Shown piece by piece: positions 1 to 64,000 of a stretch of 64,000 nt of DNA (positions within the stretch are counted from its first letter, which is position 1; every line of letters begins with the position of its first letter). The DNA lies in contig CAMMZC010000005.1 in NCBI GenBank assembly GCA_946529215.1, forward strand, positions 1 to 64,000, written 5' to 3'. A program made the translations under genes and the position numbers. The notes under the pieces are model-generated. The model had not been told where the DNA came from. It ran no database searches and saw only the letters and a program-made list of their open reading frames with translations. Source of the DNA: an uncultured Clostridia bacterium (GTDB taxonomy: Bacteria > Bacillota > Clostridia > TANB77 > CAG-508).

Positions 1-118
1 TCGCTTTTTTTGAACCACGCGCGTAGCACGTGGTTTTCTTATATACAAAAAATAAAAGGTATAAATTTTTATACCTTTTAAATCATCTACTTAAACAGTA
101 TTAATCAAATATCCCTTT

Positions 119-1037
119 CTATTTTAAATACTCATTAATTCCATTCACCATTCCTTGAACTATTTTATTTTGATAATTTTCTGAAGCAAGTAATTTATCT
201 TCTTTTTCATTACTCAAAAATCCCATTTCGATTATAGTTACAGGCACTTTACTCCAATTAATTCCACTCATTGTATCTGTTCTTGTAACACCTCTATTTT
301 TTGCTCCCGTAGTTTTACACACATTATCTAAAATACTCTTTGATAATTTATAGCTTTTTTCTGCTATATTTCCATTGTATTTATTTTTAGAAGTTTGGCA
401 TAATGTAGATATTCCGATTTACTTTAGAATCATCATAAGAATCTGCATGTATTCTTATAAAAGCATCTGCTTTTGCATTGTTTGCAATTTTTGCTCTTTG
501 ACTATTACTAATATTTATGTTGTTTGTTTTTCTTGTCATTATTACATTATATCCTTCTTGTTTTAACTCTTTTTCTAATAATAATGCGACTTTAAGAGCT
601 AGTTCAGATTCCTTTTGTTTTGTATAAATTCCTGTTGCACCAGTTGTAACTTTTGCCTTTGTTTCTGATGCACCTGGTCCTATAGGTTCTTTAGATGGAT
701 CTCCTTTTGCTTGATGTCCAGGATCTATAACAATTGTCTTCTTTTTTTCTGAATCTTTTTTTATTTCCTTTTCTTTGTTACTTTCATTTTTATTTTCATT
801 CAATTCTTTTTCATTCAATTCTTTTTCATTTAATTCTTTTCTATCTGTATTCTTTTCTGTAGTCTCATTTGATAATGTTTTATTTATATTAGTACTTTCT
901 TTTAATGTTAAATTTTCCTCACTAACATTTTTAGTTTCATCAACTTGTATAGATTTATTATTTTTATATTTATTAAATGTAACTGCTAGAATGATAAATA
1001 CTAAAATGACAAAAATAACGAATAATATCTTTTTCAT
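119..1037 (-). pseudogene. N-acetylmuramoyl-L-alanine amidase (Amidase_3), interrupted by a frameshift near 416
   Basis: 387..1037 has VIDPGHQ...GATG...ESELALKVA...TR...IHAD; the C-terminal part 119..322 (VPVTIIEMGFLSNEKED) is in another frame. Removing one base near 416 gives VNGISTLCQTSKNKYNGNIAEKSYKLSKSILDNVCKTTGAKNRGV. Confidence 0.85.
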
Positions 1038-1147
1038 ATTTACTCCTCTTTTATTTCTTGTTATTCTTTAATTATATCATATTTTTTTAACGATCTTTCA
1101 ATTTTATTATATTTAACTCATTCACAAATTGTAATTTGTCGGTGAGA

Positions 1148-1471
1148 TTATCTTTCAGTTTCTTCATCAAATTCTTTTGTTCTTGTATTAACACCATCAA
1201 TAACTTTATATTCTCTTTTTGAGTTTTTATAAACTTTTTTCTGTATTTCATCTTCTAAATCTATTCCTAATATTTCTGATAATCCTAATAAGTATATTGC
1301 TACATCAGCTAATTCTTCGCCTAAATCATCTTTCTTTTTTCTCCAAGCTTCGTATGCTTCTGCTACTTCTCCGTATGTTAAACAGAATTCTTTATTAACA
1401 TCTGTTATATTAAATCCTTTATCAACTTTATTTTGATATATTTCTTTTTGTAATTTCTTTAAATCTACCAT
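1148..1471 (-). CDS. MazG-like nucleotide pyrophosphohydrolase; likely start at MVDLKK rather than the longer ORF
   Basis: YGEVAEAYEAWRKKKDDLGEELADVAIYLLGLSEILGIDLED. Confidence 0.75.
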   Translation of the reverse strand: MVDLKKLQKEIYQNKVDKGFNITDVNKEFCLTYGEVAEAYEAWRKKKDDLGEELADVAIYLLGLSEILGIDLEDEIQKKVYKNSKREYKVIDGVNTRTKEFDEETER

Positions 1472-1490
1472 TTTTATTACCTCATTTCCG

Positions 1491-2010
1491 TTAAACATTT
1501 CTCTTATTAATTCCATATACTTTATATGCATTTTCTGTTGTCTTTTCTGCAACTTCTTCCTCTGATATTCCTTTAATCTCTGCAATTTTTTTCACAATGT
1601 AATTTAGATACAACGAATTGTTTCTTGAGTGTTTTTCAAAAGGTTTTGGTGGTAATACTGGACTATCTGTTTCTATAACAATTTTATCTATAGAAGTAAT
1701 CCTAACAGTTTCTTCCACGTCTTTATATCTTGTAACAGGACCCCCAACTCCCAAATAATAACCCATTTCAATAAACTTTTTTGACATTTCTGGAGTTCCA
1801 GAATAACAGTGCATTATTCCTGCTTTTTTTACCACATTTTCTTTTAGAATTTTGTAGACATCTTCTTGTGACTCTCTTGAATGTATTATTATAGGTAATT
1901 CATATTTATTAGCTAATTTAATCTGTTCTAAAAAATATTTTTTTGTAATTCAACAGGATAATCAAAATGATAATCTAATCCTGTTTCTCCAATTGCAATT
2001 AAAAAGCTGC
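1491..2010 (-). pseudogene. TatD-family metal-dependent hydrolase, truncated at the N-terminus and frameshifted at a homopolymer (1938-1944)
   Basis: IAIGETGLDYHFDYPVELQKN (frame 1), then YFLEQIKLANKYELPIIIHSRESQEDVYKILKENVVKKAGIMHCYSG...IETDSPVLPP (frame 2). Confidence 0.8.
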
Positions 2011-2296
2011 CCTGCAAGAGCATACATCTCATCAAAGTTTCTTTTTTCTGACAATCAGGGAATACATAGATACCATTAATCTTTGCACATTTAGCTGTAG
2101 AAAAATGAATCATCATGTATCCCACTGTTTTTTCATTGTCATTAAGTTCATAAACAACTCTCGTTCCATCTCTAAATGTTGCTTCATTCTTCTGAATCCA
2201 TGTTGAATAATATGGATACTCTCCAATGAATTCCTGTGTCAAACTCCGCAATCCTTCTTGGATTCTTTCAAATTCCCTCAGCTGAATGATTTTCAT
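2010..2296 (-). CDS. GNAT-like acetyltransferase N-terminal region fused to the tatD remnant
   Basis: ORF 1928..2296: GTRVVYELNDNEKTVGYMMIHFSTAKCAKINGIYVFPDCQKK, then abruptly TatD sequence. Confidence 0.5.
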
Positions 2297-2314
2297 CTTG
2301 CGTACTCCTTTCTG

Positions 2315-2716
2315 CTAATCAGCGGAATCATAATTCCAAATGTTCAAATGTCCCTTGGCTGGTATTGGTTTATCAAGAATTTCTACATCTTCCAAAATCC
2401 AAGCATATCTTCCTATACTATATTCTCCACATAAGAATTCCTGCTTGTCTTTCTGAATTTTGTCTAAAAACTCCTGATCCATATATACACAATCTACTAA
2501 TTTGCATTTGCATATAATGTTACCATATCCCATAGAAACATTAGGAATTAACTTAAGTAATTCACTTGTGTGTTCATCACTCCTTTTAATTTTTTTGTTA
2601 CTCGCATGGATATAAAGTTCACCTCTATAAGATGTTTTCCAACTTCTTGTTTCAATGACCTTTTTTCCTTCTTTAATAAGGGTTGCCCATGGTTCAATTA
2701 AACTTAAAACTTTCAT
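2315..2716 (-). CDS. ASCH-domain protein
   Basis: MKVLSLIEPWATLIKEGKKVIETRSWKTSYRGELYIHASNKK is the ASCH signature. Confidence 0.85.
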   Translation of the reverse strand: MKVLSLIEPWATLIKEGKKVIETRSWKTSYRGELYIHASNKKIKRSDEHTSELLKLIPNVSMGYGNIICKCKLVDCVYMDQEFLDKIQKDKQEFLCGEYSIGRYAWILEDVEILDKPIPAKGHLNIWNYDSAD

Positions 2717-2718
2717 TC

Positions 2719-4341
2719 TTACACCTCTATCCTCTCAAAGCTCTTATCACAAGTTTTATGAAGTAGTAACACTAAGCCTGAATAAATAATAGTATAAACA
2801 ACTATAAAACCAAGCATTATCATATTATTTGAAATATTTGCCTCTAAAACTTTAAATAGTAAAAATAAAGTTATTCCAATCATTGCCATGCCCATAAAAA
2901 CACTTATAGATGAGCTCATACTTTGTTTTACAACTTCAGTATCATTTTTTGCATCCATTCTAGGATATTTAAGATTCACAATAATTCCAACTGTTTCAGC
3001 TATTAGAGGGAGCAAAATAGAAGCATATAATGTTATGATTATGCTTAACAAATCAAACCTAAATTTTATAAAAACAATTATATCTCCAATCAATATACAA
3101 GGAATCATTATCAAGATTGCTGTTAATACTTTTGATTGTACAATTTTATATGGTTTTAGTGGCAAACTTTTCAAAATGCTAAATGATCTTCCTTCTAATG
3201 AAATCATAGAACTTGTAATTGATGTCATAAAACTTGTAAAACAAATAAATCCTAAAAACATCGCTGGAATACATGTTTTTATATATTCTAAACTAAAGCT
3301 TGCTCCATTTTTTGTTAACATCTCTAAAATACTATCAAATTTTATTGTTATTAAAATACTTCCTACAATAAATAGCACTAATCCAAAACCAGCATTTGTA
3401 ACAAATACAGGTGAATTTATAAATCTACTAAACTCCTTTTTTATAAGTGCTTTCATTGGTGCTAAAGTTTTTATTTTATAATTTTTGTTTGTTCTATTTA
3501 TCTTAATAGATTTTACATTAGAATTTATGTTAAAATAAACTTTGCCTATTAAAAATATTGTAACAATAAATAGAGCAACATTAACAACAATAAATTCTAA
3601 TAACTGTGTAATTTCAAATTCTGTTATAAGCTCAATATATTTTCCTGCTGGATAATAAATTTTTGTAATAAAATCATTTATGCTCGATGCATTTTTTGCT
3701 ATATTTGTTATCAGCATTTCAGAATTATAAGAAAAATACATAATTCCTAATAAGAAAATAACTGTTATTACTGTTTGAGCTATATTTTTTCCTTTAAATT
3801 TTGAAGCCACAAATGTAATAAATGTTCCTAAAATACATGAAATTAATATTGGTACAATCGGAAACACTAGTAGCCCTATAATTGAAGCTATATAGTATGT
3901 AGCATTTGGTTTTACATAAACTGCATATACAATCATTGCTGGCAGTAAAAACAAAGAATTATACAATAATTCAAAAACATAAAACTTAAATACTCTTAAA
4001 AATAATACAGTGTTTTTTTTGATTGGAAGTGAAAATAGCAAATTATCATCTTTACAATTAAATAGTAAGTTTCCAGATTTATAAATCCCCTCAACTAAAC
4101 TCATAATAGATGTAAAGAGGATAAATATTGTTAGTAAAACAAATTCCATTTTTACAGGAGCTAATTCATCCATTATTACTTTTGAATAAGAGTACATCAT
4201 TGCCATTATTATTAGTGTTATAATGATTGGCAGTCCTATTTTTGTAAAAGTATTTTTCTTTTTTGTGCTTATTTTAAATATATTCATTCCTTCTGTCATA
4301 CTAGCTCTAACAAGAGAAAAAAGTTTCTTCATAAATACCAT
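2719..4341 (-). CDS. ABC-type exporter permease
   Basis: Hydrophobic multi-TM ORF next to an ABC ATPase gene. Confidence 0.75.
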   Translation of the reverse strand: MVFMKKLFSLVRASMTEGMNIFKISTKKKNTFTKIGLPIIITLIIMAMMYSYSKVIMDELAPVKMEFVLLTIFILFTSIMSLVEGIYKSGNLLFNCKDDNLLFSLPIKKNTVLFLRVFKFYVFELLYNSLFLLPAMIVYAVYVKPNATYYIASIIGLLVFPIVPILISCILGTFITFVASKFKGKNIAQTVITVIFLLGIMYFSYNSEMLITNIAKNASSINDFITKIYYPAGKYIELITEFEITQLLEFIVVNVALFIVTIFLIGKVYFNINSNVKSIKINRTNKNYKIKTLAPMKALIKKEFSRFINSPVFVTNAGFGLVLFIVGSILITIKFDSILEMLTKNGASFSLEYIKTCIPAMFLGFICFTSFMTSITSSMISLEGRSFSILKSLPLKPYKIVQSKVLTAILIMIPCILIGDIIVFIKFRFDLLSIIITLYASILLPLIAETVGIIVNLKYPRMDAKNDTEVVKQSMSSSISVFMGMAMIGITLFLLFKVLEANISNNMIMLGFIVVYTIIYSGLVLLLHKTCDKSFERIEV

Positions 4342-4444
4342 CCCTTTCTCACTTTACTTTACAATACACATAAGTCCTGTGTTTATCAATTTGTTCAAAT
4401 TCAAAATCCATATAAGGAGTTTCTGCACATCATTTTCTTAAAAA

Positions 4445-5152
4445 CTACTCTCCCTCTAATTCTAGAAAGACCTTCTCTAAAGATTCGTCGCCTTTTATCT
4501 CTTTCATATTTCCAACTTTAACTAATTCACCTTTTTTTATAATAGCAACTCTAGAGCAAAGTTTTTCAGCCACATCTAATATGTGTGTTGAGAAAAACAC
4601 TATTTTTCCTTCTTTAATCATCTCATTCATTATTTCTTTAACATCAAAAACAGCCTTTGGATCTAACCCTACAAATGGTTCATCCATAATTAATATTTTT
4701 GGGTCATGTGCAAGTGCTGAAATAAGTGCTATTTTCTGTTTCATACCATGTGAGAAAGATTCTATTGTATCATTTAAGTTGTTTTCTATCTCAAATAATT
4801 TAGCATATTTTTTTATATTTTTTTCTCTTATATCTTGTGGAACTTCATAAATATCACATATAAAATTGATAAAATCTATTGCTTTCATCTGCTCATATAA
4901 TTCTGGATTATCTGGAACAAATGCCATTTCTTTTTTGCATGATACAGGATCTAGTTTTATAGATTTACCATTGATTAAAATATCTCCTTCATCAAATTTA
5001 TGAATCCCAACTATAGCTTTTATTAGTGTTGTTTTTCCTGCACCATTATGCCCTATAAAAGCAAATATTTCTCCATCATTAACTGTAAATGAAACATCTT
5101 TAAGTGCAATATTATTTCCATATTTTTTGGTTACATTTTTAATTTCTATCAT
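4445..5152 (-). CDS. ABC transporter ATP-binding protein
   Basis: GHNGAGKTTLIKAI, SFSHGMKQKIALISALAHDPKILIMDEP. Confidence 0.95.
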   Translation of the reverse strand: MIEIKNVTKKYGNNIALKDVSFTVNDGEIFAFIGHNGAGKTTLIKAIVGIHKFDEGDILINGKSIKLDPVSCKKEMAFVPDNPELYEQMKAIDFINFICDIYEVPQDIREKNIKKYAKLFEIENNLNDTIESFSHGMKQKIALISALAHDPKILIMDEPFVGLDPKAVFDVKEIMNEMIKEGKIVFFSTHILDVAEKLCSRVAIIKKGELVKVGNMKEIKGDESLEKVFLELEGE

Positions 5153-5331
5153 AATCTTTGCCTCCTATTTACTCCAAAAACTTATTTTATTAATTATATA
5201 ATAAATTTATAAAAATTAAAAGGTAATCTCAAAATATTTTATGATATTTTTTTATTTAAAAATAAATTTAACTTTTTTTCATATAATAATTTTATATAAT
5301 GTATTGCATATTATAAATAATTATGTTATAA

Positions 5332-5370
5332 TTTATACAAATTTCGATTTTGATTCGGAATTTGTATAAA
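5332..5370 (+). promoter_or_regulatory. Inverted repeat TTTATACAAATT-N15-AATTTGTATAAA just downstream of a TATAAT-like box
   Basis: 12-bp perfect arms upstream of the 5390 gene; operator or leader hairpin. Confidence 0.55.
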
Positions 5371-5389
5371 AATATAATAGAGGTAAATT

Positions 5390-6658
5390 ATGTCTAATAA
5401 TTATATTCATAGAACAATAGAATCAAAATTAAATGAAATGTATGGTAATTTTCCATCTATTTTAGTTACAGGTTCAAGACAATCTGGGAAAAGTACAGTA
5501 TTACAATATATTACTAATGATAAAAAACAAAAAGTAAATGAAGTTAGTTTAGACGATATAAATGAACGATTAAGAGCAACAGAAGATCCTGAAGGATTTT
5601 TAAGAGAACATGGTGTACCACTTATTATTGATGAATTTCAATATGCTCCTAACTTACTATCATATATAAAAATTAAAATTGATGATGCAAGAAAAAACGA
5701 AATGTTTGGTGATGGTAAAGAAGTAGGCACTTTATATTATCTTACAGGTTCCCAAATATTTGAAACAATTGAAAATGTTACAGAATCTCTTGCAGGAAGA
5801 GTTGGAATTATTGATTTATATCCATTGTCTACTAGAGAAATATATAATTTAAAAGAAGATATATTTGTTCCTGATATAAATATTATAAAAAATAAGCAAC
5901 CTTTAAAATATGAATATATGGATAATATTTTTGAGAGAATATTTAAAGGAAGTTACCCTGAACTATATAAAAATAATAATATAAGTCTCGAAGCATTTTT
6001 CTCTTCTTATCTAAGAACATATATAGAAAGAGATGTTAGAAAAATAATAAATATTCAAGATGAAACAAAATTTATGAAATTTATATCTAGTTTAGCCTCT
6101 AGAACAGGTCAAGAATTCAATGCATCTGATATAGCAAAGGATGTTGGTGTTGACTCTGAGACAATATCCAAATGGACTGGTGTTTTAAGTAATACTTATA
6201 TAATATTCCTTTTACAACCTCATATGAACAATAATGTTTCTAGAATTATAAAAAGACCTAAAATTTACTTTATGGATACAGGGCTTGCTTGTTATTTAAC
6301 TGGATATGTAAGCAGTGAAACTTTGCAAAGAAGTAGTTATAGTGGTCAAATTTTCGAAACTTATATTATTTCAGAAATTGTAAAAAGTTATGCAAATAAT
6401 CAACGAGATCCTAGAAAACATTTATACTATTATAGAGATAATAATGGAAAAGAAATTGATTTGTTAGTTATTCATGAAGATAATATATATCCAGTAGAAA
6501 TAAAAAAAGGAGCCAACCCTGGAAAAGATTCTATAAAAAACTTTAATGTTATTAATAAATTCGAAATGAAATCACCTAACGGAATCGTTCTGTGCTTAAC
6601 AAAAGACATACACTCCATTGATGACAATAATTATATGATTCCTATTGAATACATTTAA
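5390..6658 (+). CDS. AAA family ATPase with DUF4143-like C-terminus
   Basis: SRQSGKSTVLQ, LIIDEFQYAPNLL, YFMDTGLACYLTG, FETYIISEIVKSY. Confidence 0.85.
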   Translation: MSNNYIHRTIESKLNEMYGNFPSILVTGSRQSGKSTVLQYITNDKKQKVNEVSLDDINERLRATEDPEGFLREHGVPLIIDEFQYAPNLLSYIKIKIDDARKNEMFGDGKEVGTLYYLTGSQIFETIENVTESLAGRVGIIDLYPLSTREIYNLKEDIFVPDINIIKNKQPLKYEYMDNIFERIFKGSYPELYKNNNISLEAFFSSYLRTYIERDVRKIINIQDETKFMKFISSLASRTGQEFNASDIAKDVGVDSETISKWTGVLSNTYIIFLLQPHMNNNVSRIIKRPKIYFMDTGLACYLTGYVSSETLQRSSYSGQIFETYIISEIVKSYANNQRDPRKHLYYYRDNNGKEIDLLVIHEDNIYPVEIKKGANPGKDSIKNFNVINKFEMKSPNGIVLCLTKDIHSIDDNNYMIPIEYI

Positions 6659-6693
6659 TCTTTTTTCTATTAATCATCTAATACATTAAATAT

Positions 6694-6743
6694 AAAAGTG
6701 TGAAAAAAGATTTTTCTATTAAAAATCTTTTTTCACACTTTTT
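6694..6743. terminator. Bidirectional intrinsic terminator
   Basis: AAAAGTGTGAAAAAAGATTTTT / AAAAATCTTTTTTCACACTTTT between convergent genes. Confidence 0.85.
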
Positions 6744-6766
6744 TTATTATAATAACATTTTTCTAA

Positions 6767-7426
6767 TTAATCTCTCCAACTCTCATCACTTGGATTATTT
6801 CTAAATTTTATTAATCTTTGTATATCTTCTTGTTTAATATATCCTTCATCAGCTGCAACTTCTACTAAAGTGTCAAAATTAGATAAGCTTACATTTTTTA
6901 CATTTGCTTCTTGTAATCTGTCTTTGCTTTTTTGCATATTATATGTAAAAATACTTGCAATTCCAAGAACTTCTGCACCTGCTTCTCTTAAAACATTTAC
7001 TACATCTATAACGCTTCCACCTGTTGAAATTAAATCTTCAATTACAACTACTTTTTGTCCTTTTTCTAGTTTTCCTTCTATTTGATTTTTTCTTCCATGA
7101 TCTTTGCTGCTTCCTCTAACATAGCCCATTGGTAATTTTAATATATCTGCAGTAATTGCAGCATGTGCAATTCCAGCTGTACTTGTTCCCATAATAACCT
7201 CTACTTCTGGGTAATTCTCTTTTATAACTTGAGCTAAACCATTTTCCACTTCATCTCTTACCTTTGGAGCTGAAAGTGTTAATCTGTTATCACAATATAT
7301 TGGACTTTTTATTCCACTTGCCCATGTAAATGGGTCATCTGGTTTTAAAAAAACCGCTTCTATTTCTAATAAACTTTTTGCTATTTTTTTTGATAAATTT
7401 TCCATACTATTTTCCTCTACTTTCAT
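6767..7426 (-). CDS. pyrE: Orotate phosphoribosyltransferase
   Basis: [34 protein letters not shown]; pyr cluster context. Confidence 0.95.
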
Positions 7427-7471
7427 TAAATATTATTTTATTTGGAAATTTGCCGTTGGAATAAAATTGAT

Positions 7472-8170
7472 TTAATCACAAAACTCTTCTACACATTTCC
7501 TATAAGCCTCAACCGGGTTTTCTGCTCTAGTAATTGGTCTTCCAACTACAATATAGTCTGATCCCAATTCTTTTGCTTTTGCAGGTGTTGTAATTCTTGA
7601 TTGATCATCTTTTGACTCTGTGCTAAACCTTATTCCTGGAGTTATTGTTAAGAATTCTTTTCCACATCTGTTTTTAACAGCTTGTACTTCAAGTGGTGAA
7701 CATACAACTCCATTTAATCCTGCTTTTTTAGCATTTTCTGCATAATGCATAACTACATCTTCAATATTTTCTTTTATAAGCAAATCATTTTCCATAGCTT
7801 CTTGACTTGTTGATGTAAGCTGTGTTACAGCAATTAAAATTGGTCTTGTTCCATCTTCTTTTGTAAGTCCTCTTAATCCTGCTTCCATCATTTTTATTGT
7901 ACCTGATGCATGTACATTTGTCATATCTACATCTAGGTTTGCTAAAGATTTCATTGCTTTTTCTACTGTATTTGGTATATCATGCAATTTTAAGTCTAAA
8001 AAGATTTTGTGTCCTCTTTTCTTTATTTCCCTTACTATTTCTGGCCCTTCTGAATAAAATAATTCCATTCCAATTTTTAGATAAAGCTGCTCATTTGCAA
8101 ATTTATTTAAAAAATTTAAAGTTTCTTCTTTATCTTTAAAATCACATGCAATTATAACTGCTTTTCCCAT
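7472..8170 (-). CDS. pyrF: Orotidine 5'-phosphate decarboxylase
   Basis: FLDLKLHDIPNTV, TPGIRF, YIVVGRPIT. Confidence 0.95.
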   Translation of the reverse strand: MGKAVIIACDFKDKEETLNFLNKFANEQLYLKIGMELFYSEGPEIVREIKKRGHKIFLDLKLHDIPNTVEKAMKSLANLDVDMTNVHASGTIKMMEAGLRGLTKEDGTRPILIAVTQLTSTSQEAMENDLLIKENIEDVVMHYAENAKKAGLNGVVCSPLEVQAVKNRCGKEFLTITPGIRFSTESKDDQSRITTPAKAKELGSDYIVVGRPITRAENPVEAYRKCVEEFCD

Positions 8171-8229
8171 ATAAAAACTCCTTTCCGCTTTATATTATAA
8201 ACTCTTATATCTCTTCAAATATTTATTTT

Positions 8230-9144
8230 TTAATGTGCTTTTCCTATTATATCACTTAATTTCTCAATTTTATATTTTTCCATTGTTTTTGGTAAATCTT
8301 CAATTATTTCTTTACATGCATAAGGATTTACTAAATTTGCTGCGCCAACTTCAACTGCAGTTGCTCCTGCAAGCATCATCTCTATTACATCTTCTGCTTT
8401 CTCAATTCCTCCTACTCCTATAATCGGAATTTTTACTGCATCATAAACTTGATACACCATTCTAAGTGCTACTGGAAATATTGCAGGTCCTGAGAAACCT
8501 CCCATTTTATTGGCAATTACAGGTTTTCTGGTTTTCAGATTAATTCTCATTCCAAGTAAAGTGTTAATTAAAACAATTCCGTCTGCTCCTCCATCTTCAC
8601 AAGCTCTTGCAATTTCTACTATATTTGTTACATTAGGTGTTAATTTAACATATACAGGTTTTGTAGTTACTTTTTTTACAGCTTCTGTAACTTCTTTTGC
8701 GGCTTTTGGAGATGTTCCAAATGCCATTCCTCCATGATTAACATTTGGACAACTAATGTTTAATTCTATTATTTCTATTTGTTCTTCTTTGTCTATTTTT
8801 TCACAATTATATACATATTCTTCTATAGAAAATCCACTTATATTAGCTATTAGCGGTTTTTTAAAAACCTTTCTAATCTTTGGTAATTCTTCAGAAATAA
8901 CTTTATCTATTCCTGGATTTTGAAGTCCAATAGAATTTATAAGACCTCTTTCACATTCCGCAATACGTGGCAAGTTGTTTCCATATCTTTCATCTTTTGT
9001 AGTTCCTTTTAATGAAATTGAACCTAAACAATTTATGTCATAAAAATCTGCGAATTCATATCCAAATCCAAATGTACCACTAGCAGGAATAATAGGATTA
9101 TCAAGTTTTACTCCACTTAAATTAACAGATAAATCTTTTACCAT
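8230..9144 (-). CDS. pyrD: Dihydroorotate dehydrogenase catalytic subunit (PyrDB type)
   Basis: NPIIPASGTFGFG, ELNISCPNV, GVGGIEKAEDVIEMMLAGA. Confidence 0.95.
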   Translation of the reverse strand: MVKDLSVNLSGVKLDNPIIPASGTFGFGYEFADFYDINCLGSISLKGTTKDERYGNNLPRIAECERGLINSIGLQNPGIDKVISEELPKIRKVFKKPLIANISGFSIEEYVYNCEKIDKEEQIEIIELNISCPNVNHGGMAFGTSPKAAKEVTEAVKKVTTKPVYVKLTPNVTNIVEIARACEDGGADGIVLINTLLGMRINLKTRKPVIANKMGGFSGPAIFPVALRMVYQVYDAVKIPIIGVGGIEKAEDVIEMMLAGATAVEVGAANLVNPYACKEIIEDLPKTMEKYKIEKLSDIIGKAH

Positions 9145-9875
9145 ATTATTTCCTCCTTTCTAAAGACTGGACCTTCTTTGCAAACTCTTTTTGTTCCATT
9201 TTTTGTTTTTATAGAACATCCCATACATGCTCCAAATCCACATCCCATTCTTTCTTCAAAACTTAGCTCCCCATCTGATTGTGCTTCATCATAAACTGCT
9301 TTAAGCATTGGCATTGGTCCACATGCATAATAATATGTGTAATCTTCTAATTCTTTTATAATATTTGTAACAAATCCTTTTGTTCCATAGCTTCCATCAA
9401 CTGTTGAAACATATACTTCTACACCTAAGTTTTTGAATTCATTTTCATAAAATATTTCTTCTTTTGTATTAAATCCCAAAACTATAATTGGTTTTTTACC
9501 ATCTTTTAATAATTCTTTGCATAATCTATACATAGGTGGAACTCCAACTCCTCCAGCTATTAAAAGAGGTCTATCTCCACTTAAGTTTTTGTCAAATCCA
9601 TTTCCAAGTCCTGTTAAAATATTTAGTTTTTCACCTATATTCATTTTAGACATTTTCTCTGTACCTTTTCCGAATATCTTGTAAATAATTGTTAAAGTAT
9701 TTTCATCATAATCTGAAATCGAAATAGGTCTTCTTAAAAAGCACCCATCTATTTTTATGTTTATAAATTGTCCAGGCCTATTTATATATTGTGTATCCCC
9801 CTTTAAAACCATTCTATATACATCTTTTGTAAGCATTTGATTTTCCAAAATTTCATAAATGTCATTTTTGTACAT
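9138..9875 (-). CDS. pyrK: Dihydroorotate dehydrogenase electron transfer subunit
   Basis: GGVGVPPMYRLCKEL, CGFGACMGCSIKTKNG. Confidence 0.92.
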   Translation of the reverse strand: MYKNDIYEILENQMLTKDVYRMVLKGDTQYINRPGQFINIKIDGCFLRRPISISDYDENTLTIIYKIFGKGTEKMSKMNIGEKLNILTGLGNGFDKNLSGDRPLLIAGGVGVPPMYRLCKELLKDGKKPIIVLGFNTKEEIFYENEFKNLGVEVYVSTVDGSYGTKGFVTNIIKELEDYTYYYACGPMPMLKAVYDEAQSDGELSFEERMGCGFGACMGCSIKTKNGTKRVCKEGPVFRKEEIIW

Positions 9876-9923
9876 AAATAAATCACTCCTTAAATTAAAC
9901 TCATATATTCATCTATGTATATC

Positions 9924-11189
9924 CTACATATCTTTATATACTTCTTTTCCGCCACAAATAGTTAATTTGCATTTTCCGAAAACTTCGTTTCCATCAAAAG
10001 GTGTAGCTCTACCCATAGAAACAAATGTATTTGAATCTATATTATATTTTTCATTTAAATCATAAACTGTCAAATCTGCTGTTTCTCCTACCTTTATTTC
10101 TGTTCCTATTCCAAAAACTTTTCTTGCATTTGTGTTCATTAAATTAATTAAATCTTCCAATGTGATAATGTTTTTCTTGACTAAGTTTGTATATAAAACA
10201 GGGAATGCTACCTCTAATCCTACTACTCCCATGGCGCTTCCTTGCAAACCTTTTGACTTTTCTTCTTTAGAGTGTGGTGCATGGTCTGTAATAATTAAAT
10301 CAATTGTTCCATCTTTTATTCCTTTAATTAATTCTTCTTGATCTTCTTTAGACCTTATTGGAGGATTCATTTTAAATCTTCCATCTTCTTGTAAATCCAT
10401 ATCTGTAAGAGTTAAATAATGTGGACCTGTTTCACAAGTAATATTTACACCTTCTTTTTTTGCTTGTCTTATAGCATGAACACTTTCTTTTGTAGAAACA
10501 TGGCAAACATGATAATGACAACCAGTTTTTCTTGATAATTCAATATCTCTTTTTATAGGTCCCCACTCACTTTCAGAACAAATCCCTTTATGTCCATGAA
10601 TTTTTGCATATTCTCCATCATGTATATATCCACCATTTAATAATGAATTATCTTCACAATGTGCTACTATCATTTTGTTTAATTTTTTAGCTTCTTCCAT
10701 AGCTTTAAGCATCATTTCTTCACTTTGAACTCCATGTCCATCATCTGAAAATGCACATACATAGTCTTTCATCTTTTCAAAATCCGCAAGTTCTTCGCCT
10801 TTTTCACCTTTTGTTATTGAACCATAAGGGTATACATTTATAACAGCATCTTTTTTTATAGCATCTAATTCAAGTTGTAAATTTTCCATACAATCAGGAA
10901 CAGGATTTAAATTTGGCATTGCACAAATACTTGTATATCCACCTTTTGCCCCTGCCATACTTCCTGTTTTTATGGTCTCCTTATAAATAAAACCAGGTTC
11001 TCTTAAATGTGTATGAACATCTACTAAACCTGGTAATAAATACATATTTTTTAAATCATAAACTACATCGAATCCTACAGATTCAATGTTCTCTTCTATT
11101 TTTGTAATTTTTTCGTCTTGTACTTCAACATCTGCTTTTTGAAATTTTCCGTTAAAAAATACTGTTGCATTTTTAAGTAATAATTTCAT
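9924..11189 (-). CDS. pyrC: Dihydroorotase
   Basis: GLVDVHTHLREPG, DHAPHSKEEK. Confidence 0.95.
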   Translation of the reverse strand: MKLLLKNATVFFNGKFQKADVEVQDEKITKIEENIESVGFDVVYDLKNMYLLPGLVDVHTHLREPGFIYKETIKTGSMAGAKGGYTSICAMPNLNPVPDCMENLQLELDAIKKDAVINVYPYGSITKGEKGEELADFEKMKDYVCAFSDDGHGVQSEEMMLKAMEEAKKLNKMIVAHCEDNSLLNGGYIHDGEYAKIHGHKGICSESEWGPIKRDIELSRKTGCHYHVCHVSTKESVHAIRQAKKEGVNITCETGPHYLTLTDMDLQEDGRFKMNPPIRSKEDQEELIKGIKDGTIDLIITDHAPHSKEEKSKGLQGSAMGVVGLEVAFPVLYTNLVKKNIITLEDLINLMNTNARKVFGIGTEIKVGETADLTVYDLNEKYNIDSNTFVSMGRATPFDGNEVFGKCKLTICGGKEVYKDM

Positions 11190-11307
11190 AATATACCTCC
11201 TAATTAAAAATCTCTTAGGGAATCAGTTATTCCCACTGATAAGAATTATATTATTAAATTACATTTTTGTCAACAGTATTTTCCTTATAAATCACTTTAT
11301 ATAACCT

Positions 11308-11781
11308 TTATTTTCTATCATCATTTATTTCATGTATAGAAAAACATCTATTTTTAATCATTCTTTTTAATATTTGAGGTTTTAATGGATATTGCTCTAT
11401 TTTATCTAGATCAATCCAATCATATCTAAGTTCATCTTCGCCTTCAATATTTTTTATTGAGTCTATTATTTTTTTGTCTGCATCATCTTTAAAATCAACT
11501 CTGTAAACAAACATTATCTCATGATATGGCATATCATCTGCATCAAAGAAGTTTTCTATAGTTGAAACATATTCTAAAATTTCAATTTCTTTTCCCATTT
11601 CTTCTTTTATTTCTCTTTTTAAAGTGTCTTCTGAACTTTCTCCAATTTTCACTCTTCCACCAACTAAAGCCATATGACTTTCATTTACATTATTATGAAC
11701 AAGTAGTTTGTTATTATGAATTATTAATGCACAAGCTCTAATATTTAGTTTTTTATTATCTAAAATTACAGTTAAATCCAT
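11308..11781 (-). CDS. NUDIX hydrolase
   Basis: GGRVKIGESSEDTLKREIKEEMG Nudix box. Confidence 0.9.
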   Translation of the reverse strand: MDLTVILDNKKLNIRACALIIHNNKLLVHNNVNESHMALVGGRVKIGESSEDTLKREIKEEMGKEIEILEYVSTIENFFDADDMPYHEIMFVYRVDFKDDADKKIIDSIKNIEGEDELRYDWIDLDKIEQYPLKPQILKRMIKNRCFSIHEINDDRK

Positions 11782-11795
11782 TTTTGTTCCTCCTT

Positions 11796-11829
11796 TTCCA
11801 CAATTTTACCACAAATTGTGGAAAAGTAA
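11796..11829 (-). promoter_or_regulatory. Promoter TTTACT-N16-TAAAAT overlapped by inverted repeat TTTTCCACAATTT-N6-AAATTGTGGAAAA
   Basis: Shared with sites near 15098 and 16801. Confidence 0.55.
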
Positions 11830-11866
11830 AGAGGTTATTGTAAATCCTTTATTTTTAAGAAAACTT

Positions 11867-14800
11867 TTATAAAATATTATTATTTGCTTCAGATAGATAT
11901 TTACCTGGAATTTTATTTTTTAATCTCCAAATAAAACTAACCGGATTATTTCCCTTATGACTTACATGTGTACATTCCCCCAAATAAATATATGGACTGG
12001 CTTTGCCATTTTTGTTTCCATCTATTGTTTTATACTCTCTGACAAATAAAGAAACTCTACCATTACTATGAATATATCTCTGTACTTTTTTACTTTTTTC
12101 TGTATCTCTATGTTGGCTTTGCCAATGAAATAAACTATCACTTATTGCATAATCCTTATACAAAGTTAATTCAGAGAAATCCTTTTCCGATTTATTAAGT
12201 GTTACGAAAAAAACATCCAAATCTTTATCTTTAAGATACATTACTCCTTCAGTTAATGGACCATAAAAATCTTCTCTATAATATTCAAGCCCTGCCAAAA
12301 TTTGTGCTTGTGTATATTTGCAATGAACTTCTAATGGACATATAAAATCATAGCTATTCTTTATAGGTACACAATTAATTTGTTCATATAAAATATCTAA
12401 TATATCTAATATTTCATTCTTTATAAGGTTATTGCTTATAATCTTTTCTATTCCTTCTTTAATAGATTTTATTCCTTCTATTTCTGGATTTTTCACATAA
12501 AATGTATAATATAACATATTCCTTAATATTGTTTTCTCTTTATCAAGTTCTATATTCGGATTTTTTATATAATTTCTTGCAAATTCAATTAATTTAGGAG
12601 AATCCATTGACAATAAATTAACTATCCTTTTACATAGAAATTCCTCATTATCATATTTAATATCTTGTATAATTTCAGCTTCTACACATAATCTTGTAAA
12701 AGTTCTTTTTCCGTTATAAAACTCGTTCAAAGGAATATTATAATATTTTAAGAAATTCCTTAAATTTAACTTTTCTCCTGTATCATTTTCAAAATTTTTT
12801 ATTTTATTAATTAAAGCATCTTTATTATTCTTTAATCCTTTTATATTTCTTAAAACATATTCTTTTGCCTGCTTTTCCAATTTTATAAAACATCCTTTAG
12901 GTAATGAAACAAATCCATCTTTTACATAGCTTTCAACTGATTTCTTTGTTTTCCCTATTAATGCTCTATATTTATCTGCAAATTTGTAATTTTTGTTAGA
13001 CTGCCCTATAAAGTCCAATACTGTCAAACATTCTTTTCCATCTACTATTCTTAATCCTCTACCTAATTGTTGTAAAAATATAGTTATACTTTCTGTTGGC
13101 CTTAAAAATAATATTGTATTTATTTGTGGTATATCAATACCCTCATTAAATAAATCAACAGTAAAGATTACCTTTATGCTTCCATCTACTAATTTTTTCG
13201 AAGCATTTTTCCTAATTTCATCATTACTATTTCCTGTTAATGCAATTGCCGGAATCCCAGAATTATTAAATTCATTTGCCATAAATTCGGCATGTTTTAT
13301 ACTAACACAAAATCCTAAAGCTTTCACATTTTCTATATCGTCTACATACTTTATAGTGTTTGTTATTATATCTTTAGCTCTTCTTTTAGCTTTTTCAGTA
13401 TCAAATACATATACATTTTCTAATTCAGAGACTTCATATCCTCCTCGTGTCCACTTCAAATCTGATAAGTCTACAAAATCTGACACTCCAAAATATTGAA
13501 ACGGACATAATAATTTGTGGTCAATTGCTTCAGGTAATCTTAATTCATATGCCATTTTATTATCGAAAAATTTGGTTATGTCTTCTCCATCCATTCTTTC
13601 AGGTGTTGCAGTTAAACCTAATAATACTTTTGGTTTATAATAATCCAATATCTTTTTATAAGATTGTGCAGCTCCATGATGAACCTCATCTATAACTATA
13701 TAATCATAAAAATCTGGAGAAGTTCTTTCTATTAATTTGGTTGAATTTAAACTTTGTATACTTACAAATAAATTTTCAATTGATTCTGGTTTATTCTTTT
13801 CAACTAATAATTCTCCAAAATTCAAATCTTTACAAATATATCTAAAAGTATCTCTACTTTTCTTCAATATTTCTTTTCTATGTGCAACATATAATAGTCT
13901 AGCTCTTGGATTTTCTTCTCTAAATTTTTTATAATCAAAAGCTGAAATTACCGTCTTTCCAACTCCAGTAGCTGCAACAATTAAATTTTTATACCTTCCA
14001 AAAATTTTTCTTTCAGCTTCAAGATTTTCCAATATTTCCTTTTGATATGTATAGGGTTTTATATCTAACTCAAATGTCATATCAGTTCTATTATTATTTG
14101 ACTTATTTAATGCATTTTTTAAATGTTCTCTACTCTTTTCACTGTTATCAAAAGTTTCAAATGTGCTATCGTTCCAGTAAGTTTCAAATGTTGCATTTAT
14201 TTTAGCTATTATTTCAAAAGATTCTTTTTCAGACAATTTAACATTCCATTCTAGTCCAGATGTCATTGCTATATCTGACATATTTGAAGAACCTATATAA
14301 GCAGTTGTAAATCCATTTTCTCTTCTAAAAATATACGCTTTAGCATGTAATCTTGTTCTTTTAGTATCATAAGATATTTTAATTTCTGTATTTGGTAATT
14401 TAGCTAATTCTTCTATTGCTTTAAAATCTGTAGCTTCCATATATGATGTTGTAATGATTTTTATTTTTTTTCCACTCTCAGCAAAGTATTTTAACTCTTC
14501 TAATATCTTTCTTAATCCGCTCCATTTAATAAATGAAACCAACATGTATATTTCATCTGAAGAAAAGATTTCTCTTTTCATTTCTTCCTGTAAATTAGGC
14601 TCTAGTTTTGCCCCTGTAAACAAGGAAGCTCTAGCAATAGATTTTTCTGGTCTTATAACCTGATTATCAAACAAAGTATAATTCATTTTGTCATAAACAT
14701 ATGTTAAAACTTCTGCACTTTGGGCTATTTTTAACTCCTCAAATTCTTCTTCATTTAACTTTTGTTTTAAGAGTTCAATAATATCATTGCATAATTCTAT

Positions 14801-15004
14801 TTGCTTTATTAAATATTCCTGTGCTTCTTTAGTTTCATCTCTTAAATATTCTAAAGCTGTTTTTGTTATTTCTGAAATATATTGTGTTAAAAATGTTTTT
14901 GCATCTTCACTATCTAAATTTTCTCTACCTACAATAAGATTTCCATTGTTTATCTCCTTTAAAATTTTATTATTTATAATCTCTTCATATATTCCATTTT
15001 TCAT
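11867..15004 (-). CDS. PLD-like nuclease plus SF2 helicase plus DUF3427-type C-terminus
   Basis: HAKAYIFRRENGFTTAYIGSSNMS (PLD HxK), VAATGVGKTVISA, VIDEVHHGAA, QQLGRGLR. Confidence 0.85.
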   Translation of the reverse strand: MKNGIYEEIINNKILKEINNGNLIVGRENLDSEDAKTFLTQYISEITKTALEYLRDETKEAQEYLIKQIELCNDIIELLKQKLNEEEFEELKIAQSAEVLTYVYDKMNYTLFDNQVIRPEKSIARASLFTGAKLEPNLQEEMKREIFSSDEIYMLVSFIKWSGLRKILEELKYFAESGKKIKIITTSYMEATDFKAIEELAKLPNTEIKISYDTKRTRLHAKAYIFRRENGFTTAYIGSSNMSDIAMTSGLEWNVKLSEKESFEIIAKINATFETYWNDSTFETFDNSEKSREHLKNALNKSNNNRTDMTFELDIKPYTYQKEILENLEAERKIFGRYKNLIVAATGVGKTVISAFDYKKFREENPRARLLYVAHRKEILKKSRDTFRYICKDLNFGELLVEKNKPESIENLFVSIQSLNSTKLIERTSPDFYDYIVIDEVHHGAAQSYKKILDYYKPKVLLGLTATPERMDGEDITKFFDNKMAYELRLPEAIDHKLLCPFQYFGVSDFVDLSDLKWTRGGYEVSELENVYVFDTEKAKRRAKDIITNTIKYVDDIENVKALGFCVSIKHAEFMANEFNNSGIPAIALTGNSNDEIRKNASKKLVDGSIKVIFTVDLFNEGIDIPQINTILFLRPTESITIFLQQLGRGLRIVDGKECLTVLDFIGQSNKNYKFADKYRALIGKTKKSVESYVKDGFVSLPKGCFIKLEKQAKEYVLRNIKGLKNNKDALINKIKNFENDTGEKLNLRNFLKYYNIPLNEFYNGKRTFTRLCVEAEIIQDIKYDNEEFLCKRIVNLLSMDSPKLIEFARNYIKNPNIELDKEKTILRNMLYYTFYVKNPEIEGIKSIKEGIEKIISNNLIKNEILDILDILYEQINCVPIKNSYDFICPLEVHCKYTQAQILAGLEYYREDFYGPLTEGVMYLKDKDLDVFFVTLNKSEKDFSELTLYKDYAISDSLFHWQSQHRDTEKSKKVQRYIHSNGRVSLFVREYKTIDGNKNGKASPYIYLGECTHVSHKGNNPVSFIWRLKNKIPGKYLSEANNNIL

Positions 15005-15097
15005 ATAACCACCTTCCCAATTATTATATTCCTTTACAGAAAAACTATTTTAAATTTCTGTACTTTCATTCATCAATATCTAAAAAGTTCTTCTTTT

Positions 15098-15131
15098 TCT
15101 ACAATCTTATTATAAGTTGTAGAAAAGTAAA
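15098..15131 (-). promoter_or_regulatory. Promoter TTTACT-N16-TAAGAT with inverted repeat TTTTCTACAA...TTGTAGAAAA
   Basis: Covaries with the 11796 site (CCACAA/TTGTGG versus CTACAA/TTGTAG). Confidence 0.5.
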
Positions 15132-15246
15132 TGCTTTTTTGAAATCAATCTATTTCTTCTTATAAATAAAATCAAGTCTCAATAAAAGTGTATAAACATT
15201 AATTAGACCTGATTTTAAAAAAAGTTTAATCCTTTTCACTACAATT

Positions 15247-16743
15247 TTATTCTTCTGGTACATTTAATTCTTCCCATGTTTTAAGTATAAAATTATAATT
15301 ATCTCCGTTTGCATCTTTCATTTTATTAATATATTCAACCATTCTATATACAGAATCAGGATGATTATTAGCTAATAAAACACCTTTTGAAGGTTTCATC
15401 TTTTCATAAACTAATCCGTCCCAATACATTCTTAATTGATATACGTCTTTAGGTGAAGTCTTTATTTTTTTTCCTTCATAAATAGTTATTTCATTATTAC
15501 TACAATGATATAAATCAATTCTTAATTTCATATCTTCTTCAAAAACATATTGTTCTGTTGTTATTGTATCATTTGAATTATTATATGCCTTTAAATTAGA
15601 TTGAAGATTTTGAAACATTTTAACTTCATTATATTCATCATTAGACTCTTCTACTTCCTTAATAGTTGGATATTTTTGTTTTATCCATCTGATTAAAGCA
15701 TCATACTTACTATCGTTTGTTTTAAATGAATTTTTTGATGTTTTAGTTTCTGGTAATTTGTTTTTGTCTTCAGAAATTACATCTATTATTCCTAAAAAAT
15801 AATTATAACTATTATGTTTTGCTTTATTCCATATTTCAGAAAATAAATTATATGCTAATGCTCTTCCATTTATTCTGATTTCAACTCCAGAAGATGACAT
15901 ATTTCTTTTATAATATCTAATGTTGTCTCCTGATTTTATAGATCCAAAAATATAATTTATTTTTACATTACCATTTCCCAAATCACATATTTCAGAATTT
16001 TCTTTAAATATTTCTTCCCAATTTGGCAACAATGCTGTTACATTTTCGTCTTTTCTTAAACTATTATTAACAAATAATTTTACATTAATTTTACATTTGT
16101 TATCTTCAATAATTTTAGAATATGTAAAAGCAGTATCTTCAATAAAATAATCTATCATTCTTTCATATGATGTATTATAGTTTGCACCAGGTATACCTTC
16201 TGTTAATGTACTTAATAACACTTTATCAATTTTAAATTCAATAATAGTACCTGTATCATTATAATTTCCAGGCCAATTTGAATCTTGAATATTTATTATT
16301 TTAGCAGTCCAATTCTCTGTTTGATATGGAGCATTTATTACTTCAAAGGAATTATTTTCCAAATCTTCTTTAGTCCTTGTATATATTTTCCAATTTTTGT
16401 TTTCCTTATCAGCAGCTGCTAATGCATGTTTTAACCCAAAACCGTGTTCATTCAAAGGGCTTTCTTGAGACTTTTTATTTCCTATACTTAATGCATTATC
16501 TAAATTATTTATCCCTGTACCTGTATCCTCTATTTGTATTAAAATATCATTATCATCATTAACCTTAAATATAATATTAACCTGTTTATTCTGCAAATAC
16601 TTTGAATTTATACCTGTTAAATTAGAAATACTATTATCTATAAATTCAAAAATTATCTGTTGAATATTGTCAAAATTTCCTCCTAATCCTTCCCACATTT
16701 CTTCTATTTTAATTCCATTATTAATCGCTTTCTCTTTTTCCAT
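15247..16743 (-). CDS. GHKL (HSP90/MORC-like) ATPase
   Basis: FIDNSISNLTG, IQIEDTGTGINNLDNALSIGNKKS, HGFGLKHALAA. Confidence 0.85.
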   Translation of the reverse strand: MEKEKAINNGIKIEEMWEGLGGNFDNIQQIIFEFIDNSISNLTGINSKYLQNKQVNIIFKVNDDNDILIQIEDTGTGINNLDNALSIGNKKSQESPLNEHGFGLKHALAAADKENKNWKIYTRTKEDLENNSFEVINAPYQTENWTAKIINIQDSNWPGNYNDTGTIIEFKIDKVLLSTLTEGIPGANYNTSYERMIDYFIEDTAFTYSKIIEDNKCKINVKLFVNNSLRKDENVTALLPNWEEIFKENSEICDLGNGNVKINYIFGSIKSGDNIRYYKRNMSSSGVEIRINGRALAYNLFSEIWNKAKHNSYNYFLGIIDVISEDKNKLPETKTSKNSFKTNDSKYDALIRWIKQKYPTIKEVEESNDEYNEVKMFQNLQSNLKAYNNSNDTITTEQYVFEEDMKLRIDLYHCSNNEITIYEGKKIKTSPKDVYQLRMYWDGLVYEKMKPSKGVLLANNHPDSVYRMVEYINKMKDANGDNYNFILKTWEELNVPEE

Positions 16744-16800
16744 TTCTCCTCCTTTTCTATTATATAACCATTTTTAAATATATAATATTAGTTATTTATT

Positions 16801-16832
16801 ATAATTTTATCACAAAATTTGGAAAAGTAAAT
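16801..16832 (-). promoter_or_regulatory. Promoter TTTACT-N16-TAAAAT, third copy of the shared motif
   Basis: Minus strand TTTACTTTTCCAAATTTTGTGATAAAAT. Confidence 0.5.
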
Positions 16833-16865
16833 ATTTTATTTTAATTTTTTTATTCAAATCTCTTC

Positions 16866-18449
16866 CTAAAACCCAATCAACCTTTTTTTCTTACCACTCC
16901 CTACATTCATACTTTCCAAAGCAGAAACAATATCTTTAGAAGTAATCGTATTTATGTTTTTACTATCAGTATTTGCGATTCTTGTAGATTGTTCAAATTT
17001 TGTTTTTTCAAAAACATTTCTAACATATCTACCATTTCCGAAATCTTCTTGCAATCTTGCTTTTTCAAAATTTTTAAGCAAAACTTCCTCACAATTTGTA
17101 GTAAGTTTATATTTTTCTTTTTTGCATAATCCCATAAAAATCTGCATTAATTCATTTGCGCTATAATCCGGAAAATCTATTGTAAATTGTATTCTACTTT
17201 CAAATCCAGGGTTTAATTTTATTAATTCTTTCATTTCATTTGTATATCCTGCTAAAATAATACAAATCTCATCTCTATGATCTTCCATTTCTTTTATAAG
17301 TGTTGCAATCGCTTCATCTTCAAAGCCTCCTCTTGTACTAGATACTAAACTATATGCTTCGTCTATAAACAAAACTCCTCCAATTGCTTTTTCTACTGTT
17401 TCATGTACTTTTTGCGCTGTCCATCCAACATATTTTGCTACTAGATCTCTACCATGTATCTCAACAAATTCTCCATTTCCTGGTAATATGTTTTCCTCAT
17501 CAAATAATTTTCCAATTACTCTTGCTACACTTGTTTTTCCAGTTCCTGGGTTTCCATTAAAACACATGTGAAGTGTAGGCATTTTGCCACGTTCTTTATT
17601 TAATTTTACATAGTTCAATATTTTTTGAACTTCTTCTTTTATACCATTTAGCCCTATTAGCTTATCTAATTCTTCTTTTGCAGTTGTTTTTTGTTTTTCT
17701 TTTCTAAATTTTTTTCTCTTTGATACATTTGAGTTAGTTTTTCCACTTTTCTTTTTTAACATGTCATTACTAACCATTTTTATATCTTTACTTTTGCATT
17801 CTACAATTAGTTGCATAACTTCATTTTTTATTTTCCAAAATGGTTGATCTGAAAATTCTTTTATATCTTGCCTTTTATATTTTAAATTGTTTTTATCAAA
17901 AATGTTTCTACAATACATTATTTTGTCTTCTAAAGATATTTTTTCTATAGTCATTCTCCAACTAGCTAAAAAGCCTAGTTCTGCATCTGTTTCTCCTTCA
18001 CACCAATTTGTATCTTCAAAAACAAAAACTTTATCATTATATATTTTCATTATTCTTTCTATTGCTTCTAAATTATCTATATAATTAATTCTTAATTTTC
18101 TGTCATTTATAACTATTATACCATCTTCTACTACGGCAATCTTTTCAAATGGTGAGTCTTTTCTATTATTTACCAATTTATCAAGATAACAGATTCTATC
18201 ATTTGGAATAATATTATATTTGTAAAAAATTTTTCCAGTAACTTTTAGAAGTCCATCTAACAAATTATAAGAAGAATCATCTCTTACAATTATATTAAAA
18301 TTACCAAAATCAACTTCTCCTTTATTTCTCAACTTTTTGTATATTATCATATTTTTAAGTACTTCTTTATTTTGCACAACTCCACACAAATTATCTAGTT
18401 CATCTATTATTTTTTCATCTTCTGCATTTAATTCATACTCTTTTAACAT
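16866..18449 (-). CDS. CbbX/SpoVK-like AAA+ ATPase with an additional N-terminal domain
   Basis: LIGLNGIKEEVQKILNYVKLNKERGK, CFNGNPGTGKTSVARVIGKLF, GVLFIDEAYSL. Confidence 0.9.
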   Translation of the reverse strand: MLKEYELNAEDEKIIDELDNLCGVVQNKEVLKNMIIYKKLRNKGEVDFGNFNIIVRDDSSYNLLDGLLKVTGKIFYKYNIIPNDRICYLDKLVNNRKDSPFEKIAVVEDGIIVINDRKLRINYIDNLEAIERIMKIYNDKVFVFEDTNWCEGETDAELGFLASWRMTIEKISLEDKIMYCRNIFDKNNLKYKRQDIKEFSDQPFWKIKNEVMQLIVECKSKDIKMVSNDMLKKKSGKTNSNVSKRKKFRKEKQKTTAKEELDKLIGLNGIKEEVQKILNYVKLNKERGKMPTLHMCFNGNPGTGKTSVARVIGKLFDEENILPGNGEFVEIHGRDLVAKYVGWTAQKVHETVEKAIGGVLFIDEAYSLVSSTRGGFEDEAIATLIKEMEDHRDEICIILAGYTNEMKELIKLNPGFESRIQFTIDFPDYSANELMQIFMGLCKKEKYKLTTNCEEVLLKNFEKARLQEDFGNGRYVRNVFEKTKFEQSTRIANTDSKNINTITSKDIVSALESMNVGSGKKKRLIGF

Positions 18450-18453
18450 AAAA

Positions 18454-18503
18454 AAACCTCCTTAATTACTACCTTTAAATTATATAGTAAATTAAGGAGG
18501 TTT
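18454..18503 (-). terminator. Hairpin followed by T7 whose 3' arm contains the Shine-Dalgarno of the AAA+ gene
   Basis: Minus strand AAACCTCCTTAATTTACTA-loop-TAGTAATTAAGGAGGTTTTTTTATG. Confidence 0.7.
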
Positions 18504-18555
18504 ACAAGTTGCTCGGTCACATATTGTATCTTTGATCTGTTTCTTTAATTATTTA

Positions 18556-19542
18556 TTAATACCTCTTCCCCGCTTCTTTAATCACATCTTTTATACTATT
18601 CACAAGGCTTGCAGGCTTTTTTACTGTAACCAAATCCAAATTTCTCATAGTCCAAAGTTTAAATCCAAGTGGATTTGCTTTAAGTTTCATTTTAAATGTA
18701 TTTTCATTTATTGGCTCTATTTCTATATTTTTTCCGAATTTTTCCATAACTTCACCAAGCAAAAATTCATTACATTCTACCTCAATTTCCACTTCATCTC
18801 CACTAAACACTTCTACAGAGCTATCTGCATAATGTTCTATATCTTTTTCTGTCATCTTTATTTTGACCTTTTCATCTAATTCGTTTAAATTTTTTATTCT
18901 ATCTAATCTATAATGATAAAGCTCTGTATTTCCTTCTTTTATTCCAAGCATATAGAATTGTTGCTTATCATAAACCAAAGCATAAGGTGAAACTTTAGGG
19001 GTACTTACAATTTGCTTTGTTATTTTATTTCCAACTATGCAATATTTCCAATATTCAAATTCAATTTTATTTTTATGAATAATACTATTTGAAATGTCTT
19101 CAATATTTTTTATTACTTCTATATTATTTGTTTTTCCTTTTGGAGAATAAATTCTATAATTTTTTATTTTTTCGTTTTCATATACAGTTTGCAAATTTTT
19201 ACACTTTTTTATTATTCCTTTCGCCATTCTTTGCTCTATAAAAGTAGAATAACTAAAAGTATCTATTATAGCTCTAATCTCCCCTGGCTCAAAATCTGTC
19301 TCTGGATCATTTGTAATATAATACCCTATTTTATTATCATTATATGTACTTATATCATACCCAAATTTTTGCTTAAGTAAATTGATATTTCTTCTAATTG
19401 TTCTTGGGTCAATATCTATTTCATAGATTTCATTTATCTTATTTCTTATATCTGTAATTGATAATTTATGGTCTTCATCACTATATTTTTTTAATATATT
19501 TAATATGTATAATATATTTCCATTTTTCTCATATAATTCCAT
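18556..19542 (-). CDS. WYL-domain transcriptional regulator with N-terminal HTH
   Basis: ISNSIIHKNKIEFEYWKY...VSPYALVYDKQQFYMLG...LDRIKNL. Confidence 0.88.
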   Translation of the reverse strand: MELYEKNGNILYILNILKKYSDEDHKLSITDIRNKINEIYEIDIDPRTIRRNINLLKQKFGYDISTYNDNKIGYYITNDPETDFEPGEIRAIIDTFSYSTFIEQRMAKGIIKKCKNLQTVYENEKIKNYRIYSPKGKTNNIEVIKNIEDISNSIIHKNKIEFEYWKYCIVGNKITKQIVSTPKVSPYALVYDKQQFYMLGIKEGNTELYHYRLDRIKNLNELDEKVKIKMTEKDIEHYADSSVEVFSGDEVEIEVECNEFLLGEVMEKFGKNIEIEPINENTFKMKLKANPLGFKLWTMRNLDLVTVKKPASLVNSIKDVIKEAGKRY

Positions 19543-19605
19543 ATCTTCGTTTCCTTTCTTTTTGTTACTATATGTTCAATTCAAATCTCCTGTTAGTAGT
19601 TAAAT

Positions 19606-21090
19606 CTAATCTCCTACAATCTCTTTAAATCTTTCCCAAATTTTAACCATTGCATAAGTATCTAACTTACAATACTCTAGTAGTCCTTCTCGTATTCTTT
19701 GAGCTTCTTCTTTTGTTTTATTTCTTAAACTTAAAAATGTATCAGAAGCTTCACCTCCATTATGCACCACAGGAAGTTTGTGATAATCTAGTTCAGGGTC
19801 ATTTGGGTAAAGTGCTGGTAAAACTGCTTTAATTGAATATGATCCATTCATTTCTTTCATGTAATATTCTCTTCTTCTAAATGGTGGCATAAAATCAACC
19901 ATATTACTATTTATTCTTTCTAAATCTTTTGCTAAATCAAGAAACATTTTTGCAAGTTCTCTGTTTCTTACAGGCTCAAAACTACTGTTATAAATAATTA
20001 TGCTTCCATTATCTGGTATATCTTTTATCATACTTTCTGCAAAATGTCTTATAAAATCTCTATCATCTATCTCAGCTAAAAATTCTCTATGTTCTATTTG
20101 TGCACTTTCTTCTTTAATAATGTGTAGCGAATATTGAAAAGGAAGTTGTTGATAAGGCCAAGTTCCTTCATATTCAGGAATTGCAAATTCAAAAGTTTCA
20201 AAATCCAAGAAATATAACGGATATTTTAAAGAATCCATTAAATTTTTTATAGGTTCTTTTTCAATTTTTGGCTCTAGTTTATTAATCTCAAAATCTATTT
20301 GTTCTAAAAACTTTTCATTTAATTTTTCATTTTGCAAATCTTCAAAACTTATCTTCCCATTTTTATATAATTCAAATTTTTTAGTCCATTCCATTTTAAA
20401 AATATCAAAAACATTTGGCTTTGGCAAATCTTTTGTACAATATTCCCAATAATCACATACATACGGTTTTCTACAAGCCATCCCCAAATTTGGTTCTGGT
20501 TCATTTTCTTTTGTGTATTTATCCATATATTCATTTATGTTTTTTATATTTGCTTCAATTTCATCTAATTTTGATTTAGCAATATCTGTTACATCTTCTA
20601 TTATAAAAAGTTTATCAAGCTCTAATTTCTCATGAAAAACGTATTTGTTATTTATATAAACTAAATTTGCTTTTTTTATATTAAAACCTAATTTTGATAA
20701 AACATAATATTGATAAGACACATCATCTAAATTAATATCTTTTAAACTTGCAGCACTTTTTACTTCATAGAATTCAATTCCATCTTCAAAATTTTTTAAA
20801 ATATCTACACTGCAAAAATTATTTTCATACATAAATGAAGCCTCTGTAATTATATTTGGCTTTTGTTGCAATAACTGCTTCGTTTTTTCTAACATTATAT
20901 TTAGGTCTTTATTAAATTCTACATCTTCATATTTTCCAAATAATCCTTTTGCTAAAATACCGACTGCCATCCCATTTTTAAAAACAGAATCTCTTGCTTT
21001 TATTACAGCTTCTTCAGGTTTGTATTTTTCCATCCATAGTTTTTTTGTACACCCCAAGGCACTACAATATTTAGACTTTGATAAATTCAT
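19606..21090 (-). CDS. DUF2779-type protein (putative nuclease)
   Basis: MNLSKSKYCSALGCTKKLWMEKYKPE, YFLDFETFEFAIPEYEGTWPYQQLPFQYSLH, LLEYCKLDTYAMVKIW. Confidence 0.85.
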   Translation of the reverse strand: MNLSKSKYCSALGCTKKLWMEKYKPEEAVIKARDSVFKNGMAVGILAKGLFGKYEDVEFNKDLNIMLEKTKQLLQQKPNIITEASFMYENNFCSVDILKNFEDGIEFYEVKSAASLKDINLDDVSYQYYVLSKLGFNIKKANLVYINNKYVFHEKLELDKLFIIEDVTDIAKSKLDEIEANIKNINEYMDKYTKENEPEPNLGMACRKPYVCDYWEYCTKDLPKPNVFDIFKMEWTKKFELYKNGKISFEDLQNEKLNEKFLEQIDFEINKLEPKIEKEPIKNLMDSLKYPLYFLDFETFEFAIPEYEGTWPYQQLPFQYSLHIIKEESAQIEHREFLAEIDDRDFIRHFAESMIKDIPDNGSIIIYNSSFEPVRNRELAKMFLDLAKDLERINSNMVDFMPPFRRREYYMKEMNGSYSIKAVLPALYPNDPELDYHKLPVVHNGGEASDTFLSLRNKTKEEAQRIREGLLEYCKLDTYAMVKIWERFKEIVGD

Positions 21091-21323
21091 ATTTACAAAT
21101 CACCTCTTTAACTATATAATTAAAATATAATCAGGTAAACATACTTGGTCATAAAATGTTAGTTTAATTATATACTAAAATTTTTTAAAATTAAATACTT
21201 TATTTAATATTTTTATATAATATTTTAGTATATTATAACTAGTAATTAACTTTCTAACTATTAGTAAGTTTATTATTATGTAAATTATGGTATACTATAT
21301 AAAAACAATATTAGGAGGTAATT

Positions 21324-21665
21324 ATGAACGCAGAAGTAAAATCTGAAATGGACAGAGCCTTTGGTTCTATATTAAAACAATATAGAAATAAAATGGATTA
21401 CACTCAAGCAGATATGGCAGAAAAATTAGGGATTTCTGAAAAATATGTTTCAAGAGTTGAAACAGGAATTGGTGGAATTAGTAAAGAAACTTTAGCAAAA
21501 TACATAAATATTTTAGGAATTACTCCAAACTTATTCTACAAAGAATTTGTTACTAATCCGAGAGTAAAAAAAGAAATTGAAGTTTCAGAAAAGCTTTCAG
21601 AACTTTCAACAGAAAAATTGGAAGTTGTATTACAAATGGCTAAAATGATAAAAGATTTAAAATAA
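21324..21665 (+). CDS. XRE-family HTH regulator
   Basis: LKQYRNKMDYTQADMAEKLGISEKYVSRVETG. Confidence 0.92.
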   Translation: MNAEVKSEMDRAFGSILKQYRNKMDYTQADMAEKLGISEKYVSRVETGIGGISKETLAKYINILGITPNLFYKEFVTNPRVKKEIEVSEKLSELSTEKLEVVLQMAKMIKDLK

Positions 21666-21671
21666 GACGTT

Positions 21672-21710
21672 AAAATGTACGTATTAAATATAAATTAATA
21701 CGTACATTTT
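21672..21710. terminator. Intrinsic terminator
   Basis: AAAATGTACGTATTA / TAATACGTACATTTT. Confidence 0.85.
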
Positions 21711-21750
21711 TATATATTTGCACAATTCGTCACAATTTAATCTAGCCACA

Positions 21751-22905
21751 TTATTTTTTTCCCAATATAACTTCAATTTCTTTTGTATATTTTCCCTTAT
21801 TAATATTTAATACTACTTTATCTCCAGGCTTTTTTGTATAAATATATTGTCTTAAATCATTAATTGTATTCAAAAATTTTTCATCTATTTTTGTAACAAT
21901 ATCTCCTTCTTTTAGACCTTTGCCATCTGTAGGTCCACCTTTTACTATTTGTGCAATACAAATTCCAGAAGAAAATCTATTTTTTAAATTTAAATATTTC
22001 GATATAGACTCATCATACACAAAAAGTCCTAAATTTGCTTCTTCAAAACTTCCTCTTGCCAAAAAGCTTTCCATTACAGGTTTTACCACATCAATAGGAA
22101 TTGAAAAACCAATTCCTTCTGCAGAAGTAATTTTTACAGAATTTATTCCGATTACTTCCCCTTTTATATTTATCAAAGGTCCTCCACTATTACCTGGATT
22201 TATTGTAGCATCTGTCTGTATTAAATCAGACATATATACATCTTTATCATTTTCTTGTAATTTGATAGTTCTATTTAAAGCACTAATAATTCCTGATGTT
22301 ACTGTTCTTCTAAATTGATGCCCTATAGGATTTCCAATTGCATATACAGTTTCTCCTACTCTAATTTTTTCAGAACCACCTATACTTGCTGGAACAAGGT
22401 TACTAGCTTTAATTTTAGTTAAAGATAAATCCAACTCAGAATCTGACCATACAACCTTACCTGTATATGTATCTTTATCTTCAATAGTAACATAACATGT
22501 ACTAAATTTTTCTCCAGTTACATGACTATTACTTAAAATATATCCATTACTTGATACAATAATTCCTGTCCCTAAACCTAACTCGGTTTCCGTTGCCATA
22601 GATAAAATAGAACCTCCAGCATTTGAAAGTTTGGAGATCCCACAAACACTTTTTGAAACATTTTCAATTATATCTGCAGTAGAAACATCTTTTTCATATA
22701 TATTTTCCACATTTTGTTCATTTATTGTGGATAACCTCGTCTTTTCTGCTTCATAATTATCTACAATTTCTATATTTTGGTACATTCTATACACATAATA
22801 TAATCCAGTTGAACTTAATAATACTATTGCAGTAGTTATAATTGTTTTTAATATTTGTATTTTTTTCCTATTTTTCAATATTATCACCTTTTTTATTATA
22901 CTCAA
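21751..22905 (-). CDS. HtrA-like serine protease with PDZ domain
   Basis: GTGIIVSSNGYILSNSHV, TDATINPGNSGGPLIN, KGLKEGDIVTKID. Confidence 0.93.
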   Translation of the reverse strand: MSIIKKVIILKNRKKIQILKTIITTAIVLLSSTGLYYVYRMYQNIEIVDNYEAEKTRLSTINEQNVENIYEKDVSTADIIENVSKSVCGISKLSNAGGSILSMATETELGLGTGIIVSSNGYILSNSHVTGEKFSTCYVTIEDKDTYTGKVVWSDSELDLSLTKIKASNLVPASIGGSEKIRVGETVYAIGNPIGHQFRRTVTSGIISALNRTIKLQENDKDVYMSDLIQTDATINPGNSGGPLINIKGEVIGINSVKITSAEGIGFSIPIDVVKPVMESFLARGSFEEANLGLFVYDESISKYLNLKNRFSSGICIAQIVKGGPTDGKGLKEGDIVTKIDEKFLNTINDLRQYIYTKKPGDKVVLNINKGKYTKEIEVILGKK

Positions 22906-22981
22906 ATTTATTATTTTTAATCAAAAATATTGCAATACAACAAAATAAGTAATATAATGTGTACAAAAAAGGAGACAAAAT

Positions 22982-24070
22982 ATGACAATATATTTAACAA
23001 TATTTACAATTATTACTTTTTTCTACATAATAACAATAATTAGTTTAAGTAAAACTAAAAAAGAAAATCAGCTACCCTCTCCTATAGCACTTCAATTAGT
23101 TGTAAACCAAATGTCAGATAGCTACATTGTTCTTGGCAAAAACAACAATATAACTGATTTTAATGAAACTTTTACAAAAACCTTCAATATAGATAGTAAT
23201 AATCTTAAAAATATGAATTTAAAAACATTTTTAAAAGAAATACAAACTTCAGATTCAGACATAGAAAAAATACTCGAATTTTCAAAAAAAGTCAAAAAAG
23301 AAAACAAACCTATAAATTTTGAGCATACTTTTGGCGGGCTTCAAAAAACTTTCCAAATCGAAGTAACACCAATTGCTTTAAATAAAGATATAATAGGCGT
23401 ATTATTTCTTTTTAAAGATATAACTCAGCATATAAAATATACAACTGAACTTGAAGAGCATAAAAAAAATTTGACTGAAAAACTTGAAAATACTTATGTT
23501 GAAACCATACAAACAATACAGTACACAGTAGAAGCCAAAGACTTGTATACTAGAGGTCACTCAAACAGAGTCTCTGAATATTCTATACTAATTGGAGAAA
23601 AATTAGGACTTTCTGATGATGATATTTCACGTCTTCGAATAGGTGGACTTTTCCATGATGTAGGAAAAATTGGCATTCCAGATAGTATATTGCAAAAAAG
23701 TGGAAAACTTACTGATGATGAATATTCTGAAATAAAACAACACCCTATTATTGGTGCTAAGATCTTATCGAATTCAAGTATTTTTAAAGAAATTATCCCA
23801 ATTGTAAAATATCACCATGAAAGATTTGATGGTAAAGGCTATCCAGAAGGTCTTAAGGGTGAAAATATCCCCTATCTAGCTAGAATTACTGCTGTTGCAG
23901 ATGCTTATGATGCTATGACATCACGACGTGTATATAGAGATTCTTTGCCAGTAGACAAAGTAATTACCGAAATCGAAAAAAATAAGGGAACTCAGTTTGA
24001 TCCTGAAATTGCAGAAGTATTTTTGAATATTTTAAAAAATAAAATTTATAATTCTAATAATAAGACTTAG
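22982..24070 (+). CDS. PAS plus HD-GYP domain protein
   Basis: GGLFHDVGKIGIPDSIL, HHERFDGKGYPEGLKGENIP. Confidence 0.93.
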   Translation: MTIYLTIFTIITFFYIITIISLSKTKKENQLPSPIALQLVVNQMSDSYIVLGKNNNITDFNETFTKTFNIDSNNLKNMNLKTFLKEIQTSDSDIEKILEFSKKVKKENKPINFEHTFGGLQKTFQIEVTPIALNKDIIGVLFLFKDITQHIKYTTELEEHKKNLTEKLENTYVETIQTIQYTVEAKDLYTRGHSNRVSEYSILIGEKLGLSDDDISRLRIGGLFHDVGKIGIPDSILQKSGKLTDDEYSEIKQHPIIGAKILSNSSIFKEIIPIVKYHHERFDGKGYPEGLKGENIPYLARITAVADAYDAMTSRRVYRDSLPVDKVITEIEKNKGTQFDPEIAEVFLNILKNKIYNSNNKT

Positions 24071-24148
24071 AACATTTAGATTTGTTAAATAATAAAAGCC
24101 TTAGCGTTTTTTTATTTATAAACATATGATAGAAAGGAGGGATTACTT

Positions 24149-25087
24149 ATGATGACAGCTACTGGAACAAGAGCTGAAGCACGTAAACATTTAGCAGGAA
24201 GATGGAATAAAGGTGCATTAATAGCATTTTGCTATTTTATTGTAGAATGGATATTAGAATTAATAGGTACAGGTCTAAAAAACAATGCAGCTTTAAGTTT
24301 AGCATATCAAATAGTATTTTTTATAATTTCAGTTCCAATTTCTTATGGTTTTATAATATCATTTGTAAAATTAAAAAGAGGCGAAGATATAGATTCTTTT
24401 GGATTTTTAAAAATTGGATTTAACAATTTTTCAAGAGCATGGTCTATAGCATGGAATACATTTTTAAAAATGATCGTACCTTTTATTGTTTTAATTTTAT
24501 TTATAATAATATTAGGAATTACTATTTCTTTTAATTCCGCAAATAGTATACTATCAAAAACTTCAAAAGCTAGAGAAAGCGTAGATAGAGCTACCATTAT
24601 AGAAAGAGCAGAATTATCATACCTTGAAGCTACACAAGATTATTCTAGAAATCCAACATCTTCAAACTATAGAACTATGCAACAAGCCAAAAGCAATCTT
24701 GAAAATGCTAGAAGAGAAACATCTGCAATTGCAACAGTTGCAGAAAAAAAATCTAATGGTATTTTTACAGCCTTGATGATGATTTTAGTATTTGTTTTAT
24801 ATTTCGCTTGTATAATTTATATTGCAATAAAGTCACTTTCACTTTCTCTTACACCATTCATTGCTTATGATGATGAAAGTATATCAGGAAAAGATGCTTG
24901 TAACCTAAGCCAAGAACTTATGAAAGGAAATAAAGGAAACTTATTTGTATTATCTCTTTCATTTATTGGTTGGGCAATACTTACTATATTTACATTAGGA
25001 ATTGGATCTTTTTGGTTAACAGCTTATATGAACGTAAGTATTGTATGCTTCTATGAGGCAGTATCGAACAGAAATGTTGAAGTGTAA
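24149..25087 (+). CDS. DUF975-like integral membrane protein
   Basis: Multi-TM ORF, ARKHLAGRWNKGALIAF N-terminus. Confidence 0.6.
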   Translation: MMTATGTRAEARKHLAGRWNKGALIAFCYFIVEWILELIGTGLKNNAALSLAYQIVFFIISVPISYGFIISFVKLKRGEDIDSFGFLKIGFNNFSRAWSIAWNTFLKMIVPFIVLILFIIILGITISFNSANSILSKTSKARESVDRATIIERAELSYLEATQDYSRNPTSSNYRTMQQAKSNLENARRETSAIATVAEKKSNGIFTALMMILVFVLYFACIIYIAIKSLSLSLTPFIAYDDESISGKDACNLSQELMKGNKGNLFVLSLSFIGWAILTIFTLGIGSFWLTAYMNVSIVCFYEAVSNRNVEV

Positions 25088-25092
25088 AATAA

Positions 25093-25127
25093 AAAATAAA
25101 CAGAGCAAATTTGCTTTGTTTATTTTT
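25093..25127. terminator. Intrinsic terminator
   Basis: AATAAACAGAGCAAA / TTTGCTTTGTTTATT. Confidence 0.8.
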
Positions 25128-25187
25128 TGCTTATTATAATATAATATGAAAAATATTGAACTCTTTTTTTCCGTCCCAAAAATCCAC

Positions 25188-27371
25188 CTAGACTTTCATA
25201 GAAAGTCCTACTTTATGTCTTTCTGTATCAATTTTTATTACTTTAACTTTAACAATATCACCTACAGATACAACTTCTGATGGATTTTTGATATATTTTT
25301 CACTCATTTCGGAAATATGTACTAATCCATCATATTTAACTCCAATGTCTACGAAACATCCAAAATCAATAACATTTCTAACAGTTCCAGTTAAAATCAT
25401 GCCTTCTTTTAAATCTTCAAATTTTAAAACATCTTGTCTTAAAATAGGTTTTGGCATCTCATCTCTTGGGTCTCTTCCAGGTTTTGAAAGTTCTTCTATA
25501 ATGTCTGTTAAAGTCATCTCTCCTATTTCAAGCTCTTTTGCCATTTCTTTGATGTTTACGCTTTTTAAGTGTTCTCTTAATGAATTAACTTTTTCTTTGT
25601 TTCTTAAATCATCTTTTTTAAATCCTATTTTATCTAAAAGTTTTTCTGTAGCTTCATAGCTTTCTGGGTGAACAGCCGTAACTTCCAAAGGATTGTCTCC
25701 GTCGGCGATTCTTAAAAATCCAGCACATTGTTCAAATGCAACTTTTCCAAGTTTTGGAACTTTTAATAATTGTTTTCTATTTTTAAGTTTTCCATTTTCA
25801 TCTCTATATTTTACAATATTTTTTGCAATTGATGAATTGATTCCTGAAACATACGAAAGTAATGATGGCGTTGCTGTATTTACATCTACTCCAACTGCGT
25901 TTACCGCATCTTCTACAACTCCTGTAAGACTTTCAGATAATTTTTTTTGATTTACATCATGTTGATATTGTCCGACTCCAATTGCTTTAGGATCTATTTT
26001 AACTAGTTCTGCTAATGGGTCTTGAAGTCTTCTTGCTATAGATATTGCTCCTCTTATAGAAACATTTATATCTGGATATTCTTCTGTTGCAAGTTTTGAT
26101 GCTGAGTAAACAGATGCACCTGCTTCACTTACAATTACATATTGAACTTCTCTTCCAGCTTCTTTAATCATATCTGCCACAAACATTTCAGATTCACGTG
26201 AAGCTGTACCATTTCCAATTGCAATCATATCAATTTGATCTTTATTTATAAGTTTTAAAAGTTCTTTTTTTGCACCTTCTGTATCATTTTGTGGTTCTGT
26301 TGGATAAACTGTTGTATAATCTAAAACCTTTCCAGTTTCATCAATAACTGCAATTTTACAGCCTGTTCTATATGCAGGGTCAAATCCCATAACAGTTTTC
26401 CCTTTAATTGGAGCACCTAAAAGAAGTTGTTTTGCATTTTTGCCAAATACTTTTATTGCCTTTTCTTCAGCTTTTTCTGTTAAATCTGAACGGATTTCTC
26501 TATCTATAGATGGCTCAATTAATCTTTTGAAGCTGTCTAAAATAGTGTCTTTAAGCATCCCAGTAAATTGAGTTTCGCCTTTAATCAAGTCTTTTTCTAT
26601 AAAGAAAAGAATTTTTTCTTCTTTTTTTTCTAATTTAACTTTTAAAAACTCTTCCTTTTCTCCCCTATTTATAGCCAAAATTCTGTGACTAGGAATTCTA
26701 CAAACTAATTCACTATAATCATAATACATTTCATAATTAGACTTTTCATCAGGCTTAGCAGCAGTTGTTGTAAGCATTCCTTCTCTATAGCAAATCTTTT
26801 TAATCTTTTTTCTGTAATCTGCATTATCTGAAATATTTTCAGCAATTATATCTAGTGCACCTTGAATAGCATCTTCTGCAGTTGCCACAACTTTATCTTT
26901 ATTTTTCTTATCTTCTTCAGACAATTTATCTATATTTATATATTGCTTAGCAATTTCTTCAATTGGAGTAGTTTCTTTTTGTTCTATTATTATTTCTGCT
27001 AAAGGCTCTAATCCTTTAGCTTTAGCAACTGTAGCTCTTGTCTTTTTCTTTTGCTTATATGGTCTATAAATATCTTCCACATCAGCTAAAGTTTGAGCAA
27101 CCGCAATAGCTTGTAAAATTTCATCTGTAAGTTTTCCTTGTTCCTCTATAGATTTTATAACTTCTTCTTTTCTTTGCTCTAAATTTCTTAAATAAGTGAG
27201 TCTTTCTCCTAAAACTCTTAGCTGCTCATCTGAAAGCCCACCTGTAACTTCCTTTCTATATCTTGCAATAAAAGGTATTGTGTTTCCTTCATCTATTAAT
27301 TTTACTGCATTTTCTACTTGTGTATTTTTCACATTTAATTCTTCTGCGATTTTTAAAATTATTTTTTCCAT
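25188..27371 (-). CDS. tex: Tex-family S1 RNA-binding protein; likely start at MEKIILK
   Basis: NTIPFIARYRKEVTGGLSDEQLR, GFDPAYRTGCKIAVID, C-terminal S1 domain. Confidence 0.95.
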   Translation of the reverse strand: MEKIILKIAEELNVKNTQVENAVKLIDEGNTIPFIARYRKEVTGGLSDEQLRVLGERLTYLRNLEQRKEEVIKSIEEQGKLTDEILQAIAVAQTLADVEDIYRPYKQKKKTRATVAKAKGLEPLAEIIIEQKETTPIEEIAKQYINIDKLSEEDKKNKDKVVATAEDAIQGALDIIAENISDNADYRKKIKKICYREGMLTTTAAKPDEKSNYEMYYDYSELVCRIPSHRILAINRGEKEEFLKVKLEKKEEKILFFIEKDLIKGETQFTGMLKDTILDSFKRLIEPSIDREIRSDLTEKAEEKAIKVFGKNAKQLLLGAPIKGKTVMGFDPAYRTGCKIAVIDETGKVLDYTTVYPTEPQNDTEGAKKELLKLINKDQIDMIAIGNGTASRESEMFVADMIKEAGREVQYVIVSEAGASVYSASKLATEEYPDINVSIRGAISIARRLQDPLAELVKIDPKAIGVGQYQHDVNQKKLSESLTGVVEDAVNAVGVDVNTATPSLLSYVSGINSSIAKNIVKYRDENGKLKNRKQLLKVPKLGKVAFEQCAGFLRIADGDNPLEVTAVHPESYEATEKLLDKIGFKKDDLRNKEKVNSLREHLKSVNIKEMAKELEIGEMTLTDIIEELSKPGRDPRDEMPKPILRQDVLKFEDLKEGMILTGTVRNVIDFGCFVDIGVKYDGLVHISEMSEKYIKNPSEVVSVGDIVKVKVIKIDTERHKVGLSMKV

Positions 27372-27387
27372 ATTGACCTCCCTTTTG

Positions 27388-28473
27388 GGGACGGGGCAAA
27401 AATTCACTCACCTTCCCACTTATTTATATATACCATATTTTTTTACAAATTTAAAGCCTTTTTTATAAATTACTAATCAAATTTCTTGATATTTCAAAAT
27501 ACTTACATATTTCTGTATAACTTATTTTTTCTTCAATTTTTAAAAAATATATCATATTTTTAAAGACCTTTCTATCTAAAAAAATAGTTTTCGTTTCTAT
27601 TTTTTCTTTATATAAGAATTCTCTTACACCATCTTCAATCTCTTCTTTCATATTTCTGTCTATATCTAAAAAATTTCTTGTACAATGATTTGAATCACAA
27701 ATATCTTTATATTCTTCTTCAGAAATATTTCCCTTATTAATAATCTCGCTTTTATGTTTTAAATAGTAATTAAAAGAAGAATACTTATATTCCTCGCATT
27801 TTAGAACTATTTTTGCTTTAACTGGGTTCAAATGGATATATTTTATACACTGAATAAAATATCTTTGATTCAAAATCGGCTCACTTAAGAATCTATCTCT
27901 AAAGACATACCCAACTCTTTCATTTACGAAATTATAATATTTAGCATACATTCCGTTTGTTTTATGCATTACACTTGATATTTCTTTTATGTCGTTTGAC
28001 TTTAGTAGAAAATGTGCATGATTTCCCATCATACAATAAGCTATTATTTCTATATTAATTTTTTCAATGTTATCTCTAATTAACTTAAGATATTGATTTT
28101 TAAACCTTTCTTCCTTGAAAATAAATTCCTTATTAATGCCTTGTATCATTATATAAAAAAAAGAGGCATTAAAACTATCTCTAGCTACTCTTGACAAAGA
28201 GTATCATCTCCTTTTCTTATTTTATTGCCCCCTTTTTACTTCCCTATTTTTATAAGAACAAATCTGACGTATGAAATTTAAATTATTCAAATTGTCAGAA
28301 CTTTAATATTACTAAGAACATTGGATTAACCAAGTATTCCATAAATTTGTTCAAGTACGAAATTCACATAAAAAATTTCTGCACATTGGCTTTTATATAA
28401 AGTTGTGTTAGATTAGGATTAATCATTTCCTCAGATAAACTACATTATGTAGAGTGAATTTTTGCCCCGTCCC
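27388..28473. mobile_element. RAYT/IS200-like element bounded by 22-bp perfect inverted repeats
   Basis: 27388-27409 GGGACGGGGCAAAAATTCACTC and 28452-28473 GAGTGAATTTTTGCCCCGTCCC flank a Y1 transposase gene. Confidence 0.85.
27463..28197 (-). CDS. REP-associated tyrosine transposase (Y1_Tnp)
   Basis: IIAYCMMGNHAHFLLK (HUH motif), YIHLNPVKAKIV. Confidence 0.92.
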   Translation of the reverse strand: MSRVARDSFNASFFYIMIQGINKEFIFKEERFKNQYLKLIRDNIEKINIEIIAYCMMGNHAHFLLKSNDIKEISSVMHKTNGMYAKYYNFVNERVGYVFRDRFLSEPILNQRYFIQCIKYIHLNPVKAKIVLKCEEYKYSSFNYYLKHKSEIINKGNISEEEYKDICDSNHCTRNFLDIDRNMKEEIEDGVREFLYKEKIETKTIFLDRKVFKNMIYFLKIEEKISYTEICKYFEISRNLISNL

Positions 28474-30056
28474 TAAAATACACCTAAGTACTCATTATAT
28501 GTTACTTCTCTATCCACCACTTTTCCATCTTGCTTTAAATCAATAATTCTATTTGCAACTGTTTGTGTTAATTGATGGTCATGTGATGTAAATATAATGT
28601 TTCCTTTAAATCTTTGCATTCCTTCGTTTAAAGCGGTTATACTTTCCATATCTAAATGGTTTGTTGGTTCATCAAATATTAAGAAATTGGCTCCTGAAAG
28701 CATCATTTTAGATAATACACATCTTACCTTTTCTCCACCAGACATTACTTTTGCTTTTTTCAATGCTTCTTCTCCTGAAAATAGCATTCTTCCCAAAAAG
28801 CTTCTTACATAAGTTTCGTCAGGATCTTTTGAATATTTTCTAAGCCAATCTGTAATACTTTCATCTGTTTCGAATAAGTAGTTATTATCTTTTGGGAAAT
28901 ATGTAGAAGTAATTGTCATTCCCCATTTAATTTCTCCACTATCTGGTTCTAGCTCTCCTGCGATGATTTGGAATAAAACTGTTTTTGCAATTTCATTATC
29001 TGCTAAAAAAGCAATTTTATCTCCTGATTTTACTGTAAAAGATACATTATCTAATACTTTTTCTCCATTTATAGTTTTTGAGATATTTTTTACTTCCAAT
29101 ATTTCTTTTCCTGGTTCTCTATCTGGCTTAAAATCTACATAAGGATATTTTCTGTTTGATGGTCTTATTTCTTCTAATTGAATTTTTTCTAATGTTTTCT
29201 TTCTTGATGTGGCTTGTTTAGATTTTGAAGCATTTGCACTAAATCTTGCAATAAATTCTTGTAATTCTTTTATTTTTTCTTCTTTCTTTTTATTTTGCTC
29301 TCTTGCTTGTTTTAATGCTAATTGGCTAGATTCATACCAAAAGTCATAGTTTCCTGGATATACTGTTATTTTTCCAAAATCCACATCTGCAATATATGTG
29401 CAAACTTTGTTTAAGAAATATCTATCATGTGATACAACAATAACAGTATTTTCGTAATTAATTAAAAATTCTTGCAACCAATCTATAGCTTTTAAATCTA
29501 AGTCGTTTGTAGGCTCATCTAAAAGCAAAATATCTGGATTTCCAAATAAACTTTGAGCAAGTAAAACCTTAACTTTTTCTTTTGCTTCAATTTCTTTCAT
29601 TGACTTATAATGATTTTCTGGTGCTATTCCTAAATCATTTAAAAGCATTGCTGCATCTGATTCTGCATTCCATCCATCAAGTTCTGCAAATCTTTCTTCT
29701 AATTTTGCAGCTTTCATTCCATCTTCTTCAGAAAAATCAGGCTTTGCATAAATTGCGTCTTTTTCTTTCATAATATCATATAATTCTTTATTTCCCATTA
29801 TAACAGTATCTATTACAGAAAATTCTTCAAAAGCAAAGTGATCTTGTTTTAAAACAGAAATTCTTTCTGTTTTGTCTTTAGACACATCGCCTTTGCTTGG
29901 CTCTATTTCGCCTGAAAGAACCTTTAAAAAAGTTGACTTTCCTGCTCCATTTGCACCTATTATTCCATAACAATTTCCTTTGTTAAAATTAATATTAACA
30001 TCTTCAAACAATACTCTTTTTCCAAATCGTATTGTAACTCCATTTGCACTTAACAT
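28473..30056 (-). CDS. ABC-F family ATPase
   Basis: Two Walker A/signature sets (GANGAGKSTFLKVL; VMSGGEKVRCVLSKMML), LLLDEPTNDLD. Confidence 0.95.
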   Translation of the reverse strand: MLSANGVTIRFGKRVLFEDVNINFNKGNCYGIIGANGAGKSTFLKVLSGEIEPSKGDVSKDKTERISVLKQDHFAFEEFSVIDTVIMGNKELYDIMKEKDAIYAKPDFSEEDGMKAAKLEERFAELDGWNAESDAAMLLNDLGIAPENHYKSMKEIEAKEKVKVLLAQSLFGNPDILLLDEPTNDLDLKAIDWLQEFLINYENTVIVVSHDRYFLNKVCTYIADVDFGKITVYPGNYDFWYESSQLALKQAREQNKKKEEKIKELQEFIARFSANASKSKQATSRKKTLEKIQLEEIRPSNRKYPYVDFKPDREPGKEILEVKNISKTINGEKVLDNVSFTVKSGDKIAFLADNEIAKTVLFQIIAGELEPDSGEIKWGMTITSTYFPKDNNYLFETDESITDWLRKYSKDPDETYVRSFLGRMLFSGEEALKKAKVMSGGEKVRCVLSKMMLSGANFLIFDEPTNHLDMESITALNEGMQRFKGNIIFTSHDHQLTQTVANRIIDLKQDGKVVDREVTYNEYLGVF

Positions 30057-30280
30057 TTAATTCAATCCTTTCTCGCTTTGCTTAAAGCTTGCATAGTTAT
30101 GTATAAAATGACTTAAATAAATATTGCCATTTTTCTATACAATCATTTTCTTCTATGTATGCCATTATACACTATTTCCCTAAGGTTTTCAAGTATTTTT
30201 AAAAATTAATTGTAACTGCAGTAAACTTATTTTTTAAGTTAATATATAAGTATTCAAATTGTTTACTACTGAGATAATTT

Positions 30281-30316
30281 AAAAAAGTAGAATTTTCTCA
30301 TAAATTCTACTTTTTT
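30281..30316. terminator. Intrinsic terminator
   Basis: AAAAAAGTAGAATTT / AAATTCTACTTTTTT. Confidence 0.7.
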
Positions 30317-30476
30317 CTCTTATTCGTGCTTTTTTAACTCTACAATTATTAATTTTGCCAGATTTTATTAATTATATCTGTTCTTTCCTTCTAGTGCCTT
30401 TTGGCTTAATTCTTCACCTTCGTTTGCAAATTTAAATTAATTCAAATAAAATGTCTAAAAAATCTCTTTTCTTAAA

Positions 30477-30851
30477 TTAAAGTTTAAAAAATTGTTTTAA
30501 TTTTTTTATCACTCTTACAAATATATTATTTTTAGTTTGAACAACAGACATATTTATACTTTCTTCGTTTTTTATTTCAGAATTATATTTTTTCTCATTA
30601 AAAATATTTTCTCGATTATATTGCTCATTTTTTTTATTTTCTTTAATTTCCTTTATTTGGCTATTTATTTCTACTATATCGTCGTGATTTTTTTGAAATA
30701 ACTCTTTAACAGCTAAAAGTCTTTCATCATTAGGGTCTATTTTTTCTTCTTTTAGCTCATCTAATTTATCACATAATTTTTTATATTCCCTAGCTTTTAA
30801 ATCAAGTTCCATAGTAAGACCAACAAGTTTAGTTTGGCTTAAATTCATCAT
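30477..30851 (-). CDS. Hypothetical coiled-coil protein downstream of the DGR variable protein
   Basis: Intact 124-aa ORF overlapping the 30848 ORF by 4 nt. Confidence 0.5.
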   Translation of the reverse strand: MMNLSQTKLVGLTMELDLKAREYKKLCDKLDELKEEKIDPNDERLLAVKELFQKNHDDIVEINSQIKEIKENKKNEQYNRENIFNEKKYNSEIKNEESINMSVVQTKNNIFVRVIKKLKQFFKL

Positions 30852-33282
30852 CTATTTTGTCCTCCATTCTCTATTTGTTTTTGTTCTCTTTGATAAAGAA
30901 TGTATTGTTCTTTTTTCATTGCATCTCGAAATTCATATTCAGATGGCACAGTTAAATTTGAAGTTGCTTTTTTAAATCTTTCTACCTGCCTTTTTAATCT
31001 ATTATAACCCATACCAATATTTATTTGTTGCAATGGCTTATCTGGATTTTGTCTATCATATTCTTTTATAAAAGCCTTTAATCCTCTTTGGAATGCTTTA
31101 AATATCATTTCTCTATCTTGTTCCTCTGGACTTGTTTCCTCTACATTATATCTTCCTGAATCATATTCTCTTTCGTGATGTCTATATTTTTCATTAAGCT
31201 CAAAATCATTAATTACAGCATAACCTCTTGCTTTATTTACATACATTGTACCTTTTGATATTATATCGCCTTTTGAATTTCTAACAACAAGATTCTGTAC
31301 ATCAGGAGCAATAACACTTGCTCTCGCAATATCTTTTCCATAGTATTGACTTGTAATTGTCCCACAACAACTACAAAATAGTCCCATTATGCTATTATGT
31401 GGATCATTTTTACTAAGCCATTCATAAGTAAATTGCTTATCATATAATTCTTCTATCATTTCTCTTCCACTTACTAATTCTTCTTCAGTTTGCCTTCTGA
31501 TTCTTTCTATGCTTTCTAAAATTGTTTCTTCTCTTATTAGCTTTCCTAATATATGTTCTGGTACATTATTTATTTTTTGCTCTTCTCTCAATCGGCATAT
31601 TTCATCAAATATTTCTTGACTAAGACCTCTTTCTGCACATAAAGCGGCAATGTCTTCATTATCTTTGGTTTCCCCATCATATTTAACCTCCAAATACATT
31701 GCTATCATTGCCTCTTCCCAGCTTCTATTTACATTTCTTCCATTAACAATATTGGTTCTTTTTTTCTGTACCTTATCAAAGTTTGACATTACTTTAATAA
31801 ACATTCCAGGATAATTTCTCTCTAAATTTAAAATTAAATCCAAATTTTGCAGATTTTTCTTATCCCCTTGTATAGATATAAATTTTAGAAATTCTTGATT
31901 AGGCTGGACATCCAATGGCATTGAATCAAATAGACCGTGATACCTACCGCAATTTCATTTCATCTGTTTTTAAAATTATGGCAAGTAATGAAGTGGCTTT
32001 TTGTGCCAAAGGAACTTGTGTTTCTTTACCTTTTTTATCCAACATTTTTTCTGTTGAAAAACACCCTAGGCTACTGGCAAATTTATAAAAATCTAATCTT
32101 TCTTCTTCTGGAAAATCTAGTAGCATATCATTGATTTTTGGAATTTCATTTTTAAAAAATCTAAAATCGCTATTCTCTGTAAACGATTTTGTTTTTCCAC
32201 TTTGGGCTATAGCTAATCCATATACATAAGGAATACTAAATTTATTTTTACTTAAAATTTCTGAAAACTCGGTTATTTCGCCTAGTTTATCGCTTTGTAC
32301 TAATATACTGTAATCAAATCCATCAAAAGATTTTACTATTTTACCAAGCTCTACCACATCTGTATATTCATTTTCATTTTTAGGTAATTCTTGTGCAAAT
32401 ACTAATTTCCTTGTTTTTGTTCTGTATGCATATTTAAACTGTAATCCATCAAAAGCTCTTTTTCCAATAGATTTTATTCCTGAATGCATTATTAACTTTT
32501 TAAGTGTTATACACCCATTAAATGCGTCATCTGGTACTTCTTTCTCGCTATCTGGTATTGCATATTCTATCATTGGCTCTCTGGATAAGTTAAATGCCTC
32601 ATTTAAGAAATTACATTCTCCTGTAAAATTTCCACCTCGACTAGCACCATATTCTATATTACCATTTGATTGTATGTTTCTAACATCTATTCCATTTAGA
32701 AAACCACGTGGCATACTATTTTGCCACATTGTAATATTTTGGTCATCTTCATTTAGGTAGAATGGAATATTTGAAATAATTGCTTCTTCTGCTCTTAGAT
32801 CAAAATATTTTGCTTTTCCATTTCCTTTTGGGTTTATCCATTTTGGCATTTCATCCCAATTTTTTATTACAAAAGAAATTGGTTCAACTTTTGCCCATCT
32901 TATTGTACCTGCTTTTCCAGTTGGTGTTCCATCAGAATATCTATCTTCTTCACTATTTGGATATGATACTACACGCACATATCTGTTCCCTTGATATTCA
33001 AATTCTGGGCTATGTTTTCCTGCATAATCTTTACATTCTTCTTTTTGACCATTACCTGAATACCATCTACCAGTACATAAAATTCCTTCTTGGATTTTTC
33101 CTCCGTGATATAATGACTCTAATATTCTACTCAAATCTTCGTTGGCTTTTGTTCCAGTATACTCTCCAATATGTAATGTATGACATATAGTTTTTCCGAT
33201 CGAGGTCTTTTACTTCTCTTATATCAAATTGTTCTAGTTTTTTGCTTTCATCTCTATTTTTTTTCCCTTTTAAAATTCGTAA

Positions 33283-33340
33283 CGCACTTCGTGCGGAGAT
33301 ATTAGACGGAAGATGATAATGCAAAGACGGGCTCAGCCCA
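33283..33340 (-). other. Two small hairpins just 3' of the variable repeat
   Basis: Minus strand GGGCTGAGCCC (33330-33340) and CGCACGAAGTGCG with GAA triloop (33283-33295). Confidence 0.55.
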
Positions 33341-33342
33341 AG

Positions 33343-33430
33343 GTCCCTGTTAGAAGGTAATGCTGGTCTCCAATCGCCAACGCCATGAACACAGTAGCCA
33401 TAATAACTAGAATAGGCGGAGCGGAGCCAC
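33343..33430 (-). repeat. DGR variable repeat (VR)
   Basis: Ungapped alignment to the 34936-35023 template at offset 1593; 19-nt identical block ATAGGCGGAGCGGAGCCAC. Confidence 0.75.
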
Positions 33431-33697
33431 GCACAAGTTGTTCGTCTGCCAGTACACGTAGTATAGCCATCAAATGTATAAGCATTATTCATTTTAGCAT
33501 AATCAGTAGCAGATATTCTTCTTTCCTTATCTGTTCTTTTATTATCATAGTACTCATGATAGCTATCTAAATATATTAAATCAGTTGTATTGAATTTTTT
33601 ATTTCCCATCTCTTGATTTTCGTCTGTGTTTTCAATTGTATGCGGTTCAATGTTACATCTTAAATCTCTTCTTTCCATATGTACTCCTTTATTTATT

Positions 33698-34707
33698 CTA
33701 TAGATTATTTATTTTTCTATATAAACTCCTGGCATTAGAATGGCATATATGTGCATAAAATGCTGTTAATCTTGTATTTATATAATCCTCATCTACTAAA
33801 ATTTTTTTCAGTTTTGATAATATTTTCATATTTCTCTTTAACCTTAATTTTGCTTGTCCCCTTAAAAGTCTTATTACTTTTCCATTTTCAGTAAGTATAT
33901 GGCTAAACCCTAAAAAATCTATTCCATCCTTTATATTTAATATTTGAGTTTTATTATTCAGCTCTAACTTCAAATTATCATTTGCACATTTTTCGATTTT
34001 CTCTTTACAATATTTTAGATATTCCTTATCATTATGTAATAAAATCATATCATCCATATATCTAACATAATACTTTATTCTTAATTTTTCCTTTATTAAT
34101 CTATCTATTTCGTCAAGATAATAAAGTCCAAACCATTGACTCGTTTGATTTCCTATAGGAAGTCCTACTCCTTTTTTTGATTTTTACTATCTATTATTAA
34201 TTTTAAAATCCATATTTCGTCTTCATCAAATTTTTCCTTTTTTAATTTATTAAATAGTATTGTATGGTCAATATTTTGAAAATATTTTCTCACATCACAC
34301 TTTAATACATACCCTTGATTAGTTTTAAATTTTTTATAATATGAATGTAAAAATATTTCCAACCTTTTTATTCAAAAATCTGTACCTTTGCCTTTTCTAC
34401 AAGCTACATTATCATATATTAATCTTCTTTTAAATTTTGGCTCTATAATATTATTACATAAAGCCATTAAAACTACTCTATCTCTATAGAATAGAGCCTC
34501 TATTATTCTTTCTTTTGGCTCATATATTTTAAATTGTTTGTATGTACCAACTTTATATGTTTTATTTTTTATTTGGTTTGACAAATCTACTAGATTTTGA
34601 CTCAAATTTATTTCAAAATTTATAGTTTCTCTTTTGTGCTGTTTAGAACATCTACATTTTCTATGTGCTTCTAACAACTTTTCGAAACTAAATAATTCTT
34701 CTATCAC
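33698..34707 (-). pseudogene. DGR-type reverse transcriptase, interrupted by TGA at 34372-34374 and a -1 frameshift in T7 at 34172-34178
   Basis: Joined frames read GYVLKCDVRKYFQNIDHTILF ... KKGVGLPIGNQTSQWFGLYYLDEIDRLIKEKLRIKYYVRYMDDMILLH; SQ in the GLPIGNQTSQ motif and YMDD. Confidence 0.85.
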
Positions 34708-34855
34708 TTCTATTCCTCCATATAATAAAAAAGAGCTATCCTTCTATCACTAGATAAACTTCCAAAGCTAACGCGTTGGTCGTCAAGATAGCCATTTTCT
34801 TCTGACTCTTTTTCAGAGTTCAAAAAAGCGTAAGATTCCTTTGCCTTAAACACTC

Positions 34856-34877
34856 ATTTATTCTACTTAGAATAAAT
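34856..34877. repeat. 10-bp-arm palindrome ATTTATTCTA-CT-TAGAATAAAT downstream of the template repeat
   Basis: Direct reading. Confidence 0.6.
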
Positions 34878-34935
34878 ACTTCTGGTCATTTTTGAAAGAT
34901 ATATATCTTTCATTCAAAGGTAAACTGGGCACAGC

Positions 34936-35023
34936 ATTTCTGTTTTTAGTATATTTATTGTTCCAGTCGCCGTCGCCATTTACATAGTTTACATTGTATC
35001 TATTATAGGCGGAGCGGAGCCAC
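34936..35023 (-). repeat. DGR template repeat (TR)
   Basis: Adenine-rich AAY codons reading LWLRSAYNRYNVNYVNGDGDWNNKYTKNRN; differences to VR concentrated at A. Confidence 0.75.
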
Positions 35024-35101
35024 AAAGAGTCTCTAAATGTCAACGCCACACGTGCGATTGTAATCTTACCTTAATGAAAGCATTTCTGCATAACATCCTT
35101 A

Positions 35102-35568
35102 CTATTTTCTTTCAGCATCACTTTTTCGCCAAGCAACTAATAAATTTATACAATCAGATAACTGTAATGATATTTGTTGATATTGTTTTTTAAATACATT
35201 GATTTTCTAATGCAAGAAAAAGATATATATCCTAATAATTTCAATTTTAAAAAAGCCATTATTTGACATTCTCTTCTTCTTTCTTTATTTTTAACACTAT
35301 CCATCCTAATTGAATTTGCCTCAATTAAATTTTCTATACAATCCAAACTATAATTTTGCATTCTATTAATAAAAACTGCTCTAAATTTTTTGGGTGATTT
35401 TTCAGTAATAGTTATTACATATGCTGTCAATTTTTTTGCTTTAGTTATTACTATAAGTTCACTAGAATCTGATGGTATTTTTGTTTTATTACCACCTTCT
35501 TCTACACTTGGAATAACTTTTGGCATTCTTAAACCATTTTTCCTACCAATATTTTCTTCTATTTTCAT
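35102..35568 (-). pseudogene. DGR accessory variability determinant (Avd-like), frameshifted at T6 35186-35191
   Basis: KKFRAVFINRMQNYSLDCIENLIEAN...KLLGYIS, and in the shifted frame QYQQISLQLSDCINLLVAWRKSDAERK. Confidence 0.6.
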
Positions 35569-35739
35569 TTTTATCTACCAAGTTAATTATATATTTTTCT
35601 ATATTTTTTGTAAATACTTTTCTATAAAAATCTCAAAAAAGAGACCATCTTAGCTACTAAAAAGCAATAATGATAGCCTCTTTTATTTCTATTAAATCAA
35701 GGAAATTCTTTGGTATACTGGTTTTAATACAATTTCCAA

Positions 35740-35928
35740 TTAATCCTCAAATAATAATTTTATTCCCCATAATCCAGAAATTCCAACAAGTGCATAAACA
35801 ATTCTAGACATCGCACTCATTTGTCCAAAAATTGCAGCAACTAAATCAAATTTAAAAAATCCAATCAATCCCCAATTTATTGCACCTATTATTATTAAAA
35901 CCAAAGCAATTTTATCTATAATTTTCAT
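35740..35928 (-). CDS. DUF378 membrane protein
   Basis: KIALVLIIIGAINWGLIGFFKFDLVAAIFG. Confidence 0.9.
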   Translation of the reverse strand: MKIIDKIALVLIIIGAINWGLIGFFKFDLVAAIFGQMSAMSRIVYALVGISGLWGIKLLFED

Positions 35929-36198
35929 CTAAAAACACCTCCCTTTTCTATATTGAATATGACTTATCTATTAGCATCTTCAAATTCATTTGCTATTTTG
36001 TATCTAATTCATATATATTCATATTTTTATATAATATGAAAATAGCCATTTCATACTTGTTCTTATTATAATCTTACCAAAAAAAATATTTTTATACATT
36101 TTGTTGAATTTTATCTAAATTTATGATATTTTATTAATAGAAAATTTTATAAAATCAATAAAATTCTTTAAATTCAATTTGTAATTTTAAATGAAAGG

Positions 36199-37476
36199 GT
36201 GATAAATTTGAAAAAAGGAAAAAGATTTGAATTTAAACAAGGTAGTGAGTATACTTTTAGAAGAATGATTGCTCTAATATTATTAGTCTTAATAATATTT
36301 GCATTTATTAAAATTTTAACAAAGAATAAAAATGAAAATATTTCAAAAAACGAAACAAACTTAACACAATCAGAAGATTCTTTTAAAGCAATAAATGTTA
36401 CAGATGAAAATAAATCTGTACAAAATGAAGATATTACATTTACCTTAGCAACAACCGGAGATATTATGTGTCATAACACAAATTTTAAAGATGCATATAA
36501 TTCATCTACAAAATCTTACGATTTTTCATATTATTTTACAGATGTTAAAAAATACTTGCAAGAAGCTGATATTACAGTTGGAAATTTAGAGACAACTCTT
36601 TCAGGAGCAAAAAGAGGATATAGCGGATATCCAACATTCAATACTCCAGAAATCTTGGCCAAAAATTTAAAAGATGCAGGATTTAATGTAGTTTCTACTG
36701 CAAATAATCATTGTATGGATAAAGGTTATTCTGGAATTGAAAGCACAATTGATTTTTTAGATAAAGCAGATTTAGCACATACAGGCACTTTTAAATCCAA
36801 AAAGGATCAAGAAACAATTTTAATAAAAAATGTAAAAGGTGTAAATATTGCATTTTTAAGTTTTACCTATGGAACTAATGGAATTTCAATTCCAAAAGAT
36901 AAATCTTATGCAGTAAATTTAATCGATAAAGATTTAATAAAATCTCAAATTGAACTTGCAAAAAAACAAAATCCAGATCTAATTTGTGTAAGTATGCATT
37001 GGGGAATTGAATATCAAACAAAAGCTAATAAAGAACAACAAAATTTAGCAGACTTTTTATTTAATAATGGTGTAGATGTAATACTTGGGAATCACTCACA
37101 TGTCCCTCAACAAATGGAAAAAAGAACTATAAAATTAGAAGATGGCACAACAAAAGATGGATTTGTAATTTATTCTTTAGGTAATTTTATGGCAAACCAA
37201 AACAAACAATACACAAATGATTCTGCAATTTTAAAATTACAAATTACAAAACATAAAGGTGATGGAAAAATTACAATTGATAAAGCAACTTATACACCTA
37301 CATATATGTATAAAAGTCCTTCTAAGTCAACTAAAAAATTCAAAATTTTGGATATAAATACTGAAATCGAAAAATATGAATCTAAAGTTTCAGGTGCTGT
37401 AAGTAAGTCTTTATATAATACTTTAGTTACAGAAAGAAAAAACATAAAAAGAATTATTGGAGATGAAATTAAATAA
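36199..37476 (+). CDS. CapA family protein
   Basis: TTGDIMCHN, VGNLETTLSG, STANNHCMDKGYSGI, GNHSHVPQ. Confidence 0.92.
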   Translation: MINLKKGKRFEFKQGSEYTFRRMIALILLVLIIFAFIKILTKNKNENISKNETNLTQSEDSFKAINVTDENKSVQNEDITFTLATTGDIMCHNTNFKDAYNSSTKSYDFSYYFTDVKKYLQEADITVGNLETTLSGAKRGYSGYPTFNTPEILAKNLKDAGFNVVSTANNHCMDKGYSGIESTIDFLDKADLAHTGTFKSKKDQETILIKNVKGVNIAFLSFTYGTNGISIPKDKSYAVNLIDKDLIKSQIELAKKQNPDLICVSMHWGIEYQTKANKEQQNLADFLFNNGVDVILGNHSHVPQQMEKRTIKLEDGTTKDGFVIYSLGNFMANQNKQYTNDSAILKLQITKHKGDGKITIDKATYTPTYMYKSPSKSTKKFKILDINTEIEKYESKVSGAVSKSLYNTLVTERKNIKRIIGDEIK

Positions 37477-37483
37477 TTTTTAA

Positions 37484-37509
37484 GGGTTGCTATATTTTTT
37501 AGCAACCCT
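37484..37509. terminator. Intrinsic terminator
   Basis: GGGTTGCTA / TAGCAACCC. Confidence 0.8.
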
Positions 37510-37589
37510 ATTATTGTATTTTATAATGGAGAGTTAGTAATTAATTTCATTTTTTTATAAGTAAATTAAACCATATCAATAAAAACTCA

Positions 37590-38588
37590 TTATCTTTTAA
37601 GTCTTAAATCATCTCCAATAAATTGATAAATATTATAATATCCTGCAATCCTTGAGCCAATCCTTTCTTCATAAATTTTAAAAATTTGTTCAATAGATAA
37701 ATTTGTAGATATTATTGTTTTTGTTGGCTTATTATTTAAATTCAAAATTCTAGTATTTAAAATTGTAAATAATTCGCTAACTGTCATACTATTTATATTT
37801 TCTGTGCCTAGATCATCAATTATTAATAAATCCACTGTTAGCACATTTCTATAAAACTCATCTGAATTTTGATTTTTATATTTATTAAATTTACCATCAA
37901 TTACAGTTTCAAGCAAAACAGGAGCTGTTTGATAAAGTACTGTTTTTCCTTTTTTTAAAATTTCGTTTGCAATTGCATTTGACATATATGTTTTTCCAAG
38001 ACCTGTATTTCCGCAGAAAAATAGATTTTTTTCTTCTAAATTATCAAAATTATCTATAAATTTTATACAAGCATTTTTTATATTTAAAATATTTTGTCTT
38101 GGAGAACATTTTATTTTATATTTTTTTATATCAACCTCATCAGAAAATAAATTAGTATTAAAATTATTAAAATTCATATTTTTTATATCAGATAAATTTG
38201 ATTGATTATATGATAAATTAAGCAATCTTTGTTTTAAGCAATGACACATTGTAGACTTATTATTTTCTTGAATATAGCCTGTATCTTTACAATCTTGGCA
38301 TTCATATTTTGGTTTAAACAAATTAATATCAATTTTTTTATCTTGTAAAAACTGCTCTTTTTTCTTTTTTAAGCCCTCAATTAATGAATCATATTCTTGT
38401 AAATCATTTTTTCCATTTAAAATTGCCTTAGATTTACTAATTGCATATTTATTTAGTTCATCATCTATTTCTTCCAATCCTGGAAACTCCAAATATAATT
38501 GAGAAATATCTTTTTCGGACTCCATCTGTGCTTTTCTTCTCTTCTGCTCATATTCACTTAATAAATTTTCAAGATTTTTATCAACCAT
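37590..38588 (-). CDS. DnaC/DnaI-like helicase-loader ATPase
   Basis: CQDCKDTGYI, FFCGNTGLGKTYMSNAIANEILKKG, LLIIDDLGTE. Confidence 0.9.
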   Translation of the reverse strand: MVDKNLENLLSEYEQKRRKAQMESEKDISQLYLEFPGLEEIDDELNKYAISKSKAILNGKNDLQEYDSLIEGLKKKKEQFLQDKKIDINLFKPKYECQDCKDTGYIQENNKSTMCHCLKQRLLNLSYNQSNLSDIKNMNFNNFNTNLFSDEVDIKKYKIKCSPRQNILNIKNACIKFIDNFDNLEEKNLFFCGNTGLGKTYMSNAIANEILKKGKTVLYQTAPVLLETVIDGKFNKYKNQNSDEFYRNVLTVDLLIIDDLGTENINSMTVSELFTILNTRILNLNNKPTKTIISTNLSIEQIFKIYEERIGSRIAGYYNIYQFIGDDLRLKR

Positions 38589-38661
38589 TATTAATCACTT
38601 CCTCACCTTAAATACAAATTTATTTTTCAAGTTACTTTTTTCCTCCGTCCCCAAAAGGAAC

Positions 38662-39627
38662 CTAGTCCTTATTTGCATATAAATAACTTAAATTATCATA
38701 TTCTCTTTGTTCAAAAGTTTCTTTTTTAGTTTTTTTCGTAAGTTCGGCTTTATCTTTATTAAATTGTTTTCTTTGCTCTAAAAATGTTAATACTTGTTCA
38801 GGAGTTCTTAAATTTCTTTCGTTCCAATCTGAAATTACATTATTTAAATACTCAAAAGATGCATTTGTCTTAAATGTTGTTCTCTTTAGTGCAATCTCTA
38901 TAATATCCATATCATATTTAAATTCATTAATCCATTTTTCTATATAAGCTTCTTCATATTGAGTAAGTCCACTGTGTTTTCCTAATTTTTTAGCTATAGA
39001 TTTTTTTATTTTCATTATTCGATCTTGTTCCATATAGTATATTTCTAAATCTGTAAGTGTCTTAATTTTGTTTAATGCCCATGCTTCAGCAACAGTTTGA
39101 ACATAATTCCTATGCAATGCAGATTTTTTAAAACAATAATCAAATAGAGCAATTATTACTTGTGGCTCAAATTCATACTTTTCGAACCATAAATCAATAT
39201 CCTTATACCACGTAGGTCCCATAACTCCTTGAAAATACTTGTTATTTAAATATTCAACTAATTGAATTCTTTCTTTATTTTTGGAATTTTCTTCTATTTT
39301 TTCTGGGTCTGTTTTAATATTAGGTTTATATAATTCTTTAAGCATATTTTCTTGTAAATCTAAAAGAATATATCCTTGAGGTTTTCTCAAGATTAAATTG
39401 TTTTCTTCTAAATATTTCATACCTTCATTTATTACATTAAAAGGTAGCGCTAATTTTTTAGATAAATCATTTATTTTTACATCTTTATTATATTTTGAAA
39501 TAAACACCAAATATAAATATAGTTTAATATAATCTCCTGGCATACCTCCTAAATATTCAGAAAAAAATATATCAGGAATTTCTGTTGTATTAAAAATAAT
39601 ATGTTTTTCACTTTGTTCTAGTTTCAT
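38662..39627 (-). CDS. DnaD-domain replication initiation protein
   Basis: GLTQYEEAYIEKWINEFKYDMDIIEIALKRTTFKTNASFEYLNNVISDW. Confidence 0.85.
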   Translation of the reverse strand: MKLEQSEKHIIFNTTEIPDIFFSEYLGGMPGDYIKLYLYLVFISKYNKDVKINDLSKKLALPFNVINEGMKYLEENNLILRKPQGYILLDLQENMLKELYKPNIKTDPEKIEENSKNKERIQLVEYLNNKYFQGVMGPTWYKDIDLWFEKYEFEPQVIIALFDYCFKKSALHRNYVQTVAEAWALNKIKTLTDLEIYYMEQDRIMKIKKSIAKKLGKHSGLTQYEEAYIEKWINEFKYDMDIIEIALKRTTFKTNASFEYLNNVISDWNERNLRTPEQVLTFLEQRKQFNKDKAELTKKTKKETFEQREYDNLSYLYANKD

Positions 39628-39797
39628 AAAAATTTCATTCCCTTCATGTTTTACTCATAATATACAGTTATACAAAGCTTTTCCAAGCCATTAACTTTTT
39701 TAAAAATGTTATCCGCATTATATAACTTTTTTTTTCAAATTTCAACTTTCATTTGTTTCAAAATTATATACTTAATTATCAAATATTGACATTTTTT

Positions 39798-40094
39798 TCA
39801 TTTTTTCTCATATAGATATAATTTTTGCTTAAAAATATATTTTATAATATATTTTAAAAAATACAATAAATTTTCTCCTTCTACTCCAACAATACTAAAA
39901 ATAACTACAGGAAAAACTAAAATTATAAAAGCAAAAATTTTATGTGTTAATCTCTTAAGTAGTAAATTTATTAAAACAAATACTATCGCTCCCCAAATTG
40001 CATCGACTATAGCTGCAGAGTAATCAATAATTCCAAATATTTTTGTATTTAAATCATAATTCTGCGGAAAAATAAACTTCAATTTTATTATCAC
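39798..40094 (-). CDS. PrgI/VirB3-like membrane protein
   Basis: Small two-TM protein with PrgI-like spacing, next to VirB6/VirD4-like genes. Confidence 0.5.
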   Translation of the reverse strand: MIIKLKFIFPQNYDLNTKIFGIIDYSAAIVDAIWGAIVFVLINLLLKRLTHKIFAFIILVFPVVIFSIVGVEGENLLYFLKYIIKYIFKQKLYLYEKK

Positions 40095-40162
40095 CTCTTT
40101 CCTTTTTTATATAAAACTTTCTTGCAAAATGTTTAACTACAATATCAAAAACATAATTTCTT

Positions 40163-41038
40163 TTAGTCCCCTTTCACTAATCCAATATTTGCCTGCACAT
40201 TTGTAGAAATACCTGTTCCCATCATAAATTCCTTAACAAAAGAATTAGCTCTAATTAAACTGTAAATTCCACCAACATAAATAAATTTCACCATTAAATC
40301 ATTTGAATTATAATCAACAGAAAATAGAATAAGTAGCACTAAAGAAACTATAATTTGTATAAATAACATCGATAACAGATTTCTAAGCCACAATCTAAAA
40401 AACATAGAAGTATTTTCCATACTTAAAGATAAAATAGCAAAAGGAGAAATTAAAACTAAAATTTTAATAGTAACATATCTTAAAGCATAAACAGTAACTA
40501 AATTAACTAATGAAATAGTAGTTGTTCCTTTTATTAACCCGTCTACTGAAAAAACATTTAAATTTTCAGAAATTTTTAAATTTGAATTTATAACTTCAAT
40601 TAATCTAGAAAAACAAATATTTTGCTTAAACAGGTCTTCTCCTATACTTCTAATAGCAGAAGAAATGCTTGAATTTATATCTAGAATTTGCTGGATAATA
40701 AAGTAAGAACTATTCATTGCAATTCCAAAAATAATTAATTTAAATATAAACTGCGTTGGATTTTCTATTTTTGAAAGTGTAATATTTGAAGATAAATATT
40801 TAGTTGAATAATATAAAATATACCCAAAAAGTAATGCATTTGCAATTAATAGAATTCCATTTGTAGAGCTGGTTCCAAAAATCTTACCAAAATATTTATC
40901 ATTTAAAATATTTGAATTAATAAAAGTTAAGTTATCCAAAACTTTAAATAAATTATTGTCTATAGATTTAAATAAATTGCTAAAAATTGTATTTATTGTA
41001 TCAATTACTACTTGACTCATATTAGTATTTTGTTCCAA
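40163..41038 (-). CDS. VirB6/TrbL-like multi-TM protein
   Basis: Hydrophobic topology, position next to VirB2-like and VirD4-like genes. Confidence 0.55.
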   Translation of the reverse strand: MEQNTNMSQVVIDTINTIFSNLFKSIDNNLFKVLDNLTFINSNILNDKYFGKIFGTSSTNGILLIANALLFGYILYYSTKYLSSNITLSKIENPTQFIFKLIIFGIAMNSSYFIIQQILDINSSISSAIRSIGEDLFKQNICFSRLIEVINSNLKISENLNVFSVDGLIKGTTTISLVNLVTVYALRYVTIKILVLISPFAILSLSMENTSMFFRLWLRNLLSMLFIQIIVSLVLLILFSVDYNSNDLMVKFIYVGGIYSLIRANSFVKEFMMGTGISTNVQANIGLVKGD

Positions 41039-41071
41039 AACATTCCTCCTTTTTCCATTATTTTTAATTCT

Positions 41072-41407
41072 TTATATTAGCGACTTAATAGCTGCTAAAA
41101 TTAAATCAATAGCCAAAATAAAAGCATAAGAAAATAGAGAACTTCTAATTATTTTTTTTCCTGTTCTAATTCTTTCCTCATCTCCAAAACTAAATTTTTT
41201 CATAAAAATCCCTGTACCTACTGCTACTGCTGCAGCTGGTGTAGAAAGTTTTATAATCCAACTTTCTATATTACTAAAAGCACTTTCCATTTTTGAAACA
41301 AGTTTAGGAGTTGCTGCAAAAACACTTGTACCAAAACTTATTGCAAAAACAAAACTAAAAATTAATATAACAATAAAATAAAACATTTTCTTTTTCAAAA
41401 ATATCAC
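41072..41407 (-). CDS. VirB2/TrbC pilin-like protein
   Basis: Signal-like N-terminus, then two TM segments. Confidence 0.5.
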   Translation of the reverse strand: MIFLKKKMFYFIVILIFSFVFAISFGTSVFAATPKLVSKMESAFSNIESWIIKLSTPAAAVAVGTGIFMKKFSFGDEERIRTGKKIIRSSLFSYAFILAIDLILAAIKSLI

Positions 41408-41479
41408 CTTTCCTTTTAATTATTTAGGTTTTTACGGTACCTATAAACCTAACAAAAATAATATTTATACTATATCAAT

Positions 41480-43123
41480 TTATGTTTTAAAATACGGATA
41501 CATATTCAATTTTTTGGGTTTCAAAATCTTTTTTCCATCAGATAGAAACGCTAGAGCCGTAAAAGTTTGCAATTTTTGTGTAAAAAAATTAGTATCATAA
41601 ATATAGTCATTTTGTGTATAAACATTAAAACTCTCTGATATTGTTGCATCTAAAGAACTCATAGAATTCGTCATTCTACTATAAATTGTTTCCTTCGAAT
41701 TTTCTGAAATATTTTTCGAAGTTTTAATTTTATCCTCTTTTCCAAGTTGTTTCTGTGCCTCCTCTATTGTAAAAATATCATCTGTTCTGAACCAAATTTT
41801 ATTTATCAAATTTTGGCAAATTACTTTTACCGCTGTTTCATCTTTTAAAGTATTTTTGATTGATGAATAACTTTGAGTACTTACAATATTTATGCATTTT
41901 GCTTCTCTACTAAGAGAGAAAAATTCACTATCTGTTTTTGTTACATATTCAGCATATTCATCACAAATAAAAGCAGTTGTTTTTACTTTATCTTTTGATA
42001 AATTCATCATAACCTCTGTTTGAAAATCTAATTTTAAATATGCTGCAATTATTTTGGATAAATTTCTATATTCAGCAATATTCATATTTAAAACTACTAT
42101 TTTCCCTTTTTGAATTATATCTGAAAATCCTCTAAAATTCAGTTCATTTTTTGAACTGCAAAAAATTTTACTTACATCATAGTCTGAAACAAAAACATTT
42201 GTAATTCTTGTAATTTCAGACTTCAAAATAGCCATAGTTCTTTGATCCAATTTTTCATATTCTTTTTGAAAAAAATCCAAAGCAGTATTTAAATCATAAA
42301 TCTGTTGGTACTTTAAATTTTTATTCATAAATAAATTTCTTATAATTTGTATTTTTTCTTTGTAATAGTTCTCTTCTGTAATAATTTTATGAAGTTCTGT
42401 AAAAGTTACATATCCATTGTTATAAATTCTGCATAATTTAATTGCCTCTGTTAAAACCTGCTCTGCTTTATCTAGCCAATAACTTTCAGAATTATTTTCA
42501 GAAAATAACGTCAAAATTGTTTTTAATCTATTTGCTATTACTGATGGCTTTAAATTAGGCTTATGCAAAGGGTTATATTTAGTTTTTCCATTAAGCTCAA
42601 TTACAATTAAATCATTTTTCAAATTATATTTTTCTGCATATTTTTTTACTTGATTATAGTAATTTCCTTTTACATCTAAAATTAATGTCCCAACTTTTTT
42701 ATCAGGATTTTTACTATTATAGTTTAAAATTTGCTCAGTAAATGGATACATTGCAGAACTTGTTTTTCCAGTTCCTATAGTTCCTGTAATTAGAAAATTT
42801 TGATATAACCCAGACTCTTGAACATACACATTTTTTCCTGTTTTTTCATCATTACCTATAAGTAAATTTAATTTTTCTGTTTTTAGTTTATATTTTTCTT
42901 TTTTAACTTTCTTTTTGAAAACTATTTTAGAATAAATAAAATTAAGATAAATTATATTTGCAAAAACAAATGAAATAGCATAAATAATTTTTATATAATA
43001 CCAGATCTGTGGATACTCAGAAACTATGTTAAAACTTTTAATTCCATAGGAAATAATAATCTGTTTTGAATTTAGTAATGAGTAGAATAAATTGTAAAAA
43101 ATACAACAAATTACACATAACAA
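41480..43123 (-). CDS. VirD4/TraG-like type IV coupling ATPase
   Basis: LITGTIGTGKTSSAMYPFTEQIL, TLILDVKGNYYNQV, FICDEYAEYV, STQSYSSI. Confidence 0.88.
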   Translation of the reverse strand: MLCVICCIFYNLFYSLLNSKQIIISYGIKSFNIVSEYPQIWYYIKIIYAISFVFANIIYLNFIYSKIVFKKKVKKEKYKLKTEKLNLLIGNDEKTGKNVYVQESGLYQNFLITGTIGTGKTSSAMYPFTEQILNYNSKNPDKKVGTLILDVKGNYYNQVKKYAEKYNLKNDLIVIELNGKTKYNPLHKPNLKPSVIANRLKTILTLFSENNSESYWLDKAEQVLTEAIKLCRIYNNGYVTFTELHKIITEENYYKEKIQIIRNLFMNKNLKYQQIYDLNTALDFFQKEYEKLDQRTMAILKSEITRITNVFVSDYDVSKIFCSSKNELNFRGFSDIIQKGKIVVLNMNIAEYRNLSKIIAAYLKLDFQTEVMMNLSKDKVKTTAFICDEYAEYVTKTDSEFFSLSREAKCINIVSTQSYSSIKNTLKDETAVKVICQNLINKIWFRTDDIFTIEEAQKQLGKEDKIKTSKNISENSKETIYSRMTNSMSSLDATISESFNVYTQNDYIYDTNFFTQKLQTFTALAFLSDGKKILKPKKLNMYPYFKT

Positions 43124-43151
43124 AAAAACAATAAAAATAAATCTTTTTATT

Positions 43152-43349
43152 TTATTCCTCCTTTCTGTTAATTAGGGATTGTTTTTTAAGATTTAACTTT
43201 GCACCTTGTCCATGATTAAATATTTTTATTTCTAAAAAAATATAAATTGTATAAATAGATACAAAAAGATTAATAATAAGGGATGTAAAGAAAATGATTA
43301 ATAACCAGTTTATGGTATCACCACCTTCCATTATTTTCCATAATACCAC
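43152..43349 (-). CDS. Small membrane protein of the T4SS-like cluster
   Basis: 65-aa TM protein immediately upstream of the coupling protein. Confidence 0.4.
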   Translation of the reverse strand: MVLWKIMEGGDTINWLLIIFFTSLIINLFVSIYTIYIFLEIKIFNHGQGAKLNLKKQSLINRKEE

Positions 43350-43472
43350 TTTTTTTTTATTTTGTCTAGACTTTTTTTAAAATTTATGATAAAATTTTAT
43401 TATAGAAAAAGTGAATTTCTATAAGATATTGAATTTACTATAATAAAATAAACTTTTTGAAAGGAGAACATT

Positions 43473-43664
43473 ATGAAGTTTGATAAAGATATGTTAATTG
43501 GCGATCTTTTAGCAGAGGCTCCAGAAAAAGCTGATATATTATTAGAAGCTGGAATGCATTGCTTAAGTTGTCCTGCTTCACAAATGGAATCTTTAGCAGA
43601 AGCATGTGAAGTTCACGGAATTGATGTTGACGAACTATTGAAAGAATTAAATAAAGATGCTTAA
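43473..43664 (+). CDS. DUF1858 domain protein
   Basis: DLLAEAPEKADILLEAGMHCLSCPASQMESLAEAC. Confidence 0.92.
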   Translation: MKFDKDMLIGDLLAEAPEKADILLEAGMHCLSCPASQMESLAEACEVHGIDVDELLKELNKDA

Positions 43665-43690
43665 AACCACAATATACTACGTAAATACTT

Positions 43691-43714
43691 TATTACATAA
43701 TATATTATGTAATA
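43691..43714. promoter_or_regulatory. 24-bp perfect palindrome TATTACATAATATATTATGTAATA
   Basis: Lies just 5' of the ribosome-binding site of the 43733 gene. Confidence 0.7.
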
Positions 43715-43732
43715 GAAAAGGAGATACCCAAG

Positions 43733-44680
43733 ATGAAAACCGAAACTTTTGATTTTTATGATAGAACATCTTTAAAATCATATAATTTAGATAAAACCAT
43801 GCAAGACCAATTAAATGCATTAAGCCAATTAGATGTTTTTACAAGAAAACATTGCGAAAATGTTGCTGCTATCACCTGTAGACTATGTGAATATTTGCAT
43901 TGTTCTAAGGGCTTTACAGAATATTGTACTATATGTGCATATCTTCATGACCTAGGGAAATTATTCATTCCACCTGCAATTTTGCAAAAACCTGCAAAGC
44001 TTACAGATGAAGAGTATGAAGTTATGAAAACACATACTAAAATTGGCTATGAAATGTGTATAAAAGACGAAAGATTGCGACCTTATGCTGCTGGACCATT
44101 ATATCATCACGAAGCTCTTAATGGTACTGGATATCCACAAGGTTTAACTAAAAAAGATATTCCATATGAAGGGCAAATTATACGTGTAGCAGATGAATAT
44201 GATGCAATAGTTAGCAAAAGGCAATATAAATCTCATGTTGGAATTACAGACACCATAAAAATTCTTATAGAAAATGCTCATCCTAACTCTAATAATTTGC
44301 AATCTGACGCTATAAGTAAATTAGTAGAAAGCTCAAAAATGGGAAAAAATAATCCTATAATTGTAAAAACATTAATCAAAGTTGTAATAGATGATATTAA
44401 TTATGAAATATTTTGTACACAAGAATATGTTGAAAGTTTAAAAGAAAATATAAAAAGATTAGAAAAAGCCGAAAAATATTACAACAAAATGAAGTCTGCA
44501 AAAAATGAAGCTAAAGAACAATATTTTTATGAATACACTAAACTTTATCTAGAAAAAGGAGAAGATATTAACTCTTTTTTAACAATTAAACAGGAATATG
44601 AAGAAGCTTATGAAAAAAGAAAAGCGAAAATTGAAAGCCTATATGATGAAATAAAAAATATCAAAAAATTAAAGGTTTAA
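43733..44680 (+). CDS. HD-GYP-like phosphohydrolase
   Basis: AYLHDLGKLFIPPAIL, HHEALNGTGYPQGLTKKDIPYEGQI. Confidence 0.92.
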   Translation: MKTETFDFYDRTSLKSYNLDKTMQDQLNALSQLDVFTRKHCENVAAITCRLCEYLHCSKGFTEYCTICAYLHDLGKLFIPPAILQKPAKLTDEEYEVMKTHTKIGYEMCIKDERLRPYAAGPLYHHEALNGTGYPQGLTKKDIPYEGQIIRVADEYDAIVSKRQYKSHVGITDTIKILIENAHPNSNNLQSDAISKLVESSKMGKNNPIIVKTLIKVVIDDINYEIFCTQEYVESLKENIKRLEKAEKYYNKMKSAKNEAKEQYFYEYTKLYLEKGEDINSFLTIKQEYEEAYEKRKAKIESLYDEIKNIKKLKV

Positions 44681-44727
44681 TTATACATTTATTGTATATT
44701 AACTTTATATTATGTCTTATATAAAAT

Positions 44728-44758
44728 GCGGGTTGTGAAAAATCACTTCCCGCCGTTT
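44728..44758 (+). terminator. Intrinsic terminator
   Basis: GCGGGTTGTGAAAAATCACTTCCCGC followed by a T tract. Confidence 0.75.
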
Positions 44759-44759
44759 T

Positions 44760-45110
44760 TTATTCATCAAGTCCGAAACTCACTCCTAATGCATTATTTA
44801 TTTTATTCATAACACTAGCATCATCTATATGACCAATTTTTTCTTTTAATCTACTTTTATCTATTGTTCTAATTTGTTCAGTTAAAATAACTGAGTTACT
44901 TTTCAATCCTTCTGCATCTGCCTCTATTTCAATATGTGTAGGTAATTTATTTTTATTAGTCTGAGAAGTAATAGCTGCTGCAATTACTGTAGGACTATAT
45001 TTATTTCCCAAATCATTTTGTATGATTACAACTGGCCTTATACCTCCTTGTTCTGAACCAACCACAGGACTTAAATCTGCATAAAACATATCTCCTCTTT
45101 TAATTGTCAT
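44760..45110 (-). CDS. MazF/PemK-type endoribonuclease
   Basis: [48 protein letters not shown]. Confidence 0.93.
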
Positions 45111-45249
45111 AATCTTCACTCCTAATATTAGCATATTTTAAAAGTCTGTATATTCGTAGATTAAAGCTATATTCACGTCGCAAAAATATTTTTGAATCAT
45201 AATTATTTTTTTCATTTCTTTATTTAAAATAATTTCGCAAATATTCGCT

Positions 45250-45885
45250 TTATAAATTTAATTCTATTTCTATATATTCTATGATAATTGTCGTATTTTG
45301 GTTATTATCCTGAATTATTAATTTTGTAGGTTTTAAATTCTCTTTATTTATGTATAATATTTTATTATTTAAATACTTATTATTTTTATTAGATTTTGTT
45401 TTCATAATAATCTCACCATTTTTTTCTTCAAAATTTGCTTTGTTTTTTTCTTTATATTCATTAATAAAATTTATTAAATCTAAACTATTATCTTCAAGTC
45501 CATTGTAATTTTCAAAAATTGTTTTTAAATCTAACTGGCAATTTTCAATTTTTAAACTATTATCTTTGTGTATAATCCTTACTCCTGCGATATTTTCTGG
45601 TTCTACTACTTCTTGAATACTTCCATTTTCTGTATTATATTCTTGCCTTAAAACATATTTATTTTGATTTTTGTTACTATTTACTTGTACGTTTATTTTT
45701 GTTTTATATGAACTTAAATTTAATATATTATCTACGATTTCTTGACTATTCATATTGTTTCCATTTTTTTGATTTTTAGTCATATTTTTTGAAATAAATA
45801 TTGCTAAAAAAATTGTCAAAATAATTAAAAATAAAATGAAAAATATTTTTTTGTTGCGCATAAAAAAACTTGACTCTTTTCTCAT
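45250..45885 (-). CDS. GerS-like / lipoprotein-sorting-like membrane-anchored protein
   Basis: N-terminal TM, LNNKILYINKENLKPTKLIIQD. Confidence 0.4.
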   Translation of the reverse strand: MRKESSFFMRNKKIFFILFLIILTIFLAIFISKNMTKNQKNGNNMNSQEIVDNILNLSSYKTKINVQVNSNKNQNKYVLRQEYNTENGSIQEVVEPENIAGVRIIHKDNSLKIENCQLDLKTIFENYNGLEDNSLDLINFINEYKEKNKANFEEKNGEIIMKTKSNKNNKYLNNKILYINKENLKPTKLIIQDNNQNTTIIIEYIEIELNL

Positions 45886-46024
45886 AAATAAATTCCCTCC
45901 TATATTCGTGAATTAATATGAAAATATAAAATTTATGTGCTTGAATATAACGACATAAGACATAAATTGAAATATTTTTATATTAATCTATATTTATTCT
46001 ATAAGGACTTTATTTATGATTTGC

Positions 46025-46696
46025 TTATTCATTATTAGTCTGATTCTCTTCTGATACAGTTTCTTGGGATTTTACTTGTTCTGTATCTTGTTTTTCTATT
46101 GCTTGCACACATAATCTTTCATCAGGCTTATTTTCTACGCATGTAATTAAAGTTATGTTATTTTCAGCAGTATTTTCTAAATAACTCCAATTTGTGCTTT
46201 TTATTATCTCTATACTTTGCACAATATAAACTTTTTCGAAATCATTATATTTATATTTTATTTCTTCACCTTTTTGTACTTTGTTTAAATTTTCAAAATA
46301 ATTATTTTTATATCCTCTATTATGCCCTGCTAAGCCTATATTTCCTGTTGTTTTCGAAGTATCTTCAAAATGACCCACATATTTATTTAATACATCCATA
46401 CTTGTTGTCTCTTCTATTGGTGCTTTTAAATAAATAGATGGAATTTCTATGTACCAATTTAAGTTACTTGATGTTGCTTCTATGTTTTGCTCATTTTCTG
46501 TTTCTTCATTCTTTTGAATAATATTTTCATCGATTAAATTTTCTGAAATAATATCTTTCGAACTAATTTCTTGATTCTCATCTGTAAAACTTTGTATTGT
46601 AAAACTATTAATTAATAAATTTAAAAATATAAAAATTACAATAGAAATAAATAAAGTAATTATGTTTATGTTTTTAGTTGTATAAATATTTATAAT
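46025..46696 (-). CDS. Sortase; open frame extends upstream of the listed ATG to a possible AUU start
   Basis: GLAGHNRGY (His) and NITLITCVENKPDERLCVQA (Cys, Arg); upstream in-frame TM plus NWYIEIPSIYLKAPIEE. Confidence 0.75.
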   Translation of the reverse strand: MINIYTTKNINIITLFISIVIFIFLNLLINSFTIQSFTDENQEISSKDIISENLIDENIIQKNEETENEQNIEATSSNLNWYIEIPSIYLKAPIEETTSMDVLNKYVGHFEDTSKTTGNIGLAGHNRGYKNNYFENLNKVQKGEEIKYKYNDFEKVYIVQSIEIIKSTNWSYLENTAENNITLITCVENKPDERLCVQAIEKQDTEQVKSQETVSEENQTNNE

Positions 46697-46787
46697 CTTT
46701 CACCTACCTTTCGATTTTTTACATCTATTTTTTATTGCTCCCACAGATAATTCTAAAAATCTGTGGGAGAATTTTTTATATTTTTTA

Positions 46788-47681
46788 TTATTTATCTTTT
46801 AATATTTGTCTTATTTCATTAATTGGTAATCCTGTAGCTTCTTTTATCTGTTCTTCTGTAAGATCCATTTTCGCAAGTTTATTAATTATTTTCTTTATTT
46901 CTTCTTTTCCTTGTTTTAATCCTTCTTCTTTTCCTTGTTTTAATCCTTCTTCTTTTCCTTGTTTTAATCCAACTTCCGTTCCTTTTGCTCTCGCTGACGC
47001 TAGCGCTGCATTTTCTTCCAATTTTGACATTAATCTTATTTCGGCTAATCTTTTTACTTCTTCATTTCCAGTTAATACTTCATATTTTTCTACAGCTTCT
47101 TCTATTTCTTTATTTTCTTTCATAGCCATTTCTAATAAATCCCTCCTCTCCATATCAATAAAAGCTAACCATTGATTTAGAGTGTTACTCATATCAGGAT
47201 TTTGTTTTCTAAACTTATCTAACTCTATATAGTAATATTTTACCTCATTATTTAATTCATAATCATTATGACCTCTTATTATTCTTATAGTTTCTAATAA
47301 ATACTCAGGTAAATCTGTTATACTATAATCTAATATAGCAATAATAATTACTTTTTTTAATTTGCTATAATCTTGTTTAGGTTCTAATTGCTCTACTATT
47401 TTTTTACTTGCATAAAATGTAGTTCTTTGCTCAATATTCTTATAATCTTTTAATTGCATCTCTACATTTACAATTTCACTACTCTCAAGTTCAACCTCTA
47501 AGTCCAAAATCCCATATTTCATTTCTTTTACTAATTGTTCTAATCTTGCATCATGAGTAACTTTTGCAATTTTTATGTCATTACCTAGTATTGCACCTAA
47601 AAAACTCTTTAAATTATTTTGATTTCTGCTAAAAAATAACTTAAATAAAATGTCATCTTTCATTTTTAATTTTTCTGCCAT
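46788..47681 (-). CDS. Rpn/PD-(D/E)XK nuclease family protein
   Basis: MKDDILFKLFFSRNQNNLKSFLGAIL, ILDLEVELESSEIVNVEMQL. Confidence 0.85.
   Translation of the reverse strand: MAEKLKMKDDILFKLFFSRNQNNLKSFLGAILGNDIKIAKVTHDARLEQLVKEMKYGILDLEVELESSEIVNVEMQLKDYKNIEQRTTFYASKKIVEQLEPKQDYSKLKKVIIIAILDYSITDLPEYLLETIRIIRGHNDYELNNEVKYYYIELDKFRKQNPDMSNTLNQWLAFIDMERRDLLEMAMKENKEIEEAVEKYEVLTGNEEVKRLAEIRLMSKLEENAALASARAKGTEVGLKQGKEEGLKQGKEEGLKQGKEEIKKIINKLAKMDLTEEQIKEATGLPINEIRQILKDK
46901..46972 (-). repeat. Three in-frame 24-bp tandem repeats encoding GLKQGKEE
   Basis: CTTCTTTTCCTTGTTTTAATCC repeated, last copy slightly divergent. Confidence 0.95.
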
Positions 47682-48193
47682 AAATCTTCTCCTCCTATTA
47701 TATTATATTTTTTTAAATTTTACAATAGCTATTTTTGTTTTTTCTAATTTTAGCATAACTAATAGTTAAACCTTATTACTACAATCCCCTTTCCTAAAGA
47801 TTTTTTTAGATTATAAATATTCTTTATTTTTATTAATTTAACAACGAACAAATTCACAAAATGCATAAATCATAACTCAAATTGCTAAGTGGTTAAATAT
47901 ATCCGTATCATTTAGCAATTAGTCTTCAAACATTTTGATTTATTCTAAAAATAATACTTTTGAATTTATAAATTAATTAATATAATTTTTTTGAAAAAAA
48001 TTAAACATTTTTTAATATATTTTTGCAACAAAATAGTTATTGCATAATTATAATATCATAAAACTCAAAAAAATGCAACAAAAAATTGCATTTTTACTAC
48101 AACTTTTCATCGCATTTTTCGACATTATTTGACAAAATATCACACTAATAGGTCTTTTTACTATTTATGAAATTATTTTTCCTCTTCTTCATC

Positions 48194-48451
48194 TCACCAA
48201 TCTACACCTCTGAATTCTTCATCTGATAGTGGTGTTATTCTTTCGGTTTCTAGTCCAAAAGAATCAGTTGTTGAATAACCATCATACCACCTTGGGTCTT
48301 CTTTAACTTTAGGCATATAAAATGCATTTTTTTCAACTCTTTCACCTGTTGACCTCTTTTCCTTAAATGGAATATCACTATATTTAATTTTAGATTGTTT
48401 TACAGGTTGGTTTACTTCTTGAGATTTTCTAAATTCTTCATTTTTACTCAT
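48194..48451 (-). CDS. Small hypothetical protein
   Basis: 85-aa ORF preceded by a GGAG-type ribosome-binding site. Confidence 0.5.
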   Translation of the reverse strand: MSKNEEFRKSQEVNQPVKQSKIKYSDIPFKEKRSTGERVEKNAFYMPKVKEDPRWYDGYSTTDSFGLETERITPLSDEEFRGVDW

Positions 48452-48533
48452 ATTTAATTTACTCCTTTATTAATATTAATTAAATAATATTTTACCACAT
48501 AGTTATGTAAACGTCAAGATTTCGAAGTATTTT

Positions 48534-49553
48534 TTATTGTTTATTTAATGCAATTTCTATCAGTTTATCTAACAAAGAGCTATAACTATAACCAAAATCT
48601 TCCATCAATTTCGGATACATAGAAATATTTGTAAATCCAGGCATAGTATTAATCTCATTTAAAAATACTTTTCCTGTTCCTTCTTCAACAAAAAAATCTA
48701 CACGAGATAATCCATTTCCATCTAGGGCTTTAAATGCCTTGGCAGCCAATTTTCTTATTTCTTCTTGTTGCTCATCTGTAATAGAAGCTGGAATTACTGT
48801 TTTTGAATCTTGATTTTCATATTTTGCATCAAAAGTGTAAAAGTCTTCTGCTGATAGAATTTCTCCAACACGTGATGCCTCTACTCCAATTCTGCTATTT
48901 CCTAAAACAGCACATTCTACTTCTTTTCCTTTTATTCCTTGTTCAATTAAAACTTTACTATCATATTTAAATGCTTCTAAAATTGCTTGTTTTAAATCTT
49001 CATCATTTTCTGCTTTATTTACTCCTACTGATGAACCTGAATTACAAGGTTTAATAAATAATGGGAATTTTAATTTTTCGTTTTTTAGATTAATCACATC
49101 ATCTATACTTATTTTTTTCTCATCTAGGTCATTTTCTACAATGGTCATTTTCTCACCATCATAATCTTTTATGTATATATGTTTTGTTTGATTTATTTTT
49201 GCTTTTTCAAAAATGATTTTAGTATAAGATTTATCCATTCCAATACTTGAAGCTATAATTCCACATCCAACATAAGGAATTTTCAATAGTTCTAGCATTC
49301 CCTGAATTGTTCCATCTTCTCCATATAATCCATGTAATACAGGAAAAATAACATCCATATTTTTTAAATATTTTATAATATTTTCTATTGGTTTGTTATT
49401 TTCATATTCAAACCAATTTCCTTCCTTATTTATGTAAATGGGAAAAACCTCATATTTATTTTTATCTAAATTGTTCATTACAGAAGTTGCAGATTTTACA
49501 GAAACCTCATTTTCTGTTGACATTCCACCAAATATAACACCTAATTTAATCAT
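48534..49553 (-). CDS. ddl: D-alanine--D-alanine ligase
   Basis: GGMSTENEVSVKSA, HGLYGEDGTIQGMLEL, FLNEINTMPGFT. Confidence 0.95.
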   Translation of the reverse strand: MIKLGVIFGGMSTENEVSVKSATSVMNNLDKNKYEVFPIYINKEGNWFEYENNKPIENIIKYLKNMDVIFPVLHGLYGEDGTIQGMLELLKIPYVGCGIIASSIGMDKSYTKIIFEKAKINQTKHIYIKDYDGEKMTIVENDLDEKKISIDDVINLKNEKLKFPLFIKPCNSGSSVGVNKAENDEDLKQAILEAFKYDSKVLIEQGIKGKEVECAVLGNSRIGVEASRVGEILSAEDFYTFDAKYENQDSKTVIPASITDEQQEEIRKLAAKAFKALDGNGLSRVDFFVEEGTGKVFLNEINTMPGFTNISMYPKLMEDFGYSYSSLLDKLIEIALNKQ

Positions 49554-49649
49554 AATTAATCACAATCCTTTCCTTTTTATAAATTCATATTAATGTAATA
49601 TGAGCGTGCGTAAGAAATCATATATTATTATAAAATAATACAACTATAA

Positions 49650-51038
49650 TTATTGTTTGATTTCTTGAACAATTTCAAACAATTTCATTCCATTTGATGC
49701 TTTAAATAAAATGCTATCACCTTTTTCCATTATATTTTTTAATTTTTCTATTAATTCCTCTCTTATGTTAAAATGAATTATTTTTTTCTTTTCCATACCA
49801 CTATTTTCCGCTTCTTCTGCAATATATTTTGCATCTTCTCCTATAGTAAATAACAAATCAATTTTATTTTTTGCAACCACTTTTCCAACTTTTCTGTGTA
49901 GCTCTTCTGAAAATTCTCCAAGTTCAAACATATCTCCCAAAACTGCAATTTTTCTTTTTGAATTTGTATTTGCCAAATACTCTATTGCTGCTTTCATTGA
50001 ATCAAAACTTGCATTATAACTATCATTTATAATTGTTATGTCATTTTCTAAATTAATAATTTCCATCCTTTTTTTTGTAAGTTCAAAACTTGAAATTCCT
50101 TTTTGAATTTCTTCATTAGATAAATTAAGCATCTTTCCTACTAGACTGGCACATAATGCATTTAAAATAAATACATCTCCCCCAACAGGAACTTCTATAT
50201 CAAACTTATCTCCTTCACAATTGCATATAAACTTACTCCTATTTTCGCTTTTTTCTATATTTTCTGCCATGCATTCACTTTTGTTTTCCATTCCAAAAGT
50301 TCTAATATTTACATTATGTTCATTTTCTTTTGCCCAATTATGTAACATATCATTATCATTATTTATTACAACTAAAGGCACTTTCATACCTTCTAATATT
50401 TCTAACTTAGCTTTTAAAATACTCTCTCTTGAGCCCAAATTTCCAATATGAGATGTTCCAACATTTGTAATAACAGAAACCATTGGCTTTGCAATCTTTG
50501 TTAGTTTTCTTATCTCTCCTAAGTGATTCATTCCCATCTCTATTACTGCTGCTTCGTGATCTTTTAATTTTAGTATTGTAAGAGGAAGTCCTATGTCATT
50601 ATTAAAATTCCCCTCTGTTTTTAAAGTTTTATATTTTTTACTAAGAACATTTGCAATAATATCTTTTGTACTTGTTTTTCCAACGCTTCCAGTAACTCCA
50701 ACCACAATCAAATTTTTATATAAATTTCTTTTTGCTGTAGCAATTTGAACAAGTGCTCCTTTTGTATCTTCCACTTGAATAATATTTTTATTTTTGTATT
50801 TTTCTAAGTCTTCATTATTTATCTCTATTTGATTTGTTATTACTGTGTCTGCACCATTGTCTATTGCTTTTTTCCAAAATAAATTACCATCAAAATTTTC
50901 TCCTTTTAATGCAATAAATGTATCTCCTTTTTCTATTTTTCTTGTATCATTTGAAAAATTTTCGCATTCTTTTTCTTCGTCTCCCGCAATTAAAATTCCA
51001 TTTGTACATTCTAGTATATCTTTTATTTTTAAATTCAT
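49650..51038 (-). CDS. murF: UDP-N-acetylmuramoyl-tripeptide--D-alanyl-D-alanine ligase
   Basis: GVTGSVGKTSTKDIIANVLSKK, TEGNFNNDIGLPLTIL, INDSYNASFDSMKAAI. Confidence 0.95.
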   Translation of the reverse strand: MNLKIKDILECTNGILIAGDEEKECENFSNDTRKIEKGDTFIALKGENFDGNLFWKKAIDNGADTVITNQIEINNEDLEKYKNKNIIQVEDTKGALVQIATAKRNLYKNLIVVGVTGSVGKTSTKDIIANVLSKKYKTLKTEGNFNNDIGLPLTILKLKDHEAAVIEMGMNHLGEIRKLTKIAKPMVSVITNVGTSHIGNLGSRESILKAKLEILEGMKVPLVVINNDNDMLHNWAKENEHNVNIRTFGMENKSECMAENIEKSENRSKFICNCEGDKFDIEVPVGGDVFILNALCASLVGKMLNLSNEEIQKGISSFELTKKRMEIINLENDITIINDSYNASFDSMKAAIEYLANTNSKRKIAVLGDMFELGEFSEELHRKVGKVVAKNKIDLLFTIGEDAKYIAEEAENSGMEKKKIIHFNIREELIEKLKNIMEKGDSILFKASNGMKLFEIVQEIKQ

Positions 51039-51196
51039 TTCCTAATCCTTTCCGTGCATTTTAAATTTTTTAGCACATTTTACTATATTTTATAGAATTA
51101 TATGCAAAATAAAAAAATAATTCCATATAGTAAAATACCCACTCATAAAAATTTGACACAGAAATTACCCAGTGATATAATGTCATTGGTGATTAT

Positions 51197-52687
51197 ATGG
51201 AAAAGAAGTTTATAAAAATGAATAACAATTTAAATCAGCTATCTCTAGGTAATTTTATTAGAATTATAAAAAAGAATTCTATTAATAAACATTTAGCAAG
51301 CCAAGCTGAAATATTTTGTATAATTTTTAATATTGATAATGTTAATGAGTCAACTATAAATAATTACTGCATAGGAGCACGTTGTATAGGAGATGACTAC
51401 AAAAATATCTATGTAGATTTAAGGAAAAAATATAATAAAGATAGTGCAGTGTTTGTTCCAATTGTTAGTCAGCTTTCTAGTATTTTAATGGGGAATATTT
51501 ATGAAAAACAATCTATTACACAAATAAATAATAATAAAAACTTAAAAAATGTTTGCACCTTACTTTACAATATATCTAAAAATGATGCAAAAGTTTCTGA
51601 AGCTTTTTCGGCTAAACTATTAAAGCTTATTAATTCAGATAATTTATATGATTGTATTGCTAGGTTATTGATATATGTAGTGTTAGAGCATGTTCAACCA
51701 ATATATGTTAGTGATGAAATTAATGAAAAATTAGAAAGTATTTTATACAATACTAATATTTCTTTTGATAGTTTACAGGAATTTTTAAACACACAATTCG
51801 ATGATGGAATAAATTATAGTTATTCTATTCGTCAATTAGCAAAGAAAAATAACCCTTATGCATTATTTGAACTTGGACTATCAGAATATTTTGGCAAAAT
51901 GACTGGCACACCTAGATATAATATAGCTTTTGACCATTTCTCAAAAGCTGCTATTTTTAATCATCCAAGAGCTAATTACATTGCAGGCAGAATGTTGATA
52001 GAAGGAAAAGTTGGTAACAGCTGTAAAACTGATATTGAAAAAGGATTAAAATATTTAAAAAAAGCTGAAAGTCTTAACAATATAGCGTGTTTAAATGTTT
52101 TAGGGCAATTTTATCTAAAACAAGGTAATGAAAGTTTAGCAGAAAAATATTTTAAAAGGGCCGCTTCTCATAATTTTGTTTATGCTTTTAACAATTTAGG
52201 AAAAATCTGTGAAAACAAAAAATTATATAATAAAGCATTTGAGTATTATTTAAAAAGTGCTAATCTAGATGAAAGCTGGGCTTGCAACAAAATAGGTGAA
52301 ATGTATAGATTAGGTATTGGTACAAAAATCGATTTAAAAAAAGCATTTGAATATTATAATAGAGCATTAAATGTTCCTATTGAATTTGTCCAAAATTATG
52401 CAAAATATAATTTGGCAGTTTATTTTTATATGTATGGTAATTACGAAATAAATATAGAAAAAGATGTAGAAAAAGCTATTAAGCTTTTAACTGAATCTTC
52501 TCAAAAATTAATAGAATCTCAAATGTTTTTGTTATGTTATTATGTGTCTATAAATGATAAAGAAAAGATTCAAGAATATAAAAGTATGGTTGAAAATAAC
52601 CCTAAGTTTAATATTGAAATTAAAAAACAAGTAGAAGATATTTTAAAAAAAGTTAAAAAGAAACCTAATTTGAAAATAAAACTTTAA
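51197..52687 (+). CDS. Sel1/TPR-repeat protein with uncharacterised N-terminal region
   Basis: AFDHFSKAAIFNHPRANYIAGRM, AEKYFKRAASHNFVYAFNNLG, AFEYYLKSANLDESWACNKIGEMY. Confidence 0.85.
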   Translation: MEKKFIKMNNNLNQLSLGNFIRIIKKNSINKHLASQAEIFCIIFNIDNVNESTINNYCIGARCIGDDYKNIYVDLRKKYNKDSAVFVPIVSQLSSILMGNIYEKQSITQINNNKNLKNVCTLLYNISKNDAKVSEAFSAKLLKLINSDNLYDCIARLLIYVVLEHVQPIYVSDEINEKLESILYNTNISFDSLQEFLNTQFDDGINYSYSIRQLAKKNNPYALFELGLSEYFGKMTGTPRYNIAFDHFSKAAIFNHPRANYIAGRMLIEGKVGNSCKTDIEKGLKYLKKAESLNNIACLNVLGQFYLKQGNESLAEKYFKRAASHNFVYAFNNLGKICENKKLYNKAFEYYLKSANLDESWACNKIGEMYRLGIGTKIDLKKAFEYYNRALNVPIEFVQNYAKYNLAVYFYMYGNYEINIEKDVEKAIKLLTESSQKLIESQMFLLCYYVSINDKEKIQEYKSMVENNPKFNIEIKKQVEDILKKVKKKPNLKIKL

Positions 52688-52718
52688 TATAATTATCGCG
52701 ACATTAGTGCATATAGGC

Positions 52719-52763
52719 TTTTATACAATAGAAAAGTCAATATGACTTTCCTATTGTATAAAA
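52719..52763. terminator. Bidirectional intrinsic terminator
   Basis: TTTTATACAATAGAAAAGTCA / TGACTTTCCTATTGTATAAAA between convergent genes. Confidence 0.85.
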
Positions 52764-52772
52764 CAAATTCTT

Positions 52773-53477
52773 TTAATCATTTTTCTTTACCTGCACAGCT
52801 CCTGTAATTAGTACTTTTTCTTGTCCATATCTTCCCATTGTCTGTTCTTGCAAAAATAATACATCCCAATTAGAAGAATTAAAAAAGTGTAATATATCAT
52901 CTTTATCAAAAAATCTTTTATATTTACCATCATTAGTCTCATATAAATGATGTTCAATTTCTTTTCCTTGTCCTGCACCATAATTGATATCATTAATAGA
53001 ATTTACTCTATAGAGCAATCTTCCATTTGGCTTAAGAACTCTTTTTATTTCATTTATTATATAAATAGTCGTTGCTTCTGTAAAATAATGTAAAGATAAA
53101 TCTGCAATTACTACATCCGTAAAATTATCTTGAAATGGTAATCCTTTAGTCATATCAAACTGCTTTGTAACTTCTAACTCTGGGAAATTATTACTTATAT
53201 TTTGCATCGCTACTATTGAATAATCACATGGTATAACATCTTTTTCTTTTTCGACTAAATATAATATATTATTGCCACTTCCACATCCCAAATCAATAAT
53301 TGGAGTTTCACAGACTTCAATATAATCTCTGAAAATGTCCATCCATCCATCAACTTTTATTTCATTTCTATTTCTGCCATATACCTTAAATGCTTCATTC
53401 CATTGTTCTTGTGCTTTTAAATTAGCAATTTGTTCATTTTGTTTATTGCTGTCATTTTTAAATCTATCACTATTCAT
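52773..53477 (-). CDS. SAM-dependent class I methyltransferase
   Basis: PIIDLGCGSGNNILYLVEK, VVIADLSLHYF. Confidence 0.9.
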   Translation of the reverse strand: MNSDRFKNDSNKQNEQIANLKAQEQWNEAFKVYGRNRNEIKVDGWMDIFRDYIEVCETPIIDLGCGSGNNILYLVEKEKDVIPCDYSIVAMQNISNNFPELEVTKQFDMTKGLPFQDNFTDVVIADLSLHYFTEATTIYIINEIKRVLKPNGRLLYRVNSINDINYGAGQGKEIEHHLYETNDGKYKRFFDKDDILHFFNSSNWDVLFLQEQTMGRYGQEKVLITGAVQVKKND

Positions 53478-53487
53478 TGTTGTATTT

Positions 53488-54057
53488 CTACCTTTTCTTC
53501 TTCCATTTTTTTATATTTTTATTCTCATTTTTTATATGTAAAACCAATCCACATACAGCTACTATAACTAGAATTATCTCTGTAATAATTCCAGATATTG
53601 AATTTGCATAAATATTGAATCCTAACCAGAACAATGCAGTCGGAATTGAAATTATTTTATATATTTTTACATCTTTTAACCACACAGAAAATAGCCATGC
53701 AATTGTACCTAATACAGACAAAAGGCTTAATAAATTAGTATATGTAACATATGTTAAAATTGCTGTGTATGCTAAAATTATTGTAAGCATAATAACATCT
53801 TTTTTCTCAATTTTATTTGATTTTCCATTTTTTTGTTCATCTACAAAAAACATTATATTAGTAAGTATACCTACTGTAACCATTACCATTCCTTGATATT
53901 GCCCTAAAAACCAATATCCAATTATTAATAAAATAGACTGAAAAAAGCTAACTGCTAATATAGTTTTTCTGTTTTTAAGAAAATATGTACTTCCTAATAA
54001 AATATATGCTATTGTTGAAAATATTTGTGATAATATATATGATGTTGTAAATTCCAT
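53488..54057 (-). CDS. YgjV-like inner membrane protein
   Basis: QIFSTIAYILLGSTYFLKNRKTILAV; multi-TM. Confidence 0.7.
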   Translation of the reverse strand: MEFTTSYILSQIFSTIAYILLGSTYFLKNRKTILAVSFFQSILLIIGYWFLGQYQGMVMVTVGILTNIMFFVDEQKNGKSNKIEKKDVIMLTIILAYTAILTYVTYTNLLSLLSVLGTIAWLFSVWLKDVKIYKIISIPTALFWLGFNIYANSISGIITEIILVIVAVCGLVLHIKNENKNIKKWKKKR

Positions 54058-54121
54058 TTTTAATCCCCCTATCTTGTCTATTATACACTTTATAATATAT
54101 TTTGTCAAATCCACAATTCTT

Positions 54122-54817
54122 CTATTTTTGCAAAAAAACTTCTATTCTTTTTTGTATGCTTCCATTTCCAGAATTTAATTCTTTTAAATCGATACAATTA
54201 GCAATTTCATTATTTTTTATTATATCTGCAATTCCATAATTTTGTTTTAAATATGTAATATTATCATATAATAAATTATTTTTATCCTTTTTTAGTATAG
54301 CAATTATTTTATTTCTATTATTCGTAATATTTCTAATATCTTCTTTTAATGTAGTATTTGGTATATATAAATTTGATTTTAAGTCTTTAACAAACCCCAT
54401 ACATGCATTCACATTTCCTATAATTTTTTTAGTTTGTAGATATAAATTACTATTATTAAAATCTCCTATCATAGTAGCCATTTTATCAAGCTTCATAAGT
54501 TGTGGCAACACTTGTAATTTTAAATCCATAGTGTCATTTCTACTCTTCAATTTATACTTATTAATTGTAATTGATCCTTTTTTTAATAAATCATAAAACT
54601 CATAACTATTTAATACTTTACTATTTTCATTTATAATCGTAACACCTGTTAAATGGCAATAACTTGATTTAGGAAAATACACTTCCTCTTTCATTAACTC
54701 TTTTTCTTTGTTTTCTATTATAAACATTATTTTTTTGTTTTTTAAATTTTGATCATAATCTTTCAAACACGTATATATTATTTTTAATATTTCTTTTTGT
54801 CTTATTTCTTGTTTCAT
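54122..54817 (-). CDS. Putative RNase toxin (PBECR4-like)
   Basis: N-terminal EVYFPKSSYCHLTGVTI resembles the F-x-HLTG motif of PBECR4-type nucleases; located after a repeat RNA and terminator. Confidence 0.45.
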   Translation of the reverse strand: MKQEIRQKEILKIIYTCLKDYDQNLKNKKIMFIIENKEKELMKEEVYFPKSSYCHLTGVTIINENSKVLNSYEFYDLLKKGSITINKYKLKSRNDTMDLKLQVLPQLMKLDKMATMIGDFNNSNLYLQTKKIIGNVNACMGFVKDLKSNLYIPNTTLKEDIRNITNNRNKIIAILKKDKNNLLYDNITYLKQNYGIADIIKNNEIANCIDLKELNSGNGSIQKRIEVFLQK

Positions 54818-54841
54818 TTAACCTCCTCTAAAACTTAAAAA

Positions 54842-54880
54842 GAGAGGTATTTTCGTACCGCAGTACCATAATCCCCTCTC
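54842..54880 (-). terminator. Intrinsic terminator between repeat RNA and 54122 gene
   Basis: Minus strand GAGAGG...CCTCTC followed by TTTTT. Confidence 0.8.
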
Positions 54881-55051
54881 TTTTACGTGCGATTTTTATG
54901 TTGCCTAACCAACCTGAAAGACTAAATCTTTCCTCGAAATTTAGGTTTTTTATGTTGCCTAACCAACCTGAAAAGCTTTACTTCCCCTCGACTTTTAGGT
55001 TATTGTGGCAGTCGCACCTGCTGTGCAAAATAACTTGCACCTATTTCTACT
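54842..55051 (-). ncRNA. Structured tandem-repeat RNA, candidate type III antitoxin
   Basis: Two 54-nt units (54897-54950, 54951-55004) sharing TATGTTGCCTAACCAACCTGAAA, CCTCGA and TTAGGTT; outer pairing GTGCGA/TCGCAC; promoter upstream, terminator downstream. Confidence 0.6.
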
Positions 55052-55057
55052 ATATTC

Positions 55058-55086
55058 ATTTTACAACAAATTTATACAAAAGTCAA
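55058..55086 (-). promoter_or_regulatory. Sigma-A type promoter TTGACT-N17-TAAAAT for the repeat RNA
   Basis: Minus strand TTGACTTTTGTATAAATTTGTTGTAAAAT. Confidence 0.7.
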
Positions 55087-55246
55087 GAAAAACTTTTTGA
55101 CAAAATACGTCAGATTCAGACATTTCAATATTTAAAGGCTTTAGTTTTTTATAAATTATTTAACTTTCATAATAGTTAATAATATCTTTATTATTAAAAA
55201 AAGAAGATAAAATCTTGCCCAAAGCAAAACTTTATCTTCTTTAAAA

Positions 55247-55417
55247 CTATTCTACAGCACGATTGGCTATTTCGATTGCCTTAGAAACTATATTACCACA
55301 TGTTTTTGATGATACATTTTCCCATCCACCATCTTTTTTCACTTGATCATATACTCCTAATTCTTTTGCAATTTCCATTTTTAGATTTTCAGACATCTTT
55401 TTGCTATTTCTAGACAT
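55247..55417 (-). CDS. Alpha/beta-type small acid-soluble spore protein (56 aa, missed by the ORF track)
   Basis: MSRNSKKMSENLKMEIAKELGVYDQVKKDGGWENVSSKTCGNIVSKAIEIANRAVE. Confidence 0.9.
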   Translation of the reverse strand: MSRNSKKMSENLKMEIAKELGVYDQVKKDGGWENVSSKTCGNIVSKAIEIANRAVE

Positions 55418-55705
55418 AATCAATATCCTCCTTCTATAATAAATAGGAATTTTGCTTTTTTTACTCCAGTGTTAAAACTTTCCTATTAGAAAACATTTAG
55501 TTATTGTTTTGTTTGAGCCTAATTTAAGTAACTTAGGCTTTTAACTTTAATTTTTATGTTTTCTTAAATCTTATTATTTGTAAAAATAAATTTTTTATTT
55601 CAATATTTTATTCAAAAAATGTGATATTCTGCTAAAATATATCATAATTTAAACTGGCATTTACAATTATGAAATACCTTTTTTCCTCCGTCCCCAAAAG
55701 GAACC

Positions 55706-57058
55706 TCACATAGTCAAAACCCCATTTGGCGTATTTGTAATAATTAAAATTTGTTCTTCTTCGCCATTTTCCGCGTTTATATATACCAAATATTCAGTAT
55801 CTTCCACTTTTCCTTTAAATTCATAGCACAAAATTTCTGTTTTCCATTCTGTCGGAATTACTGCTAAAATCTCACTTTGAATATTTAATTTTTTATTTAA
55901 TTTTTCTCTTGCTTGCTCCTTGGTAATTTTAACTTTTGAAATATCCCTCTCTGTATGATTGTTTAAATAACCTGTAGTTTCTATTCCTAAAATCTGTCCA
56001 TCATCTAAAGAAATTTTTACTTTTATTAAATCTGGGTACATTAAAACTCCATCTTGTGAATATGCATAATTTATTGTCATTACTCCATCATTTTTTAAAT
56101 AATATGTTTGCTTCATATTTTTAAAACCTTTTTGTTCTAAAAATTCTTTTGCTTTTTTATCTGCTTCCTCATACCCTATATTTTCTTGTTCAACTTTTTT
56201 ATCTGAGTTCATAAAAACAATGTCTCCGCCTTTTTCCGAAATGGAAATTGTAATGTTCTCATCATTTTTATTTTTTATATTAAATGTATATGCTGGTACA
56301 GGTGCATTTTCGGAAAAACCATAACTTGAAATCTCTTGTATATTTTCATTTCCTACAAATTCTTTTGCTTTATTTTTTGCATCCTCTTCTGATATTTTTT
56401 CTCCTTTTAAACCTTTTTTCTCTTCAGATACAATGTGTTCTGAATATGCTCCATCATAAATAAGTCCACTATATTGATGCAAATTTTCTTCTAAAGAACT
56501 TGCCAAATTAAAATCAGAACTTACTTGTTGTGCAAAATCAACATCTTTATTTCCTGTTAAATCTTTCCATTTTAGATTGCCTGCATTTAAATCAAAAGAA
56601 ATTTGATTTACTACATTATTTATCTCAATGCTATATTTATGAAGTTCTTGCAAGTTTTCTAAATCTTCATCACTTAATTTTTCACCTTCAAAGTTTTTTC
56701 TAGATAAGCTGTAACTATAGTCACTTACCTGATTCAAAAATTTTTCTGTATTTTCCAACTCATGTGCTTGGATTGGAAGCATAGATAAATATGTTTGTGC
56801 CAAGTTTGCCTCTCTCCAAACATTTGTAAGTGTTTCTGCACCACTTGTAGGACTTGTAGAAATCCTAGCTTTAGCTAAATAATTTTTCACATTATCCATA
56901 TAATATACAAGTTCGTATAAAGATTGATTATATAAATTCTCATTTGCTAAAGTGCTTTCTCTATTTTTTTTGTATAGACTATATCCAAGCCATATTATTA
57001 AACCTATCATAATTAAAACAAAAATCCAAACTAATCTTTTCATTTTTCTTGTTCTCAT
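55706..57058 (-). CDS. ypeB: Germination protein YpeB
   Basis: N-terminal TM plus C-terminal PepSY-like repeats: YEADKKAKEFLEQKGFKNMKQTYYLKNDGVMTINYAYSQDGVLMYPDLIKVKISLDDGQILGIE. Confidence 0.9.
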   Translation of the reverse strand: MRTRKMKRLVWIFVLIMIGLIIWLGYSLYKKNRESTLANENLYNQSLYELVYYMDNVKNYLAKARISTSPTSGAETLTNVWREANLAQTYLSMLPIQAHELENTEKFLNQVSDYSYSLSRKNFEGEKLSDEDLENLQELHKYSIEINNVVNQISFDLNAGNLKWKDLTGNKDVDFAQQVSSDFNLASSLEENLHQYSGLIYDGAYSEHIVSEEKKGLKGEKISEEDAKNKAKEFVGNENIQEISSYGFSENAPVPAYTFNIKNKNDENITISISEKGGDIVFMNSDKKVEQENIGYEEADKKAKEFLEQKGFKNMKQTYYLKNDGVMTINYAYSQDGVLMYPDLIKVKISLDDGQILGIETTGYLNNHTERDISKVKITKEQAREKLNKKLNIQSEILAVIPTEWKTEILCYEFKGKVEDTEYLVYINAENGEEEQILIITNTPNGVLTM

Positions 57059-57294
57059 TTTTTTCCTCCACTTTTTTATTTTATTGTGACTACTAGTTAA
57101 TTCTTTTAGACTTTTAACTAAGATGTATTATCTAGTAACTATTGTTCACAAAAATTTATAAAATTATTCCAATTTTACAAAAAATATGATATACTAAAAA
57201 TCAAAGGTACATTACTCTTGGAATTTCTTCCAAATAATTATTTTATAAAACACGTTCACCTTTACAAAAACAAAAGAAAGGACTGATTTGTCTT

Positions 57295-58419
57295 ATGAAA
57301 AAAATTTTAATTTTTTATGCATCATTTGGAGGAGGACACCTATCTGCAGCAAAATCTATAGAAAGCTATTTATTAAAAAATTATAAAGAAATTGATGTAG
57401 AATTAATAGATTGTATGAAATATGTAAATAAAGCATTTGAAAAAATTTCAACTACTGCATATAAAGAAATGGCAAAAAAAATGCCTTGGGCATGGGGAAA
57501 AATGTATGAAAGTTCTCAAAAAGGGCCTTTAGCACATATTTCTTCAAAAGCAAATTCATTTATGGCTATAAAACTTTTAAAACTATTAAGAGAAAAACAG
57601 CCAGATATAGTAATTTCTACACACCCATTTGGCAGTCAAATGTGTAGTTATTTAAAACGCAAGAAAAAAGTGAATTTTAAAATTGCAACTATTATGACTG
57701 ATTTTAAATCACACGACCAATGGCTAGTTGGTGCAGATTATACAGACTTTTTCTTTGTTTCAAATACAGATATGCAAAGAGAATTAATCACAAAAAATAT
57801 TGATGAAAATAAAGTTATAGTTACTGGAATTCCTGTAAGAGAAGACTTTTTGAAGCCTCATAACCGTAAACAAATATTAAAAGATTTAAACTTTTCTGAC
57901 AATAAAAAGACCATATTATTTTTCGGTGGTGGTGAATTTGGACTTGGAAAAGAAATGACTTTAAATGTTTTAGAATGTTTATTAAAAAAATGTCCCAATG
58001 TTCAAATTATAGCTATCTCAGGACGAAATGAAACTATGAATAAAAAATTCAAAACCCTTGCTTCGCAATATAATCGTACAGAAGATGTTCGTATTTTCGA
58101 ATTTACAGATAAAGTAGCTGAATTTATGAGCATATCTAGCTTAGTTGTTACAAAACCAGGTGGACTTACAAGTTCTGAATCTATGGTTTCGCATCTTCCA
58201 ATGGTTATAATTAACCCTATTCCTGGTCAAGAGGAAGAAAATGCTGAATTTTTAGAAAATAAAAAAGTTGCAAAATGGATAAAAAAAGATGATGATATTA
58301 ATTTTATTTTAAATATTTTGGTTAATGATGACAATATTTTAAATACTATGAAAGAAAACACTTATTTAATTGCAAAGCCAAATGCAACAGAAAATATTTG
58401 TAAAATAATAATGAATTAA
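57295..58419 (+). CDS. MGDG synthase/UgtP-like glycosyltransferase
   Basis: FYASFGGGHLSAAKSIESYL, KPGGLTSSESMVSHLPMVIINPIPGQEEENAEFL. Confidence 0.92.
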   Translation: MKKILIFYASFGGGHLSAAKSIESYLLKNYKEIDVELIDCMKYVNKAFEKISTTAYKEMAKKMPWAWGKMYESSQKGPLAHISSKANSFMAIKLLKLLREKQPDIVISTHPFGSQMCSYLKRKKKVNFKIATIMTDFKSHDQWLVGADYTDFFFVSNTDMQRELITKNIDENKVIVTGIPVREDFLKPHNRKQILKDLNFSDNKKTILFFGGGEFGLGKEMTLNVLECLLKKCPNVQIIAISGRNETMNKKFKTLASQYNRTEDVRIFEFTDKVAEFMSISSLVVTKPGGLTSSESMVSHLPMVIINPIPGQEEENAEFLENKKVAKWIKKDDDINFILNILVNDDNILNTMKENTYLIAKPNATENICKIIMN

Positions 58420-58489
58420 TACTTCATATTTAATTTAATAAATTACTATTAAAAGAGTATTCGAAAGTCCGAATACTCCTTTATATTTT

Positions 58490-59131
58490 TTATCTTTCTT
58501 TATTTATAGGATTTTTTTTATTATCATCTGTTTTACTATAAACAATTCCTTTTTCCTCTGCTTGCTTAAAAATTTCTTGACCCATAGATTTTTTTAATGT
58601 ATCATGAAGTTCTATTTTAAAAAGTCTTTTCATTTTTTCAATATCTTCTATAGGTTGATTTTCAAAATATTCTTCAAACATAGCCTGTTTCCAATTTCTA
58701 CATATCTTTTTGTATGTAGGATCAAAACGTGATGGAATTTGTAAAGTATCAAAACCACGTTTTACGCTATCCAATATTGCCTTAAAATATTTTTCTCTTG
58801 CACAAATTACATTTTTGTTTTTTGAAGTTCTCATAGAATTATAACAATCTTTTAGTGCAGTATTAGTCCCTATTTGCATATGACATTTAAGCTTTTCTTT
58901 TTTTTGATTCTCTACATTAGCAAAATATTTTAAAATACATATTTTTATTTTTTCTGCATATTCTTTTGGAAAATCAGCTTCTTCACATATTCGAATAATT
59001 TCTGGAACAGAAGCTATCCATTCTTTTTCAGAATAACTATCTTTTAGTATTCGTTTATATATTTGCTTAGCAGTCATATAACGTGTGCTACCATTTAATT
59101 TATTTATTTTATATAAACCTAAAAAACTCAT
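58490..59131 (-). CDS. Hypothetical protein
   Basis: 213-aa ORF abutting recR. Confidence 0.5.
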   Translation of the reverse strand: MSFLGLYKINKLNGSTRYMTAKQIYKRILKDSYSEKEWIASVPEIIRICEEADFPKEYAEKIKICILKYFANVENQKKEKLKCHMQIGTNTALKDCYNSMRTSKNKNVICAREKYFKAILDSVKRGFDTLQIPSRFDPTYKKICRNWKQAMFEEYFENQPIEDIEKMKRLFKIELHDTLKKSMGQEIFKQAEEKGIVYSKTDDNKKNPINKER

Positions 59132-59730
59132 TATATTTCTCTTCTTCCTTCTAAAGCTTTAGTTAAAGTAATCTCATCTGTATATTCTAAATCTCCTCCT
59201 ACAGGAATTCCATGTGCTATACGTGTTGCATTTATTCCCATAGGTTTAATTAATTTTGAAATATACATTGCTGTTGCTTCGCCTTCTACTCTAGGGTTTG
59301 TGGCAAGAATAACTTCTTTTACATTTCCTTCCATAAGTCTTGAAAGTAATTCTTTTATTTTGATATCATCTGGTCCAACTCCATTCATTGGGGAAATTGA
59401 ACCATGCAAAACATGATATACCCCTTTATATTCGTGAGTTCTTTCCATCGCAGCTACATCTCTTACATCTTCGACTACACAAATTGTACTTTGATCTCTT
59501 CTAGGATTAGAGCATATTGGGCAAGGGTCATTATCTGTAATATTAAAACACTTGCTACAATATTTTAAATTCTTTTTAGCTGTTACAATTGAAGAAATAA
59601 ATGCATTTGTTTCTTCTTCATTCCAATCCAACACATGAAATGCAAGCCTTGCAGCTGTTTTGTGTCCAATGCTTGGAAGTCTTTCAAAGCTTTCTATTAA
59701 TTTTTCTATTGATGGTGCGTATTCTGACAT
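59131..59730 (-). CDS. recR: Recombination protein RecR; likely start at MSEYAPS
   Basis: [18 protein letters not shown]4 zinc-finger [16 protein letters not shown], Toprim. Confidence 0.95.
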
Positions 59731-59774
59731 TTCTAGTCTTTCCCTTCTTAAATCTCTACTCATAGTTGTTAAAG

Positions 59775-59877
59775 AATTGGTCTTTTGACTAGGCAAAATT
59801 TATTCAAAAGGCAAGGGCGCATACTTTGTGTATGTAACCGCGTTTTGAATGAATTTTAACGACGTCAAAAGTCAATT
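59775..59877. repeat. ~103-bp imperfect palindromic element
   Basis: CTTTTGAC..AAAATTTATTCAAAAGGC..GGGCGCATAC pairs with GTATGTAACCGCGTTTTGAATGAATTTTAACGACGTCAAAAG. Confidence 0.7.
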
Positions 59878-59886
59878 ATTTAGCAA

Positions 59887-60222
59887 CTAAAATCCAGGAA
59901 TATTAAACTTACCCATCTGAGCAGCTTGTTCCTCATCAACTTTTCTTAAAGCCTCATTAACACATGTAATAATTAAATCTTGAAGCATTTCAACATCATC
60001 AGAATCAACTACATCTTTGTTAATTGTTAATTCTTTCAAAAATTTAGCACCTGAAACAACTGCTTTTACAGCTCCTCCACCTGCAGTAGCTTCAAAATCT
60101 TTTGCAGTAATTTCTGCTTGAGATTTTTCTAAATCTGCCTGCATTTTTTTAGCTTCTTTCATTAAATTATTAAAATTCATTCCTCCGAATCCTCCACCAG
60201 GAAATCCTCCTCTTTTACCCAT
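59887..60222 (-). CDS. YbaB/EbfC nucleoid-associated protein
   Basis: MNFNNLMKEAKKMQADLEKSQAEI; recR-ybaB-dnaX context. Confidence 0.93.
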   Translation of the reverse strand: MGKRGGFPGGGFGGMNFNNLMKEAKKMQADLEKSQAEITAKDFEATAGGGAVKAVVSGAKFLKELTINKDVVDSDDVEMLQDLIITCVNEALRKVDEEQAAQMGKFNIPGF

Positions 60223-60386
60223 TTTAAATCAATCCTTTCTTATCGTTATTTTTTTAATTGTTGAATATATAAATATTTTGAGAAATTAATTAGAATTTCT
60301 TATCGTTAAATTTAAGTTAGCTAAAATTATTTTAAAAATATTTATATTTTCAATTTTAAATTTTTCAAAATAAAATGCACATATAT

Positions 60387-62033
60387 TTAAATTATATTAA
60401 ACGGCACATCTGAATGGCTCGCAAAACTCTCAAACCCATTTGAAAACTCATCATCTTGTGGCTTGCAATCTATAAATTTAACCTGCATATCTTTTCCCGC
60501 AGCCATAGTAATTGTCTTTTGTAAATTCATCTTATTGTCTGGTCTTTCAAGAAATTCTTTTGCAACTTCTGTCATACCATTTGGAAATTCTATTGCTAAA
60601 GTCATGTCATTAATTTCTTTAGCAACAGTGCCTGCCAAATTAATGTACATAAACATTTTTCCTTCTTCTTTAAAATTCTCTACTAACTTTGGCCAGTAAT
60701 CTTGCGTTTTTCCCTCATATTTTGGCTTTTGTATAGCCTTTGAGTTTTCTTCGGAATTATTATGTACCGAGAAATTAGGATTTTTAGACTTTTCTGAAAA
60801 ACTATTTTTCCCACCTTTTCCTGCAAAATTACTAGCACGAATAAAATTTTCAATTTTTGTAACTCTTTGCTCTAAATTATTTAAGCTAAAATTATTATTA
60901 CCGCTATTGTTATTTCCACTATCATTTTCCACATTTTTTTCGCTTTTGTGGATATCTTGTTTATTACATAGCTTAATTATTCCAGTTTGAAAAATAATAA
61001 GCTTTTGAGTTGACATTTTCATAGAATTTTCTAATTCTGATAAATTACAAATTAAATTAATTAAATCTTCTTTTGAAATTTTTTCTGATAAATTTTTTAT
61101 ATCTTCAACTTCTTCTTTTGAATATGTTTGATCACTTCCTGTAGATTTAAATAACAAAATATCTTTTACGTATTTTATAATCTCCCAAAGCAAATTATTT
61201 AAATCTTTTCCTTCTTTTATAATTTCTTCTATCGTCTTTAAACTTGAATCTATATCATAATTGATAATTGATTCTACAATTTGCTTAATATATGTGATTT
61301 TTGGAATTCCAACTAAATCTCTTATTTTGTTTTCATCAATTTTATCTTCTCCGTCTTGATTACATCTTTCCAAAATTGATAAAGCATCTCTCATTCCGCC
61401 TTCTGCAAGTGTTGCAATAAGATTTAGTGCTTCATCACTTATTTCAATCTTGCTTTCTTCACATACAATTTTAAGCCTTTTAATAATGTCCTCATTTGAA
61501 ATCCTTTTAAAATCAAATCTTTGACATCTAGAAAGAATAGTTGCAGGTATTTTTTGAGGCTCTGTAGTAGCAAGTAAGAATTTAACATGTTTTGGTGGCT
61601 CTTCTAATGTTTTAAGTAAAGCATTAAAAGCCCCTGTAGATAGCATATGAACCTCATCTATTATATATACTCTATATTTTGCCTTTGTAGGTAAAAAATT
61701 AACCGCTTCTCTTATTTCCCTAACATCTTCAACACTGTTGTTTGAAGCAGCATCCATTTCTACAATATCTGTAAGTGAACCATCTAAAGCTGCTTTGCAA
61801 ATTTCACATTCATTACAAGGCTCGCCATCTTGCAAATTTAAGCAATTTACTGCTCTTGCCAAAATCTTTGCAATACTAGTTTTTCCTGTTCCTCTTCCCC
61901 CATTAAACAAATATGCATGTCCTACTCTATCTGATAAAATTTGATTTTTTATTGTTTTTGTAATATGTTCTTGACCTACAAGTTCTGAAAACTTAGCTGG
62001 TCTGAATTTTCTATAAAGAGCTGTATACCCCAT
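60387..62033 (-). CDS. dnaX: DNA polymerase III subunit gamma/tau
   Basis: ALYRKFRPAKFSELVGQEHI, FNGGRGTGKTSIAKILARAVNC, EVHMLSTGAFNALLKTLEEPP. Confidence 0.96.
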   Translation of the reverse strand: MGYTALYRKFRPAKFSELVGQEHITKTIKNQILSDRVGHAYLFNGGRGTGKTSIAKILARAVNCLNLQDGEPCNECEICKAALDGSLTDIVEMDAASNNSVEDVREIREAVNFLPTKAKYRVYIIDEVHMLSTGAFNALLKTLEEPPKHVKFLLATTEPQKIPATILSRCQRFDFKRISNEDIIKRLKIVCEESKIEISDEALNLIATLAEGGMRDALSILERCNQDGEDKIDENKIRDLVGIPKITYIKQIVESIINYDIDSSLKTIEEIIKEGKDLNNLLWEIIKYVKDILLFKSTGSDQTYSKEEVEDIKNLSEKISKEDLINLICNLSELENSMKMSTQKLIIFQTGIIKLCNKQDIHKSEKNVENDSGNNNSGNNNFSLNNLEQRVTKIENFIRASNFAGKGGKNSFSEKSKNPNFSVHNNSEENSKAIQKPKYEGKTQDYWPKLVENFKEEGKMFMYINLAGTVAKEINDMTLAIEFPNGMTEVAKEFLERPDNKMNLQKTITMAAGKDMQVKFIDCKPQDDEFSNGFESFASHSDVPFNII

Positions 62034-62074
62034 ATTAACACCCCCAAATCATAGAAAAAATGGTGTGAATATAA

Positions 62075-62175
62075 ATTCCTCTATGGAAAGCCTCCACATA
62101 AAAGTATCTACTTATTGCTGCTTCCTTCCGGACCTGACAAGGTTCATAGGCTTTTATTGGATGCCCTCCATACAA
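62075..62175 (-). ncRNA. ffs: SRP (4.5S-like) RNA
   Basis: Minus strand GAACCTTGTCAGGTCCGGAAGGAAGCAGCAATAAG core, between tadA and dnaX; ends approximate. Confidence 0.92.
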
Positions 62176-62269
62176 GAATCTATCTTCATACCATTTGTAT
62201 TATATAACATATTTTATTATTTTACAAGTAGTTTGTTTAAATTTACTATTTATTTTGAACATAAGCCAT

Positions 62270-63007
62270 TTAATTATCTACTCTTTTAAACACAAAGTCT
62301 TTTCCGTCAATTTCTTTGCTACTTTTTCCATCTTCTATAACACCCTCTACAGGTAAATCTAATTCAATTGTTGATTTAAACTGCTTATTTCCTGCAAGGA
62401 CTATAGTAACATCAAAAGAAATATTTGTTTTTATTTCATCTTCTGCAACATTTATCTTTTTTAATAAATCTTTATAATCTATTTCTTCATCATTTGAAAC
62501 ATAGCTTCCTAAATTTTGATTAGCAAGCCTAAAAGCAACAATTCCACCTTGATTTGAAATTTTAAGTTCTTGGATTTTTGTTAATTGTTCCCCTGTAAAA
62601 GTAATTTCTTCAGATTTAAATTCATCTGTATTTTCAAACAATTCTTTTTCATTATTACATGGTTTATAAATCACAATTTGCCCTTTTTGTGGCTTTTTAT
62701 CTATTTTAAAACTGTCTAAAATTATTTTTTCTATTGTTTCTGTTTTACTATAATCTTTATTTTTTTTTATGTAAATATATATGTCATTATCCTGCCCAAC
62801 AGATTTGTTCCACAAATTTTTGTCATCTTCCACATCCAGTGCATTAATTGATGAAATAACTGATATTTTTGAAATATCAAAAGGCATATTTTCTTCACCT
62901 TTTTCATCATATCTTAAAATTAACATTATTGCTGTAAAAACTATTGCAACAATTATTAAAACTATAATTGATATATGTAAAGCTTTAGGCATTTTTACTT
63001 CCTCCAA
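62270..63007 (-). CDS. Membrane-anchored hypothetical protein
   Basis: N-terminal TM, 245 aa. Confidence 0.5.
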   Translation of the reverse strand: MEEVKMPKALHISIIVLIIVAIVFTAIMLILRYDEKGEENMPFDISKISVISSINALDVEDDKNLWNKSVGQDNDIYIYIKKNKDYSKTETIEKIILDSFKIDKKPQKGQIVIYKPCNNEKELFENTDEFKSEEITFTGEQLTKIQELKISNQGGIVAFRLANQNLGSYVSNDEEIDYKDLLKKINVAEDEIKTNISFDVTIVLAGNKQFKSTIELDLPVEGVIEDGKSSKEIDGKDFVFKRVDN

Positions 63008-63047
63008 CTTTTTTTATAATTATTTTAAGTCGATTCTAATTATATTT

Positions 63048-63518
63048 TTATTCTTCATTTTTTGTCTTTTTTATTTTTCTCAAATCTTTAAAAAATCTTT
63101 TTAAAATATCTTCACATTCTTGTTGTAATATTCCTGTTTCAAATTCTGGCTTATGATTAAAAGTATAATCTTCAAACAAATTAAAAACAGACCCTACTGC
63201 ACCTGTTTTTTCATCCATTGTTCCAATATATACTTTTTTTATTCTAGAATTAATTATAGCTCCTGCACACATTGAACAAGGCTCTAATGTAACATACATT
63301 TCACAATCTATAAGTCTCCACGAATTTAATTTTTTACTTGCTTTTTGAATTGCAAGTATTTCTGCATGTTTTGTTGTATCAAACTTTGTTTCTTTTTGAT
63401 TATGTGCTCTTGCTATTATTTTTCCATCCTTTACAATTATTGCCCCTACTGGAATTTCTAGCTTATCATAAGCTTTTTGTGCTTCCTTTAAGGCTTGTTT
63501 CATATATTTTTCTTCCAT
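63048..63518 (-). CDS. tadA: tRNA-specific adenosine deaminase
   Basis: TKHAEILAIQKASKKLNSWRLIDCEMYVTLEPCSMCAGAIINSRI. Confidence 0.95.
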   Translation of the reverse strand: MEEKYMKQALKEAQKAYDKLEIPVGAIIVKDGKIIARAHNQKETKFDTTKHAEILAIQKASKKLNSWRLIDCEMYVTLEPCSMCAGAIINSRIKKVYIGTMDEKTGAVGSVFNLFEDYTFNHKPEFETGILQQECEDILKRFFKDLRKIKKTKNEE

Positions 63519-63611
63519 TTTTACTGAAATTCCTTTCATTTAAGGCATAAAGTTTTATAAAAAATAAGTGTTTATCCACATTTTTTTACTTTTGTCCTAA
63601 AACAAAAATGG

Positions 63612-63684
<73 letters not shown>

Positions 63685-63798
63685 ATTGCATATTTATTAT
63701 AGCAATTTTTTATTGTAAAGTCAATGAAAAATCAAAATTTGCATTTTATTTACAATTATATTATAATATCTATAAATATAAATTTAGGAGTGAATTAT

Positions 63799-64000
63799 AT
63801 GTTATTAAAAAATAAAAATACACTTGTTGGCATTATTAATTTAATTTTAGGGATATTCGGTTGTCTTTGGTTATTTATTTGCAATAGTTGTATAAATCGA
63901 ATAGAACATTCATATGTAAGTACTACAGATATGCAAGATATTTTAGCAACAATATTTGCTGTTATAATGTTGATTCCTCTTGCTTTAACCTTAATAATAA
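63799..64000 (+). CDS. Membrane protein, truncated by the window end
   Basis: Open from ATG after AGGAG: MLLKNKNTLVGIINLILGIFGCLWLF. Confidence 0.6.
   Translation, partial: MLLKNKNTLVGIINLILGIFGCLWLFICNSCINRIEHSYVSTTDMQDILATIFAVIMLIPLALTLII

Follow-up and report, generated by a model that had tools for sequence, protein, structure and literature searches.

The window, meaning the whole stretch of 64,000 nucleotides analysed here, carries on its minus strand a gene cluster identified by its sequence as a diversity-generating retroelement (DGR), with the order avd, template repeat (TR), reverse transcriptase (RT), target gene with variable region (VR), g369, and g130 (Table 1).

Table 1. Positions of the DGR features in the window.
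Feature	Position	Strand	Evidence and remarks
g130 homologue, 124 aa, intact	30477..30851	minus	without known family
g369 homologue, 357 aa, intact	30848..31921	minus	without Pfam family; fused to target in L047 and L256
Target, rest (middle domain and LRR_5)	31944..33205	minus	other frame than VR part; LRR_5 1.2e-5
Target, N-terminal part (variable domain; DUF6273 in L033)	33127..33678	minus	tblastn with L033 target, alignment; frame lost near 33205
Hairpin CGCAC-GAA-GTGCG	33283..33295	minus	behind VR, within coding sequence (SARSA)
GC-rich segment CTGAGCCCG	33328..33336	minus	VR 3' end; candidate initiation-of-homing site; common to TR and VR of relatives
VR	33343..33430	minus	TR/VR alignment
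DGR RT, broken	33701..34707	minus	TGA 34372–34374, one base missing near 34172; RVT_1 2.5e-9
TR	34936..35023	minus	3' end 5 nt short next to 34935 compared with relatives
avd, broken	35105..35568	minus	extra base near 35222, two missing near 35197; NCBIfam DivGenRetAVD

The initial annotation had paired the TR with the VR without gaps at an offset of 1593 and had described an adenine bias. Realignment bore out both claims (TR 35023–34936 against VR 33430–33343, minus strand): 22 of 35 template adenines were changed compared with 8 of 53 non-adenines (Fisher p = 5e-6), the latter falling on C (4/17) and T (4/19) and never on G (0/17). When the roles were swapped and the VR was taken as the template, just 3 of 16 adenines differed; the direction of copying from TR to VR is therefore clear. 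A search for further VRs, which that annotation had proposed, matched the TR region to itself and the known VR alone, and no second VR was found by sequence searches of the 1.66-Mb assembly.

The RT motifs GLPIGNQTSQ and YMDD, which had been read as typical of DGR RTs, are both present, but they lie in a different frame from the RT N-terminus. The RT pieces in the window are 76–83% identical to the intact RTs of 3 relatives (L033–L035, described below). The intact L034 RT matched chain 8ub7 (titled reverse transcriptase, which we take to be the DGR RT of Bordetella phage) at 2.4e-37, with group II and retron RTs scoring far lower, and it matched the PHROG DGR RT family phrog_1423 at 3.9e-106. 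Searches of the 1.66-Mb genome found no second RT of the DGR type. The ORF ahead of the TR, at first called Avd-like, matched the NCBIfam model DivGenRetAVD (NF033474) at 1.5e-6, which supports that label, but the match is below the curated cut-off and the gene is frameshifted. The broken avd was traced by tblastn with the L035 Avd (two frames) and by nucleotide alignment, and its N-terminal linker is shorter than that of L035. The L034 Avd matched the PHROG Avd-of-DGR family phrog_3206 at 3.1e-20.

The L033 target consists of a DUF6273 domain containing the VR (residues 6–117, 5.5e-6), a middle domain, and LRR_5 (Pfam), with the VR at about residues 85–115 of 576; the window segment 31944..33205 is 75% identical to its residues 135–576. 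Searches of PHROG and PADLOC assigned neither g369 nor g130 to a family and gave no firm hit to the L033 target, and the predicted fold of g369 is poor (pLDDT 62). Published modelling gives the DUF6273 domain a C-type lectin fold (PMC10743442). A fold search of the target model (pLDDT 80) against the PDB gave no significant match, and the C-lectin fold was thus not confirmed.

Most other genes in the window are open, including g369 and g130 behind the target. Positions 39798–43123 hold conjugation-type genes, namely a TrbL/VirB6-like gene and a TrwB/TraG-type coupling protein gene. Short adjacent ORFs at 1148–1930, which are presumably TatD-like, may be one broken gene.

Relatives and the hairpin within the target gene

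A scan of GTDB genomes placed the closest RTs (80–83% identical) in 3 Clostridia/Eubacteriales MAGs (L033–L035), and RTs of about 50–70% identity in MAGs labelled Clostridia, Bacilli, Tenericutes, and Alphaproteobacteria. In the genus of the window, 65 of 98 genomes have some RT match, 6 of them at about 57% identity. The operon of L033–L035 is that of the window, that is, avd-TR-RT-target (DUF6273 VR domain and LRR)-g369-g130, and their TR/VR pairs differ at 14/33, 12/33, and 10/33 adenines and at 0/69, 0/77, and 1/76 non-adenines, respectively. The g369 gene is present in only 11 of 388 genomes of the order; besides the two loci in which the target and g369 form one protein (Table 1), the L045 and L048 targets carry at their C-terminus a third part that is distantly g369-like (BLASTP 1e-4, one comparison). 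Five loci (L251, L253, L254, L255, and L256) carry a target-g369-g130 unit with no RT, avd, or TR within the sequence covered; these units may be orphan targets or may be varied in trans. The targets of L034 (position ~12009) and L035 (~11998) have a common frameshift in their 3' part, behind which the differences still fall mostly at the third codon position (12, 7, 21), and the frameshift may represent a split gene, a programmed frameshift, or a recent break.

In many clade members, a MoxR-type AAA+ domain (AAA_5) follows the shared middle domain and replaces the LRR/g369 part. These AAA+ targets are followed by a small gene and then by a DUF2201 metallopeptidase-VWA gene; MoxR AAA+ and vWA partners were seen in L040, L057, and L083, and a domain search found neither in the window operon. 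Four loci (L070, L081, L089, and L093) have 2 tandem AAA+ targets, each with a VR matching the one TR. The same RT clade, with similar targets, occurs in MAGs labelled Alphaproteobacteria/Rickettsiales (L057, L067, L069, L090, L097, and L107), which suggests that the RT clade has spread horizontally. The wider clade is chromosomal and is a new variant within DGRs, and the interest lies more in the clade than in the window copy.

According to a large survey, DGR targets have C-terminal VRs, a layout explained by the keeping of the cis-acting homing elements outside the coding sequence (PMC8144416). A C-terminal VR is near-universal, though not strictly defining, and the VR here is N-terminal: in 46 VR rows, it lies approximately 65–110 codons into the open frame, which continues past it for 100 codons or more. 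The GAA-loop hairpin that the initial annotation had placed after the VR is present at 33283–33295, and a hairpin after the VR and inside the ORF was found in 41 of the 46 VRs; the 5 loci outside these 41 have AGA in the loop. The loop lies 31–39 nt past the VR in nearly all cases (60 nt in L039). In the controls, shuffled sequences gave such hairpins at a rate of at most 0.8%, and the segment behind the TR gave none (0/46). An Rfam search of positions 33000–35700 returned no known RNA.

The hairpin takes 2 forms. Form 1 (the window and L033–L048) is a stem of 5–6 bp with a GNA triloop, and form 2 comprises an outer stem, a GA/GA tandem mismatch, 2 bp, and a GNA triloop. Covariation is strong in form 2 (0.60 compared with 0.17 in shuffles, 0/500 as high), where sliding destroys the signal, and it is also supported in form 1, which mostly encodes SARSA and in which an A-T to G-C swap is synonymous on both sides. 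The clade thus keeps its in-ORF hairpin through matched, partly synonymous changes, and the C-terminal rule (PMC8144416) is therefore not absolute. The N-terminal VR with an in-ORF hairpin is an unusual departure from the common DGR layout.

Stop codons in the templates

An in-frame stop codon occurs in 15 of 33 distinct templates of the N-terminal class compared with 1 of 23 of the C-terminal class (p = 8e-4), a comparison that leaves out 4 out-of-frame C-terminal templates and 1 natural terminator, exclusions chosen after seeing the data; with these put back, the C-terminal class has 6 of 28 (p = 0.06). Excluded were the stops of L028, L134, L138, and L142, where neither TR nor VR is in the expected frame, and that of L125, which is the end of its gene. 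In these 4 C-terminal loci, TR and VR share the shifted frame and the TR has several stops; all 6 TR stops of L134 are gone from its VR. Template stops were found in L033, L034, L035, L039, L048, L054, L058, L062, L065, L074, L075, L078, L080, L082, L088, L100, and L107. The stop-prone codons AAA/AAG/AGA are commoner relative to AAC/AAT in the N-terminal class (75:277) than in the C-terminal class (17:335). In the window, the TR has TAT at the site of TAG in L034 and L035 and of TAA in L033; the window VR has TTA there, which is compatible with a former TAA template but is not proof of one. Recoding of the template stops was put aside as unlikely because TAA, TAG, and TGA all occur among them.

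That the template stops have no role, the templates being untranslated and drift being tolerated because the targets are dispensable, has an even chance of being right in our judgement. In its favour, 8 of 18 template stops are kept in the VR, where 9.3 are expected by chance, and some cassettes, the one in the window included, are dead. Three observations stand against such drift: (i) the stop label requires at least 10 changes on the RT tree (built from the relatives, the broken window RT being left out), so that the state changed many times, with several independent origins of stops; (ii) stops are rarer in C-terminal templates; and (iii) in loci with a VR-kept stop, the frame behind it stays open for 370–648 codons.

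Because the VR precedes the proposed effector part and the template has an in-frame stop, the chromosomal clade could instead both vary and switch its target, so that ON variants and OFF cells would arise as a random mixture, with the window as a dead member; we put this forward tentatively and consider it possible but doubtful. If this switching occurs, each homing event that turns the stop into a sense codon would give a new binding face, and one that keeps the stop would shut the protein off. Template stops conflict with a published account in which DGR codons guard against truncation (PMC12875486). They also suggest that a DGR could act as an on/off switch too. We found no description of template stops in DGRs in the literature searched, which covered few subscription papers.

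Probable loss of activity in the window copy

Comparison with the relatives revealed lesions that the initial annotation had not reported: (i) a nonsense codon in the RT (GGA to TGA, compared with L033–L035); (ii) an RT frameshift caused by the loss of one base within an A-tract, compared with the same loci; (iii) 2 frameshifts in avd (+1 and −2); (iv) an additional base in the target just past the VR, with which the frame is lost; and (v) the 5-nt deletion in the TR. No intact target was found in searches elsewhere in the genome of the window. The RT pieces have a low dN/dS; values for the 3' region of the target in the window were discarded, having been computed in the wrong frame. The original reading of the locus as a DGR stands on the strength of its RT, its Avd, its hairpin, and the adenine bias of its TR/VR pair, but the element is very probably not a working one, given the lesions, and it is not typical, given the N-terminal VR and the in-ORF hairpin.

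Very probably, the window holds an inactivated DGR that belongs to a clade with intact, operon-sharing relatives. The loss was probably recent because the RT pieces keep a low dN/dS, and the 8 non-adenine TR/VR differences are consistent with an idle element. With both the writing machinery and the target broken, no further diversification would be expected in the window.

Some of the damage could be error rather than biology, because the assembly probably derives from a metagenome and an A-tract is the site of one RT frameshift. Taken to its end, this would mean that the organism has an unbroken, functional DGR and that all breaks are sequencing or assembly errors, as 4 lesions that are indels of 1–2 nt, one of them within the A-tract, and the purifying selection on the RT pieces would allow. 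We think this unlikely, since the RT stop is a substitution and the TR is short by 5 nt, since the pair has 8 non-adenine differences against 0–1 in the intact relatives, and since most remaining window genes are open.

An inactivated DGR in the window has precedents in the DiGReF survey, with which it shares a nonsense or frameshifted RT beside a recognisable TR/VR pair. The survey found DGRs with a broken RT and yet A-only changes, which were taken as very recent loss (PMC3521204); the window copy, by contrast, has gained non-adenine differences too. It would show a DGR after the death of its machinery, with the partner genes still open.

Proposed function and comparison with known systems

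In the intact relatives, Avd and RT would reverse-transcribe the TR RNA, making errors at adenines, and the resulting cDNA would take the place of the VR close to where the target gene starts; we infer that this homing is guided by the GC-rich 3' segment together with the hairpin embedded in the coding sequence of the target itself. The target may be a sensor with a varied binding face and its C-terminal or downstream part an effector, a sensor role that would be related to that of the MoxR-vWA conflict systems.

The locus shares avd, TR, RT, A-specific TR/VR differences, and a hairpin behind the VR with the BPP-1 DGR (mtd, avd, and brt). In BPP-1, however, the VR is C-terminal and the hairpin lies at the gene end, whereas in the window clade the VR is N-terminal and the hairpin is inside the ORF. 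Hairpins of the BPP-1 class have stems of 7–10 bp and a GRNA tetraloop (PMC3240598), unlike the 5–6-bp or GA/GA mismatch stems and GNA triloops of the clade, and the window element is very probably dead.

Tentaclins likewise have an N-terminal DUF6273 domain and a VR ahead of other domains, but they are phage proteins with Ig domains (PMC10743442), whereas the clade is chromosomal and has LRR/g369 or AAA+ parts. It is highly improbable that the target is a receptor-binding or adhesion protein of the phage type and that the cassette is what remains of a prophage: although gut phages often have DUF6273 C-lectin targets, the N-terminal tentaclins among them (PMC10743442, PMC11792537), the top RT match among viral contigs reaches only 58% identity, the partners are of LRR, AAA+, and metallopeptidase-VWA type with no Ig or tail domain found in the targets, and none of the genes next to the window cassette was recognised as a phage structural gene.

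MoxR-vWA systems whose lectin domains are varied by DGRs have been proposed to act in biological conflict, and most of them come from multicellular bacteria (PMC7159879, PMC10907252). Relatives of the window cassette share with them a putative lectin-type variable domain, MoxR AAA+, and VWA. In those systems, the variable domain either sits at the C-terminus or is joined to vWA, whereas in the relatives it is N-terminal and fused to AAA+, and the AAA+-type relatives are found in MAGs of Clostridia, Bacilli, and Alphaproteobacteria. The version in the window has LRR and g369 in place of the AAA+ and VWA of the MoxR-vWA systems.
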